Positions 1-64,000 of a stretch of DNA of 64,000 nucleotides are shown piece by piece. The DNA is taken from NCBI RefSeq assembly GCF_017833295.1, contig NZ_JAFIBW010000001.1:6014001-6078000 (forward strand), read 5' to 3'. Under the pieces are notes generated by a model that made no database searches, was not told where the DNA came from, and worked only from the letters and a program-made list of their open reading frames with translations. The number at the start of each line of letters is the position of its first letter. Positions within the stretch are counted from its first letter, which is position 1. The position numbers and the translations under genes are program-made. This stretch comes from Methylobacterium sp. PvR107 (GTDB lineage: Bacteria > Pseudomonadota > Alphaproteobacteria > Rhizobiales > Beijerinckiaceae).

Positions 1-562
1 GCGCCGCGCACAGGCAGAGCGCTGCGGTGAGCCCGAGACCGAGGACCAGCAGCCACCAGAAAGCCGGCTCGCGCGCGGTGGCCCGCTCGGGCGCGCGCCG
101 CCGCAGCTCGTGCGACGCATAATCCGCCACCTGCTCGGGGATTGCGGCGAACACGGCCTCGCGCAGACGTGTCGGGCTGGCGATTGCCGGCATGGCCGCC
201 CGGCGCGGGCCGTCGAGGAGGTCCGCGATCATCCGCCCGCGGGGCGCCAGCACGCAGGGCGCCACCGCCCCGGGCGCCAGCGGCGCGAGACCGGCCACCA
301 CGCTGTCGGGGAAGCGCAGGCCCAGGCCGAACGGAATCGGCCCGTCGAGGTAGGGAGCGTCGAGCGCCCGGGCCAGGGCCCGGTAATAGGCGCCCTCCGC
401 CATCAGGCCGGCCTGGAGCAGGGCGGTCGCCGCGTCGGTCCCGGCCTCGGCCGCGTCGGCGGCGGCCCGTGCGAGCAACCGGCCGTCGACGCCCTCGGCC
501 TGCAGGAAGGCGATCTCCGGCGGCAGTGTTGCCTGTCGCGCGGGCGGGCGCTGGAACGACAC
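1..562 (-). CDS. Membrane glycosyltransferase family 2, N-terminal part (runs off the left edge)
   Basis: The reading frame on the minus strand is open from a GTG at 562 to the window edge, giving 187 residues. GGGGGAG lies about 8 nt upstream of the GTG and supports this start. The first ~110 residues are helical and Ala/Leu-rich with the pattern LLARAAADAAEAG, LLQAGLMAEGAYYRALARAL. This resembles the GspE/MshE N-terminal (MshEN-like) module found in front of some cellulose-synthase-like glycosyltransferases. A hydrophobic membrane segment starts near residue 170 (FWWLLVLGLGLTAALCL). The catalytic domain would lie outside the window, so the glycosyltransferase call is inference from this domain order. 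Its start faces the solute-binding-protein gene 45 bp away. Confidence 0.55.
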   Translation of the reverse strand, partial: MSFQRPPARQATLPPEIAFLQAEGVDGRLLARAAADAAEAGTDAATALLQAGLMAEGAYYRALARALDAPYLDGPIPFGLGLRFPDSVVAGLAPLAPGAVAPCVLAPRGRMIADLLDGPRRAAMPAIASPTRLREAVFAAIPEQVADYASHELRRRAPERATAREPAFWWLLVLGLGLTAALCLCAA

Positions 563-607
563 GCCGTGCGCTCCCCCGGTGGCCCCAGGTCGTGGTAGAG
601 GAGGGGG

Positions 608-1558
608 GTGAGCCAGTCCCCGCCCCCACGCTCCGAGAGGAGCACCACCCCCTCCCGATCGTCAAGAGGCGATAGGACAGGCATCCCATTCCGCTTCGCG
701 GTGGCCGCGCTCGCCGCCGCGCTCCTCTGGCCGCCGCCCGCTGGCGCCGCGGCGCCGAACGTGCCCCAGGCCGCGCCCGCCGCCACCCCCGTCGTCACGG
801 TGCCGGATTTCTGGAACCCGCGCAGCCGGGGCGAGCGGATCGAGGCGCCGCAGACCGGCCGGGCGGTCCGCTTCCTCACGGACGACGAGTTCCCGCCGCT
901 GCATTTCGCCGGCCCCGACGGCAACCCGACGGGCTTCGTGGTCGAACTCGCGCGGGCCGTCTGCGAGAAGCTGACGATCACCTGCACGGTGCAGGCGCGC
1001 CGCTTCGACACCCTACTCGACGCCCTCGACAGCCGGCAGGGCGACGTGGTCGCGGCCGCCATTCCCCTGACGGCGACGCTGCGGGAGAAATTCCTGGCGA
1101 CGCGGCCGTATTTCCGCTGGCCGGCGCGCTTCGCGGCCCGGACCGACAAGGGCCTGCCGGTTCCCTCGGCGGCGGCCCTCGCCGGGCGCAGCGTCGGCGT
1201 GATCGCCGGCAGCGCGCATGCGGCCTACCTCAAGGCGTTCTTCCCGAAAGCCGTCCCGAAGGACTTCACCGACCTCACGGCGGCCGAGGGCGCGCTCAAG
1301 CGCGGCGAGATCGACTACCTCTTCGCCGACGGCCTGAACCTCGCCCTCTATGTCGGCGGCCAGGACGCGGAGACGTGCTGCGCGCTGACCGGCGGCGACT
1401 ACTTGGAGAACCGCTACTTCGGCGAGGGCATCGGCCTGATCACCCGCCAGGAGGACGCGGCCCTGTCCCGGGCGCTGGACGACGCGCTCCAGCGGGTCTG
1501 GGACGACGGCAAGTACACCGAGCTGTACCTGCGGTTCTTCCCGGTGAGCCCGTTCTGA
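608..1558 (+). CDS. Periplasmic amino-acid-type solute-binding protein (SBP_bac_3 family)
   Basis: The product is up to 316 aa and probably exported. A hydrophobic stretch (FAVAALAAALLW) followed by AGAAA looks like a signal peptide. The mature part has the SBP_bac_3 layout: FLTDDEFPPLHF near the start of lobe 1, GFVVELARAVCEKL, a central VGVIAGSAHAAYL hinge region and the terminal DGKYTELYLRFF helix. It would bind a polar amino acid or similar small ligand for an ABC importer, but no permease or ATPase lies beside it, so it may act as an orphan or sensory binding protein. The GTG at 608 has GAGGAGGGG just upstream at short spacing; a later start closer to the signal peptide cannot be excluded. 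Confidence 0.8.
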   Translation: MSQSPPPRSERSTTPSRSSRGDRTGIPFRFAVAALAAALLWPPPAGAAAPNVPQAAPAATPVVTVPDFWNPRSRGERIEAPQTGRAVRFLTDDEFPPLHFAGPDGNPTGFVVELARAVCEKLTITCTVQARRFDTLLDALDSRQGDVVAAAIPLTATLREKFLATRPYFRWPARFAARTDKGLPVPSAAALAGRSVGVIAGSAHAAYLKAFFPKAVPKDFTDLTAAEGALKRGEIDYLFADGLNLALYVGGQDAETCCALTGGDYLENRYFGEGIGLITRQEDAALSRALDDALQRVWDDGKYTELYLRFFPVSPF

Positions 1559-1951
1559 GGGCTCTCATCGCCAGCGGGAATCCGGAATCCTGCCCGCCGG
1601 GCTTCGGCTGTCGGATGGCACCATAACGGATCTGCTCGAGAAGGTCGTGGCGAGGGCGCGCGACCTGTCCCCGGACCTTCAGAATGACCGCACGGCCCGG
1701 TATTCGGCGCCTCGTCGTGCGTCCTTGCCCATACGCGATCACGTGCCGCGTCCGCGCAGATGAGGTCGTCGTACTGGGCATTCGACACAGTGCGCGTCGG
1801 TCACGTGTCTGAGGCCGCCGACCTTCCGCACCCACATCGCTGCGGGCAATAGCGACGCCGGTTGCCCATCTGGGCGTTCCGCTCCGATGCGAACCGCTCT
1901 AGGGTGCGCGCTCCCCATTCGCGTTCAGCCCCGAAGATCATTCCCGACGAC
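1559..1951. other. Intergenic region upstream of lysK
   Basis: This is about 390 bp between the solute-binding-protein stop and the lysK start. I see no convincing gene. The lysK frame stays open upstream to a TTG at 1862, but that stretch does not resemble any LysRS N-terminus. No clear terminator or promoter could be assigned by eye. Confidence 0.5.
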
Positions 1952-3655
1952 ATGCCAGCCGCTCCGCCAGCCCTGATCCTCGACGCCGACACCATCGAGG
2001 CCGCCGCCAACGCCGCCGCCTGGCCCTTCGAGGAGGCGCGCAAGCTCGTGGCGCGGCTGGAGAAATCCGGCAAGACCGAGGTGCTGTTCGAGACCGGCTA
2101 CGGCCCCTCGGGCCTGCCGCATATCGGCACGTTCGGGGAGGTTGCCCGCACCTCCATGGTCCGGCACGCCTTCCGGGTGCTCACCCGCGACGCGGTGCCC
2201 ACCCGGCTGATCGCCTTCTCGGACGACATGGACGGGCTGCGCAAGGTCCCCGACAACGTCCCGAACCGGGAGATGCTGGCCGACCATCTGAACCAGCCGC
2301 TCACCCGCGTGCCGGACCCGTTCGGCACCCATGACAGCTTCGGGGCGCACAACAACGCCGAGTTGCGCCGCTTCCTCGACGCGTTCGGGTTCAGTTACGA
2401 GTTCCGCTCGGCGACCGAGTGCTACCGCGCGGGCGTGTTCGACGCGACGCTGCTGCGCGTGCTGGAGCGCTACGATTCCGTGATGGAGATCATGCTGCCG
2501 TCGCTGCGCGCGGAGCGCTCGGCGAGCTACTCGCCGTTCCTGCCGCTCCACCCGGTCACCGGCCACGTGATGCAGGTGCCGATCGACGAGGTGAAGGCCG
2601 AGAGCGGCACGATCGTATGGCGCGATCCCGCCACGGGCGAGCGGTACGAGACCCCGGTGACCGGCGGCCACGCCAAGCTGCAATGGAAGCCCGACTGGGC
2701 GATGCGCTGGGTGGCGCTCGGCGTCGATTACGAGATGGCCGGCAAGGATCTGATCGACTCGGTCAAGCTCTCGGCCAAGATCGCCCGGGCGCTCGGCGGC
2801 GAGCCGCCGGAGGGCTTCAATTACGAGCTGTTCCTGGACGAGAAGGGCCAGAAGATCTCGAAGTCGAAGGGCAACGGCCTGACGATCGACGACTGGCTCA
2901 AGTACGGCACGCCGGAATCCTTGAGCCTGTTCATGTACAGCAAGCCCCGTGAAGCCAAGCGCCTGTTCTTCGACGTGATCCCCCGGCACGTCGACGAGTA
3001 TATCGGCTTCCTCGACCGCTACGCCGGCCAGGACGCGAAGCTGCGGCTCGGCAACCCGGTCTGGCACCTCCACGCCGGCAACCCGCCGGAGCCCGAGCGG
3101 GTCGAGGGCGCGAGCCTGACCTTCGCGATGCTGCTCAACCTCGCCGCGGTCGCCAACACCGAGGATCCGGCGGTGCTGTGGGGCTTCATCCGCCGCTACG
3201 CGCCGCGGACAGGGCCGGAGACCCATCCGGGCCACGACCGGCTGGTGAAGCACGCGCTGACGTACTTTTCGGACTTTGTGCGGCCGGCCAAGACCTACCG
3301 GGCGCCGACCCCGGAGGAGCGGGCCGCCCTGGAGGACCTGTCGGAGACGCTGGCCGAGCATGCCGGCTCCACCGATCCGGAGGCCCTGCAGGCGGCGGTC
3401 TACGAGGTCGGCCGGCGCCACTTCCCCGACACGTCCGGCAAGGCCAAGAGCCCGGACGGGCGGCCCGGCGTGTCGCAGGCGTGGTTCACGAGCCTCTACA
3501 ACGTGCTGTTCGGCGAGGCGCGCGGCCCCCGATTCGGCTCGTTCGTGGCGCTCTACGGCGTCGACGAGACCCGGGGCCTGATCGCCTCAGCCCTGTCGGG
3601 GGCGCTGGTGGCCGAGCATGCGGCCTTCGCGGCCGGCAAGGCTTCGGTCGCGTGA
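1952..3655 (+). CDS. lysK: Lysyl-tRNA synthetase, class I
   Basis: A 567-aa cytoplasmic enzyme that charges tRNA-Lys using ATP. It is the archaeal-type class I LysRS typical of alphaproteobacteria, not the class II LysS/LysU form. The Rossmann-fold signature [10 protein letters not shown] (HIGH-type) is near residue 55, and the KMSKS-type loop reads KISKSKG near residue 310. Length and full collinearity fit the family. I chose the ATG at 1952 because [14 protein letters not shown] begins conserved sequence; the upstream extension does not. It is followed after 7 bp by the flavoprotein gene on the same strand, so the two may be cotranscribed. Confidence 0.95.
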
Positions 3656-3662
3656 GCGCGCG

Positions 3663-4274
3663 ATGATCGTCGACAGCCTCGCCGCATTGGAGGCGATCTA
3701 CCGCGCGTCCCTGGCGCCTGCCTCCACGGTGAAGGTGGCGGCCTCGATCACGCCGGACTACGCGGCGCTGATCGCGGCCGCGCCCTTCGCGGTGCTGGCG
3801 ACCTCCGGCCCGGACGGGCTGGATTGCAGCCCCCGCGGGGACCGGCCGGGCTTCGTGCGGATCGCCGATCCGCGCACGCTGATCCTGCCGGACCGGCGCG
3901 GCAACAACCGGATCGATTCCTTGCGCAACATCGTGCGTGATCCCCGGGTCGCGCTGCTGTTCCTGATCCCCGGCTCGGGCACGACGCTGCGGGTGAACGG
4001 ACAGGCGGTGATCTCGGCCGATCCGGACCTGCTCGCGTCCTTCAGCGTCGATGGCCATCCGCCGCGCACTGCAATCGTGATCACGGTGGCGGAGATCTAC
4101 TTCCAGTGTGCAAGGGCGATCATCCGGGCGCGACTGTGGGATCCCGAAGCCCACATCGATCCGGCGAGCCTGCCGAGCCCGGGGGCGATCCTGGCGGCGC
4201 TCACCGCGGGCGCGGTCGGCGGCCAGCGTTACGACGCGGAATGGCCGGAGCGGGCGGCCAAGACGCTGTGGTGA
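3663..4274 (+). CDS. Pyridoxamine 5'-phosphate oxidase-related FMN-binding protein (MSMEG_1061-like)
   Basis: A 203-aa protein with the split beta-barrel pattern of PNPOx-like flavoproteins: FAVLATSGPDGLDCSPRGD, then RTLILPDRRGNNRIDSLRNI, then RVALLFLIPG and TLRVNGQA. Members usually bind FMN or a related cofactor and act as small oxidoreductases; the substrate of this subfamily is not known. It lacks the C-terminal dimer region of true PdxH, so it should not be called PdxH. It follows lysK at 7 bp. Its last 46 bp overlap the convergent MazE-like remnant. Confidence 0.85.
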   Translation: MIVDSLAALEAIYRASLAPASTVKVAASITPDYAALIAAAPFAVLATSGPDGLDCSPRGDRPGFVRIADPRTLILPDRRGNNRIDSLRNIVRDPRVALLFLIPGSGTTLRVNGQAVISADPDLLASFSVDGHPPRTAIVITVAEIYFQCARAIIRARLWDPEAHIDPASLPSPGAILAALTAGAVGGQRYDAEWPERAAKTLW

Positions 4275-4450
4275 GGCTCGTCGAGCTCGGCGAGGGCGGC
4301 GTCGAGGAAGGCGTCGTCGGCCGCCTCGACTTGCGCGACCAGCAGCGACTGGCGCCGGCATTCCGCGGCAAAGCCCGGCTGGCTCGTGTCGTGAGGCTCC
4401 CAGGTTTTCGGCGCGATCGGCGTGACCATCGGCGTCTCGGTCTCCGTCAT
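4229..4450 (-). pseudogene. C-terminal remnant of a MazE-family (DUF3018) antitoxin
   Basis: A 73-codon open frame whose central part (QPGFAAECRRQS, then FLDAALAELD) matches the C-terminal half of DUF3018/MazE-family antitoxins. The expected N-terminal segment with an RxRxRMRAQGLRP-type motif is missing and replaced by an unrelated MTETETPMVTP start. No MazF-like toxin lies beside it. It ends inside the flavoprotein gene on the other strand. I read it as a leftover of a toxin-antitoxin pair, though a short expressed peptide is possible. Confidence 0.5.
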
Positions 4451-4510
4451 GGCAACCGGTGAGGCGACCGGACGACGAACGTCAAGACGGGCAGGAATTC
4501 CGAACACCCC

Positions 4511-4597
4511 CGTCCTTGCGAGCGTAGCGAACAAACCCGTGGCGCCACGTCCACCGATGTCCCGCCCTGGGTCGATTCGCTGCGCCCGCGATGACGG
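4511..4597. repeat. Intergenic palindromic repeat, family A, copy 1
   Basis: This sequence opens with CGTCCTTGCGAGCGTAGCGA and closes with TCGCTGCGCCCGCGATGACGG, the inverted ends of a REP-like element common between genes in Methylobacterium and other alphaproteobacteria. A second copy lies at 13214-13307. It separates the MazE remnant from the transglutaminase stop. Confidence 0.75.
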
Positions 4598-4606
4598 AGC
4601 GCCACC

Positions 4607-5506
4607 TCACCCGACCAGTGCGAGATCCTGCGTCTCGGTGTCGGGGATGACATCCACTTCGACCTTGAGGCGCTGCTTGCCCGAGCCGCTGACGATGCCG
4701 TCGACCGGCGCCACGTCGCCGTAGTCCCGGCCGCGCGCAACCACGATGTGGTCGTCCCGCACCGCCACGCTGTTGGTCGGGTCGAGGCCGAGCCAGCCGT
4801 CGCCGCACCAGACCGCCACCCAGGCGTGACTCGCATCCGCCCCGCGCAGGCGCGGGCGGCCCGGCGGCGGCACGGTCCGGAGATAGCCGCTGACATAGGC
4901 CGCCGGCAGGCCCATGCCGCGCAGGGCGGCGATCATCACGTGGGCGAAGTCCTGGCAGACCCCGGCCCGCAGCGCGAAGGACTCGGCGAGCGGCGTGTAG
5001 ACGTTGGTGGCCCGGGAATCGAAGCGGAAATCCTGGCCGATGCGCAGCATCAGGTCGTGCGCCGCTCCGTAGGCGCTGCGGCCGGGCGAGAAGCTCGGCC
5101 GCGCGTAGTCGGTCACCGCGGAGAGCAGCGGAACCCGGCCGCTCGGGAACAGGAAGTGCACCGGCGCGCGGCCGCCGAGGTCCCGACCGGCGACCACGGC
5201 GTCGCGGACCCGTTCCCAGGACATCCCGGCTTCCGGCGGCGGCGGGGCGGGACGCTCGACCCGCACGGTGGACAGCGCCTCGACGCTGAAGGTGGTGTGG
5301 GGCGTCTCCAGCGTGACCGCCACCGCGTCGATGCCGAAATAGTCGCGCCGCATCACCGCGCGGGCCGGGCTCGGGTCGATCGTGACGGCGCTCGCCAGCA
5401 CGCTCTGGCCCTCGCAATCCTGCGGCTTGAGCCGCAGGGTGCAGCGGGCGAAGTGCACCGGCTTGCCGTAGCGGTAGGTCGTGCGGTGGCGCAGCGTGTA
5501 GATCAT
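4607..5506 (-). CDS. Transglutaminase-like cysteine protein (Bact_transglu_N + transglutaminase core)
   Basis: A 299-aa cytoplasmic protein. The N-terminal beta domain starts IYTLRHRTTYRYGKPVHFARC, the usual opening of the family. The papain-like core carries the triad: Cys in AGVCQDFAHV (~residue 188), His in DASHAWVAV (~227) and Asp in LGLDPTN (~245). Such proteins hydrolyse or form amide bonds. It is the last gene of a minus-strand run with the ATP-grasp/alpha-E gene and the DUF2126 gene. This association is known from genome surveys and was proposed to make or trim a peptide or amide product; the product is not known. The start is the ATG at 5504-5506 and the Shine-Dalgarno is weak. Confidence 0.9.
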   Translation of the reverse strand: MIYTLRHRTTYRYGKPVHFARCTLRLKPQDCEGQSVLASAVTIDPSPARAVMRRDYFGIDAVAVTLETPHTTFSVEALSTVRVERPAPPPPEAGMSWERVRDAVVAGRDLGGRAPVHFLFPSGRVPLLSAVTDYARPSFSPGRSAYGAAHDLMLRIGQDFRFDSRATNVYTPLAESFALRAGVCQDFAHVMIAALRGMGLPAAYVSGYLRTVPPPGRPRLRGADASHAWVAVWCGDGWLGLDPTNSVAVRDDHIVVARGRDYGDVAPVDGIVSGSGKQRLKVEVDVIPDTETQDLALVG

Positions 5507-5654
5507 CCCGGCGATCGTCCATCGCGACGTCCGCCGCCCGCGGTCGCCGGCAAGCGCGAAGGCGCGCCGCAGCCGGCCGGCCTGCGCGGCCTGCAGACCT
5601 TTGGCAGCGTGCTGCGGATCGTCCGCGCGGCGGCAGCGCCAGGGACACCCAGCA

Positions 5655-8189
5655 TCACGCCAGCCCCGTCAGCTTCTCGGGGCGAAGCGCGTTCGGCCCG
5701 GCGGGGAAATAGCGGGCCGCGATCCCGTCGGCGAGCCGCTCCAGGTCGGTCGCGAGCGCGGTGAGGCGCACGGCGTCGAAATCGGCGGCCTCGCCGCTGC
5801 GCAGATCCGACAGGATCCGGGCGGCGAGGCGGCAATGCGGCTCGGGGAGGCCGTCGGCGGCGAGCGCCGGCAGGTCGGCGAGATGGCGGGCGATCGCCTC
5901 CGCCTGGAAGGCGATCGAGCGCGGGTTGTAAGGGTCGAGCAGGACCATGTCGCGGACCGGGTCGAGGGCGGCGCCCTGCATGTATCGGCGGCCGTAGCTG
6001 ATCTGCGAATCGGAGAGCGACAGCATCACCCCGAGACAGCCCGGGGTCGCCTCGTCGTTGGCGAAGGCCAGCGCGAAGGCGCAGGTGTTGATCGCCCGCT
6101 CGATCCGCCGGCCGAGCTCGACGAAGTGCCAGCCCTCCGCCCGGCTCATGTTCTCGTGGGTCAGGCCGGAGAGCGCCGCGAGGTGGCTCAGCGCCCGCTC
6201 GGCGCGGCCCGCAAGCTGCGACTCGGTGAAGGTGCGCTCGGTGTCGAGGGACAGGAACTCGTTCAGGTCGGCGAGCACACGCCAGGCCTCGCCGGACAGG
6301 CGGGCGCGGAGCGCAGCGGCGTTGCGGCGGGCCGAGACGATATGGGCGCGGGCCGAGCCCGGCCGCTCGCGCCCGGCCAGCGCCTCCTGGGCGAGGCGGG
6401 CGGTGGGCAGGCCGGCCGCGCCGATGCTGCCCCACTCGTGCAGCAGGGCTCGGAGCGCCAGGGCCGCAGGCGTGTCGAGGGCGCCCGAGATGTCGGCCCC
6501 GACCGCGTCCCCGACGCTGCGGAGATGGGCGAGGACGAGCCGGATTACCGCCTCGGCGCGCTCGAGATAGCGGCCGAGCCAGAACAGGCCGTCGGCCGCC
6601 CGGGAGGGCAGGTGGCCTCCGACCCGCCGCACCCGCGGGGCCGCCTGCGAGCCGATCAGCGGCGCGGCGACCGGCTTCTGGGACAGGACCCAGACATCGG
6701 CGGAGCGGATGCCGAGGCGCATCTCGATCGGGTCGACATCCTCGCGCTCGGACACGCGGCAGAAGCCGCCCGGCATGACCTGCCAGCCGAGAGGCGTCCG
6801 GGTGGCGAAGACACGGACCACGAAGGGGCGGGGCACCAGGACGAGGCCGGCCTCGCCGCGCTCCCAGCCCGGCATGGTGGAGAGCGGCGCGGCTTCCTGG
6901 GCGACGTAGTCGAAGGGCCGGTCGCGCAGGGCCTCGACCACCCGCGTCCGCTCGGCCGCCAGGACCGGGCCCGCCAGGATCGCGTCGCGCCCCGCCCCGC
7001 GCTGGGGCGTGGCGGCCGGGCGCAGGGTCAGGCTGTCGAGGTTGGCCTGAGCGTGGGCCAGACCCTCGAGGTCACCGCACCACCACGTGCGCGGATGGCC
7101 GAGCCGCAGGGGTTCGCCCAGCACCCGACGGGCGATGCCGTCGAGATAGGGGGCGAGCGCCGCCGATTCGACGAGCCCCGCGCCCGGCATGTTGGCCATC
7201 ACCAGGGAGCCATTGCGCAGGGCGTCCAGGATGCCGGGCACGCCGAGCCGCGAGGCCGGGTTCAGCTCCAGGGGATCGAGGAAGTCGGCGTCGATCCGCC
7301 GCCACAGGGCGTCGGCGCGCTTCAGGCCGGAGACGGTGCGCACGTGCAGGCGCCCGTCCTGCATCACGAGGTCGTCGCCCTCCACCAGCATCAGGCCGAG
7401 ATAGCGGGCGAGCGCCGCCTGCTCGACATAGGTGCTGCTGTAGGGGCCCGAGGTCAGTAGGCAGATCCGCGGGTCCGCACGCTCGGCACCCAGCGCAAGC
7501 CCGTCGCGGAACGCCTGGAAGAAGGTCGGCAGGCGTTCGACATAGAGGTCCTGGAAGAAGTCCGGGAAGGTCCGGGCCAGGACCATCCGGTTCTCGAGCG
7601 CCCAGCCCAGGCCCGAGGGCGCCTGGGTCCGGTCAGCCAGCACCTGCCAGCGTCCGTCCGGACCCCGGCCGAGATCGGCGGCGTAGAGCTTCAGGTAGTG
7701 GCCGCCGGGGGGCGTGACGCCCTGAAGCGGGTGCAGGAACTCGGGCGTGCCGGCCACGATCGCGGCCGGCAGCAGCCCCTCGGCGACCAGGCGGCCCTCG
7801 CCGTAGGCGTCGGCCAGGATCGCCTCCATCAGCTCCGCGCGCTGGACGATCCCGGCGCTGAGCGCCTCCCATTCGGGCCCCTCGATGACCAGGGGCAGGC
7901 AGCCGAGCGGCCAGGGGTGCTCGCGCTGATCGCCGGCGATGCGGAACGAGATGCCGGCGTCCCGGATGTGCCGCTCCGCCGCGACGAACCGGGCCATGAT
8001 CTCCGGCTCGGTGAGGCCGCCGAGACGGTCGAGCAGGCGCGGCCACGCCCCGCGGGGCTGGCCGTCGGGTCCCAGGAACTCGTCCGGCCGGCCGGGGGCG
8101 GGGCGATAGCCCGCCGTCCAGCGGGCGACGCGCTCATGCGGGCCCTCCGGCTCGGCTCGGCCGGGGCTTCCGGCGAGCGCCGCCTCCAT
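5655..8189 (-). CDS. Circularly permuted ATP-grasp protein fused to alpha-E domain
   Basis: An 844-aa fusion. Residues ~60-470 form a circularly permuted ATP-grasp domain (CP_ATPgrasp): FRIAGDQREHPWPLG, GGHYLKLYAADLGRGPDG, LADRTQAPSGLGWALENR, ICLLTSGPYSSTYVEQA and PRTWWCGDLE. Residues ~530-840 are the alpha-E helical domain (LPSRAADGLFWLGRYLERAE). ATP-grasp enzymes join a carboxylate to an amine through an acyl phosphate, so this is a candidate amide ligase, with alpha-E as partner or scaffold. Many genomes carry the two as separate genes; here they are one. I start at the ATG at 8189, since the 30 upstream codons do not look conserved. It lies between the DUF2126 gene and the transglutaminase gene. 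Confidence 0.9.
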   Translation of the reverse strand: MEAALAGSPGRAEPEGPHERVARWTAGYRPAPGRPDEFLGPDGQPRGAWPRLLDRLGGLTEPEIMARFVAAERHIRDAGISFRIAGDQREHPWPLGCLPLVIEGPEWEALSAGIVQRAELMEAILADAYGEGRLVAEGLLPAAIVAGTPEFLHPLQGVTPPGGHYLKLYAADLGRGPDGRWQVLADRTQAPSGLGWALENRMVLARTFPDFFQDLYVERLPTFFQAFRDGLALGAERADPRICLLTSGPYSSTYVEQAALARYLGLMLVEGDDLVMQDGRLHVRTVSGLKRADALWRRIDADFLDPLELNPASRLGVPGILDALRNGSLVMANMPGAGLVESAALAPYLDGIARRVLGEPLRLGHPRTWWCGDLEGLAHAQANLDSLTLRPAATPQRGAGRDAILAGPVLAAERTRVVEALRDRPFDYVAQEAAPLSTMPGWERGEAGLVLVPRPFVVRVFATRTPLGWQVMPGGFCRVSEREDVDPIEMRLGIRSADVWVLSQKPVAAPLIGSQAAPRVRRVGGHLPSRAADGLFWLGRYLERAEAVIRLVLAHLRSVGDAVGADISGALDTPAALALRALLHEWGSIGAAGLPTARLAQEALAGRERPGSARAHIVSARRNAAALRARLSGEAWRVLADLNEFLSLDTERTFTESQLAGRAERALSHLAALSGLTHENMSRAEGWHFVELGRRIERAINTCAFALAFANDEATPGCLGVMLSLSDSQISYGRRYMQGAALDPVRDMVLLDPYNPRSIAFQAEAIARHLADLPALAADGLPEPHCRLAARILSDLRSGEAADFDAVRLTALATDLERLADGIAARYFPAGPNALRPEKLTGLA

Positions 8190-8263
8190 CACGGCCCCCC
8201 GGTCACTGCGGCTTGCGGATCCACGCATCGTGGACGGCGACGCGGCCGCACAAGGGAGCGCGG

Positions 8264-8394
8264 CTCCCCTCGCCCGCACGGGAGAGGGGCAGGGTGAGGG
8301 ATCGGGTCTGCCCGAAAGAGGCGCGTCCTGCCGGCGCGTCGAGCCCGAAGCCTCTCGTCCCTCACCCCAACCCTCTCCCGCACGGGGGAGCGGG
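8264..8394. repeat. Pair of inverted REP-like elements between amidoligase-cluster genes
   Basis: Two ~37-bp copies face each other at 8264-8301 and 8358-8394. The second reads TCCCTCACCCCAACCCTCTC and then CCGCACGGGGGAG; the first is its near-perfect reverse complement. The transcript could fold into a large hairpin between the DUF2126 gene and the ATP-grasp gene and might reduce expression of the downstream gene. Elements of this kind are common between genes in related genomes. The rest of the 262-bp gap shows nothing recognisable. Confidence 0.75.
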
Positions 8395-8451
8395 CGCGTC
8401 GCGCTCTGTCGCCCGCGTCGGTGTCCGACCCAGATGTGTGAACATCGTGGA

Positions 8452-11400
8452 TCATTGCGGGGCCGGCATCCGCAGGTCGAGGGTCAGCGGGAACTCGGCG
8501 CTGGCCTCGGCCCGGGGCATCTCCACCCGGCCCGGCGTGTGGCCGTGCGGCTGGAACCGGGCGAGCCGCCGCCCCTCCGCCTCGTAGGCGTTGACCGGAT
8601 GGGTCTCGTAGTTGCGGCCGCCCGGATGGGCGACGTGGTAGCGGCAGCCGCCGAGCGACCGGCCGCTCCAGGCATCGAGGATGTCGAAGGTCAGCGGCGA
8701 ATGCGCCGGAATCGTCGGATGCAGCGATGAGGCCGGCTGCCACGCCTTGAAGCGCAGGCCCGCCACGGCCTCGCCGCCCCTGCCGGTGCCGGTCATGGGC
8801 AGGCGGCGGCCGTTGCAGGCGATGACGTGCCGCTCGGGCACGAAGCCCTCGACCTTGACCTGCAGCCGCTCGACCGAGCTGTCGACGAAGCGCACGGTAC
8901 CCCCGCTGGTCCCTTCCTCGCCCATCACGTGCCAGGGCTCCAGCGCCTGGCGCAGTTCCATCCGGACCCCGCCGTGCTCCACCGTGCCGAACACGGGGAA
9001 GCGGAACAGGGCCTGCGCCTCGAAGGCGACCGGATCGAAAGCGTACCCCGCCGCCCGGAGATCCTCCAGCACCGAGAGGAAGTCGGACCAGAGGAAATGC
9101 GGGAGCATGAACCGATCGTGGAGGTTCGTGCCCCAGCGGACACAACCACCGGTTTGTGGCTCGCGCCACAGCCACGCCACCAGGGCGCGGAGCAGCAATT
9201 GCTGCGCGAGGCTCATCCGCGCGTCCGGCGGCATCTCGAAGGCCCGGAACTCCAGCAGGCCGAGGCGCCCGGTCGGCCCGTCCGGCGAGTACAGCTTGTC
9301 GATGCAGATCTCGGCGCGGTGGGTGTTGCCGGTGACGTCCACCAGGATATTGCGGAACACCCGGTCGACCAGCCAGCGGGGGATGTTGGGCGCGTCGGGG
9401 GCGGGCACCTGCGCCAGCGCGATCTCCAGCTCGTAGAGGCCGTCGTGGCGGGCCTCGTCCATGCGCGGCGCCTGGCTGGTCGGGCCGATATAGAGGCCGG
9501 AGAACAGGTACGAGAGCGCGGGGTGGCGCTGCCAGTAGAGCACGAGGCTCTTCAGCAGGTCGGGCCGGCGCAGGAACGGGGAATCGTCCGGCGTGACGCC
9601 GCCCATGACCACGTGATTGCCGCCGCCGGTGCCGGTGTGGCGCCCGTCGGTCATGAACTTTTCCGCGCCGAGCCGGGTCTGGCGGGCCTCGGCGTAGAGG
9701 TCGGTGGTGATGGCGACCGCCTCCCGCCAGGAGGCGGCCGGGTGGACGTTGACCTCGATCACGCCCGGATCGGGAGTGACCTTGATCAGGCCGATGCGCG
9801 GATCGTAGGGCGGCTCGTAGCCCTCGATGTGGATCGGCAGCGCCAGTTCGGCCGCGGCGGCCTCGAGATGGGCGGCGAGTTCGAGATACTCGTCGGCGCG
9901 CTGGGTCGGCGGCATGAACACCCGGACGACCCCGTCCCGCGGCTCGATCGCCAGCGCGGTGCGCACCGCGACGCCGGTGATGCCGGAGCCGTTGACGACG
10001 GTCTCGGCCATCGGGTCATCGGAGAGCGGCCCGCGCGGCTCCAGGGGGTCCTGCGGCTGGTAGTAGGGATAGTGCTCGGGCGGCACGTAGGGCAGCGACG
10101 ACAGGGGCAGGCGGAAGCCCAAGGGCGAGTCCCCCGGCACCAGGAAGGCGGCGCCACGCCGAAAATCCCACTTTTCCGAGATCCAGACCCTTTCGGCATC
10201 GCCGTCCTTGCCAGTGGGCAGGCTCGCGAGCGGAAGGACGTAGCCCGCGGCCTCCCCGAGGCCCCGCGCGTAGACCCGCTTGATCCGGGCATCGAACTCC
10301 GCCGAGCCCGACTTGGCGTCGGCCGGCATGACGTTGACCGGCAGCTCCGCGATCTTCTTCTCCCAGAGTTCGCCATCCTCGAAGGCCGGAAAGACGTAGT
10401 CGGAAAGGCCGAGGCGGCGGGCCAGAGCGTCCGCGAACGCCTTGGCCTGCGCGATGGTGGCTGTCCCCGCCTCCCCGGGCGCAGCCTCCGGGGCGATCAG
10501 GTCCGGGTTCCGCCAGATCGGCTGGCCGTCCTTGCGCCAGTACAGCCCGAAGGCCCAGCGCGGCAGGCTCTCGCCGGGATACCACTTGCCCTGGCCGTAA
10601 TGGAGCAGGCCGCCCGGGCCGAACCGGTCGCGCAGGCGCCGGATCAGCTGGTCGGCGCGGCCGCGCTTGGTCGGGCCGACCGCGGCGATGTTCCATTCGG
10701 GCGATTCGAAATCGTCCACCGACACGAAGGTCGGCTCGCCGCCCATGGTCAGGCGCACGTCCTGCGCGGCCAGATCGGCATCCACCCGCTCGCCCAGCGC
10801 GTCCATGGATGCCCAGACCGCCTCCGAGAACGGCTTGGTGATCCGCGGCGTCTCGGCGACGCGGGTGATGCGCATCCCGAAGTCGAAGGTGGTCTTGGCC
10901 GGCTCCATCGCCCCCGAGATCGGGGCGGCCGAATGATAGTGCGGCGTCGCGGCGAGCGGGATGTGGCCCTCGCCGGTGAGCAGGCCCGAGGTCGCGTCCA
11001 TGCCGACCCAGCCGGCGCCCGGCAGGTAGACCTCGGCCCAGGCATGCAGGTCGGTGAAGTCCGCCGAGGCGCCGGTCGGCCCGTCGACCGCGGTCGTGTC
11101 GGGCACGAGCTGGATCAGGTAGCCGGAGACGAACCGGGCGGCGAGCCCGATCCGGCGCAGCACCTGCACGAGCAGCCACGCGGAATCCCGGCAGGATCCG
11201 CTCTTGAGCCGCAGGGTCTCGGCGGGGGTCTGGACGCCCGGCTCCATGCGGACGCCGTAGGCGGTCTCCCGCGCGATCATCCCGTTGAGCGCCACGAGGA
11301 ACTGGACGGTGCTGGGCTCCGCGGGGAGACGGGCGAGCAGCGCCTCCATCTCGGGGCAATCCGCATCGACGGGGGCGAGGTAGGGTGCCAGTTCCTCGGA

Positions 11401-11730
11401 GAGATCGGGCTCGTACGCGAACGGCCGGGTTTGCGCGTAATCCTCCACGAAGAAGTCGAACGGATTGATCACCGCCATGTCGGCGGTGAGGTCGACCTCG
11501 ATCTTCAATTCGTCGGTCTTCTCCGGGAAGACGATGCGGGCCAGCCAGTTGCCGCTCGGATCCTGCTGCCAGTTCAGGAAGTGGTTGGCGGGCGTCACTT
11601 TCAGCGCGTAGGCCGGGACCTTGGTGCGCGCGTGCGGCGCCGGGCGCAGGCGGATCACCTGGGGGCCGAGCCTGATCGGCCGGTCATAGCGGTAATGCGT
11701 GACGTGGTGCAGGGCGGCTTTGATCGACAC
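8452..11730 (-). CDS. Transglutaminase-DUF2126 fusion (putative amidoligase)
   Basis: A 1092-aa protein. The first ~300 residues are a transglutaminase: N-terminal beta domain, catalytic Cys in [15 protein letters not shown], His in [12 protein letters not shown] and Asp in VGMDATSG. The remaining ~780 residues are DUF2126, listed as a putative amidoligase related to glutamine-synthetase-type ligases, with [25 protein letters not shown] and [14 protein letters not shown] as visible conserved blocks. One chain therefore pairs an amide-hydrolysing and an amide-forming module. The GTG at 11730 has GGAG upstream. It is the first gene of the minus-strand cluster and is divergent from the zinc metallopeptidase gene across 273 bp. 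The substrate is not known. Confidence 0.9.
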
Positions 11731-12003
11731 GATGGCTCCGTCGAAAGGATCGAACGCGGTTCTCGATGCCGGTTCCGGGCGCCGGACCCCACCGCGCCGT
11801 TATGCGCTACAGACCCCGTCACAAGCAATTTCCGTGCGGCGGCCGCCGCACGCCCCGACACGCCGTCGTTCCGGGCCAGAGCCATGCTCGGCGCCCTCGC
11901 GGATCCTGAAGGCGAGCCCGGCGGTCCAGGCCGCGGGCAGGAACTTTGCCGCCCGGTCCTGCTTGACCGGCAGATGGGCCGGAGGCCGGCCCGGGACCGC
12001 ACG

Positions 12004-13188
12004 ATGAAGATCTTCCAGTGCCAGGCCTGCGACCAGCCGGTCACCTTCGAGGCGACCGGCTGCGAGAGCTGTGCGCGGCAGCTGGGCTACGTCTGCAAGG
12101 TCCACGAGGTCTCGGCCCTGGAGCCGCAGGGGCTTTCGGCGCACCCGCTGATGGGCGGCGCCCAGGTCTTCCATGCCTACGCGGATCCCGGCCGGCGCTA
12201 CCGCCTGTGCAACAACGCGGTCTCGGCGGCCTGCAACTGGCTGGTTCCGGAGGACTGCCCCGACATCCACTGCACCGCCTGCCGCCACAACCGCGTGGTG
12301 CCGGACCTGTCGCAGGGCTGGAACCTCACCCGCTGGCGCCAGATCGAGGCGGCCAAGCACCGCCTGTTCTACTCGCTGCTGCGCCTGGAACTGCCGCTCG
12401 CCACCCGCGCCCAGTACACCGACGGGCTGGCCTTCGACTTCCTAGTCGACCCCTCCGAGAATTTCTCCGGCGGGACGCCGGTTCTGACGGGCCATATCAA
12501 CGGCCTGATCACCATGAACATCGCCGAGGCCGACGACGTCGAGCGGGAGCGCCGCCGGATCCTGTTCGGAGAGCATTACCGCACCCTGCTCGGCCATTTC
12601 CGGCACGAGATCGGGCATTACTTCTGGTACCTGCTGGTGCTGAACAGCCCCGTCATGGATGCCTTCCGGGCGCTGTTCGGCGACGAGCGCCTCAACTACG
12701 TCCGGGCGCTGCAGGACCATTACGCGAAGGGCGCGCCGGCCGACTGGGACGAATCCTACGTCTCGGCCTACGCCACCGCCCATCCCTGGGAGGACTTCGC
12801 CGAGACCTTCGCGCATTACCTGCACATCGTCGACACGGTGGAGACCGCCTCGACCTTCGAGCTGCATGTGCGCCCGCGCCTGCGCCATGGGCAGGCGGCA
12901 CCGACCGTGATCGATTTCGACCCCTACAACACGGCCGACCTCGACCGGCTGATCGCCGCATGGCTGCCGCTGACCTACGCGATCAACTCGCTCTCTCACA
13001 GCATGGGCCAGCCGGCGCTCTATCCGTTCAAGCTGACGCCCACGGTGATCGCCAAGCTCGCCTTCGTCCACGAGCGGATCTATGCCTCGCGCACCGGCAC
13101 CCTGCCGGATGCCGGCGAGGCCGGGGCCGAGATGCTTCGGGCGGTGATCATGGGCCTGCGCCAGAAGGTGGCGGCACCGACGGTGTGA
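12004..13188 (+). CDS. Zinc-ribbon zinc metallopeptidase (DUF2248/Peptidase_Mx-like)
   Basis: A 394-aa protein. The N-terminus is a zinc ribbon with CQACDQ and CESCARQLGY, followed by a further CTAC pair near residue 95. The C-terminal ~220 residues form a putative metallopeptidase with a clear zinc site, HFRHEIGHYFW (HExxH) near residue 203, and a downstream EDFAETFAHY that could give the third ligand. Its start faces the DUF2126 gene, and homologues are often near transglutaminase/ATP-grasp clusters, so it may process the same product. The start ATG at 12004 sits at the beginning of the zinc-ribbon homology. Confidence 0.88.
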   Translation: MKIFQCQACDQPVTFEATGCESCARQLGYVCKVHEVSALEPQGLSAHPLMGGAQVFHAYADPGRRYRLCNNAVSAACNWLVPEDCPDIHCTACRHNRVVPDLSQGWNLTRWRQIEAAKHRLFYSLLRLELPLATRAQYTDGLAFDFLVDPSENFSGGTPVLTGHINGLITMNIAEADDVERERRRILFGEHYRTLLGHFRHEIGHYFWYLLVLNSPVMDAFRALFGDERLNYVRALQDHYAKGAPADWDESYVSAYATAHPWEDFAETFAHYLHIVDTVETASTFELHVRPRLRHGQAAPTVIDFDPYNTADLDRLIAAWLPLTYAINSLSHSMGQPALYPFKLTPTVIAKLAFVHERIYASRTGTLPDAGEAGAEMLRAVIMGLRQKVAAPTV

Positions 13189-13213
13189 GGGCGGGGCGGC
13201 CATGGACGGCAAG

Positions 13214-13307
13214 CCGTCTTTGCGAGTGCCGCGAATCAAGCCAGTCGGAGCCTCGCTCGCAGACCTCACGCTGCTCTGGGTCGCTTCGCTGCGCTCGCGA
13301 TGACGGC
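13214..13307. repeat. Intergenic palindromic repeat, family A, copy 2
   Basis: The second copy of the REP-like element at 4511-4597. It opens CCGTCTTTGCGAGTGCCGCG and closes GCTTCGCTGCGCTCGCGATG before ACGGC. It fills most of the gap between the convergent metallopeptidase and mntR genes. Confidence 0.75.
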
Positions 13308-13326
13308 CGGGAGGTCGGACCGCCTG

Positions 13327-13788
13327 TCACGTCCCCTCGCGCCGCTCCGCGAAGGCGCGGAACGCCTCGAGGGTCTCGGCGCTGACGTGGTGCTCGATCC
13401 CTTCGGCGTCCCGCCGGGCCGTCTCGGGGCTCACGCCCAGCGCGCACAGGAAGCGCTCGACGATGCGGTGGCGCTCCCGCGCCTGGGCGGCCAGCCGCCG
13501 GCCGGCCTCGGTCAGGAACACGCCGCGATAGGGCCGCTGCTGGACGAACCCCTCCTCGCACAGGCGCTTCAGCATCTTGGCGACGGTCGGCTGGGCCACG
13601 CCGAGGCGGGCCGCGATGTCCACCTGGCGCGCCTCACCGCCGTCGCCGATCAGGTCGTCGATCAGTTCGACGTAATCTTCCACGAGTTCCGAGCGCCGGG
13701 CCTCGCGGGCTTGGCGGAAACTCTCCACGTGCCGCTCCGGATCGACCAGCATGGTCTCGGGCGAGCCCGGGTCGGACGGTTCCTGCAT
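13327..13788 (-). CDS. mntR: Manganese-responsive repressor MntR (DtxR family)
   Basis: A 153-aa DtxR/MntR repressor. A winged helix-turn-helix is visible ([28 protein letters not shown] split around residues 50-80), then the metal-binding dimer domain with [10 protein letters not shown], a Cys, and AEGIEHHVS, which carry typical Mn ligands. With bound Mn(II) it would repress mntH. I start at the ATG at 13788, with GGGGGAAG upstream, rather than the long upstream extension. It is divergent from mntH, and the MntR box lies between them. Confidence 0.92.
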
Positions 13789-13919
13789 CGGCTTCCCCCT
13801 CTCGGCTCGCATCGCCGCCCCGGCCCTGTCTAGCAAACACCGGTACCGGCAGGGGAGTCCCGTCAGACTTGCACAGGCCCGCGCAGAGACCTCTTGCATC
13901 CGGCGGGCACAGCCCCGAG

Positions 13920-13935
13920 TATAGCTCACGCTATA
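13920..13935. promoter_or_regulatory. MntR box
   Basis: TATAGC-TCAC-GCTATA is a perfect inverted repeat with 6-bp arms and a 4-bp spacer. Its core ATAGC-N4-GCTAT equals the core of the E. coli MntR box (AACATAGC-N4-GCTATGTT). It sits 20 bp before the mntH start codon and upstream of mntR, so bound MntR could block mntH transcription and perhaps its own. Confidence 0.85.
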
Positions 13936-13955
13936 TTTTTGAGGAGAGGGTGAGC

Positions 13956-15299
13956 ATGGTGGCGCCGAACGCCGCGACGGCCTCCGATGGCCCGGCGCCC
14001 GAAGGAACCGCCCGCGGGGCGATGAGCCGGCGCACCGAGAGCGCCATCCGGGACGTCCTCGACGGCCGTCCCGGCGGCCGGGCCCGGTTCCTGCTGTTCA
14101 CCGGCCCCGCCGTGACGGCGTCGATCGCCTACATGGACCCCGGCAATTTCGCCACCAACATCCAGGCCGGGGCCCGCTACGGCTACGGCCTGCTCTGGGT
14201 GGTGCTGCTCGCCAATCTGACGGCGATGCTGTTCCAGGCGCTCTCGGCCAAGCTCGGGATCGTCACGGGGAAGAACCTCGCCGAGCATTGCCGGGACGCG
14301 ACGACGCGCCCGGTGCGCCTCGCTCTGTGGGGCATCAGCGAGGTCGCCGCCATGGCCACCGACCTCGCGGAGTTCCTGGGGGGCGCCATCGGACTGTCGC
14401 TGCTCACCGGCATGCCGCTCATGGCCGGGATGGCGATCACCGCGGTGGTCACCTACGCGATCCTGCTCCTGGAGCACGAAGGCTTCCGGCCGCTGGAGAT
14501 CGCCATCGGCGTGATGGTCGGCACGATCGGCCTCTGCTACGCGGTGGAGCTGCTCGTGGCGCCGGTCGCATGGGGGGAAGCCGCCCGGGGCCTCGTCACC
14601 CCGAGAATCCCGGACGCGCAGGCGCTCACCATCGCGGTCGGGATCATCGGCGCCACCGTCATGCCGCACGCGCTGTTCCTGCATTCCGGCCTGACCCAGG
14701 GGCGGGGCAATCCCCGAAACCAGGCCGACCGGCGCCTGCTGGTGCGCTACTCGAACCGCGAGGTCGTGGTGGCCCTGCTGCTCGCGGGCCTCGTCAACAT
14801 GGCGATGGTGATCATGGCCGCGGCGGCCTTCCATCTCGGCCACAGCGAGGTCGCCGAGATCGGCGAGGCCTACCGCACCCTGACGCCGCTGCTCGGGCCC
14901 GCGGCCGGGGCGGCCTTTCTGGTGTCGCTGCTCGCCTCCGGCATCTCCTCATCGGTGGTCGGCACGCTCGCCGGCCAGATGGTGATGCAGGGCTTCACCG
15001 GCTGGCGGATCCCGCTCCTCGTCCGCCGGCTCGCGACCATGCTGCCGGCCTTCGTGGTGGTGGCGATCGGGGTCGACCCGACACAGGCCCTGGTCCTGTC
15101 GCAGGTGGTGCTGTCGCTGGCCCTGCCGGTGCCGATGGTGGCCCTGGTGGTGTTCACCCGCCGCCGCAGCGTGATGGGGCCCTTCGCCAACGGACCACTC
15201 ACCCAGGCGGCCGCCGTGGCCGGGGCGGCGGTGGTGTTGGGACTCAACATGGTTCTGCTGGCCGTGGCCTTCGGGGTGCCGGTGCCGGGGCTGGAGTGA
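13956..15299 (+). CDS. mntH: Nramp-family manganese/divalent-metal transporter MntH
   Basis: A 447-aa inner-membrane importer of Mn(II) (and Fe(II)) coupled to protons. Nramp signatures are present: DPGNFATN in the first membrane helix and MPHALFLHS in helix 6, both forming the metal site. About 11 membrane helices can be counted by eye, the usual number. ATG at 13956 has GAGGAGAGG just upstream; a GTG two codons earlier is also possible. Controlled by the MntR box at 13920-13935. Confidence 0.93.
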
Positions 15300-15307
15300 C
15301 GCCCCCC

Positions 15308-16996
15308 TCACGTCGCCCGCACCACCACCTCCACCAAGTTGGCGCCCCCCGACCGAATTCCCGCCTCGATCGCCGGGGCGATGTCGGCCGCCCGGGTCAC
15401 CCGCCGGGCCGGAACACCCATTGAGGCAGCGAGCGCCGGGAAATCGATTCGCGGATCGGTGAGGTCCATGGCGATGAAGCGGTTGGCGCGCACCGAGGCG
15501 TAGTGCGCCTGGCCCTTCATGAAGGTCTTGAGGATGTTGTACTCGGCGTTGTTAATCACCACGAAGGTGACCGGCAGCTTCTCGTGCGCGGCCGTCCACA
15601 GGGCTTGCGGCGAGTACATCGCGGCCCCGTCGCCGACGACGCAGACCACGGGGGCGCGGTCGAGGCCGAGGGAAAACCCGACCGCGGCCGGCATGCCCCA
15701 GCCGAGCACGCCGCCGCGCATTGCCGCGTATTGATGCGCCGACGGGCTGTCGAGGAAGGTGCGCAGGTGGGTCAGCGTCGCGGGCGCCTCGTCCACGATG
15801 GTGGTCTCGGCCCCGACCGCGCGGGCCACCTCCCGAGCCGCGACCAGCGGGGCGATCACCGGATCCTCGAAGGCCGCGTCGGCAGCGGCGGCGAGCTTCG
15901 CCCGCCGCTCGGCCCGCGCGGTCACGGCCCGGGCGCGCAGATCCGCATAGGCTTCGGCCCGGTCGGCGAGGCGGGGGCTAAGCAGCGGCAGCAGCGCCTC
16001 CAGCGAGGCGCGGATGTCGCCCACCGTCGAGAGGGATGTCGCGTAGGTCCGCCCGAGGTCGCGCACATCCGCCGAGAGCTGGAACACCCGCACCCCCGGC
16101 GGCACCGCCGAGACCTCCGAGTAGAGCACAGTGATCAGCGACTTGCCGCCGAGCGCGAACACCGCGTCGTAGCGCCCGAGGATGTCGGCGATGGCATCGG
16201 CCCGGGTCGGCAGGTTGCCGGCCCAGAGCGGATGCGCGGTGGGGAAGGGGATGTGCGCCGGCCAGGACGAGCCGTAGACCGGCGCCGCCAGCAGGTCGGC
16301 CAGCGCCACCATCTGGGCCGAGGCGTCGGAGGCCTCGATCTCGTCGCCGGCGATCAGGGCGAGGCGCCCCGGCGCGATCGCCGCGAGCTTGTCCGCCAGC
16401 CGGTCGAGGGAACCCGCCACCGCCCGCTGGTCGATGGTCGAGGTCTCGCCGGCGGGGACCGCGCTCATCGCCTCCATCACGTCCATGGGCAGGGACAGGA
16501 AGACCGGGCCGGACGGGGCGGCACCGGCATCGTGGAACGCACGGCGCAGCAGGATCGGGATCTGGTCGGGGCTCGTCACCTCGCGGGCCCACTTCATCAC
16601 CGGGTCGGCGATCGCGACGAGGTCGCCCATCAGCAGCGGGTCGGTCAGCGCGTGGCGCAGGTCCTGCTGCCCGGCGGTGACCACCAAAGGCGTGCCGGAG
16701 ACCTGGGAATTGACCAGCCCGCCCATGGCGTGGCCCAGGCCGCCCGCCGTGTGCAGGTTGAGGAAGGCGGGGCGCCGCGCGCCCTGCGCGTAGCCATCCG
16801 CCATGGCGACCGCGGTCGCCTCCTGCAGGGCGAGGATGTAGCCGATATCCGGCGCCTCGGTGAGCGCGTCGATGAGCGGCAATTCGGTGGTGCCGGGATT
16901 GCCGAAGATGTAGCGCACCCCTTCCGAGCGCAGCACCTCCACCAGGAGGTCGGCGCCCCGGCGGCGGCCGGCATTCTCCACGGTCTCGATCGGCAT
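15308..16996 (-). CDS. Thiamine-diphosphate-dependent decarboxylase (benzoylformate decarboxylase/acetolactate synthase-like)
   Basis: A 562-aa ThDP enzyme with the three-domain layout. The catalytic Glu is in LALQEATAVAMADGYA (~residue 58); the cofactor motif runs from VVGDGAAMYS (GDG) to VVINNAEYN. The start RGADLLVEVLRSEGVRYIFGNPGTTELP is typical of MdlC-like benzoylformate decarboxylases and acetolactate-synthase large-subunit homologues without a regulatory subunit. It would decarboxylate a 2-keto acid, but substrate cannot be set from sequence. Its stop lies 8 bp from the convergent mntH stop. Confidence 0.85.
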   Translation of the reverse strand: MPIETVENAGRRRGADLLVEVLRSEGVRYIFGNPGTTELPLIDALTEAPDIGYILALQEATAVAMADGYAQGARRPAFLNLHTAGGLGHAMGGLVNSQVSGTPLVVTAGQQDLRHALTDPLLMGDLVAIADPVMKWAREVTSPDQIPILLRRAFHDAGAAPSGPVFLSLPMDVMEAMSAVPAGETSTIDQRAVAGSLDRLADKLAAIAPGRLALIAGDEIEASDASAQMVALADLLAAPVYGSSWPAHIPFPTAHPLWAGNLPTRADAIADILGRYDAVFALGGKSLITVLYSEVSAVPPGVRVFQLSADVRDLGRTYATSLSTVGDIRASLEALLPLLSPRLADRAEAYADLRARAVTARAERRAKLAAAADAAFEDPVIAPLVAAREVARAVGAETTIVDEAPATLTHLRTFLDSPSAHQYAAMRGGVLGWGMPAAVGFSLGLDRAPVVCVVGDGAAMYSPQALWTAAHEKLPVTFVVINNAEYNILKTFMKGQAHYASVRANRFIAMDLTDPRIDFPALAASMGVPARRVTRAADIAPAIEAGIRSGGANLVEVVVRAT

Positions 16997-17036
16997 CGCC
17001 CCAGTTCCCTCCGGCGGAATCAGCCGGGGAGGCTAG

Positions 17037-17433
17037 ACCATGGGCGGACCGGGGCAATGGCGGCGCCCCTCCGGGTGCAGACTCTTACAGCCCCATCGCG
17101 AGGCTGAGCGCCAGGGAGGCCGCGGCACGGGGGCCTTCCGCGGCGAGATCTCCGGCCCGCCTTCGCCGGCCGGCGCGGGCGCAATCCGCCCGGTGCCCGG
17201 GCCGCCACCGGAGGCCTCGAAGGCCCCCCCCCCGGCGATATCGGGCGGGACGAAGACTGTCGGGATCAGGCAGCATCCCCGCGGCATCCGGAGCGCGGCA
17301 CGGGCGCTGGCCTGTCGGCACCGCCAGGCCTCCGATCGGACGCTCGTGGCATTTCGATCGCGGGCGCGGCGACCGCAGAAGCCCTGTGATCACGGCGCGA
17401 AGGTTGTCAGGTCAGGCGGTCGAGCGATCCGGC
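17037..17433. other. Intergenic region without recognisable gene
   Basis: About 400 bp between the decarboxylase start and the MliC-like gene. The open frames here look like compositional noise of GC-rich DNA, and I find no match to a known family, RNA or repeat. Confidence 0.4.
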
Positions 17434-17778
17434 TCACGGGCCGGGCTGGGTTTCCGCGCAGGCGACAGGGGGCCTGCCCGCCTCCGTCCAGGTCACCGCG
17501 CGCCCGCGGCCGCGCAACTCGTGGTTGGTATCCCCGTAGCGGATCCCATCCGCGTGCGGCAGGACCGGCAAGGTCACCGCCGGCCCGCCGGGCGGCTCAA
17601 CGACGGCCGGCGCGCCCGGATCGGCGGTGTCGAACGCGACCACAAGGATCTGCCCGCCGGGGCACGCGAAGGCGACCCGGCGAAGGGCAGGGGCTGCGGC
17701 ACGCGCCTGTGTCGCCGGGACCGCAGGTCCCGCGGCGAGAAGGAAGGCCATGCCACCCCGTGCGAGCAAGGAACTCAC
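17434..17778 (-). CDS. MliC-family periplasmic lysozyme inhibitor-like protein
   Basis: A 114-aa exported protein. The first ~28 residues are a signal peptide (MAFLLAAGPAVPATQARA). The rest matches the MliC beta-barrel: VAFACPGGQILVVAFD near the start, LPVLPHADGIRYGDTNHELR in the middle and a C-terminal Cys (PPVACAE) to pair with the first. MliC proteins inhibit C-type lysozyme in the cell envelope. No lipobox is obvious, so it is probably soluble in the periplasm. The GTG start at 17778 is supported by AGGAGGAG upstream. Confidence 0.75.
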   Translation of the reverse strand: MSSLLARGGMAFLLAAGPAVPATQARAAAPALRRVAFACPGGQILVVAFDTADPGAPAVVEPPGGPAVTLPVLPHADGIRYGDTNHELRGRGRAVTWTEAGRPPVACAETQPGP

Positions 17779-17973
17779 CTGTCTCCTCCTGCGGTGTTGG
17801 TCCTGGCGGCTGTCCGGCCTCCGGGAAGCGCCTCACGAAACGCCCATGCCGGGGACCGCGTCCCTGGATCGCCCCGGTGCGTCGGGCGCCTTGTCAGCAC
17901 CCCTTGATTTCGGCCTGCCCATCCGGGAAGGCAATGCGCTCCGATGCCGGGGGCACCCCTGTCCGCAGCCTGC

Positions 17974-18858
17974 TCAGCCTCTGAGCTGCGCCACGAAGGC
18001 CTGAATGAACGCCGGCAGACCGTCGAGGTCGCGCAGGCACAGGGTCAGGTCGCGCCGTGCCCAGGGGTCGGCGAGGGGCACCACCGCGAGGGCGAGTCCC
18101 TGCGCGGCCCGGGCGGCCGCACTCTCGGGCAGGATCGCCAGGCCGACGCGGGCCTCGACCAGCCGGCACACGGCCTCGAAGTCGCGCAGCTGCACCCGCA
18201 GGCGCATCGGCCGCCCCGCCCGCACCGCCTGGGCGACGAGGAACCGGCTGATGGCGCTACGCCGGTCGAGGCCGACGAGATCGTGGCCGAGCACCTCGGC
18301 GAAGGGAATCGCCGCGCGGGCCGTCAGGGGATGGTCCCGGGCCGCCACCAGCACGAACCGGTCTTCCCGGAACGGGAAGGTCTGCAGCGCGCCGGTATCC
18401 ACCGTGCCGGACAGGATGCCGAGATCGGCCGCCCCCTCGGCCACCAGCCCGACGATCTCCTCCGAGGTGCGCTCGTCGATCTCCACGCCGATCCCGGGAT
18501 GCGTGGCCAGGAAGGCCGAGAGCGCCTCCGGCAGGAATTCGGTGAGCGCGTTGGTGTTGGCCAGGACCCGGATCTGGCCGAAGGCGCTCCCCGAGAAGGC
18601 CGACATCTCCTCGCGCAGGCGCTCGATTCCGGCCATGACATCCCGGGCATGGACGAGGAGCGCGCGCCCGGCCGGGGTCGGGCTGACGCCCTGCCGTCCC
18701 CGCGTCAGGAGCGCGGCCCCGAGCGACTCCTCCATCAGCCGGATCCGCGTCGAGGCCGCCGCGAGGGCGAGGTTCACCCGCGCCGCCCCGTGGGTGATGG
18801 AGCCGGCCTCGACCACGTGCCGGAACAAGCCGAGATCGGTGAGATCGAACCGCATCAT
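17974..18858 (-). CDS. LysR-family transcriptional regulator
   Basis: A 294-aa LysR regulator. The winged HTH occupies residues 1-60 (DLGLFRHVVEAGSITHGAARV, then ALAAASTRIRLMEESLG), followed by a periplasmic-binding-protein-like effector domain ending LPAFIQAFVAQLRG. It is divergent from the response-regulator gene across an AT-rich gap and might control it or itself; the effector is unknown. I used the ATG at 18858 and not the long upstream extension, which lacks homology. Confidence 0.88.
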   Translation of the reverse strand: MMRFDLTDLGLFRHVVEAGSITHGAARVNLALAAASTRIRLMEESLGAALLTRGRQGVSPTPAGRALLVHARDVMAGIERLREEMSAFSGSAFGQIRVLANTNALTEFLPEALSAFLATHPGIGVEIDERTSEEIVGLVAEGAADLGILSGTVDTGALQTFPFREDRFVLVAARDHPLTARAAIPFAEVLGHDLVGLDRRSAISRFLVAQAVRAGRPMRLRVQLRDFEAVCRLVEARVGLAILPESAAARAAQGLALAVVPLADPWARRDLTLCLRDLDGLPAFIQAFVAQLRG

Positions 18859-18963
18859 CGGCTTGGCACCTTCCTGGTCTTCGGACCCGTCCCGCAGCCC
18901 CCGTCGCGCCGCCGGACGGCCGCGACGGCCGGCGCATACATTGCGGACCCCGAAGCATGACAC

Positions 18964-19415
18964 CAGGGCCGGATGCCTGCCCCGATCCCGTTGATACCGT
19001 TACGACGAACATCTACAATGTTTGAGCACGATTGTCTGATATCCGGCAATTTTTTCAGATTAAATCTCCATATTTTCAGTGCATTTTTCTATTCAATGAG
19101 ACCTAAACCGTCTTTGCAGAGCAGTCGTTCCATCGCACACAATTTTTAGTTTTACGTCATGTTAAGTCGTGGTCCTGCAACACTGACGTCGGGGCCATGA
19201 AACCTGCAAGTCGATGACAAAACCGCTGATCCGCCGCGTCACCGCGCCAGATCATGTGCATCCGCGGCCGCGCAGCGTCGCACGCGGCCGCCTGACCTGC
19301 CGGCCGTCCGGCAGGGCCGCGGCGGGCGCCGCGCAGGCACGATCGCGCCGCGGACCGTCGCCCTGATCCCTCTCATCCCGGCGCCGGGCACGCCGGAGAA
19401 ACGGCACGAGACCCC
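18964..19415. other. AT-rich intergenic region between lysR and the HD-GYP gene
   Basis: About 450 bp. From about 19005 to 19165 the DNA is markedly AT-rich (runs such as CAATTTTTTCAGATTAAATC and ACAATTTTTAGTTTTACG), unlike the GC-rich surroundings. It must hold the divergent promoters. I see no ORF worth calling and no perfect long inverted repeat. Confidence 0.5.
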
Positions 19416-20819
19416 ATGATGGACGCGCTCCTCATCGACGACAGCGCGACCCAGCGCCTGCGGATGCGCCTGCTGCTGGAGGCCAAGCCCGGCGTCACCA
19501 TCACCGACCATGCCGATCCGGAGGCCGCGCTGGTCGAGGCGCAGATGCGGGCCTTCGACCTCGTGCTGGTCGATTGCCACATGCCCGCCATGGACGGAAT
19601 CGCCTTCATCCGGCGCATGCGGACCATCCCGCACTATGCCCAGGTGCCCGTAGTGATGGTCACCAATGACATCTCGGACGCGGTGCGGCTCGCCGCCCTG
19701 GAGGCTGGGGCGACCGATTTCCTCGACAAGTCCATGCAGGGCATCGAGCTGACGGTGCGGCTGCGCAACATGATCCGGCTCGCCAAGGCGGTGCGGCGGC
19801 TGGCCGAGCAGGCGGCCTGGCTCGACGGCGAGGTCGAGGCCGCCCTGCGCCACATGCGCGAGCGCGAGGAGGAGATGATCTTCCGCCTGGCTCTGGCCGT
19901 CGAGTATCGCGACAACGACACCGGGGACCATACGTGGCGGGTGGCCCGCTACAGCCAGATCGTGGCCGAGGGGCTCGGCCTGGCCCCGGATCTCTGCCGC
20001 AACCTGTATCTCGCCGCTCCGCTGCACGATGTCGGCAAGGTGGGCATCCCGGACAGCGTCCTGCTGAAGCCCGGCCGGCTCGATCCGGACGAGTTCGCCC
20101 TGATCAAGACGCATGCGGCCATCGGCAAGCGCATCCTGGGCGGCAGCGCCTCCGAGCTGATCCGCCTCGCCGCCGAGATCGCCGAGGCGCACCACGAGAA
20201 ATGGGACGGCAGCGGCTACCCACAGGGGCTGGCCGGCACCGCGATCCCCCTGGCGGCCCGGATCGTCGCGGTGGCGGACGTGTTCGACGCCCTGACCACG
20301 CTGCGGCCCTACAAGGAGGCGATGTCCTTCGAGGCGGCCCTGGCCTGCATCCGCACCGAGAGCGGACGCCACTTCGACCCCGCCTGCGTCGAGGCCTTCT
20401 GCGCGCGCTGGGCGGATATCCGCGTCGCCGGCGGACAGGAGCGGACCGCGATCCGGCCGGTCACAGAGCCCTGGGCGCGGGTCCCCACCCTCCTGCGGGA
20501 AATCGCCGCCGAGCCGCCGAGCCCGTGCGGATGGCTCGTCCAGGAACCGCACGCGCAGGTCGGCTGGGAAAACGGGCCGGTGAACCATATGCCGGCTCCG
20601 TCGTTGGTCCCTGAGCCTCCGGAATCACCAGTGGAGCCCCGGCATGGACGCACGATGGATGACGCTGCCGGAGATCGCGCAGGCGCGCCGCATCTCGCTG
20701 GAAGCTGCACAACGCCTGGTGGACACGACAGACTGCCCGAAAGTCTTTCGCAACGACGGCACCGTCTACCTCATCTGACCGCCGCGCGGACGGATGACGC
20801 GCGTCTCCGGGAGGCTTAA
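19416..20819 (+). CDS. Response regulator with HD-GYP domain (c-di-GMP phosphodiesterase)
   Basis: A 467-aa protein as read. Residues 1-125 are a receiver domain, with phospho-acceptor Asp53 in LVDCHMPAMDG and the conserved Lys in FLDKSM. A linker helix leads to an HD-GYP domain: HDVGKVGIPD, then HHEKWDGSGYPQG, so the metal site and GYP motif are complete. It should hydrolyse cyclic di-GMP and so affect motility or biofilm. The last ~100 residues are low-complexity and not typical of the family, and they overlap a small HTH-like ORF in another frame, so the true end may once have been earlier. No sensor kinase lies beside it. Confidence 0.88.
   Translation: MMDALLIDDSATQRLRMRLLLEAKPGVTITDHADPEAALVEAQMRAFDLVLVDCHMPAMDGIAFIRRMRTIPHYAQVPVVMVTNDISDAVRLAALEAGATDFLDKSMQGIELTVRLRNMIRLAKAVRRLAEQAAWLDGEVEAALRHMREREEEMIFRLALAVEYRDNDTGDHTWRVARYSQIVAEGLGLAPDLCRNLYLAAPLHDVGKVGIPDSVLLKPGRLDPDEFALIKTHAAIGKRILGGSASELIRLAAEIAEAHHEKWDGSGYPQGLAGTAIPLAARIVAVADVFDALTTLRPYKEAMSFEAALACIRTESGRHFDPACVEAFCARWADIRVAGGQERTAIRPVTEPWARVPTLLREIAAEPPSPCGWLVQEPHAQVGWENGPVNHMPAPSLVPEPPESPVEPRHGRTMDDAAGDRAGAPHLAGSCTTPGGHDRLPESLSQRRHRLPHLTAARTDDARLREA
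20644..20778 (+). CDS. 44-aa HTH-like peptide overlapping the HD-GYP tail
   Basis: ATG at 20644 to TGA at 20776-20778. The peptide contains WMTLPEIAQARRISLEAAQR and then NDGTVYLI, which resembles the N-terminal HTH module (WLTLAEIAxARGIS...RLVRR...NDGTVRVLVP) common in Methylobacterium mobile-element proteins. It lies in the +1 frame relative to the C-terminal tail of the HD-GYP protein. It could be a small gene or the stump of a longer one. The Shine-Dalgarno is weak. Confidence 0.45.
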   Translation: MDARWMTLPEIAQARRISLEAAQRLVDTTDCPKVFRNDGTVYLI

Positions 20820-20827
20820 CCTCCCGG
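20807..20827 (+). promoter_or_regulatory. Perfect hairpin covering the Shine-Dalgarno of the deacetylase gene
   Basis: CCGGGAGG-CTTAA-CCTCCCGG is a perfect 8-bp stem with a 5-nt loop ending one base before the ATG at 20829. The 5' arm is the only good Shine-Dalgarno (GGGAGG) and it is fully paired with CCTCCC. In mRNA this would hide the ribosome site unless the hairpin opens. It has no U-run, so it is a poor terminator. Confidence 0.6.
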
Positions 20828-20828
20828 G

Positions 20829-21854
20829 ATGCGCATCCTCCACACGCCGGATTCCGCCCGACACGACCCCGAGCACTACTGGCGGCGCGGCACGCCGATC
20901 CCGCATCCCGAGCAGGCCGCCCGCTACGCGATCCTGCAGGAGGCGGCGCAATCAGCCGGGCACGACCTCGCGGCGCCCGGCGATCACGGCCTCGACCCGA
21001 TCCGGGCCGTGCACGATGCCGATTACGTGACGTTCCTGGCCGAGGCCTGGACCCGGCGGGCGGAGATCCCGGGACTCGCCGACGAGATCCTCACCGGCGC
21101 CTTCGCCCGGCCGCAGATGCACCGGAAGCCCGCGGGCCTACTCGGGCGCGTCGGCCTCTACATGGCCGATACCTCGACGCCGATCCGGGCCGGCACGTGG
21201 CCGGCGGTGTACGGCTCAGCGCAATGCGCGGTGGCGGCCGCGGACGCGGCGCTGGAGGCGGGCCATGCCTACGCCCTGTGCCGTCCGCCGGGCCACCACG
21301 CCTACGCGGATTCCGCGGGCGGATTCTGCTTCCTCAACAACAGCGCGATCGCGGCCGCCCGGTTTCTGGCCGCGACCGGCGGACCGGTGGCGATCCTCGA
21401 CATCGACGTCCACCACGGCAACGGCACGCAGGGGATCTTCTACGCGCGCCGCGACGTCCTCACGGTCTCGGTGCACGCGGATCCGTCGGATTACTTCCCG
21501 TTCTATGCCGGCTACGCCGACGAGACCGGCGCCGATGCGGGTGCGGGCTTCAACCGCAACCTGCCGCTGCCGCCGGGATCGGGCGACGGTCCCTGGCTCG
21601 CGGCCGTCGAGGCGGGCCTCGCGGCGGTCGCGGCCCAGAAGCCGCGGGGGCTGGTGGTGGCCCTGGGCCTCGACGCCTCGGAGGACGACCCGATCGGCGC
21701 CCTGCGGGTGACCCGGGCGGGTTTCGCGGGGGCCGCGGAGCGGATCGCCCGGGCCGGGCTGCCCACCGCCCTCGTCCAGGAGGGCGGCTACCTGTGCGCG
21801 GCGCTGCCGGAGAACCTCACGGCCTTCCTAACCGCCTTCGACGCCGCGCGCTGA
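20829..21854 (+). CDS. Histone deacetylase/acetylpolyamine amidohydrolase family protein
   Basis: A 341-aa zinc hydrolase of the class II HDAC/acetylpolyamine amidohydrolase group. Conserved elements: CRPPGHHAYAD (catalytic His pair, ~residue 160), GGFCFLNNSAIAA, then zinc ligands in ILDIDVHHGNGTQ, HADPSDYFPFYAGY, and the third Asp in LGLDASEDDP. It should remove acetyl groups from polyamines or lysines; the substrate is not fixed by sequence. The start ATG at 20829 begins directly with the domain (MRILHTPD). A hairpin that pairs its Shine-Dalgarno precedes it. Confidence 0.9.
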   Translation: MRILHTPDSARHDPEHYWRRGTPIPHPEQAARYAILQEAAQSAGHDLAAPGDHGLDPIRAVHDADYVTFLAEAWTRRAEIPGLADEILTGAFARPQMHRKPAGLLGRVGLYMADTSTPIRAGTWPAVYGSAQCAVAAADAALEAGHAYALCRPPGHHAYADSAGGFCFLNNSAIAAARFLAATGGPVAILDIDVHHGNGTQGIFYARRDVLTVSVHADPSDYFPFYAGYADETGADAGAGFNRNLPLPPGSGDGPWLAAVEAGLAAVAAQKPRGLVVALGLDASEDDPIGALRVTRAGFAGAAERIARAGLPTALVQEGGYLCAALPENLTAFLTAFDAAR

Positions 21855-21990
21855 GCGAAGTCGGAATCGCGACAGCGCGACGCAAATGTGACTCCGGACA
21901 CGCACGAGCCCGCGCCGACACGGCGTGGCCGACCTGTATACCAGGCCGGAGCGGGCGCCGGGGACGCGCCCCGGGAGGAAGGAACGAGCC

Positions 21991-23340
21991 ATGGTCGCGG
22001 GTGACGTCCGGCTGCGCGAGACCGCCAGCACGCCCTGGCACGCGGGTCTCACCCGGCGCCATTGGCGGATCCTCTGGGGCAGCTATCTCGGCTGGATCTT
22101 CGACGGCTACGAGGCCGTGGCCCTGATCTACGCCCTGCGCCCCGCGCTGGCCTCGATCCTGACCCCCGAACAGGCCCAGGCGCCGGCCTTCTACGTGGGG
22201 CTCGCCATCGGCATCACGCTGCTCGGCTGGGGGATCGGCGGCCTGATCGGCGGGATCGCCGCCGACTATATCGGCCGCAAGCGCATGATGATGGTGTCCA
22301 TCCTGGGCTACGCCATCTTCACCGGGCTCACGGCCTTCGCGGAGAGCTTCACGCAGCTCGCGCTCCTGCGCTTCATCACCGGGCTCGCCATCGGCTCGGA
22401 ATGGTCGACCGGCATCGCCCTCGTGGCCGAGACCTGGCCGAACCGGGCGCGGCCGAAGGGCTGCGGCTTCCTGCAATCGGGCTTCGGCGGCGGCGCGGTG
22501 CTGGCCGCCATCGTGTGGGCGGTGCTGGCCGCCACCAACCCGATGGGCGACCAGTCCTGGCGCATCATGTTCGCGCTGGGCGCGCTCCCGGCCTTCGTCT
22601 GCCTGTACCTGCGGCGGGCGCTCGAGGAATCCGAGCAGTGGATGCAGGCGCTCAAGGCGCAGCGCTGGGCGGCCACCGCGGAGGATGCGGACCACGCCCC
22701 GCGCAGCGCACGGCGCCCATTCTCCCTCACGGAGATCTTCCGCGAACCCGAGAGCCGCCGGCGGGTCCTGCTCGCCACGCTGCTGTCCTTCGCCACCACG
22801 GTCGGCTGGTGGGCGGTCTCGTCCTGGCTGCCGGCCTACACGGAGGGACTCGCCAAGGCCGCGGGCGAGCCGGCCAATCTCTGGGGCCCGCGCATGGGCA
22901 TCATCTACAATATCGGGGCGATCTCGGCCTACGTGATCTCCGGCTTCGTGGCCGACGCGATCGGGCGCCGCGCCTTCCTGCTGGTCACCTATGTCGGCTG
23001 CATCGCCACGTCGCTCGCCTGCTATCTCTGGACCGGCGGGCTGGTGCCGTTCATGGGGCTCGCCTTCCTGAACGGGTTCTTCACTCTGGGCTTCGCCTTC
23101 TCGTGGATGGCGATCTATCTCGCGGAACTGTTCACACCGGCGGTCCGGGCGACGGCGGCGAGCGTGGTGTTCAACGGCGCGCGGCTGATCGCCTGGATCT
23201 TCCCGATCATCGCCGGGCAGATCGTGACCGCCTTCGGGGGCGTGGCCGCGGCGGCACTGACACTGTCCAGCGTCTATGTGATCGGCCTCATCGTGCCGTG
23301 GTTCATGCCGGAGACGACGGGCAAGCCGCTGCCGGAGTGA
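21991..23340 (+). CDS. MFS transporter, sugar/aromatic-acid porter type
   Basis: A 449-aa inner-membrane carrier with 12 predicted helices. The loop 2-3 signature appears as ADYIGRKRMMM and the second-half repeat as ADAIGRRAFLL. WGSYLGWIFDGYEAVALIYAL in the first helix resembles carboxylate and aromatic-acid porters of the MFS. A proton symport of an organic acid is likely; the ligand is not known. ATG at 21991 has a strong GGGAGGAAGGA upstream. Confidence 0.88.
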   Translation: MVAGDVRLRETASTPWHAGLTRRHWRILWGSYLGWIFDGYEAVALIYALRPALASILTPEQAQAPAFYVGLAIGITLLGWGIGGLIGGIAADYIGRKRMMMVSILGYAIFTGLTAFAESFTQLALLRFITGLAIGSEWSTGIALVAETWPNRARPKGCGFLQSGFGGGAVLAAIVWAVLAATNPMGDQSWRIMFALGALPAFVCLYLRRALEESEQWMQALKAQRWAATAEDADHAPRSARRPFSLTEIFREPESRRRVLLATLLSFATTVGWWAVSSWLPAYTEGLAKAAGEPANLWGPRMGIIYNIGAISAYVISGFVADAIGRRAFLLVTYVGCIATSLACYLWTGGLVPFMGLAFLNGFFTLGFAFSWMAIYLAELFTPAVRATAASVVFNGARLIAWIFPIIAGQIVTAFGGVAAAALTLSSVYVIGLIVPWFMPETTGKPLPE

Positions 23341-23378
23341 GGCTGCCCGCGCCTTGCGACGCGGGGGCGGCCCCATGA

Positions 23379-23393
23379 TAGTGAAAGACACTA
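23379..23393. promoter_or_regulatory. Probable operator of the Phd-type antitoxin
   Basis: TAGTG-AAAGA-CACTA is a perfect inverted repeat ending 15 bp before the antitoxin ATG. Phd/VapB antitoxins normally bind such short palindromes in their own promoter, so autoregulation is inferred. Confidence 0.5.
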
Positions 23394-23408
23394 CTTCCGG
23401 GTGCCACC

Positions 23409-23654
23409 ATGGATGAGGCCATCCCGGCAGCGGAGGCCAACCGCAAGTTTTCTCAGCTCCTGCGCAGCGTCAGAGAAGGGCGCAGCTACGTCGTGACGAG
23501 CCATGGGCGTCCCGTCGCGCGGATCACCCCGGCCGGGGAACACGACGGCTTCGCCGCCGGAGCGCGGAAGGCCCTGCTGGCGCGGCTCGAACGACAGCCG
23601 GTCGTCCAAGCCGGATCCTGGACGCGCGACACGCTCTACGAGGACGAGGGTTGA
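23409..23654 (+). CDS. Type II antitoxin, Phd/YefM family
   Basis: An 81-aa antitoxin. The N-terminal Phd fold is complete (IPAAEANRKFSQLLRSVREG, then YVVTSHGRPVARITP). The C-terminal tail ending TLYEDEG would wrap the toxin. It overlaps the toxin frame by 4 bp, the standard coupling. Because the toxin is broken, this antitoxin may now be an orphan that still represses its own promoter. Confidence 0.85.
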   Translation: MDEAIPAAEANRKFSQLLRSVREGRSYVVTSHGRPVARITPAGEHDGFAAGARKALLARLERQPVVQAGSWTRDTLYEDEG

Positions 23655-23975
23655 GAATCGCCCTCGATACGAACGTCCTTGCCTACGCTGCGGGTGTGAA
23701 CGACGCGAACAAGCGGGACATCGCCCTCGCGCTGGTGGTGCGCGCCTGCCGCAGAGCGACACCCTGGTGCCGGTTCAGGCGATTTGGCGACGGACCACGC
23801 GCTTGGGCTCTGGGATGCGGTCATCCTGTCGGCCGCCGCGCAGGCCGGGTGCCGGCTGCTCCTGTCCGAAGACCTCCAGGATGGCTTCACATGGGGCGGC
23901 GTGACGGTGGTGAAACCGTTCGCGTCGCCCCGCCACCCGTTGCTGGATGCGGTGCTATCCGCCCCGCCGCCCTAA
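23651..23975 (+). pseudogene. Broken VapC-type PIN-domain toxin
   Basis: The start (TTG at 23651) encodes RIALDTNVLAYAAGVNDANK with the first PIN Asp. After ALALV the frame shifts (the matching LPQSDTLVPVQA is in the next frame). About 45-50 codons of the middle of the domain, including an expected acidic residue, are missing. The C-terminal part then resumes in a third frame from ~23784: LGLWDAVILSAAAQAGCRLL, LSEDLQDGFTW, to the stop at 23973-23975. The ribonuclease cannot be active. The stop overlaps the convergent trcR stop. Confidence 0.85.
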
Positions 23976-24682
23976 TCCTCGTCGTCCTCGTCCTGATGCC
24001 GGCCCTTGAGCTTGGCGAAGACCGAATCGGCGTCGATCCGCTCCTCGCGGCCGCCATGGGCGTCCTCCTGCTCGTGTTCCGGCTCGTCGCGGGCCGTGGA
24101 GACCTCAGTCGGCAGCAGCGAGGCGCCGGACTCGGCCGCGACCGCGGCCGGGCGGTCGGCCGCCGCGCGCTGGACCTCGAAATCGAGGTTGATCTGGGTG
24201 GTCAGGCCCAGGGTCACCGGATCCATCGGCTGGAGCGAGCCCGAGTTCCAGTGTGTGCGCTCGCGGATCTGCTGGATCGTCGACTTGGTGGTGCCGACCA
24301 GCCGGATGATCTGGGAATCCTTCAATTCCGGGTGGTTGCGCAGCAGCCACAGGATGGCGTTCGGCCGGTCCTGGCGGCGCGACAGCGGCGTGTAGCGCGG
24401 GCCCTTGGTGGTGCGCTTCACCTCCGGCAGCTTCACCTTGGAGACGGCGGGCTTCAGCTTGTAGTGCGGCGCCTTCTGGGCCTTCTCGATCTCGTCTCGG
24501 GTGAGCTGGCCGGTGGAGACCGGGTCGAGCCCCTTGATGCCGGCCGCGACCTCGCCGTCGGCGATGCCCTTCACCTCAAGCGGGTGCAGCTTGCAGAAAT
24601 CGGCGATCTGCTCGAAGGCGAGCGAGGTGTTCTCGACCAGCCAGACGGCGGTCGCCTTGGGCATCAGCGGACCCTGGGACAT
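23972..24682 (-). CDS. trcR: Cell cycle transcriptional regulator TrcR (DUF1013)
   Basis: A 236-aa alphaproteobacterial DUF1013 protein. The conserved core begins MPKATAVWLVENTSLAFEQI with FCKLHPLEVKGIADGE, followed by a second HTH-like region (PNAILWLLRNHPELKDSQII, then TTKSTIQQIRERTHWN). The C-terminus is variable and acidic, ending HQDEDDED. The family is named for a cell-cycle-linked transcription factor in Caulobacter and relatives. I start at the ATG at 24682; the frame is open much further upstream but without homology. Confidence 0.9.
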   Translation of the reverse strand: MSQGPLMPKATAVWLVENTSLAFEQIADFCKLHPLEVKGIADGEVAAGIKGLDPVSTGQLTRDEIEKAQKAPHYKLKPAVSKVKLPEVKRTTKGPRYTPLSRRQDRPNAILWLLRNHPELKDSQIIRLVGTTKSTIQQIRERTHWNSGSLQPMDPVTLGLTTQINLDFEVQRAAADRPAAVAAESGASLLPTEVSTARDEPEHEQEDAHGGREERIDADSVFAKLKGRHQDEDDED

Positions 24683-25128
24683 GTCTTTCGTGCTCCGGCC
24701 TGGCGGGACGGGGGCCGGGCATCGGGCCGCGGGCTCCGGATGGTCGATCCGGATGTCCCGTCTCACGCTGTCGAATGGGGATATCCGTATATAGGCCGGG
24801 GCCGGGAGGGGCGCAATCGCGGGTTCGAGACGCCGGACGCGGATTCTTCCGGTCTCAGGGATGCGGCGAAGCTTGTGCCGCGAGCCTGACCGACTCACCC
24901 GCGAAGGCCGCACGCGGCCGGGAGACTGGAGCGATGGTCTTCTCTCTGGCAATCTCGAGAAACGGCAATGGCGAGTGGAGGATTCAGCGCCGACGCGCCA
25001 TCCACCCGATGTTCTTGCGTTGGCTAAACCCGAACGGGCAATTGCCAGGGATCGGCGGTTGCCCCCGCCGGTCCGACGCCCGAATATAGCGCGACCCGGA
25101 AGCGCCCACAGCAAGCCCAGCCGGCCGG
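24683..25128. other. Intergenic region upstream of trcR
   Basis: About 445 bp between trcR and the convergent end of the tetR gene on the same strand. The trcR frame remains open through most of it, which reflects high GC rather than coding. A TATATA stretch near 24785-24795 could belong to the trcR promoter. No RNA gene or repeat is seen. Confidence 0.4.
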
Positions 25129-25803
25129 TCAGCGCGGGCGCACCCCGTCGAGGAACAGCCGCACCGCCGCCTGCCGCCGCCGCTCCTGCGCCTCCGGATC
25201 GGTGGCGATGCCGTAGAGGGTCGCCTGGGACGACCGGCCGAGGACGAGGCTGAGGAACAGGTCGGCCGCGATCTCGGGATCCGCCAGGGCGATGCGCCCG
25301 CGCCGGGCGAAGGCGTCGAGCAGCTGCGCCACGGCGCGCACGCCGCGCAGCCAGCCCTCCTCATGGGCGAGGCGGGCCAGCTCCGGGAACTGCAATGCCT
25401 GGGCCACGAGGTTGCGCTTGAGCATCGCGGCGCCCGGCGACTGCCCGTGGGCCAGCAGGGTCCGGCTCAACGCGTGCAGGGCGCCCTCGACATCGTCGGT
25501 CCCAACCTGCGCGGCCTGCGCCTCGGCGGCAGCCGAGAGCGGCGCCAGCCACGCGGCGATCCGCTCGCGCAGGACAGCCTCGAACAGGGCGCGCTTGTCC
25601 CGGTAGCGGGCATAGACGGTCGGCTTGCTCATCCCGGCGGCCTCGGCGACCGCGTCGATGGAGGTGGCGTCGAAGCCGCGCTCCAGGAACAGGGTCGTTG
25701 CCACGGCGAGCAGGTGCGCCTCGCGCCGGGCCGCCTCGGCGCGGGTCGGCCGGCCGCCCCGCCGTGGCCCGGTCTCCGGCGGATCGATTTCCGTGACCGT
25801 CAC
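25129..25803 (-). CDS. TetR-family repressor of the adjacent EmrAB-type pump
   Basis: A 224-aa TetR regulator. The HTH is at residues ~25-70 (ATTLFLERGFDATSIDAVAE, then AAGMSKPTVYARYRDKRALF); the C-terminal ligand domain ends RRRQAAVRLFLDGVRPR. The GTG at 25803 has AGGAGG upstream at 7 nt. It is divergent from the efflux genes, and a palindromic operator lies in the 77-bp gap, so it most likely represses both directions until a pump substrate binds. Confidence 0.88.
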   Translation of the reverse strand: MTVTEIDPPETGPRRGGRPTRAEAARREAHLLAVATTLFLERGFDATSIDAVAEAAGMSKPTVYARYRDKRALFEAVLRERIAAWLAPLSAAAEAQAAQVGTDDVEGALHALSRTLLAHGQSPGAAMLKRNLVAQALQFPELARLAHEEGWLRGVRAVAQLLDAFARRGRIALADPEIAADLFLSLVLGRSSQATLYGIATDPEAQERRRQAAVRLFLDGVRPR

Positions 25804-25842
25804 CCACGATCCTCCTTGCCCACGATCGCCTCCCGCCTTATT

Positions 25843-25863
25843 AAAACGATACCGTACCGTTTT
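25843..25863. promoter_or_regulatory. TetR operator in the emrA promoter
   Basis: A 21-bp odd-centred palindrome: left arm AAAACGATAC, centre C, right arm GTACCGTTTT. Nine of ten arm positions pair. It lies 17 bp before the membrane-fusion-protein ATG and 40 bp before the tetR GTG. Confidence 0.7.
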
Positions 25864-25880
25864 GATTCTGGCCAGATCCG

Positions 25881-27086
25881 ATGGACGCACGTCGCAGCGA
25901 CAGCTTCAAGAGCGCCGACCCGGTCGCGGGCGGCGTGGGACCTGCGGCCTCCTCGGGTCCGCCCGCCGCCACAGCGAAGCCGCACCGGGGCCGGGCGCGG
26001 ATCGTCCTGCCTCTGGCGGGCCTGCTGGCGCTCGGTGGGGCCGGAACCTATGGCTGGCACTGGTGGACCATCGGGCGTTTCCTCGAGGTGACCGACGACG
26101 CCTATCTGCAATCCGACAAGGTCACGGTGGCGCCGCGCATCGCCGGCATCGTCGCCGCCGTGATGGTCGGCGACAATCAGCCGGTGAAGGCCGGCGCCGT
26201 GATCGCGCGCCTCGACGACCGGTCGTACCGGGTCCAGCTCAAGCAGGCCGAGGCCGAGGTCGACAAGGACAAGGCGCAGATCCTGGGCGTCGCCGCCGCG
26301 ATCGTCCAGCAGCAGGCGCAGGTCGCCTCGTCGCGGGCCGATCTCGCCAATGCCGAGGCCGCGCTGACCTTCTCCCAGCAGGAATACACCCGCTACCAGA
26401 ACCTGCTGCAGACCGGCTCGGGCACGGTCCAGCGCCAGCAGCAGGCGGATGCCGACCTGCGCCAGCGCCACGCCGCCCGCGACAAGGCCGCCGCCTCGCT
26501 CGATGCCGCGCAGAAGCAGATCGACAGCCTGAAGGCGCTCGAAGCCAGCACCCGGGCAAGCCTGGAGGGGGCGCAGGCCAAGGTCGAGGGCGTGACGCTC
26601 GACCTCAGCTACACGACCATCCTGGCGCCGATCGACGGCGTGGCGGGCGACCGGGCGCTCCGGGTCGGCCAGGTCGTCGCCCCCGGCACCGGGCTCCTGA
26701 CCCTCGTGCCGATGGGCCGCGACATCTACTGCGTGGCGAACTTCAAGGAGACCCAGACCGGCCGCATGGTCGAGGGCCAGCACGTGACGTTCACGGTGGA
26801 CGCCTTCGGCGACCATGACTTCCAGGGCCGGATCGAGAGCTTCTCGCCGGGCACCGGCTCGCAATTCGCCCTGCTGCCGCCCGAGAACGCCACCGGCAAC
26901 TTCACCAAGGTGGTGCAGCGCGTGCCCGTGCGCATCGCCCTGGACGCGTCCGATCCCCTCGTCGCCCGCCTGCGCCCCGGCCTGTCGGTGGAGGCGACCG
27001 TCCACACCCAGGATCCGGTCGAGCCGGTGCGTCCCGCTTGGCCGAAGCCGGCGCCGGCGCTGGTCAGCGCGGCCATGCCCCGATGA
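25881..27086 (+). CDS. HlyD/EmrA-type membrane fusion protein of an efflux pump
   Basis: A 401-aa periplasmic adaptor anchored by one N-terminal membrane helix (IVLPLAGLLALGGAGTYGW). It has the biotinyl-lipoyl half motif VTVAPRIAGIVAAVMVGDNQ, a long coiled-coil hairpin (residues ~120-230) and the second half YTTILAPIDGVAGDR. FLEVTDDAYLQSD before the first lipoyl half is typical of EmrA. It would link the MFS pump to an outer-membrane channel not seen here. Its stop overlaps the emrB-like start by 4 bp. Confidence 0.9.
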   Translation: MDARRSDSFKSADPVAGGVGPAASSGPPAATAKPHRGRARIVLPLAGLLALGGAGTYGWHWWTIGRFLEVTDDAYLQSDKVTVAPRIAGIVAAVMVGDNQPVKAGAVIARLDDRSYRVQLKQAEAEVDKDKAQILGVAAAIVQQQAQVASSRADLANAEAALTFSQQEYTRYQNLLQTGSGTVQRQQQADADLRQRHAARDKAAASLDAAQKQIDSLKALEASTRASLEGAQAKVEGVTLDLSYTTILAPIDGVAGDRALRVGQVVAPGTGLLTLVPMGRDIYCVANFKETQTGRMVEGQHVTFTVDAFGDHDFQGRIESFSPGTGSQFALLPPENATGNFTKVVQRVPVRIALDASDPLVARLRPGLSVEATVHTQDPVEPVRPAWPKPAPALVSAAMPR

Positions 27087-28660
27087 GCACCGTGCCGGCC
27101 GTAGCCGTACCCGAGGCGAAGGCGAGCGCCCGGGACTGGCTCGCCGTGTTCGGCGCGATCCTCGGCGCCTTCACGGCCATCCTCGACATCCAGATCACCA
27201 ACGCCTCGCTCGCCGACATCCAGGGGGCGCTCGGCGCCTCCACGGAGGAGGGGAGCTGGATCTCCACCGCCTACCTGATGGCCGAGATCATCGTGATCCC
27301 GCTCACCGGCTGGCTCGCCTCGGTGATCGGCCTGCGCCGCTACCTCGCGGTGAACACGATGCTGTTCACCGCCTTCTCGCTCGCCTGCGCGCTCTCGACG
27401 TCCCTGAGCCAGATGATCCTGTTCCGGGCCGGCCAGGGGTTTACCGGCGGCGTGCTGATCCCCACCGCGATCGTGATCGTGCGCACGCGGCTGCCCAAGG
27501 GCCAGCAGCCGGTCGGCATCGCGCTGTTCGGGCTGACCGCGACCTTCGCGCCGGCCATCGGCCCGACGGTGGGCGGCTGGCTCACCGACAACCTGTCCTG
27601 GCACTACATCTTCTACCTGAACCTGATCTTCGGTCCGATTGCGGCCGCGATCCAGCTCGGCGCCTTCGAGAAGGCCCCCGCGCGCTGGAGCGAGCTGCGC
27701 AAGGGCGACTGGATCGGCATCGGCCTGATGGCGACCGGCCTGCCGGCCCTGACCTTCGTGCTCGAGGAGGGGCAGCGCAAGGACTGGTTCGGATCGCCCG
27801 TGATCGTCGAGGCGAGCTGGCTCGCGGTCGCCGGCATCGCCGGGTTCATCCTCCGCGAGCTGACGGCGGCGCGGCCGTTCATCAACCTGCGGGTGCTGGC
27901 CAACCGCTCGGTCGGCGGCGCCTGCGTGCTGATGACCGTGCTCGGTGCGGTCTCGTACGGGTCGATCTACATCATCCCGGTCTATTGCGCGCAGATCCAG
28001 GGCTACAACGCCGAGCAGATCGGCACCGTGGTGATGTGGTCGGGCCTGCCGCAGCTGCTGCTGTTCCCGATGATGCCGTTCATCATGCGCGCCGTGGATG
28101 CGCGGCTGCTCGTCGTCACCGGCACGCTGTTCTTCATCGCGAGCTGCTGGATCAACGTGGGGCTCACCCACGATGTCGGCGCCGACCAGCTGATCCTGCC
28201 GCAGGTGATGCGGGCGATCGGCCAGCCGCTGTTCACGATTCCGCTCTCGCAGCTTTCCACGGTGGGCCTCAGCCCGCGCGACACCGCCGACGCCTCGGCG
28301 CTGTCGAACATGATGCGCAATCTCGGCGGCTCGATCGGCATCGCGCTGCTGTCGACCATGATCGACCGGCGCGAGCACTTCCACTTCTCGATGCTGGCCG
28401 AGGCGATCACCGTCAACGCGACCCGCACCCAGGACCGGCTCTCGGCTCTGGCTGCCGGGATGCACGCCCGCATCGCCGACCCGGTCGCCGCCAAGGGCGT
28501 CGCGCTCGGCCAGCTCGCCGCGCAGGTCCGCCGCGAGGCCTCTGTGATGGCCTACGCGGACGGGTTCTGGCTGGTGGGGGTGAGCCTCGTGGCGAGCCTC
28601 GCGGTGGTGGCGATCCTCAAGAAGCCGCAGCGCACCGCCGGGCCCGTGGAGGCGCATTGA
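27083..28660 (+). CDS. EmrB/DHA2-type MFS multidrug efflux pump
   Basis: A 525-aa carrier with 14 predicted membrane helices (DHA2 family). The typical opening is present (AILDIQITNASLADIQGALG, then STEEGSWISTAYLMAEII), as is motif C in helix 5 (ATFAPAIGPTVGGWLTDN). It exports drugs or other hydrophobic compounds by proton antiport together with the upstream adaptor. ATG at 27083 overlaps the upstream stop (ATGA), showing translational coupling. Confidence 0.92.
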   Translation: MSTVPAVAVPEAKASARDWLAVFGAILGAFTAILDIQITNASLADIQGALGASTEEGSWISTAYLMAEIIVIPLTGWLASVIGLRRYLAVNTMLFTAFSLACALSTSLSQMILFRAGQGFTGGVLIPTAIVIVRTRLPKGQQPVGIALFGLTATFAPAIGPTVGGWLTDNLSWHYIFYLNLIFGPIAAAIQLGAFEKAPARWSELRKGDWIGIGLMATGLPALTFVLEEGQRKDWFGSPVIVEASWLAVAGIAGFILRELTAARPFINLRVLANRSVGGACVLMTVLGAVSYGSIYIIPVYCAQIQGYNAEQIGTVVMWSGLPQLLLFPMMPFIMRAVDARLLVVTGTLFFIASCWINVGLTHDVGADQLILPQVMRAIGQPLFTIPLSQLSTVGLSPRDTADASALSNMMRNLGGSIGIALLSTMIDRREHFHFSMLAEAITVNATRTQDRLSALAAGMHARIADPVAAKGVALGQLAAQVRREASVMAYADGFWLVGVSLVASLAVVAILKKPQRTAGPVEAH

Positions 28661-28740
28661 CGGGCAGGGACGAGACCGGCCGTTGCGCCAGATCCCGTGG
28701 GGCTCCGGTTGTCCGCGGCGCCGCCGACTTCCAGCCCCTA

Positions 28741-28886
28741 CCCCGTCGTTCCGGGGCGCCGGAGGCGAGCCCGGAACGACGGGGCACGCCGGAAGCGGGC
28801 AACCCAGAATCGCTGGCGGTGCACAACCTTGCCGCGTCGGCGTGCCTGGATCCCGGGTTCCGCTCCGCGGCCCCGGGATGACGGGG
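28741..28886. repeat. Intergenic palindromic repeat, family B, copy 1
   Basis: The first part is a perfect 15-bp hairpin: CCCCGTCGTTCCGGG and CCCGGAACGACGGGG around a 14-nt loop (28741-28784). The second part (about 28846-28886) ends CCCCGGGATGACGGGG. The same layout recurs at 42061-42177. It lies between two convergent genes and could also stop transcription. Confidence 0.7.
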
Positions 28887-28927
28887 AGTGGTCGGCAGGG
28901 GCGGGAAGCCCGGCCGAGCCTGCCGCC

Positions 28928-29968
28928 CTACTTGCCCGGCAGCCCGTGGACGATCGGGAAGAACGTGTCCGTCCAGTCCTTGGGCTCGGCCTTGATGGTC
29001 TTCATCGCGTAGAAGTGCCGGGCCTGGAGCATGATGCCGTAGGGGGTGGTGGAGAAGTTCGTCCCCGGCTCCTTCATGATCTCGACCAGCGTCTCGGGCG
29101 GCGTCTTCTCGTTGGTGGCCGCCACGTAGTCCTTGGCGGCCTTGAGCGGGTCCTTGGCGATCTCGGCATTGGCCTCGTCGATGGCGGCCACGATGGCGGC
29201 GGCGAGCTTGGGGTTGCGGTTGAACCACGCCGTGCGAGCGTAGAAGATCGCGTTGCTCACCGGCTCGCCGACAAGCTCAAAGGAGTTCAGCACCTTGTGG
29301 ATCGCCGGGTCCTGCAGCTCGCGCTGCTGGAACGGCGGCAGCGAGAAGTGGCTGTTGACCTCGTTGTGCGGGCTCGCGAGCGCCGCCACCGCGTCGGGAT
29401 GGCCGAGCTGGACGGTGAGCGGGTCGAGCTTGGTGGCGCTCTCGGGCCCGAACGCCTTCTTGGCGGCGATCTGGAGCAGCACCGCCTGGGACGAGACCTT
29501 CACGGAGGGCAGGGCGATCTTGTCCTTGGACGAGAAGTCGCTGAGCGTCTTCACGTCCGGGTTGCGGGTCAGCAGCAGCATCGGCGTCGAGCCGACCCCG
29601 CACAGGCCCTTCACGTCGCCCCGCGTCCGGTCGTTGAGCAGCAGCATGTTGGTCGAGCCGCTGTCGACGATGTCGATGTTGCCCGACAGGAGCGCGTCGT
29701 TGCCGGCCGCGCCGCTCGTCAGGTTGACCCATTCCACGGTCACGTCCCCGAGGCCGGCAGCCTTGGCCTGCTTCTCGATCAACTTGTGCTGCTCGGCCAG
29801 CACCGCCGGCAGGTAGACGAAGCCCGGCTGCCGGCTGATCCGGACCTTGGCATCGTCGGCCCGGACGGGGGTGGCCAGCGCCAGCCCGGCCAGCAGGAGG
29901 ACCGATCCCGCCCGCAGGAGCCGGCGGCGCTCCGGCAGCAACGAGCCCGTCCGCAAGGTACGCACCAT
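28928..29968 (-). CDS. ABC transporter substrate-binding protein (NMT1/SsuA type)
   Basis: A 346-aa periplasmic protein. The leader contains ERRRLLRAGSVLLLAGLALA followed by ADDAKVR; the Arg pair before the hydrophobic stretch allows Tat or Sec export. The mature sequence has the SsuA/TauA pattern: GFVYLPAVLAEQHKLIEKQA, SGNIDIVDSGSTNMLLL, and FYARTAWFNRNPKLAAAIV. These proteins bind sulfonates, nitrate or thiamine precursors; the ligand is not fixed here. No permease or ATPase gene is adjacent, so it is an orphan. ATG at 29968 has GGGAGAAG upstream. Confidence 0.82.
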   Translation of the reverse strand: MVRTLRTGSLLPERRRLLRAGSVLLLAGLALATPVRADDAKVRISRQPGFVYLPAVLAEQHKLIEKQAKAAGLGDVTVEWVNLTSGAAGNDALLSGNIDIVDSGSTNMLLLNDRTRGDVKGLCGVGSTPMLLLTRNPDVKTLSDFSSKDKIALPSVKVSSQAVLLQIAAKKAFGPESATKLDPLTVQLGHPDAVAALASPHNEVNSHFSLPPFQQRELQDPAIHKVLNSFELVGEPVSNAIFYARTAWFNRNPKLAAAIVAAIDEANAEIAKDPLKAAKDYVAATNEKTPPETLVEIMKEPGTNFSTTPYGIMLQARHFYAMKTIKAEPKDWTDTFFPIVHGLPGK

Positions 29969-30105
29969 GACGCTTCTCCCTGTGAGCCGGCGGTTTGCTT
30001 CGGAGGCCGGCCCTTTGTTGGCCCGGGAGTGGACAGGCTTGAGGCGGCGCGCGCAAGGCCTCGTCATCACGGTCCAATAACGCAGAAGCTGCATTATCTC
30101 GCCAA

Positions 30106-31153
30106 GTGTCGCGTGATCGTGGGGCCTGGGTGAGGTTCGGGCTCGGAGCGAAGCTCCACACCATCACGGTCGCCGCGCCGGTCGGCGTCGTCGCGGTCTC
30201 GGGCATCGGGCTCGTCAGCCTGAAATCCCAGATCGAGCAGGACCGGATGGCCAAGACCCGCAACCCGACGGACGTGGCCTACGGGGTCGCGGCCTATTTC
30301 GAGGGCGACTGGCGGCTTTGATCGGACGGCGGTTGACGCGGCCGCTGCTGGCGCTGAACGGCGCCATGCCCCGGCTGGCGGCCGGCGAGACCGCGGTTCC
30401 GGTGCCGGCGCGGGAGCGCCAGGACGAGATCGGCGCCATGGCGGGCGCCGTGCAGGTGTTCCAGGACGCGCGGATCGCCGAGGCCGAGACCGACGCCCGC
30501 GCCGCCGCGAGCGCCGACGGGGATGACCGCCGGGCCGCCGCCCTCGATCGGCAGGTGGACCGCACCTCGGAGATCGCCGGGCGGGCCGCCGCCAGCACCC
30601 GCCGGGGCGAGGCGACCGTGCGGGCGCTCGCCAACGGCACCGAGAAGATCGGCGACGTCGTCGGGCTGATCGCGTCGATCGCCGGGCAAATCAACCTGCT
30701 GGCCCTGAACGCCACCCTCGAGCCGGCCCGCGTGGGTGCGGCCGGACGCGGCTTCGCGGTGGTCGCCTCCGAGGTGAAGGCGCTCGCCGAGCAGACCGCC
30801 AAGGCCACCGAGGCGATCTCCGGCCAGAGCGGCCGGATCCAGGGGGGAGACGCGGGACGCGGTCGCGGCGATCGGCGAGGTCGGCCGGACCTTCGAGGAG
30901 ATGCGCGGCATCGCGGTCGGCGTCGCGGCCGCCATGGAGGAGCAGAACGCCGCCATCCCGGAGATCGTCCGCGGGGTGGCGAGCGCCGCCACGGGGGCGC
31001 AGGGCGTGTCGGAGAAGTCGACCTGCGCCGGGGCGCCGACGAGACCGGGACGCCTCCAAGCAGGTTCTGGCGGCCGCCCGCGGCCTCGCCAGGGGCTCGG
31101 ACGAGCTCGATCAGGCCGTGAAGGCCTTCCTGGCGGAGGTCCAGGCGGCCTGA
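30106..31153 (+). pseudogene. Decayed methyl-accepting chemotaxis protein
   Basis: Pieces of an MCP in order but in several frames. An N-terminal membrane helix ([20 protein letters not shown]) stops at 30319-30321 after ~70 codons, with almost no periplasmic sensor domain. A HAMP-like piece follows ([20 protein letters not shown]), then a shortened signalling domain ([38 protein letters not shown]). The downstream parts [20 protein letters not shown] and [18 protein letters not shown] are in other frames. The conserved LLALNATIEAAR core has become [12 protein letters not shown]. At least three frame changes and internal deletions make it non-functional. Confidence 0.85.
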
Positions 31154-31169
31154 GCGCGGGGCAGGGCGC

Positions 31170-31796
31170 TCAGGCCGCCGAAAAGCCCCGCACCGCCGCC
31201 CGCACCAGCGCGTCGATCATCGGCCGCACGTCGTCCACGCCGAGCGGCCCGAGGCTGCCGAGATCGGCGAGGTAGGTCATGCCGTGGACGCTGGACCAGA
31301 GCGCCCGCGCCATCACGGGGATCGCCGTCTCGGCGAGGCGGCCGCCGTCGCGCAGCACACCCTCCAGGATCGCGAACAGGGCCGCGATGTCGGCCTGCAC
31401 CGAATCCGGTGCCGCCACGGTGCGCCGCGCGAAGATCGCCGCCCAGGCCGCATGGTTCGCGGCCGCGAACGCGAGATACGCGTCAGCCAGGCACAGGAGC
31501 CGGGCCTCCGTCTCCCGCGACGGGCAGGCCGCCAGCGCCCCCGCCAGGGTGTCCCGGAGGTGGCGCATGGTGACCGCGTTGGCCTCCAGCCGCAGCAGCT
31601 CCAGGCTGTCGAACTGCGTGTAGACCGAGCCCACCGCCGTGCCGGCCCGCTCCGCGACGCCGCGGGCGGTGAGCGCCGTGACGCCGCCCTCGTTCACGAT
31701 CGCCACTGCGGCGTCGATCAGTGCCCGGCGGTCCGCCGCGCGGTCGCCCGGCTCCTTCCGCGGCCGCCCGCGCATCTTTTTATGAACCTCGTTCAT
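31170..31796 (-). CDS. TetR-family regulator of the PspA/YiaA unit
   Basis: A 208-aa TetR protein with an N-terminal HTH (LIDAAVAIVNEGGVTALTAR, then AERAGTAVGSVYTQF) and a TetR_C-type ligand domain. ATG at 31796 has AAGGGATAAA upstream; an ATG at 31772 is the alternative. It is divergent from pspA. Two similar palindromes lie in the gap, one directly over this start codon, so it probably represses itself and the pspA-yiaA pair. Confidence 0.85.
   Translation of the reverse strand: MNEVHKKMRGRPRKEPGDRAADRRALIDAAVAIVNEGGVTALTARGVAERAGTAVGSVYTQFDSLELLRLEANAVTMRHLRDTLAGALAACPSRETEARLLCLADAYLAFAAANHAAWAAIFARRTVAAPDSVQADIAALFAILEGVLRDGGRLAETAIPVMARALWSSVHGMTYLADLGSLGPLGVDDVRPMIDALVRAAVRGFSAA
31782..31796. 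promoter_or_regulatory. TetR operator O1 (over the tetR start codon)
   Basis: ATGAAC-CTC-GTTCAT, a perfect inverted repeat with 6-bp arms and 3-bp spacer. Its right arm on the minus strand supplies the tetR ATG. It is nearly identical to O2 at 31840-31852. Confidence 0.75.
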
Positions 31797-31839
31797 TTTA
31801 TCCCTTGCGGCGCGGTCCGAGCCGTGTTTACTTGTTTTA

Positions 31840-31852
31840 TGAACGACGTTCA
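31840..31852. promoter_or_regulatory. TetR operator O2 (pspA side)
   Basis: TGAAC-GAC-GTTCA, a perfect inverted repeat, 49 bp before the pspA-like start. Shares TGAAC-N3-GTTCA with O1; centres are about 57 bp apart, roughly five helical turns, so looping is possible. Confidence 0.75.
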
Positions 31853-31901
31853 ATCAATTCCGGACCGGGTCCGGCCCGTCGTTCCCGCGAGGTGAACCGT
31901 G

Positions 31902-32576
31902 ATGAGGACCCTCTCCTTCCTGATGCGCGGCGTGATCGCCGACAACGCGCAGGCGATCCACGACGCGCACGCCGTGACGATCCTGCGCCAGCAGATCCGG
32001 GACGCCGCCGGCGCCCTGGCAACCGCCCGGCGGGAGCTCGCCGTGGCCATGGCCTATCACGCCGCCGAGATGCGCGCGCTCGACGCCATCCGCACCCGCA
32101 TCGACACCCTGTCGGACGGGGCGCGGCGGGCGCTCGGCGACGGCCGCGAGGATCTCGGGACCGAGGCGGCGATCCACATCGCCGCCCTGGAGGACGAGCG
32201 GGCCGACCGCCGGGCCGCCGCCGAACGCTTCGCCACCGAAGTCGAGCGGCTGAAGCGCCTCGTCGCGCAGGGGGGCGAGCGGCTGCGGGATCTCGACCGC
32301 GGGCTCCAGACCGCCCGCACCACCGAAGCCCTGCGCCGGGCCGGCCTGGAGGGCCGCCGGGCCACGACCCTGTCGGCCGGCGCGCTGGGCGAGGCCGAGC
32401 GGACCCTGGAGCGCCTGCGCGCCCGGCAGGCCGCCGAGGCGGACGTCGCCGCCGCGCTGACCGAGCTCGAGGCCGAGGCCGCGGGCGGGATCGAGGCCGA
32501 CCTGGAGGCGGCCGGCTACGGCCGTCCCCGCACGGACCCGCGGGCGGTGCTCGACCGCCTCAGGGCCGGGACCTGA
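31902..32576 (+). CDS. PspA/IM30-family envelope stress protein
   Basis: A 224-aa, almost wholly helical protein with the PspA coiled-coil pattern: LSFLMRGVIADNAQAIHDAH at the N-terminus, then ILRQQIRDAAGALATARREL and long heptad stretches. PspA/IM30/ESCRT-III-like proteins polymerise on the inner face of the membrane and protect it from leakage. Homology to E. coli PspA is only structural in style, so confidence is moderate. The ATG at 31902 follows GAGGTG. The gene for a YiaA-like membrane protein is 49 bp downstream. Confidence 0.75.
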   Translation: MRTLSFLMRGVIADNAQAIHDAHAVTILRQQIRDAAGALATARRELAVAMAYHAAEMRALDAIRTRIDTLSDGARRALGDGREDLGTEAAIHIAALEDERADRRAAAERFATEVERLKRLVAQGGERLRDLDRGLQTARTTEALRRAGLEGRRATTLSAGALGEAERTLERLRARQAAEADVAAALTELEAEAAGGIEADLEAAGYGRPRTDPRAVLDRLRAGT

Positions 32577-32625
32577 CCGGATCGCAGACCCGAACACCCA
32601 CGCGACATCCACGCAGGAGCACACC

Positions 32626-32901
32626 ATGACACCGCAGATGCCCCATACCGGCGCCTGGAAGACCTTCACGCTGGTCAGCTTCGCCGCCGCCGCCGCCATG
32701 CTGACGATCGGGATCTTCTTCCTGCCCGCGGATATCTGGATCAAGGGCTACCTCGCCATGGCATCCCTGTTCCTCACGGGCACGACCTTCACGCTGGCCA
32801 AGACCCTGCGCGACGAGCACGAGGCGAACCGGCTGATCAACAAGATCGAGGACGCCGCCGCCGAGCGGGTCCTGCGCGAGGCGGTGCCGGGCCGGCTCTG
32901 A
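32626..32901 (+). CDS. YiaA/YiaB-type two-helix inner-membrane protein
   Basis: A 91-aa protein with two membrane helices (FTLVSFAAAAAMLTIGIFFL and GYLAMASLFLTGTTFTLAKT) and a cytoplasmic C-terminal tail. The YiaAB two-helix pattern with a W-I-K-G-Y turn is clear. Such genes are often paired with pspA, which supports a membrane-stress role here. The pair is probably one transcript under the divergent TetR. Confidence 0.82.
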   Translation: MTPQMPHTGAWKTFTLVSFAAAAAMLTIGIFFLPADIWIKGYLAMASLFLTGTTFTLAKTLRDEHEANRLINKIEDAAAERVLREAVPGRL

Positions 32902-32913
32902 AACCGGCCTGGA

Positions 32914-33837
32914 TCAGCCCTCGGCGTCCAGGAACCCGGCCAGGACCTTGGAGAATTCCGGGGTGCGCAGGTAGCCGTAGGATTTGTGCCGGTTCTCGGT
33001 GCCGTCCGGCCTCCGGTAGGCGTTGATCACCGGCACGTCCCGCACCCGCACGCCGGCGGCGTTCGGCGCGTAGATCTCCGCGAGGTCGTCGCCCACCGTG
33101 GCGATGTCCTGCCGGTCCATCAGGTTGGTCCAGGCGGTGAGCGCGGCCGGCACACGCAGGTCGCCGCGCTCGTCGGCAAGCTTCAGCTTCAGCTCGGCGA
33201 GCCCGAGGGGCGAGCCGAGGGTCACCAGGGCGCAGCGGGGCAGGGGCCTCCCGTCCGCCTCGGCGGCGCGCAGCACGTCGTAGGCGATGAGGCCGCCCAT
33301 CGAGTGCGCGGCGATCAGCACCTCGTCCCCCGCGACCTCCGCCAGGGCGACGCGCAGGCGCTCCCGGGCCGCGTCCCGGAACGCCGCGTCCTCGTAGTAG
33401 CCCCAGAGATCGTCGAGGCGGTATTCCAGGATCAGGTCGTCCAACGGGGTCAGCCCCGCGGCCTCCTGCAGGTGCGAGAGGCCGCGGTAGATCCGGTCGG
33501 TGAGGGTCGGCTCGGCGCTGCCGGCATCCCCCGCCGGGGACGGGAACGGCCCGAGGCCGTGATCGGGGCGGTAGGGTTCGCGATTGCCGTCGCCGGAGAG
33601 CGGCTGCGGGTAGCGGAGATCCGCCCAGTAGACGAAGGTGAAGGGCAGGTCCGCCTCGGCCACCTGGGGCCCGAGATTGCGGTCGAGCCCCTCGCGGATC
33701 GCGGCGCGCCACCACGCGGACTTCTCGTCGCGCGGCGGCTTGTTGGCGAGGCCGTGGATGCCGATGATATGCGTCCGACGCAGTGTCCGCTCCCAGACCG
33801 ACGCGCGTGCCGGAGGGTCAAGATAGGGCCGTCCCAT
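32914..33837 (-). CDS. Alpha/beta-hydrolase, lipase-like
   Basis: A 307-aa protein without a signal peptide. The nucleophile elbow is AAHSMGGLIAYDVL (Ser at about residue 176). An oxyanion-side HIIGIHGLANKP motif lies near residue 23, and a likely catalytic His is in the C-terminal ENRHKSYGYL. The length and motifs suggest an esterase or lipase of unknown substrate. It faces the yiaA gene end to end and precedes no same-strand partner except prs upstream. Confidence 0.78.
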   Translation of the reverse strand: MGRPYLDPPARASVWERTLRRTHIIGIHGLANKPPRDEKSAWWRAAIREGLDRNLGPQVAEADLPFTFVYWADLRYPQPLSGDGNREPYRPDHGLGPFPSPAGDAGSAEPTLTDRIYRGLSHLQEAAGLTPLDDLILEYRLDDLWGYYEDAAFRDAARERLRVALAEVAGDEVLIAAHSMGGLIAYDVLRAAEADGRPLPRCALVTLGSPLGLAELKLKLADERGDLRVPAALTAWTNLMDRQDIATVGDDLAEIYAPNAAGVRVRDVPVINAYRRPDGTENRHKSYGYLRTPEFSKVLAGFLDAEG

Positions 33838-33886
33838 GGGAACGGAACTGCGGCTAAGTTTCCTGGCCGTCCGCGCGGGCGCCGGC

Positions 33887-34831
<945 letters not shown>

Positions 34832-35010
34832 GGCGAGGACTTCATGGGCGGCCGCTCACTCGCGGCCGGACCCCCGCCGCGCTCCGAAGCCCGGCCCCTT
34901 GACGGGCCGGAACGATCCGATGACGGGCGAGGCTCTTAGCAGCGGGCAGGAAGTGTCACAATGCCTTCACGCGGCCTTCGCGGCAGCACCGCACAGGCAG
35001 CGTGCCCCGC

Positions 35011-35247
35011 TCAGGGCGTCGGCGGCTCCAGCAGGCGGTGCAGGTGGACCACGAAATAGCGCGTCTGCGCGCTGTCGACGGTGGCCTGCGCCTTGGCCCG
35101 CCAGGCCGCCTGGGCGGACGCATAGTCGGGAAAGATGCCGACGATGTCGAGGTTCTTGATGTCCCGGAACCGGACGCTATCGAGATCCTGCAGCTCACCG
35201 CCGAAGACCAAATGCAGCTTCTGGTCGCTGTCGATCGCCGTCGCCAT
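35011..35247 (-). CDS. DUF4170 family small protein
   Basis: A 78-aa cytoplasmic protein (KLHLVFGGELQDLDSVRFRD, then IFPDYASAQAAWRAKAQ and TRYFVVHLHRLLEP) matching DUF4170, a small alphaproteobacterial family of unknown function. ATG at 35247 has GAGGAGAGG upstream, which settles the start inside a longer open frame. Confidence 0.85.
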   Translation of the reverse strand: MATAIDSDQKLHLVFGGELQDLDSVRFRDIKNLDIVGIFPDYASAQAAWRAKAQATVDSAQTRYFVVHLHRLLEPPTP

Positions 35248-35457
35248 GGCCCTCTCCTCACATGTCGCCACATGTCGCCCGCGGCGCTCGCAAATGGCGC
35301 GCCTCCGGTCAAGCCGGAACGCACGCAACCGAGCAATACCGCGTTTGCCGGCCACACAACGTCGTGCGTGTGATGGGCCTGCCGGAGCACGGGCCGCCGG
35401 AGGCGCGGCGACGGGTCGGGTGCGAAAGCGGCAGGGCTCCATGCTAGGGAGGTGGGC

Positions 35458-35868
35458 ATGACGCGCAGGCTTCTCCGCATCGCCGCCGTGGCATTCGCGC
35501 TCTCCGCGCTGCCGGCACTGGCCCAGCAGCCGGCCCGGACGCCGGGTCGGGCGGCAGCCGACAAGGCCGGCCCGGACAAGGGTGGACCCGACCGGCGCGG
35601 CGGGCCGCCGGTGATCGGCTGCCCGTCGCTCGCCAATTACCGGATGCTGCTGCACGACGGGCCGCAGGCGGCTGCCGCCCGCCTGGCCGATCCGAAGGCC
35701 GACCATCTCGGCTGCTCCGCCCTGACGCGCGCGGAGATGACCGGCATCGTCGACCGGGTGGTGCTGGGCGGGCAGAGCTACGATTGCGCGGGCGTGCGGG
35801 GCACGACGGCCTGCCACTGGATCGAGTCTGGAGCATCCGCCGCGCGCGCCGGCGCGGCCGGACGCTGA
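35458..35868 (+). CDS. Exported hypothetical protein
   Basis: A 136-aa protein with a clear signal peptide (LLRIAAVAFALSALPALAQQ, cleavage after ALA). The mature chain is short, has a Lys/Asp/Gly/Pro-rich linker, then Cys in VIGCPSLANY and GCSAL, SYDCAG, TACHW, which could form two disulfides in the periplasm. I do not recognise the family. ATG at 35458 follows AGGGAGGTGGG. Confidence 0.65.
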   Translation: MTRRLLRIAAVAFALSALPALAQQPARTPGRAAADKAGPDKGGPDRRGGPPVIGCPSLANYRMLLHDGPQAAAARLADPKADHLGCSALTRAEMTGIVDRVVLGGQSYDCAGVRGTTACHWIESGASAARAGAAGR

Positions 35869-35910
35869 CCTTCAGCCGCCGAGGATCCGGACGTTGTCGG
35901 CCGGGCGGCC

Positions 35911-36147
35911 TCAGCGCAGGTGGCCGCTGGCGCGCAGATCCCGCTCGACGGCCTCATGGATGGCCCGGAGCGGATTGTCGTTCGTGGCGCCCGGCGGAAG
36001 CAGGGGCACCATCGCGGCGGGCTTCGTGTCCAGGCCCGGCAAGATGGTGGGGCCGGATTCCGCCTGCCGTGCAGGCCGGCGCATGGCGAGGGTCCGCAGC
36101 GCCTCGCGGGCGCCGGGCGGAAAGAGCGTGGCGAGCTTGTCCAGCAT
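35911..36147 (-). CDS. Small hypothetical protein
   Basis: A 78-aa frame (MLDKLATLFPPGAREAL, MVPLLPPGATNDNPLRAIHE) with GAGG 7-8 nt before the ATG. Composition is plausible for a real small protein, with charged C-terminal helix (AIHEAVERDLRASGHLR). No family recognised. It lies 215 bp from selC. Confidence 0.5.
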   Translation of the reverse strand: MLDKLATLFPPGAREALRTLAMRRPARQAESGPTILPGLDTKPAAMVPLLPPGATNDNPLRAIHEAVERDLRASGHLR

Positions 36148-36361
36148 GTCCGAACCTCAACGCGCGCGGCCGGCGACGGCCGGCGGGAACGGGACCATGG
36201 CGACGGGTCGGTTCGTCACGCAGGCACCAGCACAGGATCGACCGACGACGGGAAACGGACCGGGACACGCGCCGTTCCGCTAAGCCATGCGTGCCGGTTT
36301 TGCCGCATGTGTCGCCCAGATACCAGCGAACACTGCTTTTCAGCTTGGATTGTGTGGAACC

Positions 36362-36454
36362 TGGCGGAAGCGGATGGGAATCGAACCCACCGTACGCTGT
36401 TGGCGTACCGCTGGTTTTGAAGACCAGGAGGGCCACCAGACCCTGTTCGCCTCC
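36362..36454 (-). tRNA. selC: Selenocysteine tRNA, anticodon TCA
   Basis: Read on the minus strand, this is a 93-nt tRNA including an encoded CCA. It has all marks of bacterial tRNA-Sec: GGAGGCGA acceptor strand (8 bp long type), a 6-bp D stem (AGGGTC/GGCCCT) with a 4-nt loop TGGT, anticodon stem CTGGT/ACCAG around CTTCAAA with anticodon TCA, a long variable arm (GTACGC-CAACA-GCGTAC), T arm GTGGG-TTCGATT-CCCAT and a discriminator G before CCA. The acceptor contains one G-U pair and an apparent A-C mismatch at position 8. It decodes UGA with SelB; no selA, selB or selD is in the window. Confidence 0.95.
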
Positions 36455-36461
36455 ACCCTCG

Positions 36462-36490
36462 GGGTTACGGGCCGCCGCCAGCGGGGTCAA
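36462..36490 (-). promoter_or_regulatory. Probable promoter of selC
   Basis: On the minus strand TTGACC (36490-36485), a 17-nt spacer and TAACCC (36467-36462) precede the tRNA 5' end by 7 nt. The -35 is good and the -10 weak but well placed. Confidence 0.45.
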
Positions 36491-36553
36491 GGGTTCGGTC
36501 AGGGCGCGCGGGCGCGGGTGCCTCGTCGCGCGCAATGGTCGCGGCCGCCCGCC

Positions 36554-37626
36554 TCAGGCTCCCCGCTCGTCCGGCGCGAGCGGCAGGCCGACCGACGCCC
36601 CCGTCCGGGCCGAGGTGAAGGCCGCCTCGAGGCAGGCCATCACGCGAACGGCCTCCAGCGCGGCCGTGTCGTCGACCGGGCCCTGGGCGATCGCCTCGGC
36701 CACGCCCTGGTAGAACCGGCGCTGATCCCCGGGCACGGCCGGACCATGCGTCACCCGACCGGACCCGTCATGGATCTCCGGCCCGTCCGGATCTGCGCCC
36801 CATCCCGGCGCGCCGGGGGGCAGGCCCGCGAGCAATTGCTGCTCCTGGGGGTCCGGGCCGCGCTTGATCAGGCTGCCGGCCTCACCGTGCACCAGGAAGC
36901 GGGGCGATCCGCCGGCGACCAGCATGCTGGCGTGCAGCACCACCCGCAGGCCCGGATAGTCCAGCACCACGTGCGCCCAGTCGTCGGCGCGCGCGCCGGG
37001 CCGGAGCCGCGCCAGGTTGGCCGTGACCCTTTCGGGCAGACCGAAGAGCTGGAGCGCCTGATCCACCAAGTGGGGCCCGAGATCGTACCAGATCCCGCTG
37101 CCGGGGCCGGCGCCCTCCCGCCACCGGTCGCGGACCTCGGGCCGGAACCGGTCGAAATGCGATTCGCAATGCCGCACCGGGCCGACGACGCCGGCTGCGA
37201 TGGCCGCCTGGACGGTCAGGAAGTCGCTGTCCCAGCGCCGGTTGTGGAACACCGTGAGCAATCGGCCCCGGCTGCGCGCCGCCGCCCGCAGGGCGCGCGC
37301 CGCCGCGAGGTCGAGGGTCAGGGGCTTGTCGATCACGACGTGCTTGCCCGCCGCCACAGGGCCGCCTGCGCCAGGGGGGCATGGGTGTCGTTGGGGGTGG
37401 CGATCACCACGAGATCGACGGCGTCCGCGGTCGCGACCGCGATGGGGTCGGCCACGACCGTCACATCGGGAAGGTCGGCCGCGACCCGGGCGGGATCGCG
37501 CGAGGCGATCCTCCGCAGGGCGAGCCCCGGGGCGGAGCCGATCAGAGGCGCGTGGAAGGTCCGGCCGGCATAGCCGTATCCGATCAGGCCGACCCGGATC
37601 GGCGCCGCCGCGGAAAAACCCGTCAT
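36554..37626 (-). pseudogene. Gfo/Idh/MocA-family oxidoreductase, frameshifted
   Basis: An NAD(P)-dependent sugar or inositol dehydrogenase split by one frameshift. The N-terminal Rossmann part (IRVGLIGYGYAGRTFHAPLI, then LVVIATPNDTHAPLAQAAL) starts at ATG 37626. The remainder (AAGKHVVIDKPLTLDLAAAR, FHNRRWDSDFLTVQ, and WYDLGPHLVDQALQLFG) is in the next frame from about 37360 to the stop at 36554. The break is in GCCCTGTGGCGGCGGGCAAG, which carries extra bases compared with the expected AAL-AAGKH. Everything else is intact and like YdgJ/IolW-type enzymes, so a sequencing error or a very recent mutation are both possible. Confidence 0.8.
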
Positions 37627-37820
37627 GGCCCGATCCTCCGTCAGCCCGCCACACGGTCGCGCGTCGGGTTACCCTCGGAGGCGGCTGACTCGCCATGGGA
37701 AAGGCACCGGCGCGGCTGCGTTCGGCGCGCTATTGAATCGGCGACGAATTCAACCTGTACGGGTCAACACCGGCGTGATTCGTATTAATTCCGCCACACT
37801 GTTGTGGCCCTGCACCACCC

Positions 37821-40184
37821 ATGCCGTTGCTGCAGCGCTCACCGACAGAGGAAGGCCCTGCGCCGGACCCAGATGGGTCGGGCGAGGGGGCCGGTCCGGA
37901 CGCGGCCCTCGCGGAGTCGCTGCGGCCGGGGCCCCGCGGTCCGGGCTGGATCGGCGCCGCCATGGTGGTCACCGCCCTGGTCTCGGCTCTGGCGACCTTC
38001 CTGATCCTGGCCGGGGTGATCCGGGTGACGCCGACGCCGGCTTACGGCGTGACCCTGCTGGCGATCAACGCCGCCCTGGTGCTGGGCCTCGCCTTCATCA
38101 TCGCCTGGGAGGCGCGGGTCTTCCTGCACGCCCGCAAGGCCAACGCCGCGGTCGCGCGCCTGCACACCCGCATCGTCGGCCTGTTCAGCTTGATCGCGAT
38201 CCTGCCGACGATCCTGCTCGCCGTGGTCGCCGCCGTGACCATCGACCGCGGTCTGTCGCTCGGCTTCACCGACCGGGTCCGCGACGTGGTGCTGAAATCC
38301 GTGGAGGTGGCCGACGCCTATCAGGAGAACCAGTGCCAGAGCCTCGCCCGGGAGATCCGCATCCTGGCCGACGACCTGACCCGGGCCCGGCCGAATTTCG
38401 ACGTCAACCGGGACTGGTTCCAGACCTTCCTGACGACCCGGGCGACCAATCTCGGCCTGCCGGTGGCGCAGATCATGCGCGGCCCCACAGAGGTGGTGGC
38501 CCGGGCCAAGATCGACGTGCTGAAGACCAACCGGCTGCCCTCGGCGGCGGCCTTCGAGGACGCGGCGAGCTCGGCCGACCCGATCTGCCTGCTGCCGACC
38601 GAGGGCCGGGTCTTCGCCGCGCTGATGCGGATGCCCGCCTACGACGACGCCGTGCTGATGGTGCAGCGGGAGGTCAGCCAGCTCGCCATCGACTTTCCCG
38701 GCGTGTCCCGGGCGGCGGCCGCCGAGTACCTCACCTACGATTCGCTGCGCCGCTCGATCCAGATCACCTTCGCGTCGGTGTTCCTCCTGATCGCGCTGAT
38801 CGCGCTGCTCTCGGCCGTCTGGTTCGGGATGAACTTCGCCAACCGGTTCGTGGCGCCGATCCGCCGGCTGATCAACGCCGCCGACCAGGTGGCGTCGGGC
38901 AACTTCTACGCCCAGGTGCCGACCAAGAAGACCAGCGGCGACCTTGCCCATCTCGGCGAGAGCTTCAACAAGATGACCCAGGAGCTGCGCCGCCAGCATG
39001 CCGGCCTGATCGCCGCGAGCGACCTGATCGACACCCGCCGCCGCTTCACCGAGGCCGTGCTGTCGGGCGTCTCGCCCGGGGTGATCGGCCTGGATGCGGC
39101 GGGCTTCGTCACCATCGCCAACCCGGCCGCCGAGCGCATGCTCGACCTGGACAGCGACGCCCTGGTCGGCCAGTCCCTCGCCCAGGCGGTGCCGGAACTC
39201 GCGCCCGTGCTGGCCGAGAGCGAGGCGCGCCTGCGCAGCCTGCAGCAGCAGCAGGTCCAGCTCACCCGGTCCCGGGGCGAGCGGACCATCACGGTGCGGG
39301 TGACGAGCGAGCAGGCGCAAGGCGCGCCCCGCGGCTGGGTGGTGACGCTCGACGACATCACCGACCTCGTCCAGGCGCAGCGCAGCTCCGCCTGGGGCGA
39401 CGTGGCGCGCCGCATCGCCCACGAGATTAAGAACCCGCTGACCCCGATCCAGCTCTCCGCCGAGCGGATCCGGCGCAAGTACGGGAAGGTGATCACCGCC
39501 GACAAGGAGGTGTTCGACCAGTGCACCGCCACGATCGTGCGGCAGGTGGACGAGATCAAGCGCATGGTCGACGAGTTCTCGGCCTTCGCGCGGATGCCCA
39601 AGCCCGCGATCGCGCCGAACGACCTGACCGAGATCGCCAAGCAGAACCTGTTCATGATGCGCGTGGCGCACCCGGACATCGACTTCGCGTTCTCGGCTCA
39701 AGGGGGCGCGGGGAATGCGGAGAAGATCGTGGCGGCCTTCGACATCAGGCTGCTCAGCCAGGTGATCACCAACATCCTCAAGAACGCCGTCGAGGCGGTG
39801 GCCGAGGTGCCCGAGGCCGAGCTCGGCAAGGGCAAGATCGCCTTGACCCTCGCCGTCGAGGACGGGTTCGCGGTGATCGCCGTCACCGACAACGGCAAGG
39901 GATTTCCGGCCGAGGGGCGCCAGCGCCTCCTCGAGCCCTACATGACCACCCGCGAGGGTGGGACCGGGCTGGGGCTTGCTATCGTCAGCAAGGTGCTTGA
40001 GGAGCACGGCGGCGGGATTGAGCTGAACGACAATCCTGCCGGCCGCGGCGGCCAGGTCCGGATGCGGGTCCCGCGCGAGCACGGGCCCGAGCCGGCGGCT
40101 GCGGCCCCCGAGACCAGTCCCGTCACGACAGAGGAGAAGGGCGCCGCACCGACGGCCCCCCGGATCGCGGAGATGCACGCATGA
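37821..40184 (+). CDS. ntrY: Nitrogen regulation sensor histidine kinase NtrY
   Basis: A 787-aa inner-membrane kinase. Four N-terminal membrane helices, a periplasmic/extracytoplasmic segment, HAMP (FANRFVAPIRRLINAADQVA), PAS (~residues 415-525) and the kinase core: H-box VARRIAHEIKNPLTPIQLSA with the phospho-His, N-box ITNILKNAVEAV, G-boxes TDNGKGFPAEG and GGTGLGLAIVSKV. It senses nitrogen or redox status and phosphorylates NtrX. Its stop overlaps the ntrX start (ATGA). Confidence 0.95.
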   Translation: MPLLQRSPTEEGPAPDPDGSGEGAGPDAALAESLRPGPRGPGWIGAAMVVTALVSALATFLILAGVIRVTPTPAYGVTLLAINAALVLGLAFIIAWEARVFLHARKANAAVARLHTRIVGLFSLIAILPTILLAVVAAVTIDRGLSLGFTDRVRDVVLKSVEVADAYQENQCQSLAREIRILADDLTRARPNFDVNRDWFQTFLTTRATNLGLPVAQIMRGPTEVVARAKIDVLKTNRLPSAAAFEDAASSADPICLLPTEGRVFAALMRMPAYDDAVLMVQREVSQLAIDFPGVSRAAAAEYLTYDSLRRSIQITFASVFLLIALIALLSAVWFGMNFANRFVAPIRRLINAADQVASGNFYAQVPTKKTSGDLAHLGESFNKMTQELRRQHAGLIAASDLIDTRRRFTEAVLSGVSPGVIGLDAAGFVTIANPAAERMLDLDSDALVGQSLAQAVPELAPVLAESEARLRSLQQQQVQLTRSRGERTITVRVTSEQAQGAPRGWVVTLDDITDLVQAQRSSAWGDVARRIAHEIKNPLTPIQLSAERIRRKYGKVITADKEVFDQCTATIVRQVDEIKRMVDEFSAFARMPKPAIAPNDLTEIAKQNLFMMRVAHPDIDFAFSAQGGAGNAEKIVAAFDIRLLSQVITNILKNAVEAVAEVPEAELGKGKIALTLAVEDGFAVIAVTDNGKGFPAEGRQRLLEPYMTTREGGTGLGLAIVSKVLEEHGGGIELNDNPAGRGGQVRMRVPREHGPEPAAAAPETSPVTTEEKGAAPTAPRIAEMHA

Positions 40185-41545
40185 GCGCCGATATCCTGAT
40201 CGTCGACGACGAGGCCGACATTCGCGACCTCGTCGCCGGGATCCTGGACGACGAGGGCCACCGCTGCCGCACGGCCGGCGGCTCGGACGAGGCGCTCGCC
40301 GCCATCGAGGCGCGCCGGCCGCACCTCGTCTTCCTCGACATCTGGCTGCAGGGCTCCCGGCTCGACGGCCTGCAGGTGCTCGACCTGATCAAGGCGGCGA
40401 ACCCCGACCTGCCGGTGGTGATGATCTCGGGCCACGGCAACATCGAGACCGCGGTCTCGGCCATCAAGGCGGGCGCCTACGACTTCATCGAGAAGCCGTT
40501 CAAGGCCGACCGGCTGATCCTGGTGGCCGAGCGGGCGCTGGAGGCCTCCCGGCTCCGGCGCGAGGTCCGCGACCTGACGGCGCGCTCAGGATCGGCCAAC
40601 CGCATCGTCGGCGGCTCGCTGGCGATCAACCAGCTGCGCCAGACCCTCGACCGGGTGGCGCCGACCAACGCCCGGGTGATGATCACGGGTGCGCTGGGCT
40701 CGGGCAAGGAACTGGCCGCGCGCAGCCTGCACAAGGCCTCGGCCCGGGCGAACGGCCCGTTCGTGCTCTTGAACGCGGCCGCGATCCTGCCCGAGACCAT
40801 GGAGGCGGAGCTGTTCGGCGTCGAGGGCGAGAGCGGCCGCCGGGTCGGCGCCCTGGAGGAGGCCCATGGCGGCACCCTCTACCTCGACGAGGTCGCCGAC
40901 ATGCCGCGCGAGACCCAGAACCGGATCCTGCGCGTCCTCGTCGACCAGAATTTCCAGCGGGTCGGCGGCACGACGCGGGTCCATGTGGATGTCCGGATCA
41001 TCTCCTCGTCCTCCCGGGACCTTCAGGAGGAGATCGCCGCCGGCCGCTTCCGCGAGGACCTGTTCCACCGCCTCTCGGTGGTGCCGATCCGGGTGCCGGC
41101 CCTGTCGGAGCGCCGGGAGGACGTGCCCGAGCTGATCCAGTTCTTCATGGACAACATCTCGTCCCAGACCGGCCTGCCCAAGCGCCGGATCGCCGAGGAC
41201 GCGATGGCGGTGCTGCAGTCGCACAACTGGCCCGGCAATGTCCGCCAGCTCAAGAACAACGTCGAGCGGCTGATGATCCTGACTCAGGCCGACCCGGAGC
41301 AGGAGGTCACCTCGGAGATGCTGCCCTCCGAGATCGGCGCCCTGGTACCGACGACGCCGGGCGGCGCGGGTGGCGAGAAGCTGATGAGCCTCGCGCTGCG
41401 GGAGGCCCGCGAGATCTTCGAGCGGGAATACCTCGTGGCGCAGATCGCGCGGTTCTCGGGCAATATTTCCCGCACCGCCGAGTTCATCGGCATGGAGCGC
41501 TCGGCCCTGCACCGCAAGTTGAAGTCCCTCGGCATCGGACCCTGA
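40181..41545 (+). CDS. ntrX: Nitrogen regulation response regulator NtrX
   Basis: A 454-aa three-domain regulator. Receiver with Asp53 (FLDIW) and Lys in FIEKPF; AAA+ domain with Walker A-like GALGSGKE and GGTLYLDEVADMPRETQN (Walker B); Fis-type HTH at the end (FSGNISRTAEFIGMERSALH). The sigma-54 contact loop GAFTGA is not present: the corresponding stretch reads ELFGVEGESGRRVGALEEA, as in other alphaproteobacterial NtrX proteins. It therefore should act on sigma-70 promoters. Cotranscribed with ntrY. Confidence 0.95.
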   Translation: MSADILIVDDEADIRDLVAGILDDEGHRCRTAGGSDEALAAIEARRPHLVFLDIWLQGSRLDGLQVLDLIKAANPDLPVVMISGHGNIETAVSAIKAGAYDFIEKPFKADRLILVAERALEASRLRREVRDLTARSGSANRIVGGSLAINQLRQTLDRVAPTNARVMITGALGSGKELAARSLHKASARANGPFVLLNAAAILPETMEAELFGVEGESGRRVGALEEAHGGTLYLDEVADMPRETQNRILRVLVDQNFQRVGGTTRVHVDVRIISSSSRDLQEEIAAGRFREDLFHRLSVVPIRVPALSERREDVPELIQFFMDNISSQTGLPKRRIAEDAMAVLQSHNWPGNVRQLKNNVERLMILTQADPEQEVTSEMLPSEIGALVPTTPGGAGGEKLMSLALREAREIFEREYLVAQIARFSGNISRTAEFIGMERSALHRKLKSLGIGP

Positions 41546-41731
41546 GGGGCAGGGGTGTGAGAGCGGTGCCGATCCGTCACGCATGACGCCGGCGCGGGGG
41601 TTGCTTGCGCCCACGCTTTCGCCAAGTCATGGTGCTTGTATACAAAGCCGTGGGCGGGATGAACGGTCGATCCGGCCCATGGCAGACCCATCCCGGGCGG
41701 CTCGAGCCGGGACAACAAGAAGGCCAAGAAG

Positions 41732-41983
41732 ATGGCGGGCGAACGCGCACAGAACCTTCAGGACACCTTTCTCAACCATGTCCGCAAGAACAAGATCCCG
41801 CTGACCATCTTCCTCGTCAACGGCGTCAAGCTCCAGGGCGTGGTGACGTGGTTCGACAATTTCTGCGTGCTGCTGCGCCGGGACGGGCACTCGCAGCTGG
41901 TCTACAAGCACGCGATCTCCACGATCATGCCGGGCCACCCGGTGCAGCTGTTCGAGCCGGACGAGACCGCCGAGAAGGCGTGA
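41732..41983 (+). CDS. hfq: RNA chaperone Hfq
   Basis: An 83-aa Sm-like protein forming a hexamer that pairs small RNAs with mRNAs. Sm1 ([37 protein letters not shown]) and the Sm2 signature YKHAIST are complete. The ATG at 41732 matches the normal N-terminus. It has its own 186-bp upstream gap for a promoter and is followed after 318 bp by hflX, as in most relatives. Confidence 0.97.
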
Positions 41984-42060
41984 TTTTTCGATGGGCGGGG
42001 CCGTGTCGGGAATGATCATCGCCCGGGCGTAGCCACGCGCCGCGCCTTGGTGTCCCGCGC

Positions 42061-42177
42061 CGTCGTTCCGGGGCGCCGCCGGCGAGCCCGGAATCCATCA
42101 ACACGGCGGGTGTCAGAATCCGGCACGTCGACGGGTCTGGATCCCGGGCCCCGCTGCGCGGCCCGGCGATGACGGGG
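42061..42177. repeat. Intergenic palindromic repeat, family B, copy 2
   Basis: Starts CGTCGTTCCGGGGCGCC and ends GGCCCGGCGATGACGGGG, with the same two-part layout as 28741-28886. It fills most of the 318-bp hfq-hflX gap. Its first hairpin arm is less perfect (GAGCCCGGAATCC in place of GAGCCCGGAACGACGG). Confidence 0.7.
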
Positions 42178-42301
42178 CGGCTGCGGATATCCGCTGCGTT
42201 TCCGGCCCGGCATCTTGGCCCGGCCCGCCCGCATCCCCATTCTGTCGGATCCGACGTCTCCAATGAAGCCGCCCGGCGACCCGGCGGTATCCAAAGGCCG
42301 C

Positions 42302-43714
42302 ATGACCGAAACGCTGACGTCCGGCGAAGCCCGCCTCCAGGCGCAGGCCGCCCCCGAGGGCGAGATCGCCGCGGCGACCCACACCCTGGTGATCGGCCCT
42401 TATCTGGCGCGCAACGCCTATGGGACCGGGCCGGGACAGGCCGCGCCCACCCGCTCCGTGGAGGCGCGCCTCGATGAGGCCACAGGCCTCGCCGCCGCGA
42501 TCGAGCTCGACGTGCTCGAGAGCCTCGCGATCAGCCTGCCGCGGATCCGCCCCTCGACCTATCTCGGCAAGGGCCGGGTGGAAGAAATCGCCGGCCTGAT
42601 CCGCGCCCGCGAGATCGGCCTCGTGGTGATGGATTGCGCCCTCTCGCCCGTGCAGCAGCGCAACCTCGAGAAGGCCTGGGGCGCCAAGGTCATCGACCGC
42701 ACCGGCCTGATCCTCGAGATCTTCGGGCGCCGCGCCTCGACCCGGGAGGGCACGCTGCAGGTCGAGCACGCCCATCTCGCCTACCAGAAGTCCCGGCTCG
42801 TCCGGTCCTGGACCCACCTGGAGCGCCAGCGCGGCGGCTTCGGCTTCCTGGGCGGCCCCGGCGAGACCCAGATCGAGGCCGACCGGCGCATGATCCAGGA
42901 GCGCATGACCCGGATCGAGCGCGACCTCGACGCGGTGGTCCGCACCCGCGGCCTGCATCGGCAGAGCCGGGCGCGGGTGCCGTACCCGATCGTGGCGCTG
43001 GTCGGCTACACGAACGCCGGCAAGTCGAGCCTGTTCAACACGCTGACCCGGGCCGAGGTCACCGCCAAGGACATGCTGTTCGCAACCCTCGATCCCACCG
43101 CCCGGGCGACCAAGCTGCCCCACGGCGAGACCGTGATCCTGTCCGACACGGTGGGCTTCATCTCCGACCTGCCGACCCCGCTGATCGCGGCCTTCCGGGC
43201 GACCCTCGAGGACGCCATCGAGGCCGACGTGCTGCTCCATGTCCGCGACGTCTCCCACGTCGATTCCGAGGCCCAGGCCGAGGATGTCGGCGAGGTGCTG
43301 CGCGAGCTCGGCATCGAGACCAGCGCCGACCGGATCATCGAGGTCTGGAACAAGGCCGACCTGCTCGACGACGACGAGCGCACCCGGCTCCTGAACCTCA
43401 GCGGCCAGGCCAAGACCCGCAACGACCGCGACAGCGCCGCGCCGGTCCTGGTCTCGGCGCTGACCGGGGAGGGGCTCGCCGCGCTCACCGCCCGGATCGA
43501 GGCGCGGATCGGGCGCAACCGCGCGAGCTTCGCGGTGGCGCTGCCGCCGGAGGACGGGGCGGCGCTGAACTGGCTCTACGAGAACACCGAGATCCTCGAC
43601 CGCCGGTCGGAGGCCGACGGCACCCTGCACCTGGCTGTGCGGATCGCCCCCGAGAAGGAGCCGCGCTTCCTCAACCGGTTCACGGCGGCGCGGCGCCTCG
43701 GCCGGGGCGGCTGA
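42302..43714 (+). CDS. hflX: GTPase HflX
   Basis: A 470-aa ribosome-associated GTPase that helps split stalled ribosomes. The HflX N-domain is visible ([58 protein letters not shown]), then the glycine-rich [13 protein letters not shown] linker, and the G domain with [12 protein letters not shown] (G1), [10 protein letters not shown] (G3) and [10 protein letters not shown] (G4). ATG at 42302 has AAAGG upstream; ATGs at 42263 are in frame and possible. The stop overlaps the cyclase start. Confidence 0.93.
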
Positions 43715-45030
43715 TGGCCTCGGGCGGCGCCAGCAACCCGTCGCTCCCGGGCCTGCGGACGACGCGCAGGCCGGTCGCGCACCGCGCGGTGCCGCCGGAT
43801 CAGGACGAGGACGCGGTGCTGCGGGCCATGCAGGCGGGCGGCGGCCTCCGGCTGCTCGGCCTGCGGATCGTGATCGTGCTGGTGCTGCTGATGGCGGCCC
43901 AGGCCTATGACGGCTCGCTGCACGCCCTGAGCCACTGGCTCATCCTCGGTCTCTACGGCCTCGGCACGGTCTGGTTCGGCTTGGGCGAGCGGAGCGGCGG
44001 ACCGTTCGCCGGGGCCTATAGCTGGGCCGGGACGCTGCTCAATGCCGGGCTCGCCATCTACGTCATCATCGAGCACATGCTGGCCGGGGGCGGGGCCGGC
44101 CTCGGCGCCGACGCGGTGAGCCGCCTGCCGGCCTTCCTGCTCCTGCTCCAGACCGGCCTGAGCATGCGGGTGGCGCAGACGCTGCTGTTCTGCGGCCTGG
44201 TCACCGCCTGCTGGAGCGCGGCCTTCCTGGTCGGCGTGCTGTATCCGGAGCTGTTCCCCGGCCCGGACACGTTCCCGACCGCGCAGATCACGGGCCTCGC
44301 CACCTTCGTGGCGGCGGGCCTGCTGGTGGTCGACGGCACGGCCCGCCTGCGCGCCGCCGTGGCGCGGGCCCTGCGGATGGAGCACGAGCGGACCCAGCTC
44401 GCGCGGTTCGTGCCCGACACGGTCGCCCTCGACCTCGCCGCCGAGGACGGGGATACGGCGTTGGGCGTCCACCGGCGCCACGCCTGCCTGATGATCCTCG
44501 ACATCCGCGGCTTCTCGCGGCTCTCCCGCGAGCACCCGCCCGAGGCGATGGTGACGGCGCTGCTGGCCGTCCGGGCAGCCGCGCAGGCGGCGGTGGCGGA
44601 GCAGGGCGGCGTCGTCGACAAGTATATCGGTGACGCGGTGCTGGCGCAGTTCGTGGTCGGCCAGCCCGGCGCGCAGGCGCGGGCGGCCTTGGCCTGCACC
44701 CTGTCGATCCGCCGGCGGATGGCCGCCCTCAACGCGGCGCGGGCGCGCGAGGGCCTGTTCACCCTGCGCCTCATCGTCGCCCTGCACGCGGGCGACCTTC
44801 TGGTCGGGGTCTTCGACGACGGGGTCCGGGCCGAATACACGGTGCTGGGTCCGGCGATGAACGCCCTGGCTCGGATCGAGACCCAGGCCAAGGCGGCCGA
44901 GATCGAAGTCGCGGCCTCGGGCGATTTTCTGGATCTCCTCGATGGGGCGCTCCCCGCCGGCCTCCGCGCCGTTCCGGTGCCGCAGGCGCGCCTGCCCGAG
45001 CCGCTCGCGCTGTTCGCCCTCGCGGCGTGA
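43714..45030 (+). CDS. Membrane-bound class III adenylate/guanylate cyclase
   Basis: A 438-aa protein. Residues ~45-215 contain about six hydrophobic helices ([18 protein letters not shown] and others); the C-terminal catalytic domain holds the class III motifs [16 protein letters not shown] (metal Asp), [12 protein letters not shown] (second metal Asp) and [10 protein letters not shown]. It would make cAMP from ATP, or cGMP. A Gly-Asp pair and full domain suggest activity. TGATG overlap with hflX indicates cotranscription. The input signal is not evident. Confidence 0.88.
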
Positions 45031-45152
45031 CGGCCAGCGCGCGGATCCCCTGCCGCAGGATGCCGCGGCGCGATTCCGCGCGATGCCGGAACCCGGCCGA
45101 TGTTGATCCGTTCGGTCCGCGCGGCGCAGGGTCGCGGGGAGACATCCGTCCC

Positions 45153-45371
45153 ATGAACAAGATCATTCTCGGCGCGACGCTCGCGCTCGGCCTCGTCCTC
45201 GGCGCAGCCGGCCCGAGCCTGGCCTCTCCGGGCGACGGCCTCGACCGGAATGCGGCCGCGCAGGGCAACGGCCGCTTCGGCGGCATGCACCGCAACGCCC
45301 GGATGGAATCCCGGATGATGCGGCACCGCGCCCACCGGATGCATCGCCACCATCATCGCCATCACCGCTGA
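45153..45371 (+). CDS. Small exported histidine/arginine-rich protein
   Basis: A 72-aa frame with a clean signal peptide (MNKIILGATLALGLVLGAAG, then PSLA). The mature ~48 residues end in MMRHRAHRMHRHHHRHHR, rich in His, Arg and Met, which could bind metal ions such as Ni or Cu in the periplasm. GGGGAGA lies 10 nt upstream of the ATG. No family recognised; metal binding is inferred from composition only. Confidence 0.6.
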   Translation: MNKIILGATLALGLVLGAAGPSLASPGDGLDRNAAAQGNGRFGGMHRNARMESRMMRHRAHRMHRHHHRHHR

Positions 45372-45533
45372 TCCGTCCGGCGCGGCGGATCCCGGCCATG
45401 CGGGGCTGATCGGCATCACTGATCCGGCGATCCTGGAGCCGTTCGGGCGCTCGAAATTCGTACCCGTGACCAACGCCGCCTACGCGCAGCTCCTCGAGGT
45501 CGGCCGGTCGACCGGTCTCGTGGACTTAAGGCC
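45372..45533 (+). pseudogene. phnD: C-terminal remnant of phosphonate-binding protein PhnD
   Basis: From about 45393 the frame encodes GLIGITDPAILEPFGRSKFV and TNAAYAQLLEVGRSTGLVDL, which matches the C-terminal end of PhnD-type phosphonate/phosphite binding proteins. The first ~80% of the gene is absent and the normal stop is lost. It is followed directly by a phnC fragment. Confidence 0.6.
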
Positions 45534-45767
45534 GTGGCGGGCGACAGGGCAGCCATCGTCCTTGAAAACGCTGCCGCGTCCGAAGGCGGGCGCCCGGTGC
45601 GGTCCGGCATCGACCTGACCGTGCGGGCAGGCGAGCGCGTCGCGCTGATGGGCCGCTCGGGCGCCGGCAAATCGACCCTGATCGGCCTGATCCACGGGCA
45701 GGCGCCCGCGTCCGTGGCGCTGGTGCCCCAGGCAGCCGCCTCGGGCATCCCCGCGGACGGGCGCTCC
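45534..45767 (+). pseudogene. phnC: N-terminal remnant of phosphonate ABC ATPase PhnC
   Basis: About 68 codons from a GTG at 45534: AAIVLENAAASEGGRPVRSG, IDLTVRAGERVALMGRSGAG with Walker A GRSGAGKST, then STLIGLIHGQAP. The Q loop, signature and Walker B are gone, cut off where the phnE piece begins. Confidence 0.8.
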
Positions 45768-46263
45768 TCGTGGTGGTGCGCTCCACCCCGGAATACATGC
45801 TGGCCTAGGTCGGGCTGCAGCTGCTGGGTCCCTCGATGCTGCCGGCGATCCTCGCACTCGGGCTGCACAATGCCGGGATCGTCGCCTCCCTGATGAGCCG
45901 GCACGCCGAGGCGATCCCCTACCGGGCCGACGCGCCGAGGGGGCCTCGATCTCGCGCCTACGAGACCGTGCCGCGGCTCGACGGGCAAATCCTGGCCTAT
46001 CTGCTCTATCGCTGGGAGCTGATCCTGCGGGAGAGCGCGATCTTCGGCATCCCGGGGTCACGACGCTGGGCTTCTCCGTCGATGCGGCGATCTCGGAGCT
46101 GCGCCTCGACCTGGCCTTGCTGCGGATCGCCGCCACCGCTCTGGTGACAAGGGCGGTCGACGCGCTCTGGCGGGCGCTGCGCCGATGCCTGCGGATCGAC
46201 GCCCTGCCGACCCGGCTCTCCGGGCCGCAGCCGATCACCGGGGCAGTGGGCGCGGATGGCTGA
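45768..46263 (+). pseudogene. phnE: Remnant of phosphonate ABC permease PhnE
   Basis: The frame reads VRSTPEYMLA, then a TAG stop at 45806-45808, then LGLHNAGIVASLMSRHAEAI, ETVPRLDGQILAYLLYRWEL, ILRESAIFGIP, and after a frameshift near 46055 VTTLGFSVDAAISELRLDLA, ending at the TGA at 46261-46263. This is the C-terminal half of PhnE including the EAA loop region. The stop and the frameshift make it inactive. Confidence 0.85.
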
Positions 46264-46416
46264 ACGGCGCCGGCTCTCTGTTCGGTCCTGGCTGATCCCG
46301 CAGCGCCGGCGCGCGGGGAAGGCCTCTGAGGCGCCCGCCGGCACGCGCGGTGCTTTGGGCAGGTCAGGCCGGGGAGCCTCGATCCGGGTGCGGCCGGCTT
46401 CGAACGCGGCCCCGTC

Positions 46417-46635
46417 TCAACGGCCGCTTTGCCGGCCCGCTTCGGGGCGCAGGTGCAGGAAGCTGCGCTCGCCGGTGGCAGCCTCGGCCACGTGCTGGAT
46501 CGTGTCGAGCAGGTCGGCCACCGCCTGGGGCGCGGTGGGACGGAACTGGGCCTTCGGCTCGACCCAGCGCTTCTGGGTCCGGCCTGCGGCGATCTGCGCC
46601 TCACTGAGCACGTCGAAGTCCCGGTGTCGCGGCAT
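46417..46635 (-). CDS. Small hypothetical protein
   Basis: A 72-aa frame (MPRHRDFDVLSEAQIAAGRT, QAVADLLDTIQHVAEAATGE) preceded by GGAGGGATCAGCC, a good Shine-Dalgarno. The N-terminal half is charged and the middle helical. No family recognised. Its upstream side faces the siderophore MFS gene across ~217 bp. Confidence 0.55.
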   Translation of the reverse strand: MPRHRDFDVLSEAQIAAGRTQKRWVEPKAQFRPTAPQAVADLLDTIQHVAEAATGERSFLHLRPEAGRQSGR

Positions 46636-46852
46636 GGCTGATCCCTCCATGGGAAAATCTGCCCGGAACATGGTTGACGAATGGTTAATGTCGGGGCGCG
46701 GGCGGTGCGGCGGGATGCTGCGGGCCGCTCCGGCTTGATCGCCGGAACGCCTGCGCCTAAACGGTAAAACCCAAGGCAAATCAATAGATTAGTGTGATTA
46801 TAAACTGCAGCCATCGGGCAGATGCCTGTCCCGGCACCGGATCCCGGCCGCG
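46636..46852. promoter_or_regulatory. Promoter region of the siderophore-uptake genes
   Basis: About 217 bp with a short AT-rich tract at 46766-46808 (CAAATCAATAGATTAGTGTG and following ATTATAAACTG). It must drive the MFS/FhuF/ABC run and is a plausible place for an iron regulator site, but I could not match a Fur, Irr or RirA consensus with confidence. Confidence 0.35.
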
Positions 46853-48097
46853 GTGACCGGGTCCGCCGGACTCGCCGTCGGGGCCCGGGTCGTCGACACC
46901 CTGGCGGCCTTGCGCCCGCTGGCGCCGTTCTTCTGCCTGTCCGTGACCTTCGGGGCCACGCTCGGCTTCCTGTCCGGTGGGGCGCCGCTGATCCTGCGGG
47001 CGCGGGGCGTGGAGCTGGCCGAGGTCGGGCTGCTGCAGCTCATCAACCTGCCGGTGGGGCTGACCTTCCTCTGGGCGCCGCTCCTCGACCGCCTGCGCCT
47101 GCCTTTCCTCGCGCATCGGATCGGCTGGATCGCGGCCGCGCAGGGCGCGGCAATCCTCCTGCTGGCGACCCTGAGCTTCGGCGAGCACTGGCCGCTGCCG
47201 GCGCTCCTCGCCCTGGCGATCGCGGCCTGCGCCTGCGTGGCGACCATGGACATCGCCCTCGAGGCCCTGGTGGTCGAGACCGTGCCGGCGGCGCAGCGCG
47301 CCTCCGTGGCCTCGGCCAAGCTGTGCGGGGCCTCCCTCGGCGGCATCCTGGGGGTCGGCGTGCTGGTCGGCGCCTATGACAGCCTCGGCTGGCGCGGCGC
47401 GGTCCTGGCCTGCGCAGCCCTCGACGCCCTCTGCCTCCTGCCGATCCTCGGCTATCCGGAGGCCCGGCGTCGCGGCGCCGGCGGCCGTCCGGAACGATGG
47501 TCGGGGTCGCTCGCGCGGCTGCGCCTGCTGGCGGGCCGGGTGCTCGCGCTCGGGGCCTATTTCGCCGCCTCCTACCTGCTGGCCGGGCCCAACACCCTGG
47601 CACTCCTGGATCTCGGCGTGCCGCTTGCGCAGGTCGGATTCCTGACCGGCACCGTGCTGCCGGCGGTCAACCTGGTCATGGCGCTGGCGGCCGGCGGACT
47701 CGCTGCCCGGTTCGGCACGGTCCGGCTGATCGCCGCGGGGGCGCTCGGCGTCCTCGCCTCCGGGGCCCTGATGGCCGCCGCCTGCGCGGCCGGATCGGCG
47801 GATCTCGGGGTCGCCGCCACGATCCTGAACTTCGTCGCCGGCGGGTTCCTGGGCGTGCCGGTGTTCAACATGATCTACCGCTGGGCCCAGGGGCCGAAGC
47901 CCGCCACCGACTACGCGCTGCTGTTCGGCGCGGCCTTCTTCGCCGCCATGCCGCTGCGGGTGGCCGCCCCGGCGCTCGCCGGCTGGATCGGCTGGCCGGG
48001 CTACTTCGCCGCCACCCTGCCGCTCTACGCCGCCGCGGTGGCGTGGCTCGCCGTCGCGGTGGCCCGGACCCTGCGGGCCGACGGGGCGGCGCGATGA
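46853..48097 (+). CDS. MFS transporter, RhtX/FptX-like siderophore importer
   Basis: A 414-aa, 12-helix carrier. The first helices (FFCLSVTFGATLGFLSGGAP, WAPLLDRLRLPFLAHRIGW) and conserved ATMDIALEALVVETVP resemble AmpG/RhtX-type permeases, which bring Fe-siderophores or muropeptides across the inner membrane. The overlap with a FhuF-like reductase gene (ATGA) points to Fe-siderophore uptake. Start is the GTG at 46853, with no strong Shine-Dalgarno. Confidence 0.78.
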   Translation: MTGSAGLAVGARVVDTLAALRPLAPFFCLSVTFGATLGFLSGGAPLILRARGVELAEVGLLQLINLPVGLTFLWAPLLDRLRLPFLAHRIGWIAAAQGAAILLLATLSFGEHWPLPALLALAIAACACVATMDIALEALVVETVPAAQRASVASAKLCGASLGGILGVGVLVGAYDSLGWRGAVLACAALDALCLLPILGYPEARRRGAGGRPERWSGSLARLRLLAGRVLALGAYFAASYLLAGPNTLALLDLGVPLAQVGFLTGTVLPAVNLVMALAAGGLAARFGTVRLIAAGALGVLASGALMAAACAAGSADLGVAATILNFVAGGFLGVPVFNMIYRWAQGPKPATDYALLFGAAFFAAMPLRVAAPALAGWIGWPGYFAATLPLYAAAVAWLAVAVARTLRADGAAR

Positions 48098-48852
48098 TCG
48101 CCGAGGTCGCCGCTCAGGTCCCCGACTCCCTCGCGGCCTACCGGGGCGGCGTCGCCGCCGGTCCCGGCGGGGCGGAGGCCCTGCCCCTCTGCGCACTGCG
48201 CGACCCCGGCCTGTTCGACGCGACCCTCGCGGCCTTCTCGGCGGGACTCGGCGCGGCTTGCGACACGGGTTGCGGCACCGGCTGCGGCACCGCCTGCGCG
48301 GCTCACGACCGACGCGTCCTGGTCTCGTACTGGAGCCAGTTCTATCTGGCCGCGCTGGCCACCCCCGCCCTGACCGCCCTCATGCGCCTCGGCCGGCCGC
48401 TGCCCCTGGCCTTCGACGCCCTGCGCCTCGAACTCGACGCGGCCGGCCGCCCCACCCGCTTCCTCATCCCCGAGGCGGCGCTCGGCTGCGACCCGGCGCC
48501 CGGCCTCGCCGGACTGGTCGAGGCCCATCTGCGTCCGTTCGTGGAGCTGTGCCACGCCCGCTGCGGGATCGCGCCCCGGGTGCTCTGGGGCAATGCCGCG
48601 GTGATCCTCGACTACGTCGCCCGCGAACTCGACGGTGCGCTCGGAGACGGGGCGGGGACGGCCTGTGACGACGTCGCTTCCTGCCTCGGATGGCGCGCCG
48701 GCCCGGCCTGCGCTAGGAGCCCCCTGTCGCAGGCGCTCTGCCCGGGCGCTGCGGGCTGCCGGCGGCGACGCGTCTGCTGCCTGCGCCACCGCCTGCCGGG
48801 GGTGCCGTCCTGCGGCGCGCTCTGCCCCGTCGCGTGCGCCGCCCAACGCTGA
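48094..48852 (+). CDS. FhuF-like siderophore-iron reductase
   Basis: A 252-aa cytoplasmic protein. FhuF features: WSQFYLAALATPALTALM, LCHARCGIAPRVLWGNAAVI and the C-terminal cluster CCLRHRLPGVPSC then GALC. FhuF proteins bind a [2Fe-2S] cluster with CC-x10-C-x2-C and reduce ferric siderophores to free the iron. Here the last spacing is C-x3-C, and two further cysteine-rich stretches occur (C at four-residue steps near residues 58-70, and several near 190-225). The cluster could therefore be bound differently. Coupled to the MFS gene. Confidence 0.78.
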   Translation: MIAEVAAQVPDSLAAYRGGVAAGPGGAEALPLCALRDPGLFDATLAAFSAGLGAACDTGCGTGCGTACAAHDRRVLVSYWSQFYLAALATPALTALMRLGRPLPLAFDALRLELDAAGRPTRFLIPEAALGCDPAPGLAGLVEAHLRPFVELCHARCGIAPRVLWGNAAVILDYVARELDGALGDGAGTACDDVASCLGWRAGPACARSPLSQALCPGAAGCRRRRVCCLRHRLPGVPSCGALCPVACAAQR

Positions 48853-48865
48853 TCCGAGCCGCGCG

Positions 48866-50611
48866 ATGCTGAAGGCCTTCCTCGCCTATTACCGGCCGTA
48901 CCGGACCCTGTTCCTGGTCGATTTCGGCTGCGCGGTGCTGTCGGGCCTGCTGGAACTCGGCTTTCCCGTGGCCGTGAAGGGCTTCATCGACTCCCTGCTG
49001 CCCCGGCAGGATTGGAGCCTGATCCTGCTCGCCGCGGCGGCGCTGACGCTGATCTACGTGGCCAATGCCGGGCTGATGGTGGTGGTGACCTACTGGGGCC
49101 ACGTGCTCGGCATCAACATCGAGACGACGATGCGGGCGCGGGCCTTCGACCACCTGCAGAAGCTCTCGTTCCGCTTCTACGACGGCCAGAAGACCGGCCA
49201 CCTCGTCGCCCGCGTGACCAAGGACCTGGAGGAGATCGGCGAGGTCGCCCATCACGGGCCCGAGGACCTGTTCATCGCGGTGATGACGCTGCTGGGCGCC
49301 TTCGCGCTGATGCTCATGGTCCACGCGCCGCTGGCGCTGATCACCGGGGCGATCCTGCCGGTGATCGCCTTCGTGTCGATCCGCTACGGCGGCCGCATGA
49401 CCCGCAACTGGCAGGCCCAGTACGGCCGGGTCGGCGCCTTCAACGCCCGGATCGAGGAAAATGTCGGCGGCATGCGGGTCGTCCAGGCCTTCGCCAACGA
49501 GCCCCACGAGCGCGCCCTGTTCGCCCGCGACAACGCCCGCTACCGCGACACCAAGCTCGAGGCCTACCGGCTGATGGCGGCGGGGCTGTCGATCAACTAT
49601 CTCGGCCTGCGCCTCGTCCAGATCGCCGTGCTGCTCGGCGGCGCCGCCTACGTGGTCCGGGGCGACCTGACGCCGGGCGGCTTCGTGGGCTTCCTGCTGC
49701 TGGTCGGCGTGTTCTACCGGCCGCTGGAGAAGATCGGCGCCGTGGTCGAGACCTACCCGAAGGGCGTGGCGGGCTTCCGCCGCTACCAGGCGCTGCTCGC
49801 CACCGAACCCGACATCACCGACCGGCCGGACGCCCGCCCGGTCGAAGCCCTGCGCGGCGATATCCGCTTCGAGGGGGTGGGCTTCGGCTACGGCCCGGGC
49901 CGCCCGGTCTTCACCGGCCTCGACCTCGCGGTGGCGGCCGGCGAGACGGTGGCGTTCGTCGGCCCCTCGGGGGTCGGCAAGACCACGCTGTGCGCCCTGC
50001 TGCCGCGCTTCTACGAGGTCGAGGCGGGGCGGATCACGATCGACGGGATCGACCTCCGCGACATGACCCTGGCGAGCCTGCGGCGGCAGATCGGCATCGT
50101 GCAGCAGGACGTGTTCCTGTTCGCCGGCACGATCCGCGAGAACATCGCCTATGGCCGCCTCGACGCCACCGAGGCCGAGATCGACGCGGCCGCAAGGCGC
50201 GCCCGGCTCGGCGCGCTCCTCGACAGCCTGCCGGAGGGGCTCGACACGGTGGTGGGCGAGCGCGGCGTGCGCCTGTCGGGCGGGCAGAAGCAGCGCCTCG
50301 CCATCGCGCGGGTCTTCCTGAAGAACCCCCCGATCCTGATCCTCGACGAGGCGACCTCGGCCCTCGACACCGAGACCGAGCGGGAGATCCAGCGGGCGCT
50401 CGCCGAGCTGGCCCGCGGGCGCACGACGCTGGTGATCGCCCACCGCCTCGCCACGATCCGGGACGCCGATCGGATCGTGGTGCTGGGGGAGGGCGGGGTG
50501 GTCGAGGCGGGCCGGCACGCGGCGCTCCTCGCCGCAGCAGGCCCCTACAGCCGCCTGCATGCGGCCCAGTTCGGGAGCGGAGCGGACAACCCGGTCCTCG
50601 CCGCGGAATAG
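48866..50611 (+). CDS. ABC exporter, membrane-ATPase fusion (MsbA/siderophore exporter type)
   Basis: A 581-aa half-transporter. Six membrane helices in residues ~1-310, then an ATPase with Walker A GPSGVGKTT, signature LSGGQKQRLAIAR, Walker B ILILDEATSALD and H-loop VIAHRLATI. It works as a homodimer and exports lipids, peptides or small molecules. It follows the FhuF gene after 13 bp, so a role in exporting or recycling the siderophore is likely by context. Confidence 0.88.
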   Translation: MLKAFLAYYRPYRTLFLVDFGCAVLSGLLELGFPVAVKGFIDSLLPRQDWSLILLAAAALTLIYVANAGLMVVVTYWGHVLGINIETTMRARAFDHLQKLSFRFYDGQKTGHLVARVTKDLEEIGEVAHHGPEDLFIAVMTLLGAFALMLMVHAPLALITGAILPVIAFVSIRYGGRMTRNWQAQYGRVGAFNARIEENVGGMRVVQAFANEPHERALFARDNARYRDTKLEAYRLMAAGLSINYLGLRLVQIAVLLGGAAYVVRGDLTPGGFVGFLLLVGVFYRPLEKIGAVVETYPKGVAGFRRYQALLATEPDITDRPDARPVEALRGDIRFEGVGFGYGPGRPVFTGLDLAVAAGETVAFVGPSGVGKTTLCALLPRFYEVEAGRITIDGIDLRDMTLASLRRQIGIVQQDVFLFAGTIRENIAYGRLDATEAEIDAAARRARLGALLDSLPEGLDTVVGERGVRLSGGQKQRLAIARVFLKNPPILILDEATSALDTETEREIQRALAELARGRTTLVIAHRLATIRDADRIVVLGEGGVVEAGRHAALLAAAGPYSRLHAAQFGSGADNPVLAAE

Positions 50612-50870
50612 GGCCGCACGATGCGCGGACCGCATAGTGGCCGGCCAGGCTTCATCCCCGTCTTTGCGGCAGCCGGCGAGTGGTCGAAATCCGACGCTCG
50701 ATACCGGCTCGCGGCGTTCGCCGAGGGTGGGATGCGAAAGTTGATCTATTGCGCGCAAGTGGCCGTTCTGCCTACGAGCCATGCCAGGCGTTACGATGAC
50801 CGCTGGCGCTCCCAAAGCGGTCATCAATCGTCGGCCCTGCCGTTGTGAACCAAGGTGATATCGGAAGCCG

Positions 50871-51245
50871 TTACCACGGCTGACCATCACCGAACGACCA
50901 GTCCTCCTTGTCGACAAAGACCATGTTGATCATGATGTCGTCAGGTCGGATCCCCAATTTCGATTTCAGTTCGTCGGCAACAAAACGGTAGAAGGCGAAC
51001 TTGGTGTCTTTCTTGTTGCCGACGGTGCTGGTGACCTGAATCAAAATGAAGTCCGGCGACCGGCTGAAGCCGAGAAATTGCGGATCATATACAAGATTAT
51101 CTGCTTTGTGCTCGCCGATCACTACGAAGCGGTCGCCATCGGGCGCTTCGAGGATGTCGACGATGCCTCGATAGACGATGTCCGCCACGGCAGCGCGGTA
51201 CTCGGGGCTTTTCCCCTGGATCAAATCGATACGTGCAAAAGGCAT
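50871..51245 (-). CDS. Tautomerase family protein
   Basis: A 124-aa member of the 4-oxalocrotonate-tautomerase superfamily (Tautomerase_2 type). After Met removal the catalytic Pro is N-terminal (MPFARIDLIQGKSPEYR). RFVVIGEHKADNLVYDP and the terminal KEDWSFGDGQPW are characteristic. It may isomerise an enol/keto compound. GAGGAGG lies 7 nt before the ATG. It is 58 bp downstream of the GST gene on the same strand and probably in the same transcript. Confidence 0.85.
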   Translation of the reverse strand: MPFARIDLIQGKSPEYRAAVADIVYRGIVDILEAPDGDRFVVIGEHKADNLVYDPQFLGFSRSPDFILIQVTSTVGNKKDTKFAFYRFVADELKSKLGIRPDDIMINMVFVDKEDWSFGDGQPW

Positions 51246-51303
51246 GATGACCTCCTCGGGCAGGATTGCGGTCGGACCCCGGCCGGGACCGACCGCCGGG
51301 CGC

Positions 51304-52002
51304 TCACGTCCGGTTGTCGATCTCCGGCACACCGCTGCTCCTGTCCGCATAGGCGGCGATGAAGGTCGGCCGCGACTGCCAGCGCTGCCAGAAGGCATCG
51401 AGATGCTCGAAGCGCTCATCGAGCGGCGTGGCGTTCACCGGGAATTTGGAGAACGCGATGGCCGTCGCCAACGTGATGTCCGAGAACGTCGGCTGATCGC
51501 CGCCCAGCAGCCACGCACGGCCGTCGGAGAGGTGCCGGTCGACCAAGCCGGCATGCGCCAGTGCCACCTTGCGGGCGTGCTCGCCCCAGGCCGGATTGCT
51601 GGTCAGTTCGAGCTTCGGGCCCAGACCCTGATGCAGGACATGGAATGCGGTGACGATGGGATAGAGGATGTGCACCCACACCCGGTTGTCCCACATCTGA
51701 TCGAGGCCACGCTCGTGTGCCGTCTCGCCCATGATCTTGCGGCCTTCGAACGTGTCGTCGAGGTAGCGGGCGATGGCGGCGGTCTCGCTCAGGTAAGAGC
51801 CGTCGGCGAGCGCGAGGGTCGGTGTCTCGCCCCAAGCGTTCATCTTCAGGTGCTTCCAACCCCGCTGCTCGCCGACCGGTGACATTTCGTAGACCGTTTC
51901 GTCGAAGTGATCGGCGATGCCCTTCTCGTGCATGAAGATCCGCAGGCGCTGCGGGTTCGGGAAGGCCGAGGGTGAGGTGAAGAGCTTGAGCTTGTCGGAC
52001 AT
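51304..52002 (-). CDS. Glutathione S-transferase
   Basis: A 232-aa cytosolic GST. The thioredoxin-like domain has LFTSPSAFPNPQRLRIFMHE and the glutathione-binding cis-Pro/Glu-Ser region WGETPTLALADGSYLSETAA; the helical domain covers residues 90-220. It conjugates glutathione to electrophiles. It is divergent from a TetR gene with two matching palindromes between them, so expression is probably induced by a xenobiotic. Confidence 0.88.
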   Translation of the reverse strand: MSDKLKLFTSPSAFPNPQRLRIFMHEKGIADHFDETVYEMSPVGEQRGWKHLKMNAWGETPTLALADGSYLSETAAIARYLDDTFEGRKIMGETAHERGLDQMWDNRVWVHILYPIVTAFHVLHQGLGPKLELTSNPAWGEHARKVALAHAGLVDRHLSDGRAWLLGGDQPTFSDITLATAIAFSKFPVNATPLDERFEHLDAFWQRWQSRPTFIAAYADRSSGVPEIDNRT

Positions 52003-52032
52003 CGGCGTCTCGCTTTCCCAGGAACTGTCTGT

Positions 52033-52046
52033 CTGTCAGATGACAG
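52033..52046. promoter_or_regulatory. TetR operator, gst side
   Basis: CTGTCA-GA-TGACAG, perfect inverted repeat with 6-bp arms, 31 bp upstream of the GST start. Confidence 0.7.
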
Positions 52047-52086
52047 GCAGCAAGCTAGGACCGTCACCTTGTGCCGTCAACCCCTG

Positions 52087-52102
52087 TCTGCCATATGACA
52101 GA
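52087..52102. promoter_or_regulatory. TetR operator, tetR side
   Basis: TCTGCCA-TA-TGACAGA, same core as the site at 52033-52046 with one mismatch, 13 bp before the tetR ATG and next to its Shine-Dalgarno. Centres are about 55 bp apart. Confidence 0.7.
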
Positions 52103-52114
52103 TGGAGGTTGAGA

Positions 52115-52690
52115 ATGGCAGCGACGTTGAAGCGGGATGTGCGTGAGGCGATCCTCGTGGCCGCGAGGGAAGCGGCGATGGCCTATGGCTACGGCGGCAT
52201 CAATTTCCGCGATCTCGCGGAAGCGGTCGGCATCAAGGCCGCAAGCATCAACTACTACTTCGCCAACAAGGCCATCCTCGGCGAGGCCGTCGCGCGCCGC
52301 TATTGGGAAGATATTTCCCGCGATCTTGAAGCGATTTCAACGAATGCCCAGAGTCCGATAGAAGCGCTGCGGCAATACCCCAACATTTTTCGCCTCTCTC
52401 TGGAGCGCAACAATCGCATGTGCCTCAGCAGCTTCATGGCGACAGAATATGACGCGTTGCCTGAGCAGGTTCTGAAGGAGGTCCAGTCTTTTGCCGACGT
52501 GAATGCGGCTTGGCTACGCAAGCAATTAATTGCTGCAAAGCTCGTCGAGCCGAAGGACGGGGAGACGAGAGCGCGTGCCATCTATGCTGCTGTAGCCGGA
52601 GCTCAGATCATCGCTCGAAGCCGTTCGGACCTAAATCTGTTCGACTCGTTGGTCAGAAGCTATCAAGAGGCGGGACTCCTGCCGAACTGA
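52115..52690 (+). CDS. TetR-family regulator of the GST/tautomerase unit
   Basis: A 191-aa TetR protein with HTH YGGINFRDLAEAVGIKAASI then NYYFANKAIL. ATG at 52115 has TGGAGG upstream. Codon use is softer than that of neighbours (CAATACCCCAACATTTTTCG inside the gene), as in the GST and tautomerase genes, suggesting this trio arrived together from a lower-GC source. Two operators in the divergent gap support control of the GST and of itself. Confidence 0.88.
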   Translation: MAATLKRDVREAILVAAREAAMAYGYGGINFRDLAEAVGIKAASINYYFANKAILGEAVARRYWEDISRDLEAISTNAQSPIEALRQYPNIFRLSLERNNRMCLSSFMATEYDALPEQVLKEVQSFADVNAAWLRKQLIAAKLVEPKDGETRARAIYAAVAGAQIIARSRSDLNLFDSLVRSYQEAGLLPN

Positions 52691-52877
52691 TCGACAGCGC
52701 GCACGAAGACAAGGTCCGCGTCCATGCTGGGCCGACCGTAAGCGGTCAGGCGGAGATCCACCCATCCCTGCCGTAGATCGCGGCCCCACTGAGCAGCCTG
52801 CACGCGGACATTCCCAGCTTCGGCACAGGGTCGGAAGCAGACCCTCACGGCGGGTGCCAAGCGTCAGATTTCGCCCC

Positions 52878-53939
52878 CTAGACCTGCGGCCGCATCCCCG
52901 TATCCGTGGACTCGCGCACGACGAGGCGGGTGGGGAACAGGCGCTGCGCGAGGTCGTCCGGGGCGCGCGTGCCCTCGATGACCTCCACGAGCGTCGCGAA
53001 GGCGAACCGGACCATCTCCAGGGTCGGCCCCTCGATCGAGGTGAGGCTCGGGATCGTGAAGGCGCTCTGGACGCAATTGTCGAAGCCGACCACCCGGATC
53101 GCCCCGGGGACGCGGACGCCGTGATCGTGCAGCGCCTTCAGGACCCCGAACGCCACCCGGTCATCCGCCGCCACGATCGCGTCCGGCCGATCCGGACGGT
53201 CGAGCAGGCCGAGCGTCGCGCGATGGCCGTCCTCCGATGTCCAGCCGCACGGGACGACGAGATCGTCGCGCAGGGGCAGCCCCGCTTCCGCGAGGGCGTC
53301 CCGGTAGCCCCGGAACCGCTCGGCGACGGTCGGCGACCGTCGCCCGTCCTGCGCGCCCTTGAGGAAGCAGATCGACCGGCTGCCCGTCCGGGCGAGGTAA
53401 CGCACCGCCTCGAAGATGGCGTCGCGCTCGGCCCGCACCGCGAAATGCGCGCCGGGCGCGTCGAGGCCGAACACCACGAAGGGGAAGCGCTTGGCCTGCA
53501 GCATCGCGATCAGCGGGTCGTCCCGGCAATCCGCGACGACCACGATGCCGTCGACCCGAGCCTCGCTGACCAGGCCGGTGATCCGGCTCAAGCCGTCCGG
53601 AGCGCCGCGGCACCAGCGCCGGTGGATCAGCGTGTAGCCGTGCTGGTCGGTCACGGCCGCGAAGGCCTGCAGGAGGATGCCCTCGTCGGTCTCCTGCGTC
53701 AGGCCGGCCGCATCGTCGGGCCGGTCGCCCACGGCGAACACGCAGGCGATGCTGCGGCTCGGCTTCTTGCGCAGCGAGCGGGCCGCGAGGCTCGGCACGA
53801 ATTCCAGGTCGCGCATGGCGGCCTCGATGGTCTCGCGCGTGGTCCGGGCGACCTTCTCGGGATGGTTCAGGACCAGGGAAACCGTCTGGAAGCTCACGCC
53901 GGCCCGCCGCGCGACGTCCTTGATCGTCATCTGGCCCAT
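52878..53939 (-). CDS. LacI-family transcriptional regulator
   Basis: A 353-aa LacI/GalR repressor: HTH and hinge MTIKDVARRAGVSFQTVSLV, then a sugar-binding-type effector domain (GIVVVADCRDDPLIAMLQAK, VAADDRVAFGVLKALHDHGV, GFDNCVQSAFTIPSLTSIEG). Its target is unclear: it stands alone, 3-4 kb from the sugar-oxidation genes, which it might control. I chose ATG 53939, 5 nt after GAGG; ATG 53930 is also possible. Confidence 0.88.
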   Translation of the reverse strand: MGQMTIKDVARRAGVSFQTVSLVLNHPEKVARTTRETIEAAMRDLEFVPSLAARSLRKKPSRSIACVFAVGDRPDDAAGLTQETDEGILLQAFAAVTDQHGYTLIHRRWCRGAPDGLSRITGLVSEARVDGIVVVADCRDDPLIAMLQAKRFPFVVFGLDAPGAHFAVRAERDAIFEAVRYLARTGSRSICFLKGAQDGRRSPTVAERFRGYRDALAEAGLPLRDDLVVPCGWTSEDGHRATLGLLDRPDRPDAIVAADDRVAFGVLKALHDHGVRVPGAIRVVGFDNCVQSAFTIPSLTSIEGPTLEMVRFAFATLVEVIEGTRAPDDLAQRLFPTRLVVRESTDTGMRPQV

Positions 53940-53945
53940 CGTCAC

Positions 53946-54270
53946 CTCAGCCCCGGTTCATACGGCAGGGCCGGCGCGCCCGAGATGCGCGGTGCCGCGC
54001 GACGCCCGAACGCGGCCTCGTCCGGTCGGCCAGTCTAGAGCCGGCCGGATCGGAGATAAAGCTGCGTGTCGAGCGCGGAGACACCATCGAATAGGATAAA
54101 TAACGGCGGAAAGTACACGAGAACCGGTATCACCGCAGTCGACCTGCTCGTCCGGACGCGCGATGCGGGCGCTTGAGCAGGAACCTTGTCCGCGTCGTGA
54201 GGTTCGCCAGGCGGCACCTCAGCGATGAGCGGGGCGTCGGGTGCCTCATCCCATCGGAACCTGTCCTCCG
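53946..54270. other. Intergenic region between lacI and the DUF4142 gene
   Basis: About 325 bp holding the divergent promoters. It contains a lower-GC stretch at 54085-54125 (ATCGAATAGGATAAATAACG). I see no clear operator, RNA or ORF. Confidence 0.4.
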
Positions 54271-54887
54271 ATGCACCGTCGCGCGATCGTCACCACCATG
54301 CTGGGCGCCACCGCGGCCCTGGCGCTCACCCGCACCGTCATCGCGCAGGTCACGCCGGCCGGCGCGATCCCCGCCGGCGCCAATCTCCGGATGGCGGCCA
54401 CCGGCGGCCTGTTCCTGGAGAACACCGCCCGCGACGCCCACGAGACGACCACGAACCCGATGGTCAGGAAATTCTCCCGCGCCGAGGTGATCCTGTCCCG
54501 GAAGATCAGCGCCCCGACCGGCGGCGCGCCGATCCCGGCTCCGGGCCCCGGGGCCGCAGGCCCCCGGCGACCTGACCGGCGGCCTCGTCGCGGCACCGGT
54601 GGCGGTGGCCGGCGCCGCCGCCCCAGGGCACGACCACCGACGCGCAGAAGGCACAGATCCTGTCGCAGCTCACCGGGATGCCGCCGGGGCCGCAATACGA
54701 CGCGACCTTCGTGAACGCCTCGCTCCAGGGTCATCAGGAGGCGCTCGGCATCCACGGCGCCTACGCGCAGTCGGGCGACGATCCGGGCCAGCGCCGGATC
54801 GCCCGGGGCGCGCTGCCGCTGATCAACCTGCACATCGCCCAGCTCACCCGGATGCAGGCGCGGATGGGCGGCCAGCAGCCCGGCTGA
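54271..54887 (+). pseudogene. Exported DUF4142-like protein with two frameshifts
   Basis: Begins with a signal peptide (AIVTTMLGATAALALTRTVI) and the DUF4142-like segment NLRMAATGGLFLENTARDAH, MVRKFSRAEVILSRK. Around 54560 the homologous frame moves by one (GDLTGGLVAAPVAVAGAAAP) and near 54625 again (TTTDAQKAQILSQLTGMPPG, YDATFVNASLQGHQEALGIH), ending at the TGA 54885-54887. Both shifts are in G/C runs. DUF4142 proteins are periplasmic ferritin-like helical proteins of unknown role. It may be a pseudogene or two sequence errors. Confidence 0.7.
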
Positions 54888-54938
54888 CGCGGAGCTGGGG
54901 GACGGTCCGGCGCGGGCCTCCGCACCGGACCCGAGAAG

Positions 54939-54969
54939 AAGCCCGCCACGGCAGAGGCCGGGCGGGCTT
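54939..54969. terminator. Hairpin after the DUF4142 gene
   Basis: AAGCCCGCC and GGCGGGCTT form a perfect 9-bp stem around 13 nt, between the DUF4142 remnant and the convergent cox remnant. There is no strong U-run, so it is a tentative terminator, usable in either direction. Confidence 0.5.
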
Positions 54970-55069
54970 GGAGGTGGTCTCGTCTCGGAGATGGCGCGAC
55001 CCTAGCGGCCGCCCGGTCGGCGCGCATCCCCCATCCGGATGACGGCCGCTCCACGATCCGGCGTCCAGC

Positions 55070-56008
55070 TCAGGACCGCGTCAGGCGGCTCAGCACGTCG
55101 GCGAGGCTCAAGGAGAACAGGATCCGCCGGCCAGAACAGCCCGCAGGCGGCCGTGAGACGGATGCGGGCGCTCGCCCGGTCGAGGCGCATGAACAGCAGC
55201 GCGACGCGGCCGGCCTGCGTGGCGGCGATGCCGAAGCTGACCGCGACGTTCCGGGCGCCCGGCGGCGCGTAGGCCGCGGCGCAGCTCAGCGCCATCAGGC
55301 CGAGCCGGACCGGCAGCACCCGGCGCCGGACCGCGAGGTAGAGGGCCGGGTAGAGGAACAACCAGACCCTGTCGACGAATCCCCAGTGGCGCAGCGCGAC
55401 TTCGACCTGCGGATTGCCGGGGAGGCGGTTTCGGTCGCGCCAGCCGATCCCGACCAGCCGCGCCACGAGGCCGATGCCGATGGCGAGATGGATCCCGTGG
55501 ATGCCGGTGGAGAGCCAGTAGAAGCCGAGGACAGCTGCGCGGACGCCTCGGGCAGCTCGAGGCCCGGCCCCGGCACGAGGTGCTCGGCGATGTCCTGGCG
55601 GTATTCCATCCCCTTCACCGCCAGGAATGCGAGGCCGGGGACGGCGGTTGCCACGAGGCACCAGAAGGTCAGCCGGCTCAGAGAGGCATGCTCGGAGGCC
55701 CGCGACGCGGCGGCGGCGGTCAGGCTGCTGGTCAGCAGGAGCACGGTGTTGAGGGTGCCGTAGACGATGTTGGTCTCGCGGGCCGCGGCTGCGACAGCCT
55801 CCGCGTGCTCGGCCCGCATGGCGGCGTAGAACAGGAACAGCGCTCCGAAGAACGGCACCTCGCTGGCGATGAAGATCCAGATCCCGAAGGCGGCGCCGAA
55901 GCGCTGCCGGGACAACGCTTCATCCTCGGACGGCCTGAGCCCGTCCCAGGGTTCCCGGAGCAACGCCTCGCGCAGCAGCGCCTCGGGGGCGATCGCGGGA
56001 TCGCTCAT
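55070..56008 (-). pseudogene. Decayed cytochrome oxidase subunit III fused to subunit IV-like sequence
   Basis: Starts at ATG 56008 with FGAAFGIWIFIASEVPFFGA, TNIVYGTLNTVLLLTSSLTA and GLAFLAVKGMEYRQDIAEHL, all subunit III. A frameshift near 55535 separates this from FYWLSTGIHGIHLAIGIGLV and GFVDRVWLFLYPALYLAVRR. The frame then runs without a stop into a subunit IV-like part (LGLMALSCAAAYAPPGARNV, RVALLFMRLDRASARIRLTA). A second frameshift near 55125 moves the end (ILFSLSLADVLSRLTRS) into another frame, stopping at 55070-55072. It cannot give a working subunit. Confidence 0.8.
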
Positions 56009-56315
56009 GTCAGCGAGCCCCGCGAGGGCATGCGCGGCTGGTCGTGCACCGGCTCCGCGCCCTCCGGGCGGTAGCTGTAGGGTTTGCCGAGGACCGCCGG
56101 ATGGCCAAAACAGTTGTCCCACGGCGGCGGCACGGTGGTGCGCCATTCGAGGCCGGAGCCGTTCCAGGGATCGTTCGCCGCCCGCTCCCCGAAGAACAGC
56201 GACCAGATGAAATAGCCGAGCGGCATCAGGTAGGCCGCCGCCAGAACCGCCGCCCCCGAGGAGGATCGTGAGCGCCAGGACGGGCGTGGCTCGTGCAGGG
56301 ACGCGGACGGAGGAT
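56005..56315 (-). pseudogene. ctaD: C-terminal remnant of cytochrome oxidase subunit I
   Basis: Only the last ~100 codons remain: PVLALTILLG, then after a frameshift in a G-run near 56255 AAAYLMPLGYFIWSLFFGER, NDPWNGSGLEWRTTVPPPWD and KPYSYRP, with stop at 56005 overlapping the subunit III start (ATGA). The heme- and copper-binding helices are absent. The cut end meets the IS630 remnant. Confidence 0.8.
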
Positions 56316-56324
56316 TCACCCACA

Positions 56325-56918
56325 CGGTGAGACGTACGAGTCTGGGCGCAAGCACACCCAGCGCGCCCGCATCGTCCTGCTCTCGGCCGAGCGCCTGAAC
56401 GTCCAGGATGGAGCCCGGCGGGCGGGCGTCGAAGGTCTGCTGCGCGACAAGACGCGTCCGCCCGGGACACCACCCCATTCGACCGAGACGGTCGCCGAGG
56501 TGCTGGCGCTGACCTGCTCGGAGCCGCCGGGCGAGGTCACCCACTGGACCGGCCGTGCCGTGGCCCGCGCTGTCGGGATCTCGTTGCGTGCCGTGCAGCG
56601 GATCTTCGACGCTCACCGCCTCCTGCCGCACCGGCTGCGCAGCTTCAAGCGCTCGCGCGATCCGGCCTTCGCCGCCAAGGTCGAGAACGGGCCCCCATCG
56701 AACCTGTTCGATGGGATCCCGGCGTGGTCGGCCTGGACATGGACCCACCCGCCCACGGCGTGGTGCGGTCCATCGACGAGAAGCGCCAGATCGACCGGCA
56801 GGCGGCGATGAAACGCGACCGCGCCGCGCACAATCGGCGCGCCAGACCTTTCGTCTGGACCAAACCCGCCACCGACATCCTCGCAGCCGTCAGCCGATCC
56901 CCTGAACCGTCCGTCTGA
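56325..56918 (+). mobile_element. IS630-family transposase remnant
   Basis: Collinear pieces of an IS630 transposase: GRKHTQRARIVLLSAERLNV (HTH part), EGLLRDKTRPPGTPPHSTET, TCSEPPGEVTHWTGRAVARA, HRLRSFKRSRDPAFAAKVE; then in another frame VVGLDMDPPAHGVVRSIDEK, the first catalytic Asp region, and finally AHNRRARPFVWTKPATDILA to the stop at 56916-56918. About 30 codons after RRAGV and most of the catalytic domain (the second Asp and Glu) are deleted. It is dead and bounds the truncated ctaD. Confidence 0.85.
56694..56715. repeat. 22-bp palindrome inserted in the IS630 remnant
   Basis: CCCATCGAAC-CT-GTTCGATGGG is a perfect inverted repeat with 10-bp arms. It lies in a ~40-bp stretch that interrupts the expected KVE-DVVGL continuity of the transposase and shifts the frame. 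Confidence 0.6.
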
Positions 56919-57081
56919 GTCAGGGCACGGGAGCCGGCGGACCACGGGACTCGCATACCGCTCCCGGCGGCCGGTCGACAGGCGATTTGCCGAAAGGCGC
57001 GGGCACGCTGCCGCCTCCGCGCGTGCAGCGGGGGCAGCGGGGGCAGGGCAACCAGTCCGCGCGTTCCGGGCGGGACCTGCC

Positions 57082-57945
57082 TCAGCCGCCGAAGGCGCGG
57101 GGCGGCAGGCCCCTGACACCGACATCGAGTTCGAACAGGGCCCCGGACTCCGGCACGTGCTCGGCACCCCGCGACGCCGAGGTGACGAACAGGCGGTTCA
57201 GCTCCGCGCCCGCGAAGGCGCAGCTCGTGATGTTGGGGGCGGGGAGGGGGATCGCGCGCATCAGGCGCCCATCCGGATCCACGCGGCTGATCCGGGCGCC
57301 GCCCCAATGGGCGATCCAGAGGCAGCCCTCCGCATCCGTGGTCATCCCGTCGGGCCAGCCCCAATCGTCCGGGAAGCGCAGGAAGGCCCGCTTGCCGGAC
57401 AACGTGCCGTCCCCGGCGAGATCGAGGGCGTAGACCGTCCGGGCGGCGCTGTCGCTGTGATAGAGGATCCGGCCGTCGAGGCTGAAGGTCGGGCCGTTGG
57501 CGACGCCGTAGCGGGTATCCATCCGCCGCCAGGTCAGGTCGGGATCGAGCCGGTGCAGGGCGCCCGACACCGCCGTCTCGGCCTGGTGCATGCTCCCCGC
57601 CCAGATCCGGCCGGCGCCATCGACCTTGGCGTCGTTCAGGCGGTTGTCCGGGTATTCGGGCTCGGGATCGCCGATCGGGGTCAGCCGGCCGGCCTCGAGG
57701 TCGAAGACCGCAAACCCGCTCTTCAGACCGACGATGAAATCCCGCCGGCCGGCCCGGGGGATGATCCAGCCCAGCGGCTCCGGAAAGGGGCGGGTGCCCG
57801 CTGCACCGCTCGCGAGGTCGAGCCAGCGCAGGGCCGGCGCCTCGATGTCGACCCAGAAGAGGCGCTCCCGTTCCGGCACCCAGACGGGTCCCTCGCCGAG
57901 CCGGTCGCGCTCGGCCCGGGGGACGATGCGGATCTGCGGATCCAT
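57082..57945 (-). CDS. SMP-30/gluconolactonase family sugar lactonase
   Basis: A 287-aa six-bladed beta-propeller. Metal and active-site motifs: Glu in LGEGPVWVPERERLFWVDIE, Asn-Asp in NRLNDAKVDGAGRIWAGSMH, Asn in VANGPTFSLDGRILYHSDSA, and Asp in GWPDGMTTDAEGCLWIAHWG. It should hydrolyse an aldonolactone (for example L-arabino- or D-xylonolactone) to the acid. It lies 25 bp downstream of the sugar MFS gene on the same strand and fits the dehydratase and semialdehyde dehydrogenase nearby. Confidence 0.9.
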   Translation of the reverse strand: MDPQIRIVPRAERDRLGEGPVWVPERERLFWVDIEAPALRWLDLASGAAGTRPFPEPLGWIIPRAGRRDFIVGLKSGFAVFDLEAGRLTPIGDPEPEYPDNRLNDAKVDGAGRIWAGSMHQAETAVSGALHRLDPDLTWRRMDTRYGVANGPTFSLDGRILYHSDSAARTVYALDLAGDGTLSGKRAFLRFPDDWGWPDGMTTDAEGCLWIAHWGGARISRVDPDGRLMRAIPLPAPNITSCAFAGAELNRLFVTSASRGAEHVPESGALFELDVGVRGLPPRAFGG

Positions 57946-57970
57946 GGTCCCTCTCTGGTCCGATCGCCGA

Positions 57971-59299
57971 TCAGGCGCCCTCGGGCCGTCGGCCGGAAGC
58001 GCCCGGCCGGCAGCCCCAGAGCGCGTAGAACAGGACGTAGAGCTCGCACGCCGCCGTGATCAGGAAGGAATGCTGCAATCCGAACCGGTCCGCCGCCCAG
58101 CCCTGCACCACCACCAGCGACCCGCCGGCGATCGCCATGATCAGCAGACCCGATCCCGCCTCGGTCAGCGGGCCGAGCCCGCGGATTCCGAGGGTGAAGA
58201 TCGTCGGGAACATGATCGCGTGGAACAGCCCGACCGAGATCAGCGCCCACATCGCTACAGGGCCCGTGGCGAAGGCCGCGACCAGCATCACCGCGCAGGC
58301 GCCAATGGCCGCGCCGGCCAGCACGGCCTCGGCCGGCCGGCGCTGCATCAGGTAGCTGCCGACGAAACGGCCGACCATCATCCCACCCCAGAGCAGGAAC
58401 AGGTAGCGCGCGGCCTGGGCGTGCGTCAGGTCGCCGATCGCGGGCTGCGCCACGAAGTTGATGAACAGGTTCGACACGCCGATCTCGGCGATCAGGTAGA
58501 TGAAAATCGCCGGCACGCCGAGGACGAGGTTGCGGTGCCGCCAGAGCGACCGGCCGGCGTGCTCGTCCGCGGCGGCCGGCGCGACGGCACCGTCGGCGCC
58601 GCCCATCGCGGGCAGCGGGAACCGGGCGATCACCACGGCGAGCATCACCAGGATCGCCGCCACGATCAGGTAGGGGAGCTGCACCGACTGCGCGTCGGCC
58701 AGGCGCTCGGCGGGGGTGAGCACGGTCCCCGGCGCGGCGTTGCCGGAGGCGGAGCGGCCCAGGATCAGATAGCCGCCGAACAGCGGCGCCAGGGTGGTCC
58801 CGAGGGAGTTGAACGCCTGCACGAGGTTGAGCCGCGCCGGGGCGCTCTCGCTCGGGCCGACCACCGCCACGTAGGGGTTGGCGGCGACCTGCAGCAGGGT
58901 GATGCCGCTGGCGATCACGAACAGGGCGGCGAGCGTGATCGCGTAGGAGACCTGGCGGGACGCCAGGATCATCCCGAGCGTGCCCACCGCCATGATGCCG
59001 AGGCCCGTCACCAGGGCGCGCTGGTAGCCGATGCGGGCGATCAGCTTCGCCGCCGGGATCGAGGCCACGAAATACGCGATGAACCAGACCGACTCGATCA
59101 GCGTGGTCTGCGTGTAGTCGAGGTCGAAGACGCTGCGCAGGTGCGGCAGCAGCGTGTTGTTGATGACCGTGATGAAGCCCCACATGAAGAACAGGCTCGC
59201 CAGCAGCGACAGGGCCGCGCCGTAGCCGCCCCGGTCGCGCGCGATCGCCGCGGCCGTCCGGGCGGCGGACGGATCGACGTGCGCGATTGGTCCTGCCAT
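57971..59299 (-). CDS. Sugar MFS transporter, FucP/GluP family
   Basis: A 442-aa carrier with 12 helices. The family opening is evident (LASLFFMWGFITVINNTLLP, HLRSVFDLDYTQTTLIESVW, FIAYFVASIPAAKLIARIGY), as is the conserved ANPYVAVVGP and LNLVQAFNSLGTTLAPLFGG. Members are proton symporters for fucose, glucose, galactose or related sugars. ATG at 59299 with GAGAGGAAAGG upstream. First gene of the pair with the lactonase; divergent from the aldose epimerase. Confidence 0.9.
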   Translation of the reverse strand: MAGPIAHVDPSAARTAAAIARDRGGYGAALSLLASLFFMWGFITVINNTLLPHLRSVFDLDYTQTTLIESVWFIAYFVASIPAAKLIARIGYQRALVTGLGIMAVGTLGMILASRQVSYAITLAALFVIASGITLLQVAANPYVAVVGPSESAPARLNLVQAFNSLGTTLAPLFGGYLILGRSASGNAAPGTVLTPAERLADAQSVQLPYLIVAAILVMLAVVIARFPLPAMGGADGAVAPAAADEHAGRSLWRHRNLVLGVPAIFIYLIAEIGVSNLFINFVAQPAIGDLTHAQAARYLFLLWGGMMVGRFVGSYLMQRRPAEAVLAGAAIGACAVMLVAAFATGPVAMWALISVGLFHAIMFPTIFTLGIRGLGPLTEAGSGLLIMAIAGGSLVVVQGWAADRFGLQHSFLITAACELYVLFYALWGCRPGASGRRPEGA

Positions 59300-59354
59300 C
59301 GGGCCTTTCCTCTCCCATCGGGCCGCCTTGCCGGGGCACCGTGTTGTGGAGTTC

Positions 59355-59367
59355 ATTTGTCTGAGTA
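59355..59367. promoter_or_regulatory. Shared promoter motif, copy 1 (candidate regulator site)
   Basis: ATTTGTCTGAGTA in the divergent promoter of the sugar MFS and epimerase genes. It matches ATTTGTATGAGTA at 63525-63537 in 12 of 13 positions. Likely a site for the local GntR regulator; inferred only from position and sharing. TATATAT next to it could be a -10. Confidence 0.5.
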
Positions 59368-59457
59368 TATATCGGGGTCGCGGCCGTCAACCGCGGCCGC
59401 CCGTCACGCGTCGGCGCAGGATCGGCAGTACGGTGCACGACGAAGGGGGGAGAATCC

Positions 59458-60609
59458 ATGCGTGGCTTGGGAACGGTGGCGCTCTGCGCCTGCGCGGGAC
59501 TTCCGGCACTGGCCCAGGCGGCCGAGCCGGTCCGGACGGTGTTCGGCACCCTGCCGGACGGCCGCACCGTCGAGGAGGTGACCTTGACGAACGACGAGGG
59601 GGTCACCGCGCGCATCCTGTCCTGGGGGGCGCTGCTGCGGGTGCTCGAGGTGCCGGACCGGACCGGCAAGGCGGCCGACGTCGTGCTCGGCTACGGCGAC
59701 CTCGCCAGCTACCTGAGCAAGGGCAGCTATTTCGGCGTGAGCGTCGGGCGCTACGCCAACCGGATCCGCGCCGGGCGCTTCACCCTCGACGGCCAGAGCT
59801 ACGCGCTGGCCACCAACGACGGACCCAACGCCCTGCACGGCGGCAGCGCGGGCTTCGACAAGCGGCTCTGGACGATCACCGAGGTGAAGGGCGGCGCGGC
59901 CCCGTCGGTGACCCTACGCTACGTCAGCCCGGACGGCGAGGAGGGCTATCCCGGCACGCTGACGGCGACCGCCACCTACACGCTGGAGGCGAGCAACACC
60001 CTCTCGGTGACCTACGAGGCCACGACCGACAAGCCGACGATCGTCAACCTGACGAACCACAGCTTCTTCAACCTCGCGGGCGAGGGGTCGGGCCGCTCGA
60101 TCCTCGACAACGTCCTGACCATCCCGGCCGAGCGGTTCACGCCGGTCGACGCCACCCTGATCCCGACCGGCGAGCACCTGCCGGTGGTGGGCACGCCCTT
60201 CGATTTCCGCAAGCCCACGGTGATCGGCGCGCGCATCCGCGATGGGCGGGACATCCAGATCGTGCGCGGGCGCGGCTACGATCACAATTGGGTCGTGACC
60301 GACGCGCCAACGGCCGGGCCGCACCTCGTGGCACGGGTCGAGGATCCGGATTCGGGCCGCGTTCTCGACGTGTCGAGCAATCAGCCGGGCGTGCAATTCT
60401 ACGCCGGCAACTTCCTCAACGCGACCGTGGTGGGTAAATCCGGCCTCGCCTACCGGCAGTCGGACGCCCTGGCGCTGGAGCCGGAGCTCTTTCCCGATAC
60501 GCCGAACCAGCCGGCCTTCGGCTCGGCCCGGCTGGATCCCGGCAAGACCTACCGGAACGTCATCACCTACCGCTTCTCGACCAGCCCCGCCCACCGGACG
60601 CACAAATGA
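59458..60609 (+). CDS. Aldose 1-epimerase (mutarotase), exported
   Basis: A 383-aa GalM-type enzyme with a signal peptide ([18 protein letters not shown]). Conserved blocks: [18 protein letters not shown] (substrate Arg/Asn), [16 protein letters not shown] (His), [14 protein letters not shown] (catalytic His) and [17 protein letters not shown] (catalytic Glu). It interconverts sugar anomers, here probably in the periplasm before uptake or oxidation. Its stop overlaps the dehydratase start (ATGA). Start ATG 59458 follows GGGGGAGAA. Confidence 0.92.
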
Positions 60610-62405
60610 CCGACCGACCGATTGCACGGCCCCTGCGCTCGCGCGCCTGGTTCGACAACCCCGACAATATCGACATGACGGCGCTCTATCTCGAGCGCTA
60701 CCTGAACTTCGGCCTCAGCCTGGAGGAGCTGCGCTCGGGCAAGCCGATCATCGGCATCGCCCAGACCGGCTCGGACCTGTCCCCGTGCAATCGCCACCAT
60801 CTCGTCCTCGCGGAGCGGATCCGCGAGGGCATCCGCGAGGCGGGCGGGATCGCCCTCGAATTCCCCGTCCATCCGATCCAGGAGACCGGGAAGCGGCCGA
60901 CCGCCGGCCTCGACCGCAACCTCGCCTATCTCGGCCTCGTGGAGCTGCTCTACGGCTACCCGCTGGACGGGGTGGTGCTGACCACGGGCTGCGACAAGAC
61001 CACCCCGGCCTGCCTGATGGCGGCCGCCACCGTGAACATCCCGGCCATCGCCCTGTCGGTCGGGCCGATGCTGAACGGCTGGTTCAAGGGCCAGCGCACG
61101 GGTTCCGGCACGATCGTCTGGAAGGCCCGCGAGATGCTGGCGGCCGGCGAGATCGACCAGGACGGCTTCATCAAGCTCGTGACCTCGTCGGCGCCCTCGA
61201 CCGGCTTCTGCAACACGATGGGCACGGCCACCACCATGAACACGCTGGCCGAGGCGCTGGGCATGATGCTGCCCGGCTCGGCGGCGATCCCGGCGCCCTA
61301 CCGCGACCGGCAGGAGGTCGCCTACCAGACCGGCAAGCGCATCGTCGCCATGGTGGCGGAGGATCTGAAACCCTCCGACATCCTGACCCGCGACGCCTTC
61401 CTCAACGCCATCGTGGTCAATTCGGCGATCGGCGGCTCGACCAACGCGCCGATCCATCTCGCGGCACTCGCCCGGCACATGGGGGTCGCGCTCGACATCG
61501 CCGACTGGCAGACCCACGGGCTCGACGTGCCGCTCCTCGTGAACCTGCAGCCGGCCGGCGCCTATCTCGGCGAGGATTACTACCGCGCCGGCAGCCTCCC
61601 GGCCGTCGTGGCGCAGCTCATGAGCCGCGGGCTGATCCACGAGAACGCCCTCACGGTAAACGGGCGCGCCATCGGCGAGAATTGCCGCGGCGCCGTGATC
61701 GAGGACGAGGACGTGATCCGACCGATCGACCGGCCTCTGAAGGAGGCGGCCGGGTTCCTGGTCCTGCGCGGCAACCTGTTCGAGGCCGCCATCATGAAGA
61801 CCAGCGTGATCGGCCCGGAATTCCGCGCCCGCTACCTCTCGAACCCCGAGGATCCCGATGCCTTCGAGGGCCCCGTCGTGGTGTTCGACGGGCCGGAGGA
61901 TTACCACGCCCGGATCGACGATCCGAGCCTCGGGATCACCGACGAGACCCTCCTGGTGATGCGCGGGGCCGGGCCGGTGGGCTATCCCGGAGCGGCCGAG
62001 GTGGTGAACATGCGGCCGCCCGCGCAGCTGATCCGGGCCGGCGTGCACGCGCTGCCGTGCCTCGGCGACGGGCGCCAGTCCGGCACCTCGGCCTCGCCGT
62101 CGATCCTGAACGCCTCGCCGGAGGCGGCGGCGGGCGGCGGCCTCGCCCTGCTGCGCACCGGCGACCGCGTGCGGGTCGACCTGCGACGCGGAACCGCCGA
62201 CATGCTGGTCGATGCCGACGAGATCGGCCGCCGCCGCCGCGCCCTGGAGGAGGCCGGCGGCTACGCCTATCCGGCCTCGCAGACCCCCTGGCAGGCGATG
62301 CAGCGCGCCGCCGTCGGGCAGATGCATACCGGCGCGATCCTGGAGGGCGCCGAGCGCTTTCAGCGGATCGCGCAGACCAGCGGCCTGCCGCGCGACAACC
62401 ACTGA
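60606..62405 (+). CDS. IlvD/Edd-family sugar-acid dehydratase (L-arabinonate/D-xylonate type)
   Basis: A 599-aa dehydratase. Iron-sulfur cluster cysteines are in [22 protein letters not shown] and [17 protein letters not shown]; the Lys/Mg region GCDKT is intact. The N-terminus [20 protein letters not shown] is typical of pentonate dehydratases and differs from branched-chain IlvD. It should turn an aldonate into a 2-keto-3-deoxy acid. Translationally coupled to the epimerase. The lactonase and the 2-ketoglutarate-semialdehyde dehydrogenase nearby support a Weimberg-type pathway. Confidence 0.9.
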
Positions 62406-62460
62406 GACACGGCGATCCCGGACCCGGCTGGGCTCGGGATCGGCCTGCGAATTCAAGGTC

Positions 62461-62508
62461 CGCCCCGTCCTTCCGGGTTCCGCTTCGCGACCCCGGAAGG
62501 ACGGGGCG
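62461..62508. terminator. Long hairpin between convergent genes
   Basis: CGCCCCGTCCTTCCGGG and CCCGGAAGGACGGGGCG form a perfect 17-bp stem around a 14-nt loop (TTCCGCTTCGCGAC). It lies between the dehydratase stop and the gntR stop and probably acts as a bidirectional terminator. It also resembles the intergenic repeat family B hairpins. The remaining 62509-62644 shows nothing clear. Confidence 0.6.
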
Positions 62509-62644
62509 GGCGATTGAGCCGCCTCTGCAGGAGCGTGGCGTCGATGGGCCGGGTCGAACACTTGGACCGGGCGGAGCCAGGAACCTTCGCGGGCGCGGAA
62601 GGGGGGCCTGCCACCGAAGGGCAAGCCCTCGGAAACCGGGCCCC

Positions 62645-63385
62645 TCAGGGCCGCAGCGCCATCTCGGTGTCGGACAGAGCGAGGCGGATCAGCTCGGTCA
62701 TCGTCGCGCGGGCGGCGGCCGGGTCCCCCGACACGATCGCCTCGTAGAGAGCCCGGTGATCGGGCATCGGGTCCCGCGGCATGACTTGGCGCCGATACTT
62801 GAAGATCGTCGTCCAGGTGACCGCGGCCGCGATGGAACTCGACAGGGCCATCAAGGGGCCGTTGCGGGCGGCCTCCAGGATCAGGTCGTGAAAGGCCTGA
62901 TCGGCGGCCCGCCCGGCCTCGGTGGCGAGGCCGTGGCGGCCCATCTCCTCGAGGGCGTGGCCCATCCGGGCGACGTCGAGGCTCGAGCGCCGCTCGGCGG
63001 CCAAGGCGGCCGCCGCCGGCTCGACGATCATCCGCAGCTCGAACAGGTCGCGGATGAAGGCCTCGCTCGGCTCCGCCTCGAAGGCCCAGGCCAGGATATC
63101 CGGGTCGAGCAGGTTCCACCGGCTCCGCTGGCTGACCCGCGTCCCGGTGCGCGGCCGGCTCTCGACGAGGCCCTTGGCGCTCAGGATGCGAATCGCCTCG
63201 CGATACGCGGTCCGCGACACGTTCAGCTGTTCCGAGAACTCGATCTCGCCCGGCAGCACGTCGCCGGGCGCGTAGCGGCCGCCCAGGATCGCGACGCCCA
63301 GATCCCGGGCGACCGATCCGTGGATGCGACGCGAGCCTGAGGCAAGCGGAAGCTTGATATCCTCCAGACCGCGACCCTGCCTCAC
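62645..63385 (-). CDS. GntR-family regulator, FadR subfamily
   Basis: A 246-aa regulator. The winged HTH has GSVARDLGVAILGGRYAPGD, LPGEIEFSEQLNVSRTAYRE, ILSAKGLVESRPRTGTRVSQ; the FCD effector domain has RDLFELRMIVEPAAAALAAE, with metal-binding Asp/His candidates in FHDLILEAARN and MPDHRALYEAI. FadR-type regulators of sugar-acid pathways bind the pathway acid. The GTG at 63385 follows GGAGG by 7 nt; an adjacent GTG at 63388 is possible. Divergent from the semialdehyde dehydrogenase gene, its likely target. Confidence 0.88.
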   Translation of the reverse strand: MRQGRGLEDIKLPLASGSRRIHGSVARDLGVAILGGRYAPGDVLPGEIEFSEQLNVSRTAYREAIRILSAKGLVESRPRTGTRVSQRSRWNLLDPDILAWAFEAEPSEAFIRDLFELRMIVEPAAAALAAERRSSLDVARMGHALEEMGRHGLATEAGRAADQAFHDLILEAARNGPLMALSSSIAAAVTWTTIFKYRRQVMPRDPMPDHRALYEAIVSGDPAAARATMTELIRLALSDTEMALRP

Positions 63386-63495
63386 CACGTCACCTCCGGT
63401 CCGAGCCACCGGTCCGGGGCAGGATCGCCGCGATCGTACTTGGAAGTTGTAGGAGCGCAAGCGGCGACACCCCCTGGGCGGAAGGGCCGCGGCGC

Positions 63496-63524
63496 TTGCG
63501 ACGCAGAGCAAACTGATCTAGTTT
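63496..63524 (+). promoter_or_regulatory. Promoter of the semialdehyde dehydrogenase gene
   Basis: TTGCGA (63496-63501), 17-nt spacer, TAGTTT (63519-63524). The expected start site falls at 63531, the A of the ATG, so the mRNA would be leaderless. An inverted repeat AAACT-GATCT-AGTTT overlaps the -10 at 63510-63524. Confidence 0.5.
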
Positions 63525-63537
63525 ATTTGTATGAGTA
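63525..63537. promoter_or_regulatory. Shared promoter motif, copy 2
   Basis: ATTTGTATGAGTA spans the start codon of the semialdehyde dehydrogenase gene; the wider GTTTA-N10-TAAAC (63521-63540) is an inverted repeat. Counterpart of 59355-59367. Confidence 0.5.
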
Positions 63538-64000
63538 AACAGGCTGCAGAGCACGGAGCGATCCGGGGTAGCGCCCTGATCGGTGCCGCGGAGGTAACGA
63601 CCGAGGAGACCTTCCAGGCGTTCGATCCGGCGTCCGGGGCGGCGCTGGAACCGCGCTTCGCGGTGGCTGGAACACGGGAGGTCGCGGCGGCCTGCGCGCT
63701 CGCCGACGCGGCGTTCCCGAGCTACGCGGAGACCGATCCCGGGACGCGCGCGCAGGCCCTGGAAGCGGCGGCGGCGGGCATCGCCGATCTCGGCCCGTCC
63801 CTCATCGAACGGGCGATGGCCGAGACCGGGCTGCCCCGTGCGCGCCTGGAGGGCGAGCGGGCCCGCACGGTCGGCCAGCTCCGCCTGTTCGCGGATCTCG
63901 TCCGGTCGGGCGCGTGGGTCCGGGCGACGATCGATCCGGCGCTGCCGGAACGACAGCCGCTGCCGCGGCCGGACCTGCGCCGGCGCCATGTCGCGATCGG
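63531..64000 (+). CDS. 2,5-dioxovalerate (2-ketoglutarate semialdehyde) dehydrogenase, N-terminal part
   Basis: 156 residues of an aldehyde dehydrogenase before the right edge. GSALIGAAEVTTEETFQAFD, FDPASGAALEPRFAVAGTRE and ERAMAETGLPRARLEGERAR match the N-terminus of NADP-type ketoglutarate-semialdehyde dehydrogenases, which oxidise 2,5-dioxopentanoate to 2-oxoglutarate in the last step of the Weimberg and related pathways. The catalytic Cys and Glu lie outside. ATG at 63531 has no Shine-Dalgarno; it may be read from a leaderless mRNA. Confidence 0.85.
   Translation, partial: MSKQAAEHGAIRGSALIGAAEVTTEETFQAFDPASGAALEPRFAVAGTREVAAACALADAAFPSYAETDPGTRAQALEAAAAGIADLGPSLIERAMAETGLPRARLEGERARTVGQLRLFADLVRSGAWVRATIDPALPERQPLPRPDLRRRHVAI

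Follow-up and report, generated by a model that had tools for sequence, protein, structure and literature searches.

The 64-kb window considered here, i.e. the entire stretch of DNA that was analyzed (C1:6014001-6078000), belongs to a genome assembled as one contig of 6,358,934 bases and 99.97% completeness. ARAGORN makes a single call within this window, a tRNA-SeC with the anticodon TCA, which corresponds to the selC gene (Table 1). Between selC and the sensor kinase gene ntrY lies a gfo-type oxidoreductase gene, and synteny reveals a gfo-type gene at the same place in G012, G016, G025, and G036. The gfo-type gene of the window seems to be frameshifted, with its N- and C-terminal parts located in different frames of the minus strand (36554-37696 and 37333-37626). 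On the plus strand, two ORFs (35784-36713 and 36287-37573) overlap the tRNA gene, both of which are probably spurious. A consensus scan for sigma-70-type promoters across positions 36200-36650 found 0, with 0.0 expected.

Table 1. Features of the selC locus (window positions) and of the associated Sec genes (chromosome positions)
Feature	Position	Strand	Evidence
selC, tRNA-Sec gene	36362..36454	minus	ARAGORN; Rfam RF01852 75.8 bits; pairs counted in 17 same-genus copies
5' end of selC	36454	minus	
Encoded CCA of selC	36364-36362	minus	
Anticodon TCA of selC	36418..36420	minus	ARAGORN (anticodon at position 35); read from sequence
Long variable arm of selC	36391..36409	minus	All 6 pairs standard in each of the 8 distinct copies; double-sided changes at two pairs in some copies
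gfo-type oxidoreductase gene between selC and ntrY	36554..37696	minus	Pfam GFO_IDH_MocA_C; ORF list; synteny
ntrY, sensor kinase gene	37821..40184	plus	Pfam NtrY_N, HisKA, HATPase_c; synteny; selC neighbor in 12/17 genomes
fdoG, encoding formate dehydrogenase; a single in-frame TGA at codon 199	369647-372724		
SECIS_3 (RF01989) match	370238-370296		63.9 bits, gathering score 63
selD	1428862-1429791	plus	412.4 bits
selA	4363579-4364922	plus	553.8 bits
selB	4715748-4717610	minus	262.6 bits

The selC tRNA gene

The selC gene of the window is an ordinary, standard bacterial tRNA-Sec gene. Its match to the bacterial tRNA-Sec family RF01852 extends over the full model (36454-36366; 75.8 bits, where the gathering score is 47), and it is the only match to any Rfam family at gathering threshold within the window. 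The predicted tRNA has a UCA anticodon, a 6-bp D stem with a 4-nt loop, a 5-bp anticodon stem, a 6-bp variable arm, and a 5-bp T stem, ending in a G discriminator followed by the encoded CCA. An earlier interpretation of this DNA, made from its letters only (the sequence-only reading), had proposed a tRNA-Sec with this anticodon, D stem and loop, long variable arm, and CCA; ARAGORN and the covariance model search that it recommended both agree. That reading gave no strand, which is now seen to be minus.

Unlike the family at large, this copy has an A.C at the eighth acceptor pair, as do all of the same-genus copies (17/17), whereas the other 7 of the 8 acceptor pairs and all 5 T stem pairs are standard. 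Rfam pairs the same acceptor and T bases as 9 plus 4, also with one non-standard pair. By eye, the eighth-pair position reads A-T in a Rhodospirillales MAG locus (L175). All of the 30 pairs except the eighth acceptor pair (29/30) are standard throughout the 17 copies found in the genus, 8 of which are distinct. If the partner strand is shifted by 1-3 columns, pairing falls from 96.7% to 44-56%. In the variable arm, some copies show double-sided changes at two pairs, but at least two such pairs also appear in 26/500 shuffles, which makes these changes modest evidence by themselves.

When scanned across the whole genome, RF01852 produces 10 matches. ARAGORN was applied to the best 8 of these, the other two scoring 32.7 and 31.9 bits, and among the 8 the gene at 36362-36454 is the sole Sec call. 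The next best match (51.5 bits, at 1827872) was rejected as a second tRNA-Sec, since ARAGORN identifies it as tRNA-Ser(TGA) and the general tRNA family of Rfam wins at this site.

Could the tRNA instead act as a suppressor, or as a tRNA-Cys of the selC* type, placing serine or cysteine at UGA? Sec-like tRNAs of such a kind do occur in other bacteria according to the available text of PMC7609411. However, the selC* tRNA-Cys described there carries a U discriminator, whereas the discriminator here is G, and the genome has both selA and selD, genes that co-occur with the tRNA. We consider this alternative highly improbable and retain the assignment as a tRNA for selenocysteine.

Sec genes across the chromosome

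Each of selA, selB, and selD is represented by a single genome match above its own curated cutoff, and none of these genome-wide profile matches falls inside the 64-kb window. The sequence-only reading was therefore correct in describing selC as detached from its partners, without selA, selB, or selD within 64 kb. It is now evident that these three genes are also apart from one another, with selA, selB, selC, selD, and fdoGHI-fdhE occupying five separate sites in this genome. A search of the selB and selA loci for remnants of selC gave only short, chance-level matches, with a best E-value of 0.15 outside of selC itself.

It had also been suggested that the organism inserts Sec at UGA, most likely in a formate dehydrogenase, and a suitable gene was indeed found in fdoG, downstream of which are located fdoH, fdoI, and fdhE, in that order. 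The RF01989 model has one match only in the entire genome, positioned in fdoG after its TGA, although its score is barely above threshold (63.9 vs. 63). When read through with Sec, FdoG matches TIGR01553 (FDH-N alpha) with 1409 bits. Its N-terminus resembles a TAT signal by eye. The genome encodes further FDH-alpha matches that lack a stop, two of them above cutoff, and therefore fdoG is not the sole formate dehydrogenase gene and selenium is not necessarily required for formate oxidation. The proposal that any CDS ending in TGA may be mis-annotated is too broad. Bacterial UGA recoding to Sec requires a SECIS hairpin, and because the one SECIS family searched across the genome (RF01989) has its single match in fdoG, not every CDS ending in TGA is suspect. 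Care is still needed with gene calls at these loci, since the standard code truncates fdoG at its TGA and spurious ORFs cover the tRNA.

According to the established pathway, the tRNA-Sec would be charged with serine, after which SelA would turn the Ser-tRNA into Sec-tRNA using selenophosphate made by SelD. SelB would then bring the Sec-tRNA to the UGA that forms codon 199 in fdoG. The hairpin located 3' of this UGA would direct selenocysteine insertion, and the product would be the alpha subunit in a formate dehydrogenase of the FDH-N/O type. Expression of the Sec genes is likewise presumed from established knowledge of the pathway. Judging from the sequence evidence, we are nearly certain that the tRNA-Sec serves selenocysteine insertion at this codon, and its detached position looks inherited. 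The gene is very probably in use, because selA, selB, selD, and fdoG with its TGA and SECIS match share the chromosome. The opposite scenario, in which selC is a relic of a lost Sec system, would be in keeping with its distance from the partner genes and with a decayed selD copy in the same genome. Nonetheless, the genome search proposed by the sequence-only reading recovered the full gene set as well as the UGA-containing formate dehydrogenase, and the score of the tRNA resembles the scores obtained for 16 relatives (74.6-79.3 bits), which leaves a relic exceedingly improbable.

Distribution of the Sec trait

The distribution of these genes was examined in a sample of 61 genomes, including this one, 36 others of the same genus, and 24 of the same order. 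RF01852 detects selC at 74.6-79.3 bits in 17/61 genomes, all from the same genus, with everything else scoring ≤52.3 bits. For selA, selB, and selD (above cutoff) as well as for a formate dehydrogenase match, the positive genomes are in each case the same 18/61. In other words, 18 of the 37 genomes from the genus combine selA, selB, and selD with a TGA-containing formate dehydrogenase, and 17 of these 18 have selC. The only member lacking it is G013, a draft of 420 contigs and 94% completeness. The TGA is found at the homologous codon in 20/20 formate dehydrogenase genes, 14 of which encode proteins with 89-100% identity to FdoG of this genome, while the other 6 represent a second type (43-44%). 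This second type, with its TGA at the same codon, was observed at L125-L130 in 6 relatives, and in four genomes it is the sole match at E ≤ 1e-100. None of the remaining 19 same-genus genomes has a formate dehydrogenase match at E ≤ 1e-100, a scope that excludes weaker, Cys-type relatives. In the sampled genus, the Sec trait is all-or-none and occurs in roughly half of the genomes, its genes being scattered. In the available text of two surveys (PMC5029168, PMC5322559), Methylobacterium nodulans is listed with an orphan SelD. Among the titles listed in our literature search, which was mostly without subscription journals, none dealt with the Sec trait of Methylobacterium.

Origin of the scattered arrangement

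A 2006 survey attributed similar selA-selB-selC operons with a neighboring fdhA to all then-known Sec-decoding Alphaproteobacteria, Betaproteobacteria, and Pseudomonadales (PMC1794560, as far as its text is available), a pattern from which the present genome departs. Compared to the alphaproteobacterial fdoGHI-selABCD clusters in the accessible portions of PMC1794560 and PMC8124441, the genes are the same and the selenoprotein is likewise of the FDH-N/O type, whereas here they are found in five separate places. The accessible part of PMC8124441 also describes selC nested in selB in diverse Alphaproteobacteria and a selC remnant at the selB of S. meliloti. Unlike those cases, the present selC is neither nested in nor adjoining selB.

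Among the 17 selC-encoding genomes, 12, including this one, have selC by ntrY, with nine at a distance of ≤1.5 kb and three more having a gfo-type gene in between. In G015, G018, and G021, selC instead follows selA, while in G035 it follows selB, with the selB stop preceding selC. For G006, no probe gene was encountered near selC within the 16 kb that were read. Because selC resides by ntrY in 12/17 genomes, as it does here, its detached position looks like an inherited arrangement and not like decay.

It is conceivable that the scattered genes were gained one by one via transfer instead of having dispersed from an inherited cluster. Such a history would fit with the behavior of selD, whose distances do not agree with those of the other three genes (Spearman 0.17, 0.17, and 0.31; 94, 81, and 34 of 1000 permutations, respectively) and whose intact copy has nearest relatives different from those of selA and selB. 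However, the pairwise distances of selA, selB, and fdoG are mutually concordant (Spearman 0.79, 0.73, and 0.84; 0/1000 permutations each), the position of selC is common to 12/17 genomes, and G015 has fdoGHI-fdhE-selB, selD, and selA-selC all within about 14 kb. Thus, we view one-by-one transfer as unlikely.

The selD gene has further peculiarities. The decayed selD copy mentioned above is located at 4450676-4451073 on the minus strand (about 8635-9074 of L035) and consists of N- and C-terminal pieces with the middle gone. Its flanks match the selD loci of G002, G012, G016, and G020 on both sides with 74-86% identity. The intact SelD protein is 91-96% identical to those of G007, G030, G036, and G025, and 77-78% identical to those of G002, G012, G016, and G020. 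In G036, an intact selD occupies the new site seen in this genome, and a second (old) copy contains a TGA, which is not at the catalytic cysteine. The simplest reading of these sequences is that a second selD has spread between lineages and that the former copy has decayed, in which case selD is apparently being replaced in the genus.

A second SelB and a candidate selenoprotein in relatives

Seven same-genus genomes encode a second class of selB (8 copies, L093-L100), with scores of 345-365 bits vs. 231-281 bits for the usual class and protein identities of 32-36% to the SelB of this genome. In 8/8 instances, the second selB match begins 66-80 bases past the end of a family-5 solute-binding protein (SBP) gene, and every one of those SBP genes (8/8) contains exactly one in-frame TGA. 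The genome of the window has no match to this SBP at E ≤ 1e-40. Each of the 7 genomes with the second selB has one RF01852 match >70 bits. The idea that the second selB has its own selC nearby was considered and rejected, as ARAGORN found no Sec-type tRNA in the 8 loci.

A scan of named genomes using two peptide patterns upstream of the TGA retrieved 60 SBP loci (L160-L219), which span Methylobacterium, Methylorubrum, other Proteobacteria, Actinobacteria, and Dormibacteraeota. Named Methylobacterium records hold 16/60, and the SBP of G020 is 100% identical to a Methylobacterium pseudosasicola record, which points to Methylobacterium as the genus sampled here. Except for two partial matches without that codon, all loci cover the site, and a stop occurs there in 58/58 (53 TGA, 5 TAG, and no sense codon). 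The flank contains a SelB match in 30/60 loci. In the other 30, many from Rubrobacter and its kin, two SelB queries found no SelB in the available flank, and therefore the SBP-SelB pairing is not general. ARAGORN, applied to 34/60 loci, called a tRNA-SeC(TCA) in 7, all with TGA in the SBP gene, and a Sec-like tRNA with a CTA anticodon (labeled Pyl by ARAGORN) in 4, all with TAG; the fifth TAG locus (L188, 4.4 kb) gave no tRNA call. UAG-decoded Sec was reportedly described by Mukai in 2016 for such Actinobacteria, in a study that PMC8124441 cites. The available text of PMC5330540 presents AhpC of Blastococcus as a case of UAG-decoded Sec. In the Methylorubrum loci L176 and L181, a second-class selB, selA, and selC are found together with the SBP gene, and both selC are identical to the genus majority.

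Several features characterize the SBP itself: 1) it matches PF00496 with 141.4 bits (cutoff 32.4), 2) its AlphaFold model has a mean pLDDT of 89.7 (23 sequences), with family-5 binding proteins as the best Foldseek matches, and 3) hairpins are predicted 3' of the stop codon, not all of them long, which fold in different registers in proteobacterial and actinobacterial members. Among the best 120 of 774 database relatives, coverage of the SBP query is ≤66% in every case, which would be expected of gene callers that begin downstream of the stop. It seems that public protein collections contain the SBP only in the form of its part behind the stop. When the ORFs of 6 loci were inspected by eye, transporter genes next to the SBP gene were weak candidates. 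No NCBIfam model was matched by the SBP above its cutoff, and neither NF040727 nor NF040735 (the SaoB and SaoX models) was matched at E ≤ 1e-3. In Table 1 of a 2026 review (PMC13188914), the Sec-containing binding proteins in the available text are SaoB, SaoX, and BtuF, and the SBP family is absent from its entries; our literature search for Sec-containing substrate-binding proteins also found no description of it. Like the SaoB and SaoX of that text, the SBP is a predicted substrate-binding protein with one Sec, whereas its motif is GHWU and not CUxxT or UxP. By analogy to NikA-like relatives, one might guess at a metal or selenium compound as its ligand.

Based upon its sequence, the SBP is a candidate selenoprotein family, and we consider it likely that a single tRNA-Sec serves two SelBs in these relatives, the second being dedicated to an uncatalogued family-5 SBP with an obligatory Sec. 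The interest of the selC locus lies in its scattered, inherited arrangement and, outside of this genome, in the second SelB with its own predicted selenoprotein, a pair that would be well suited to testing how SelB distinguishes SECIS hairpins. If true, the SBP would add a selenoprotein family that spans both Proteobacteria and Actinobacteria.
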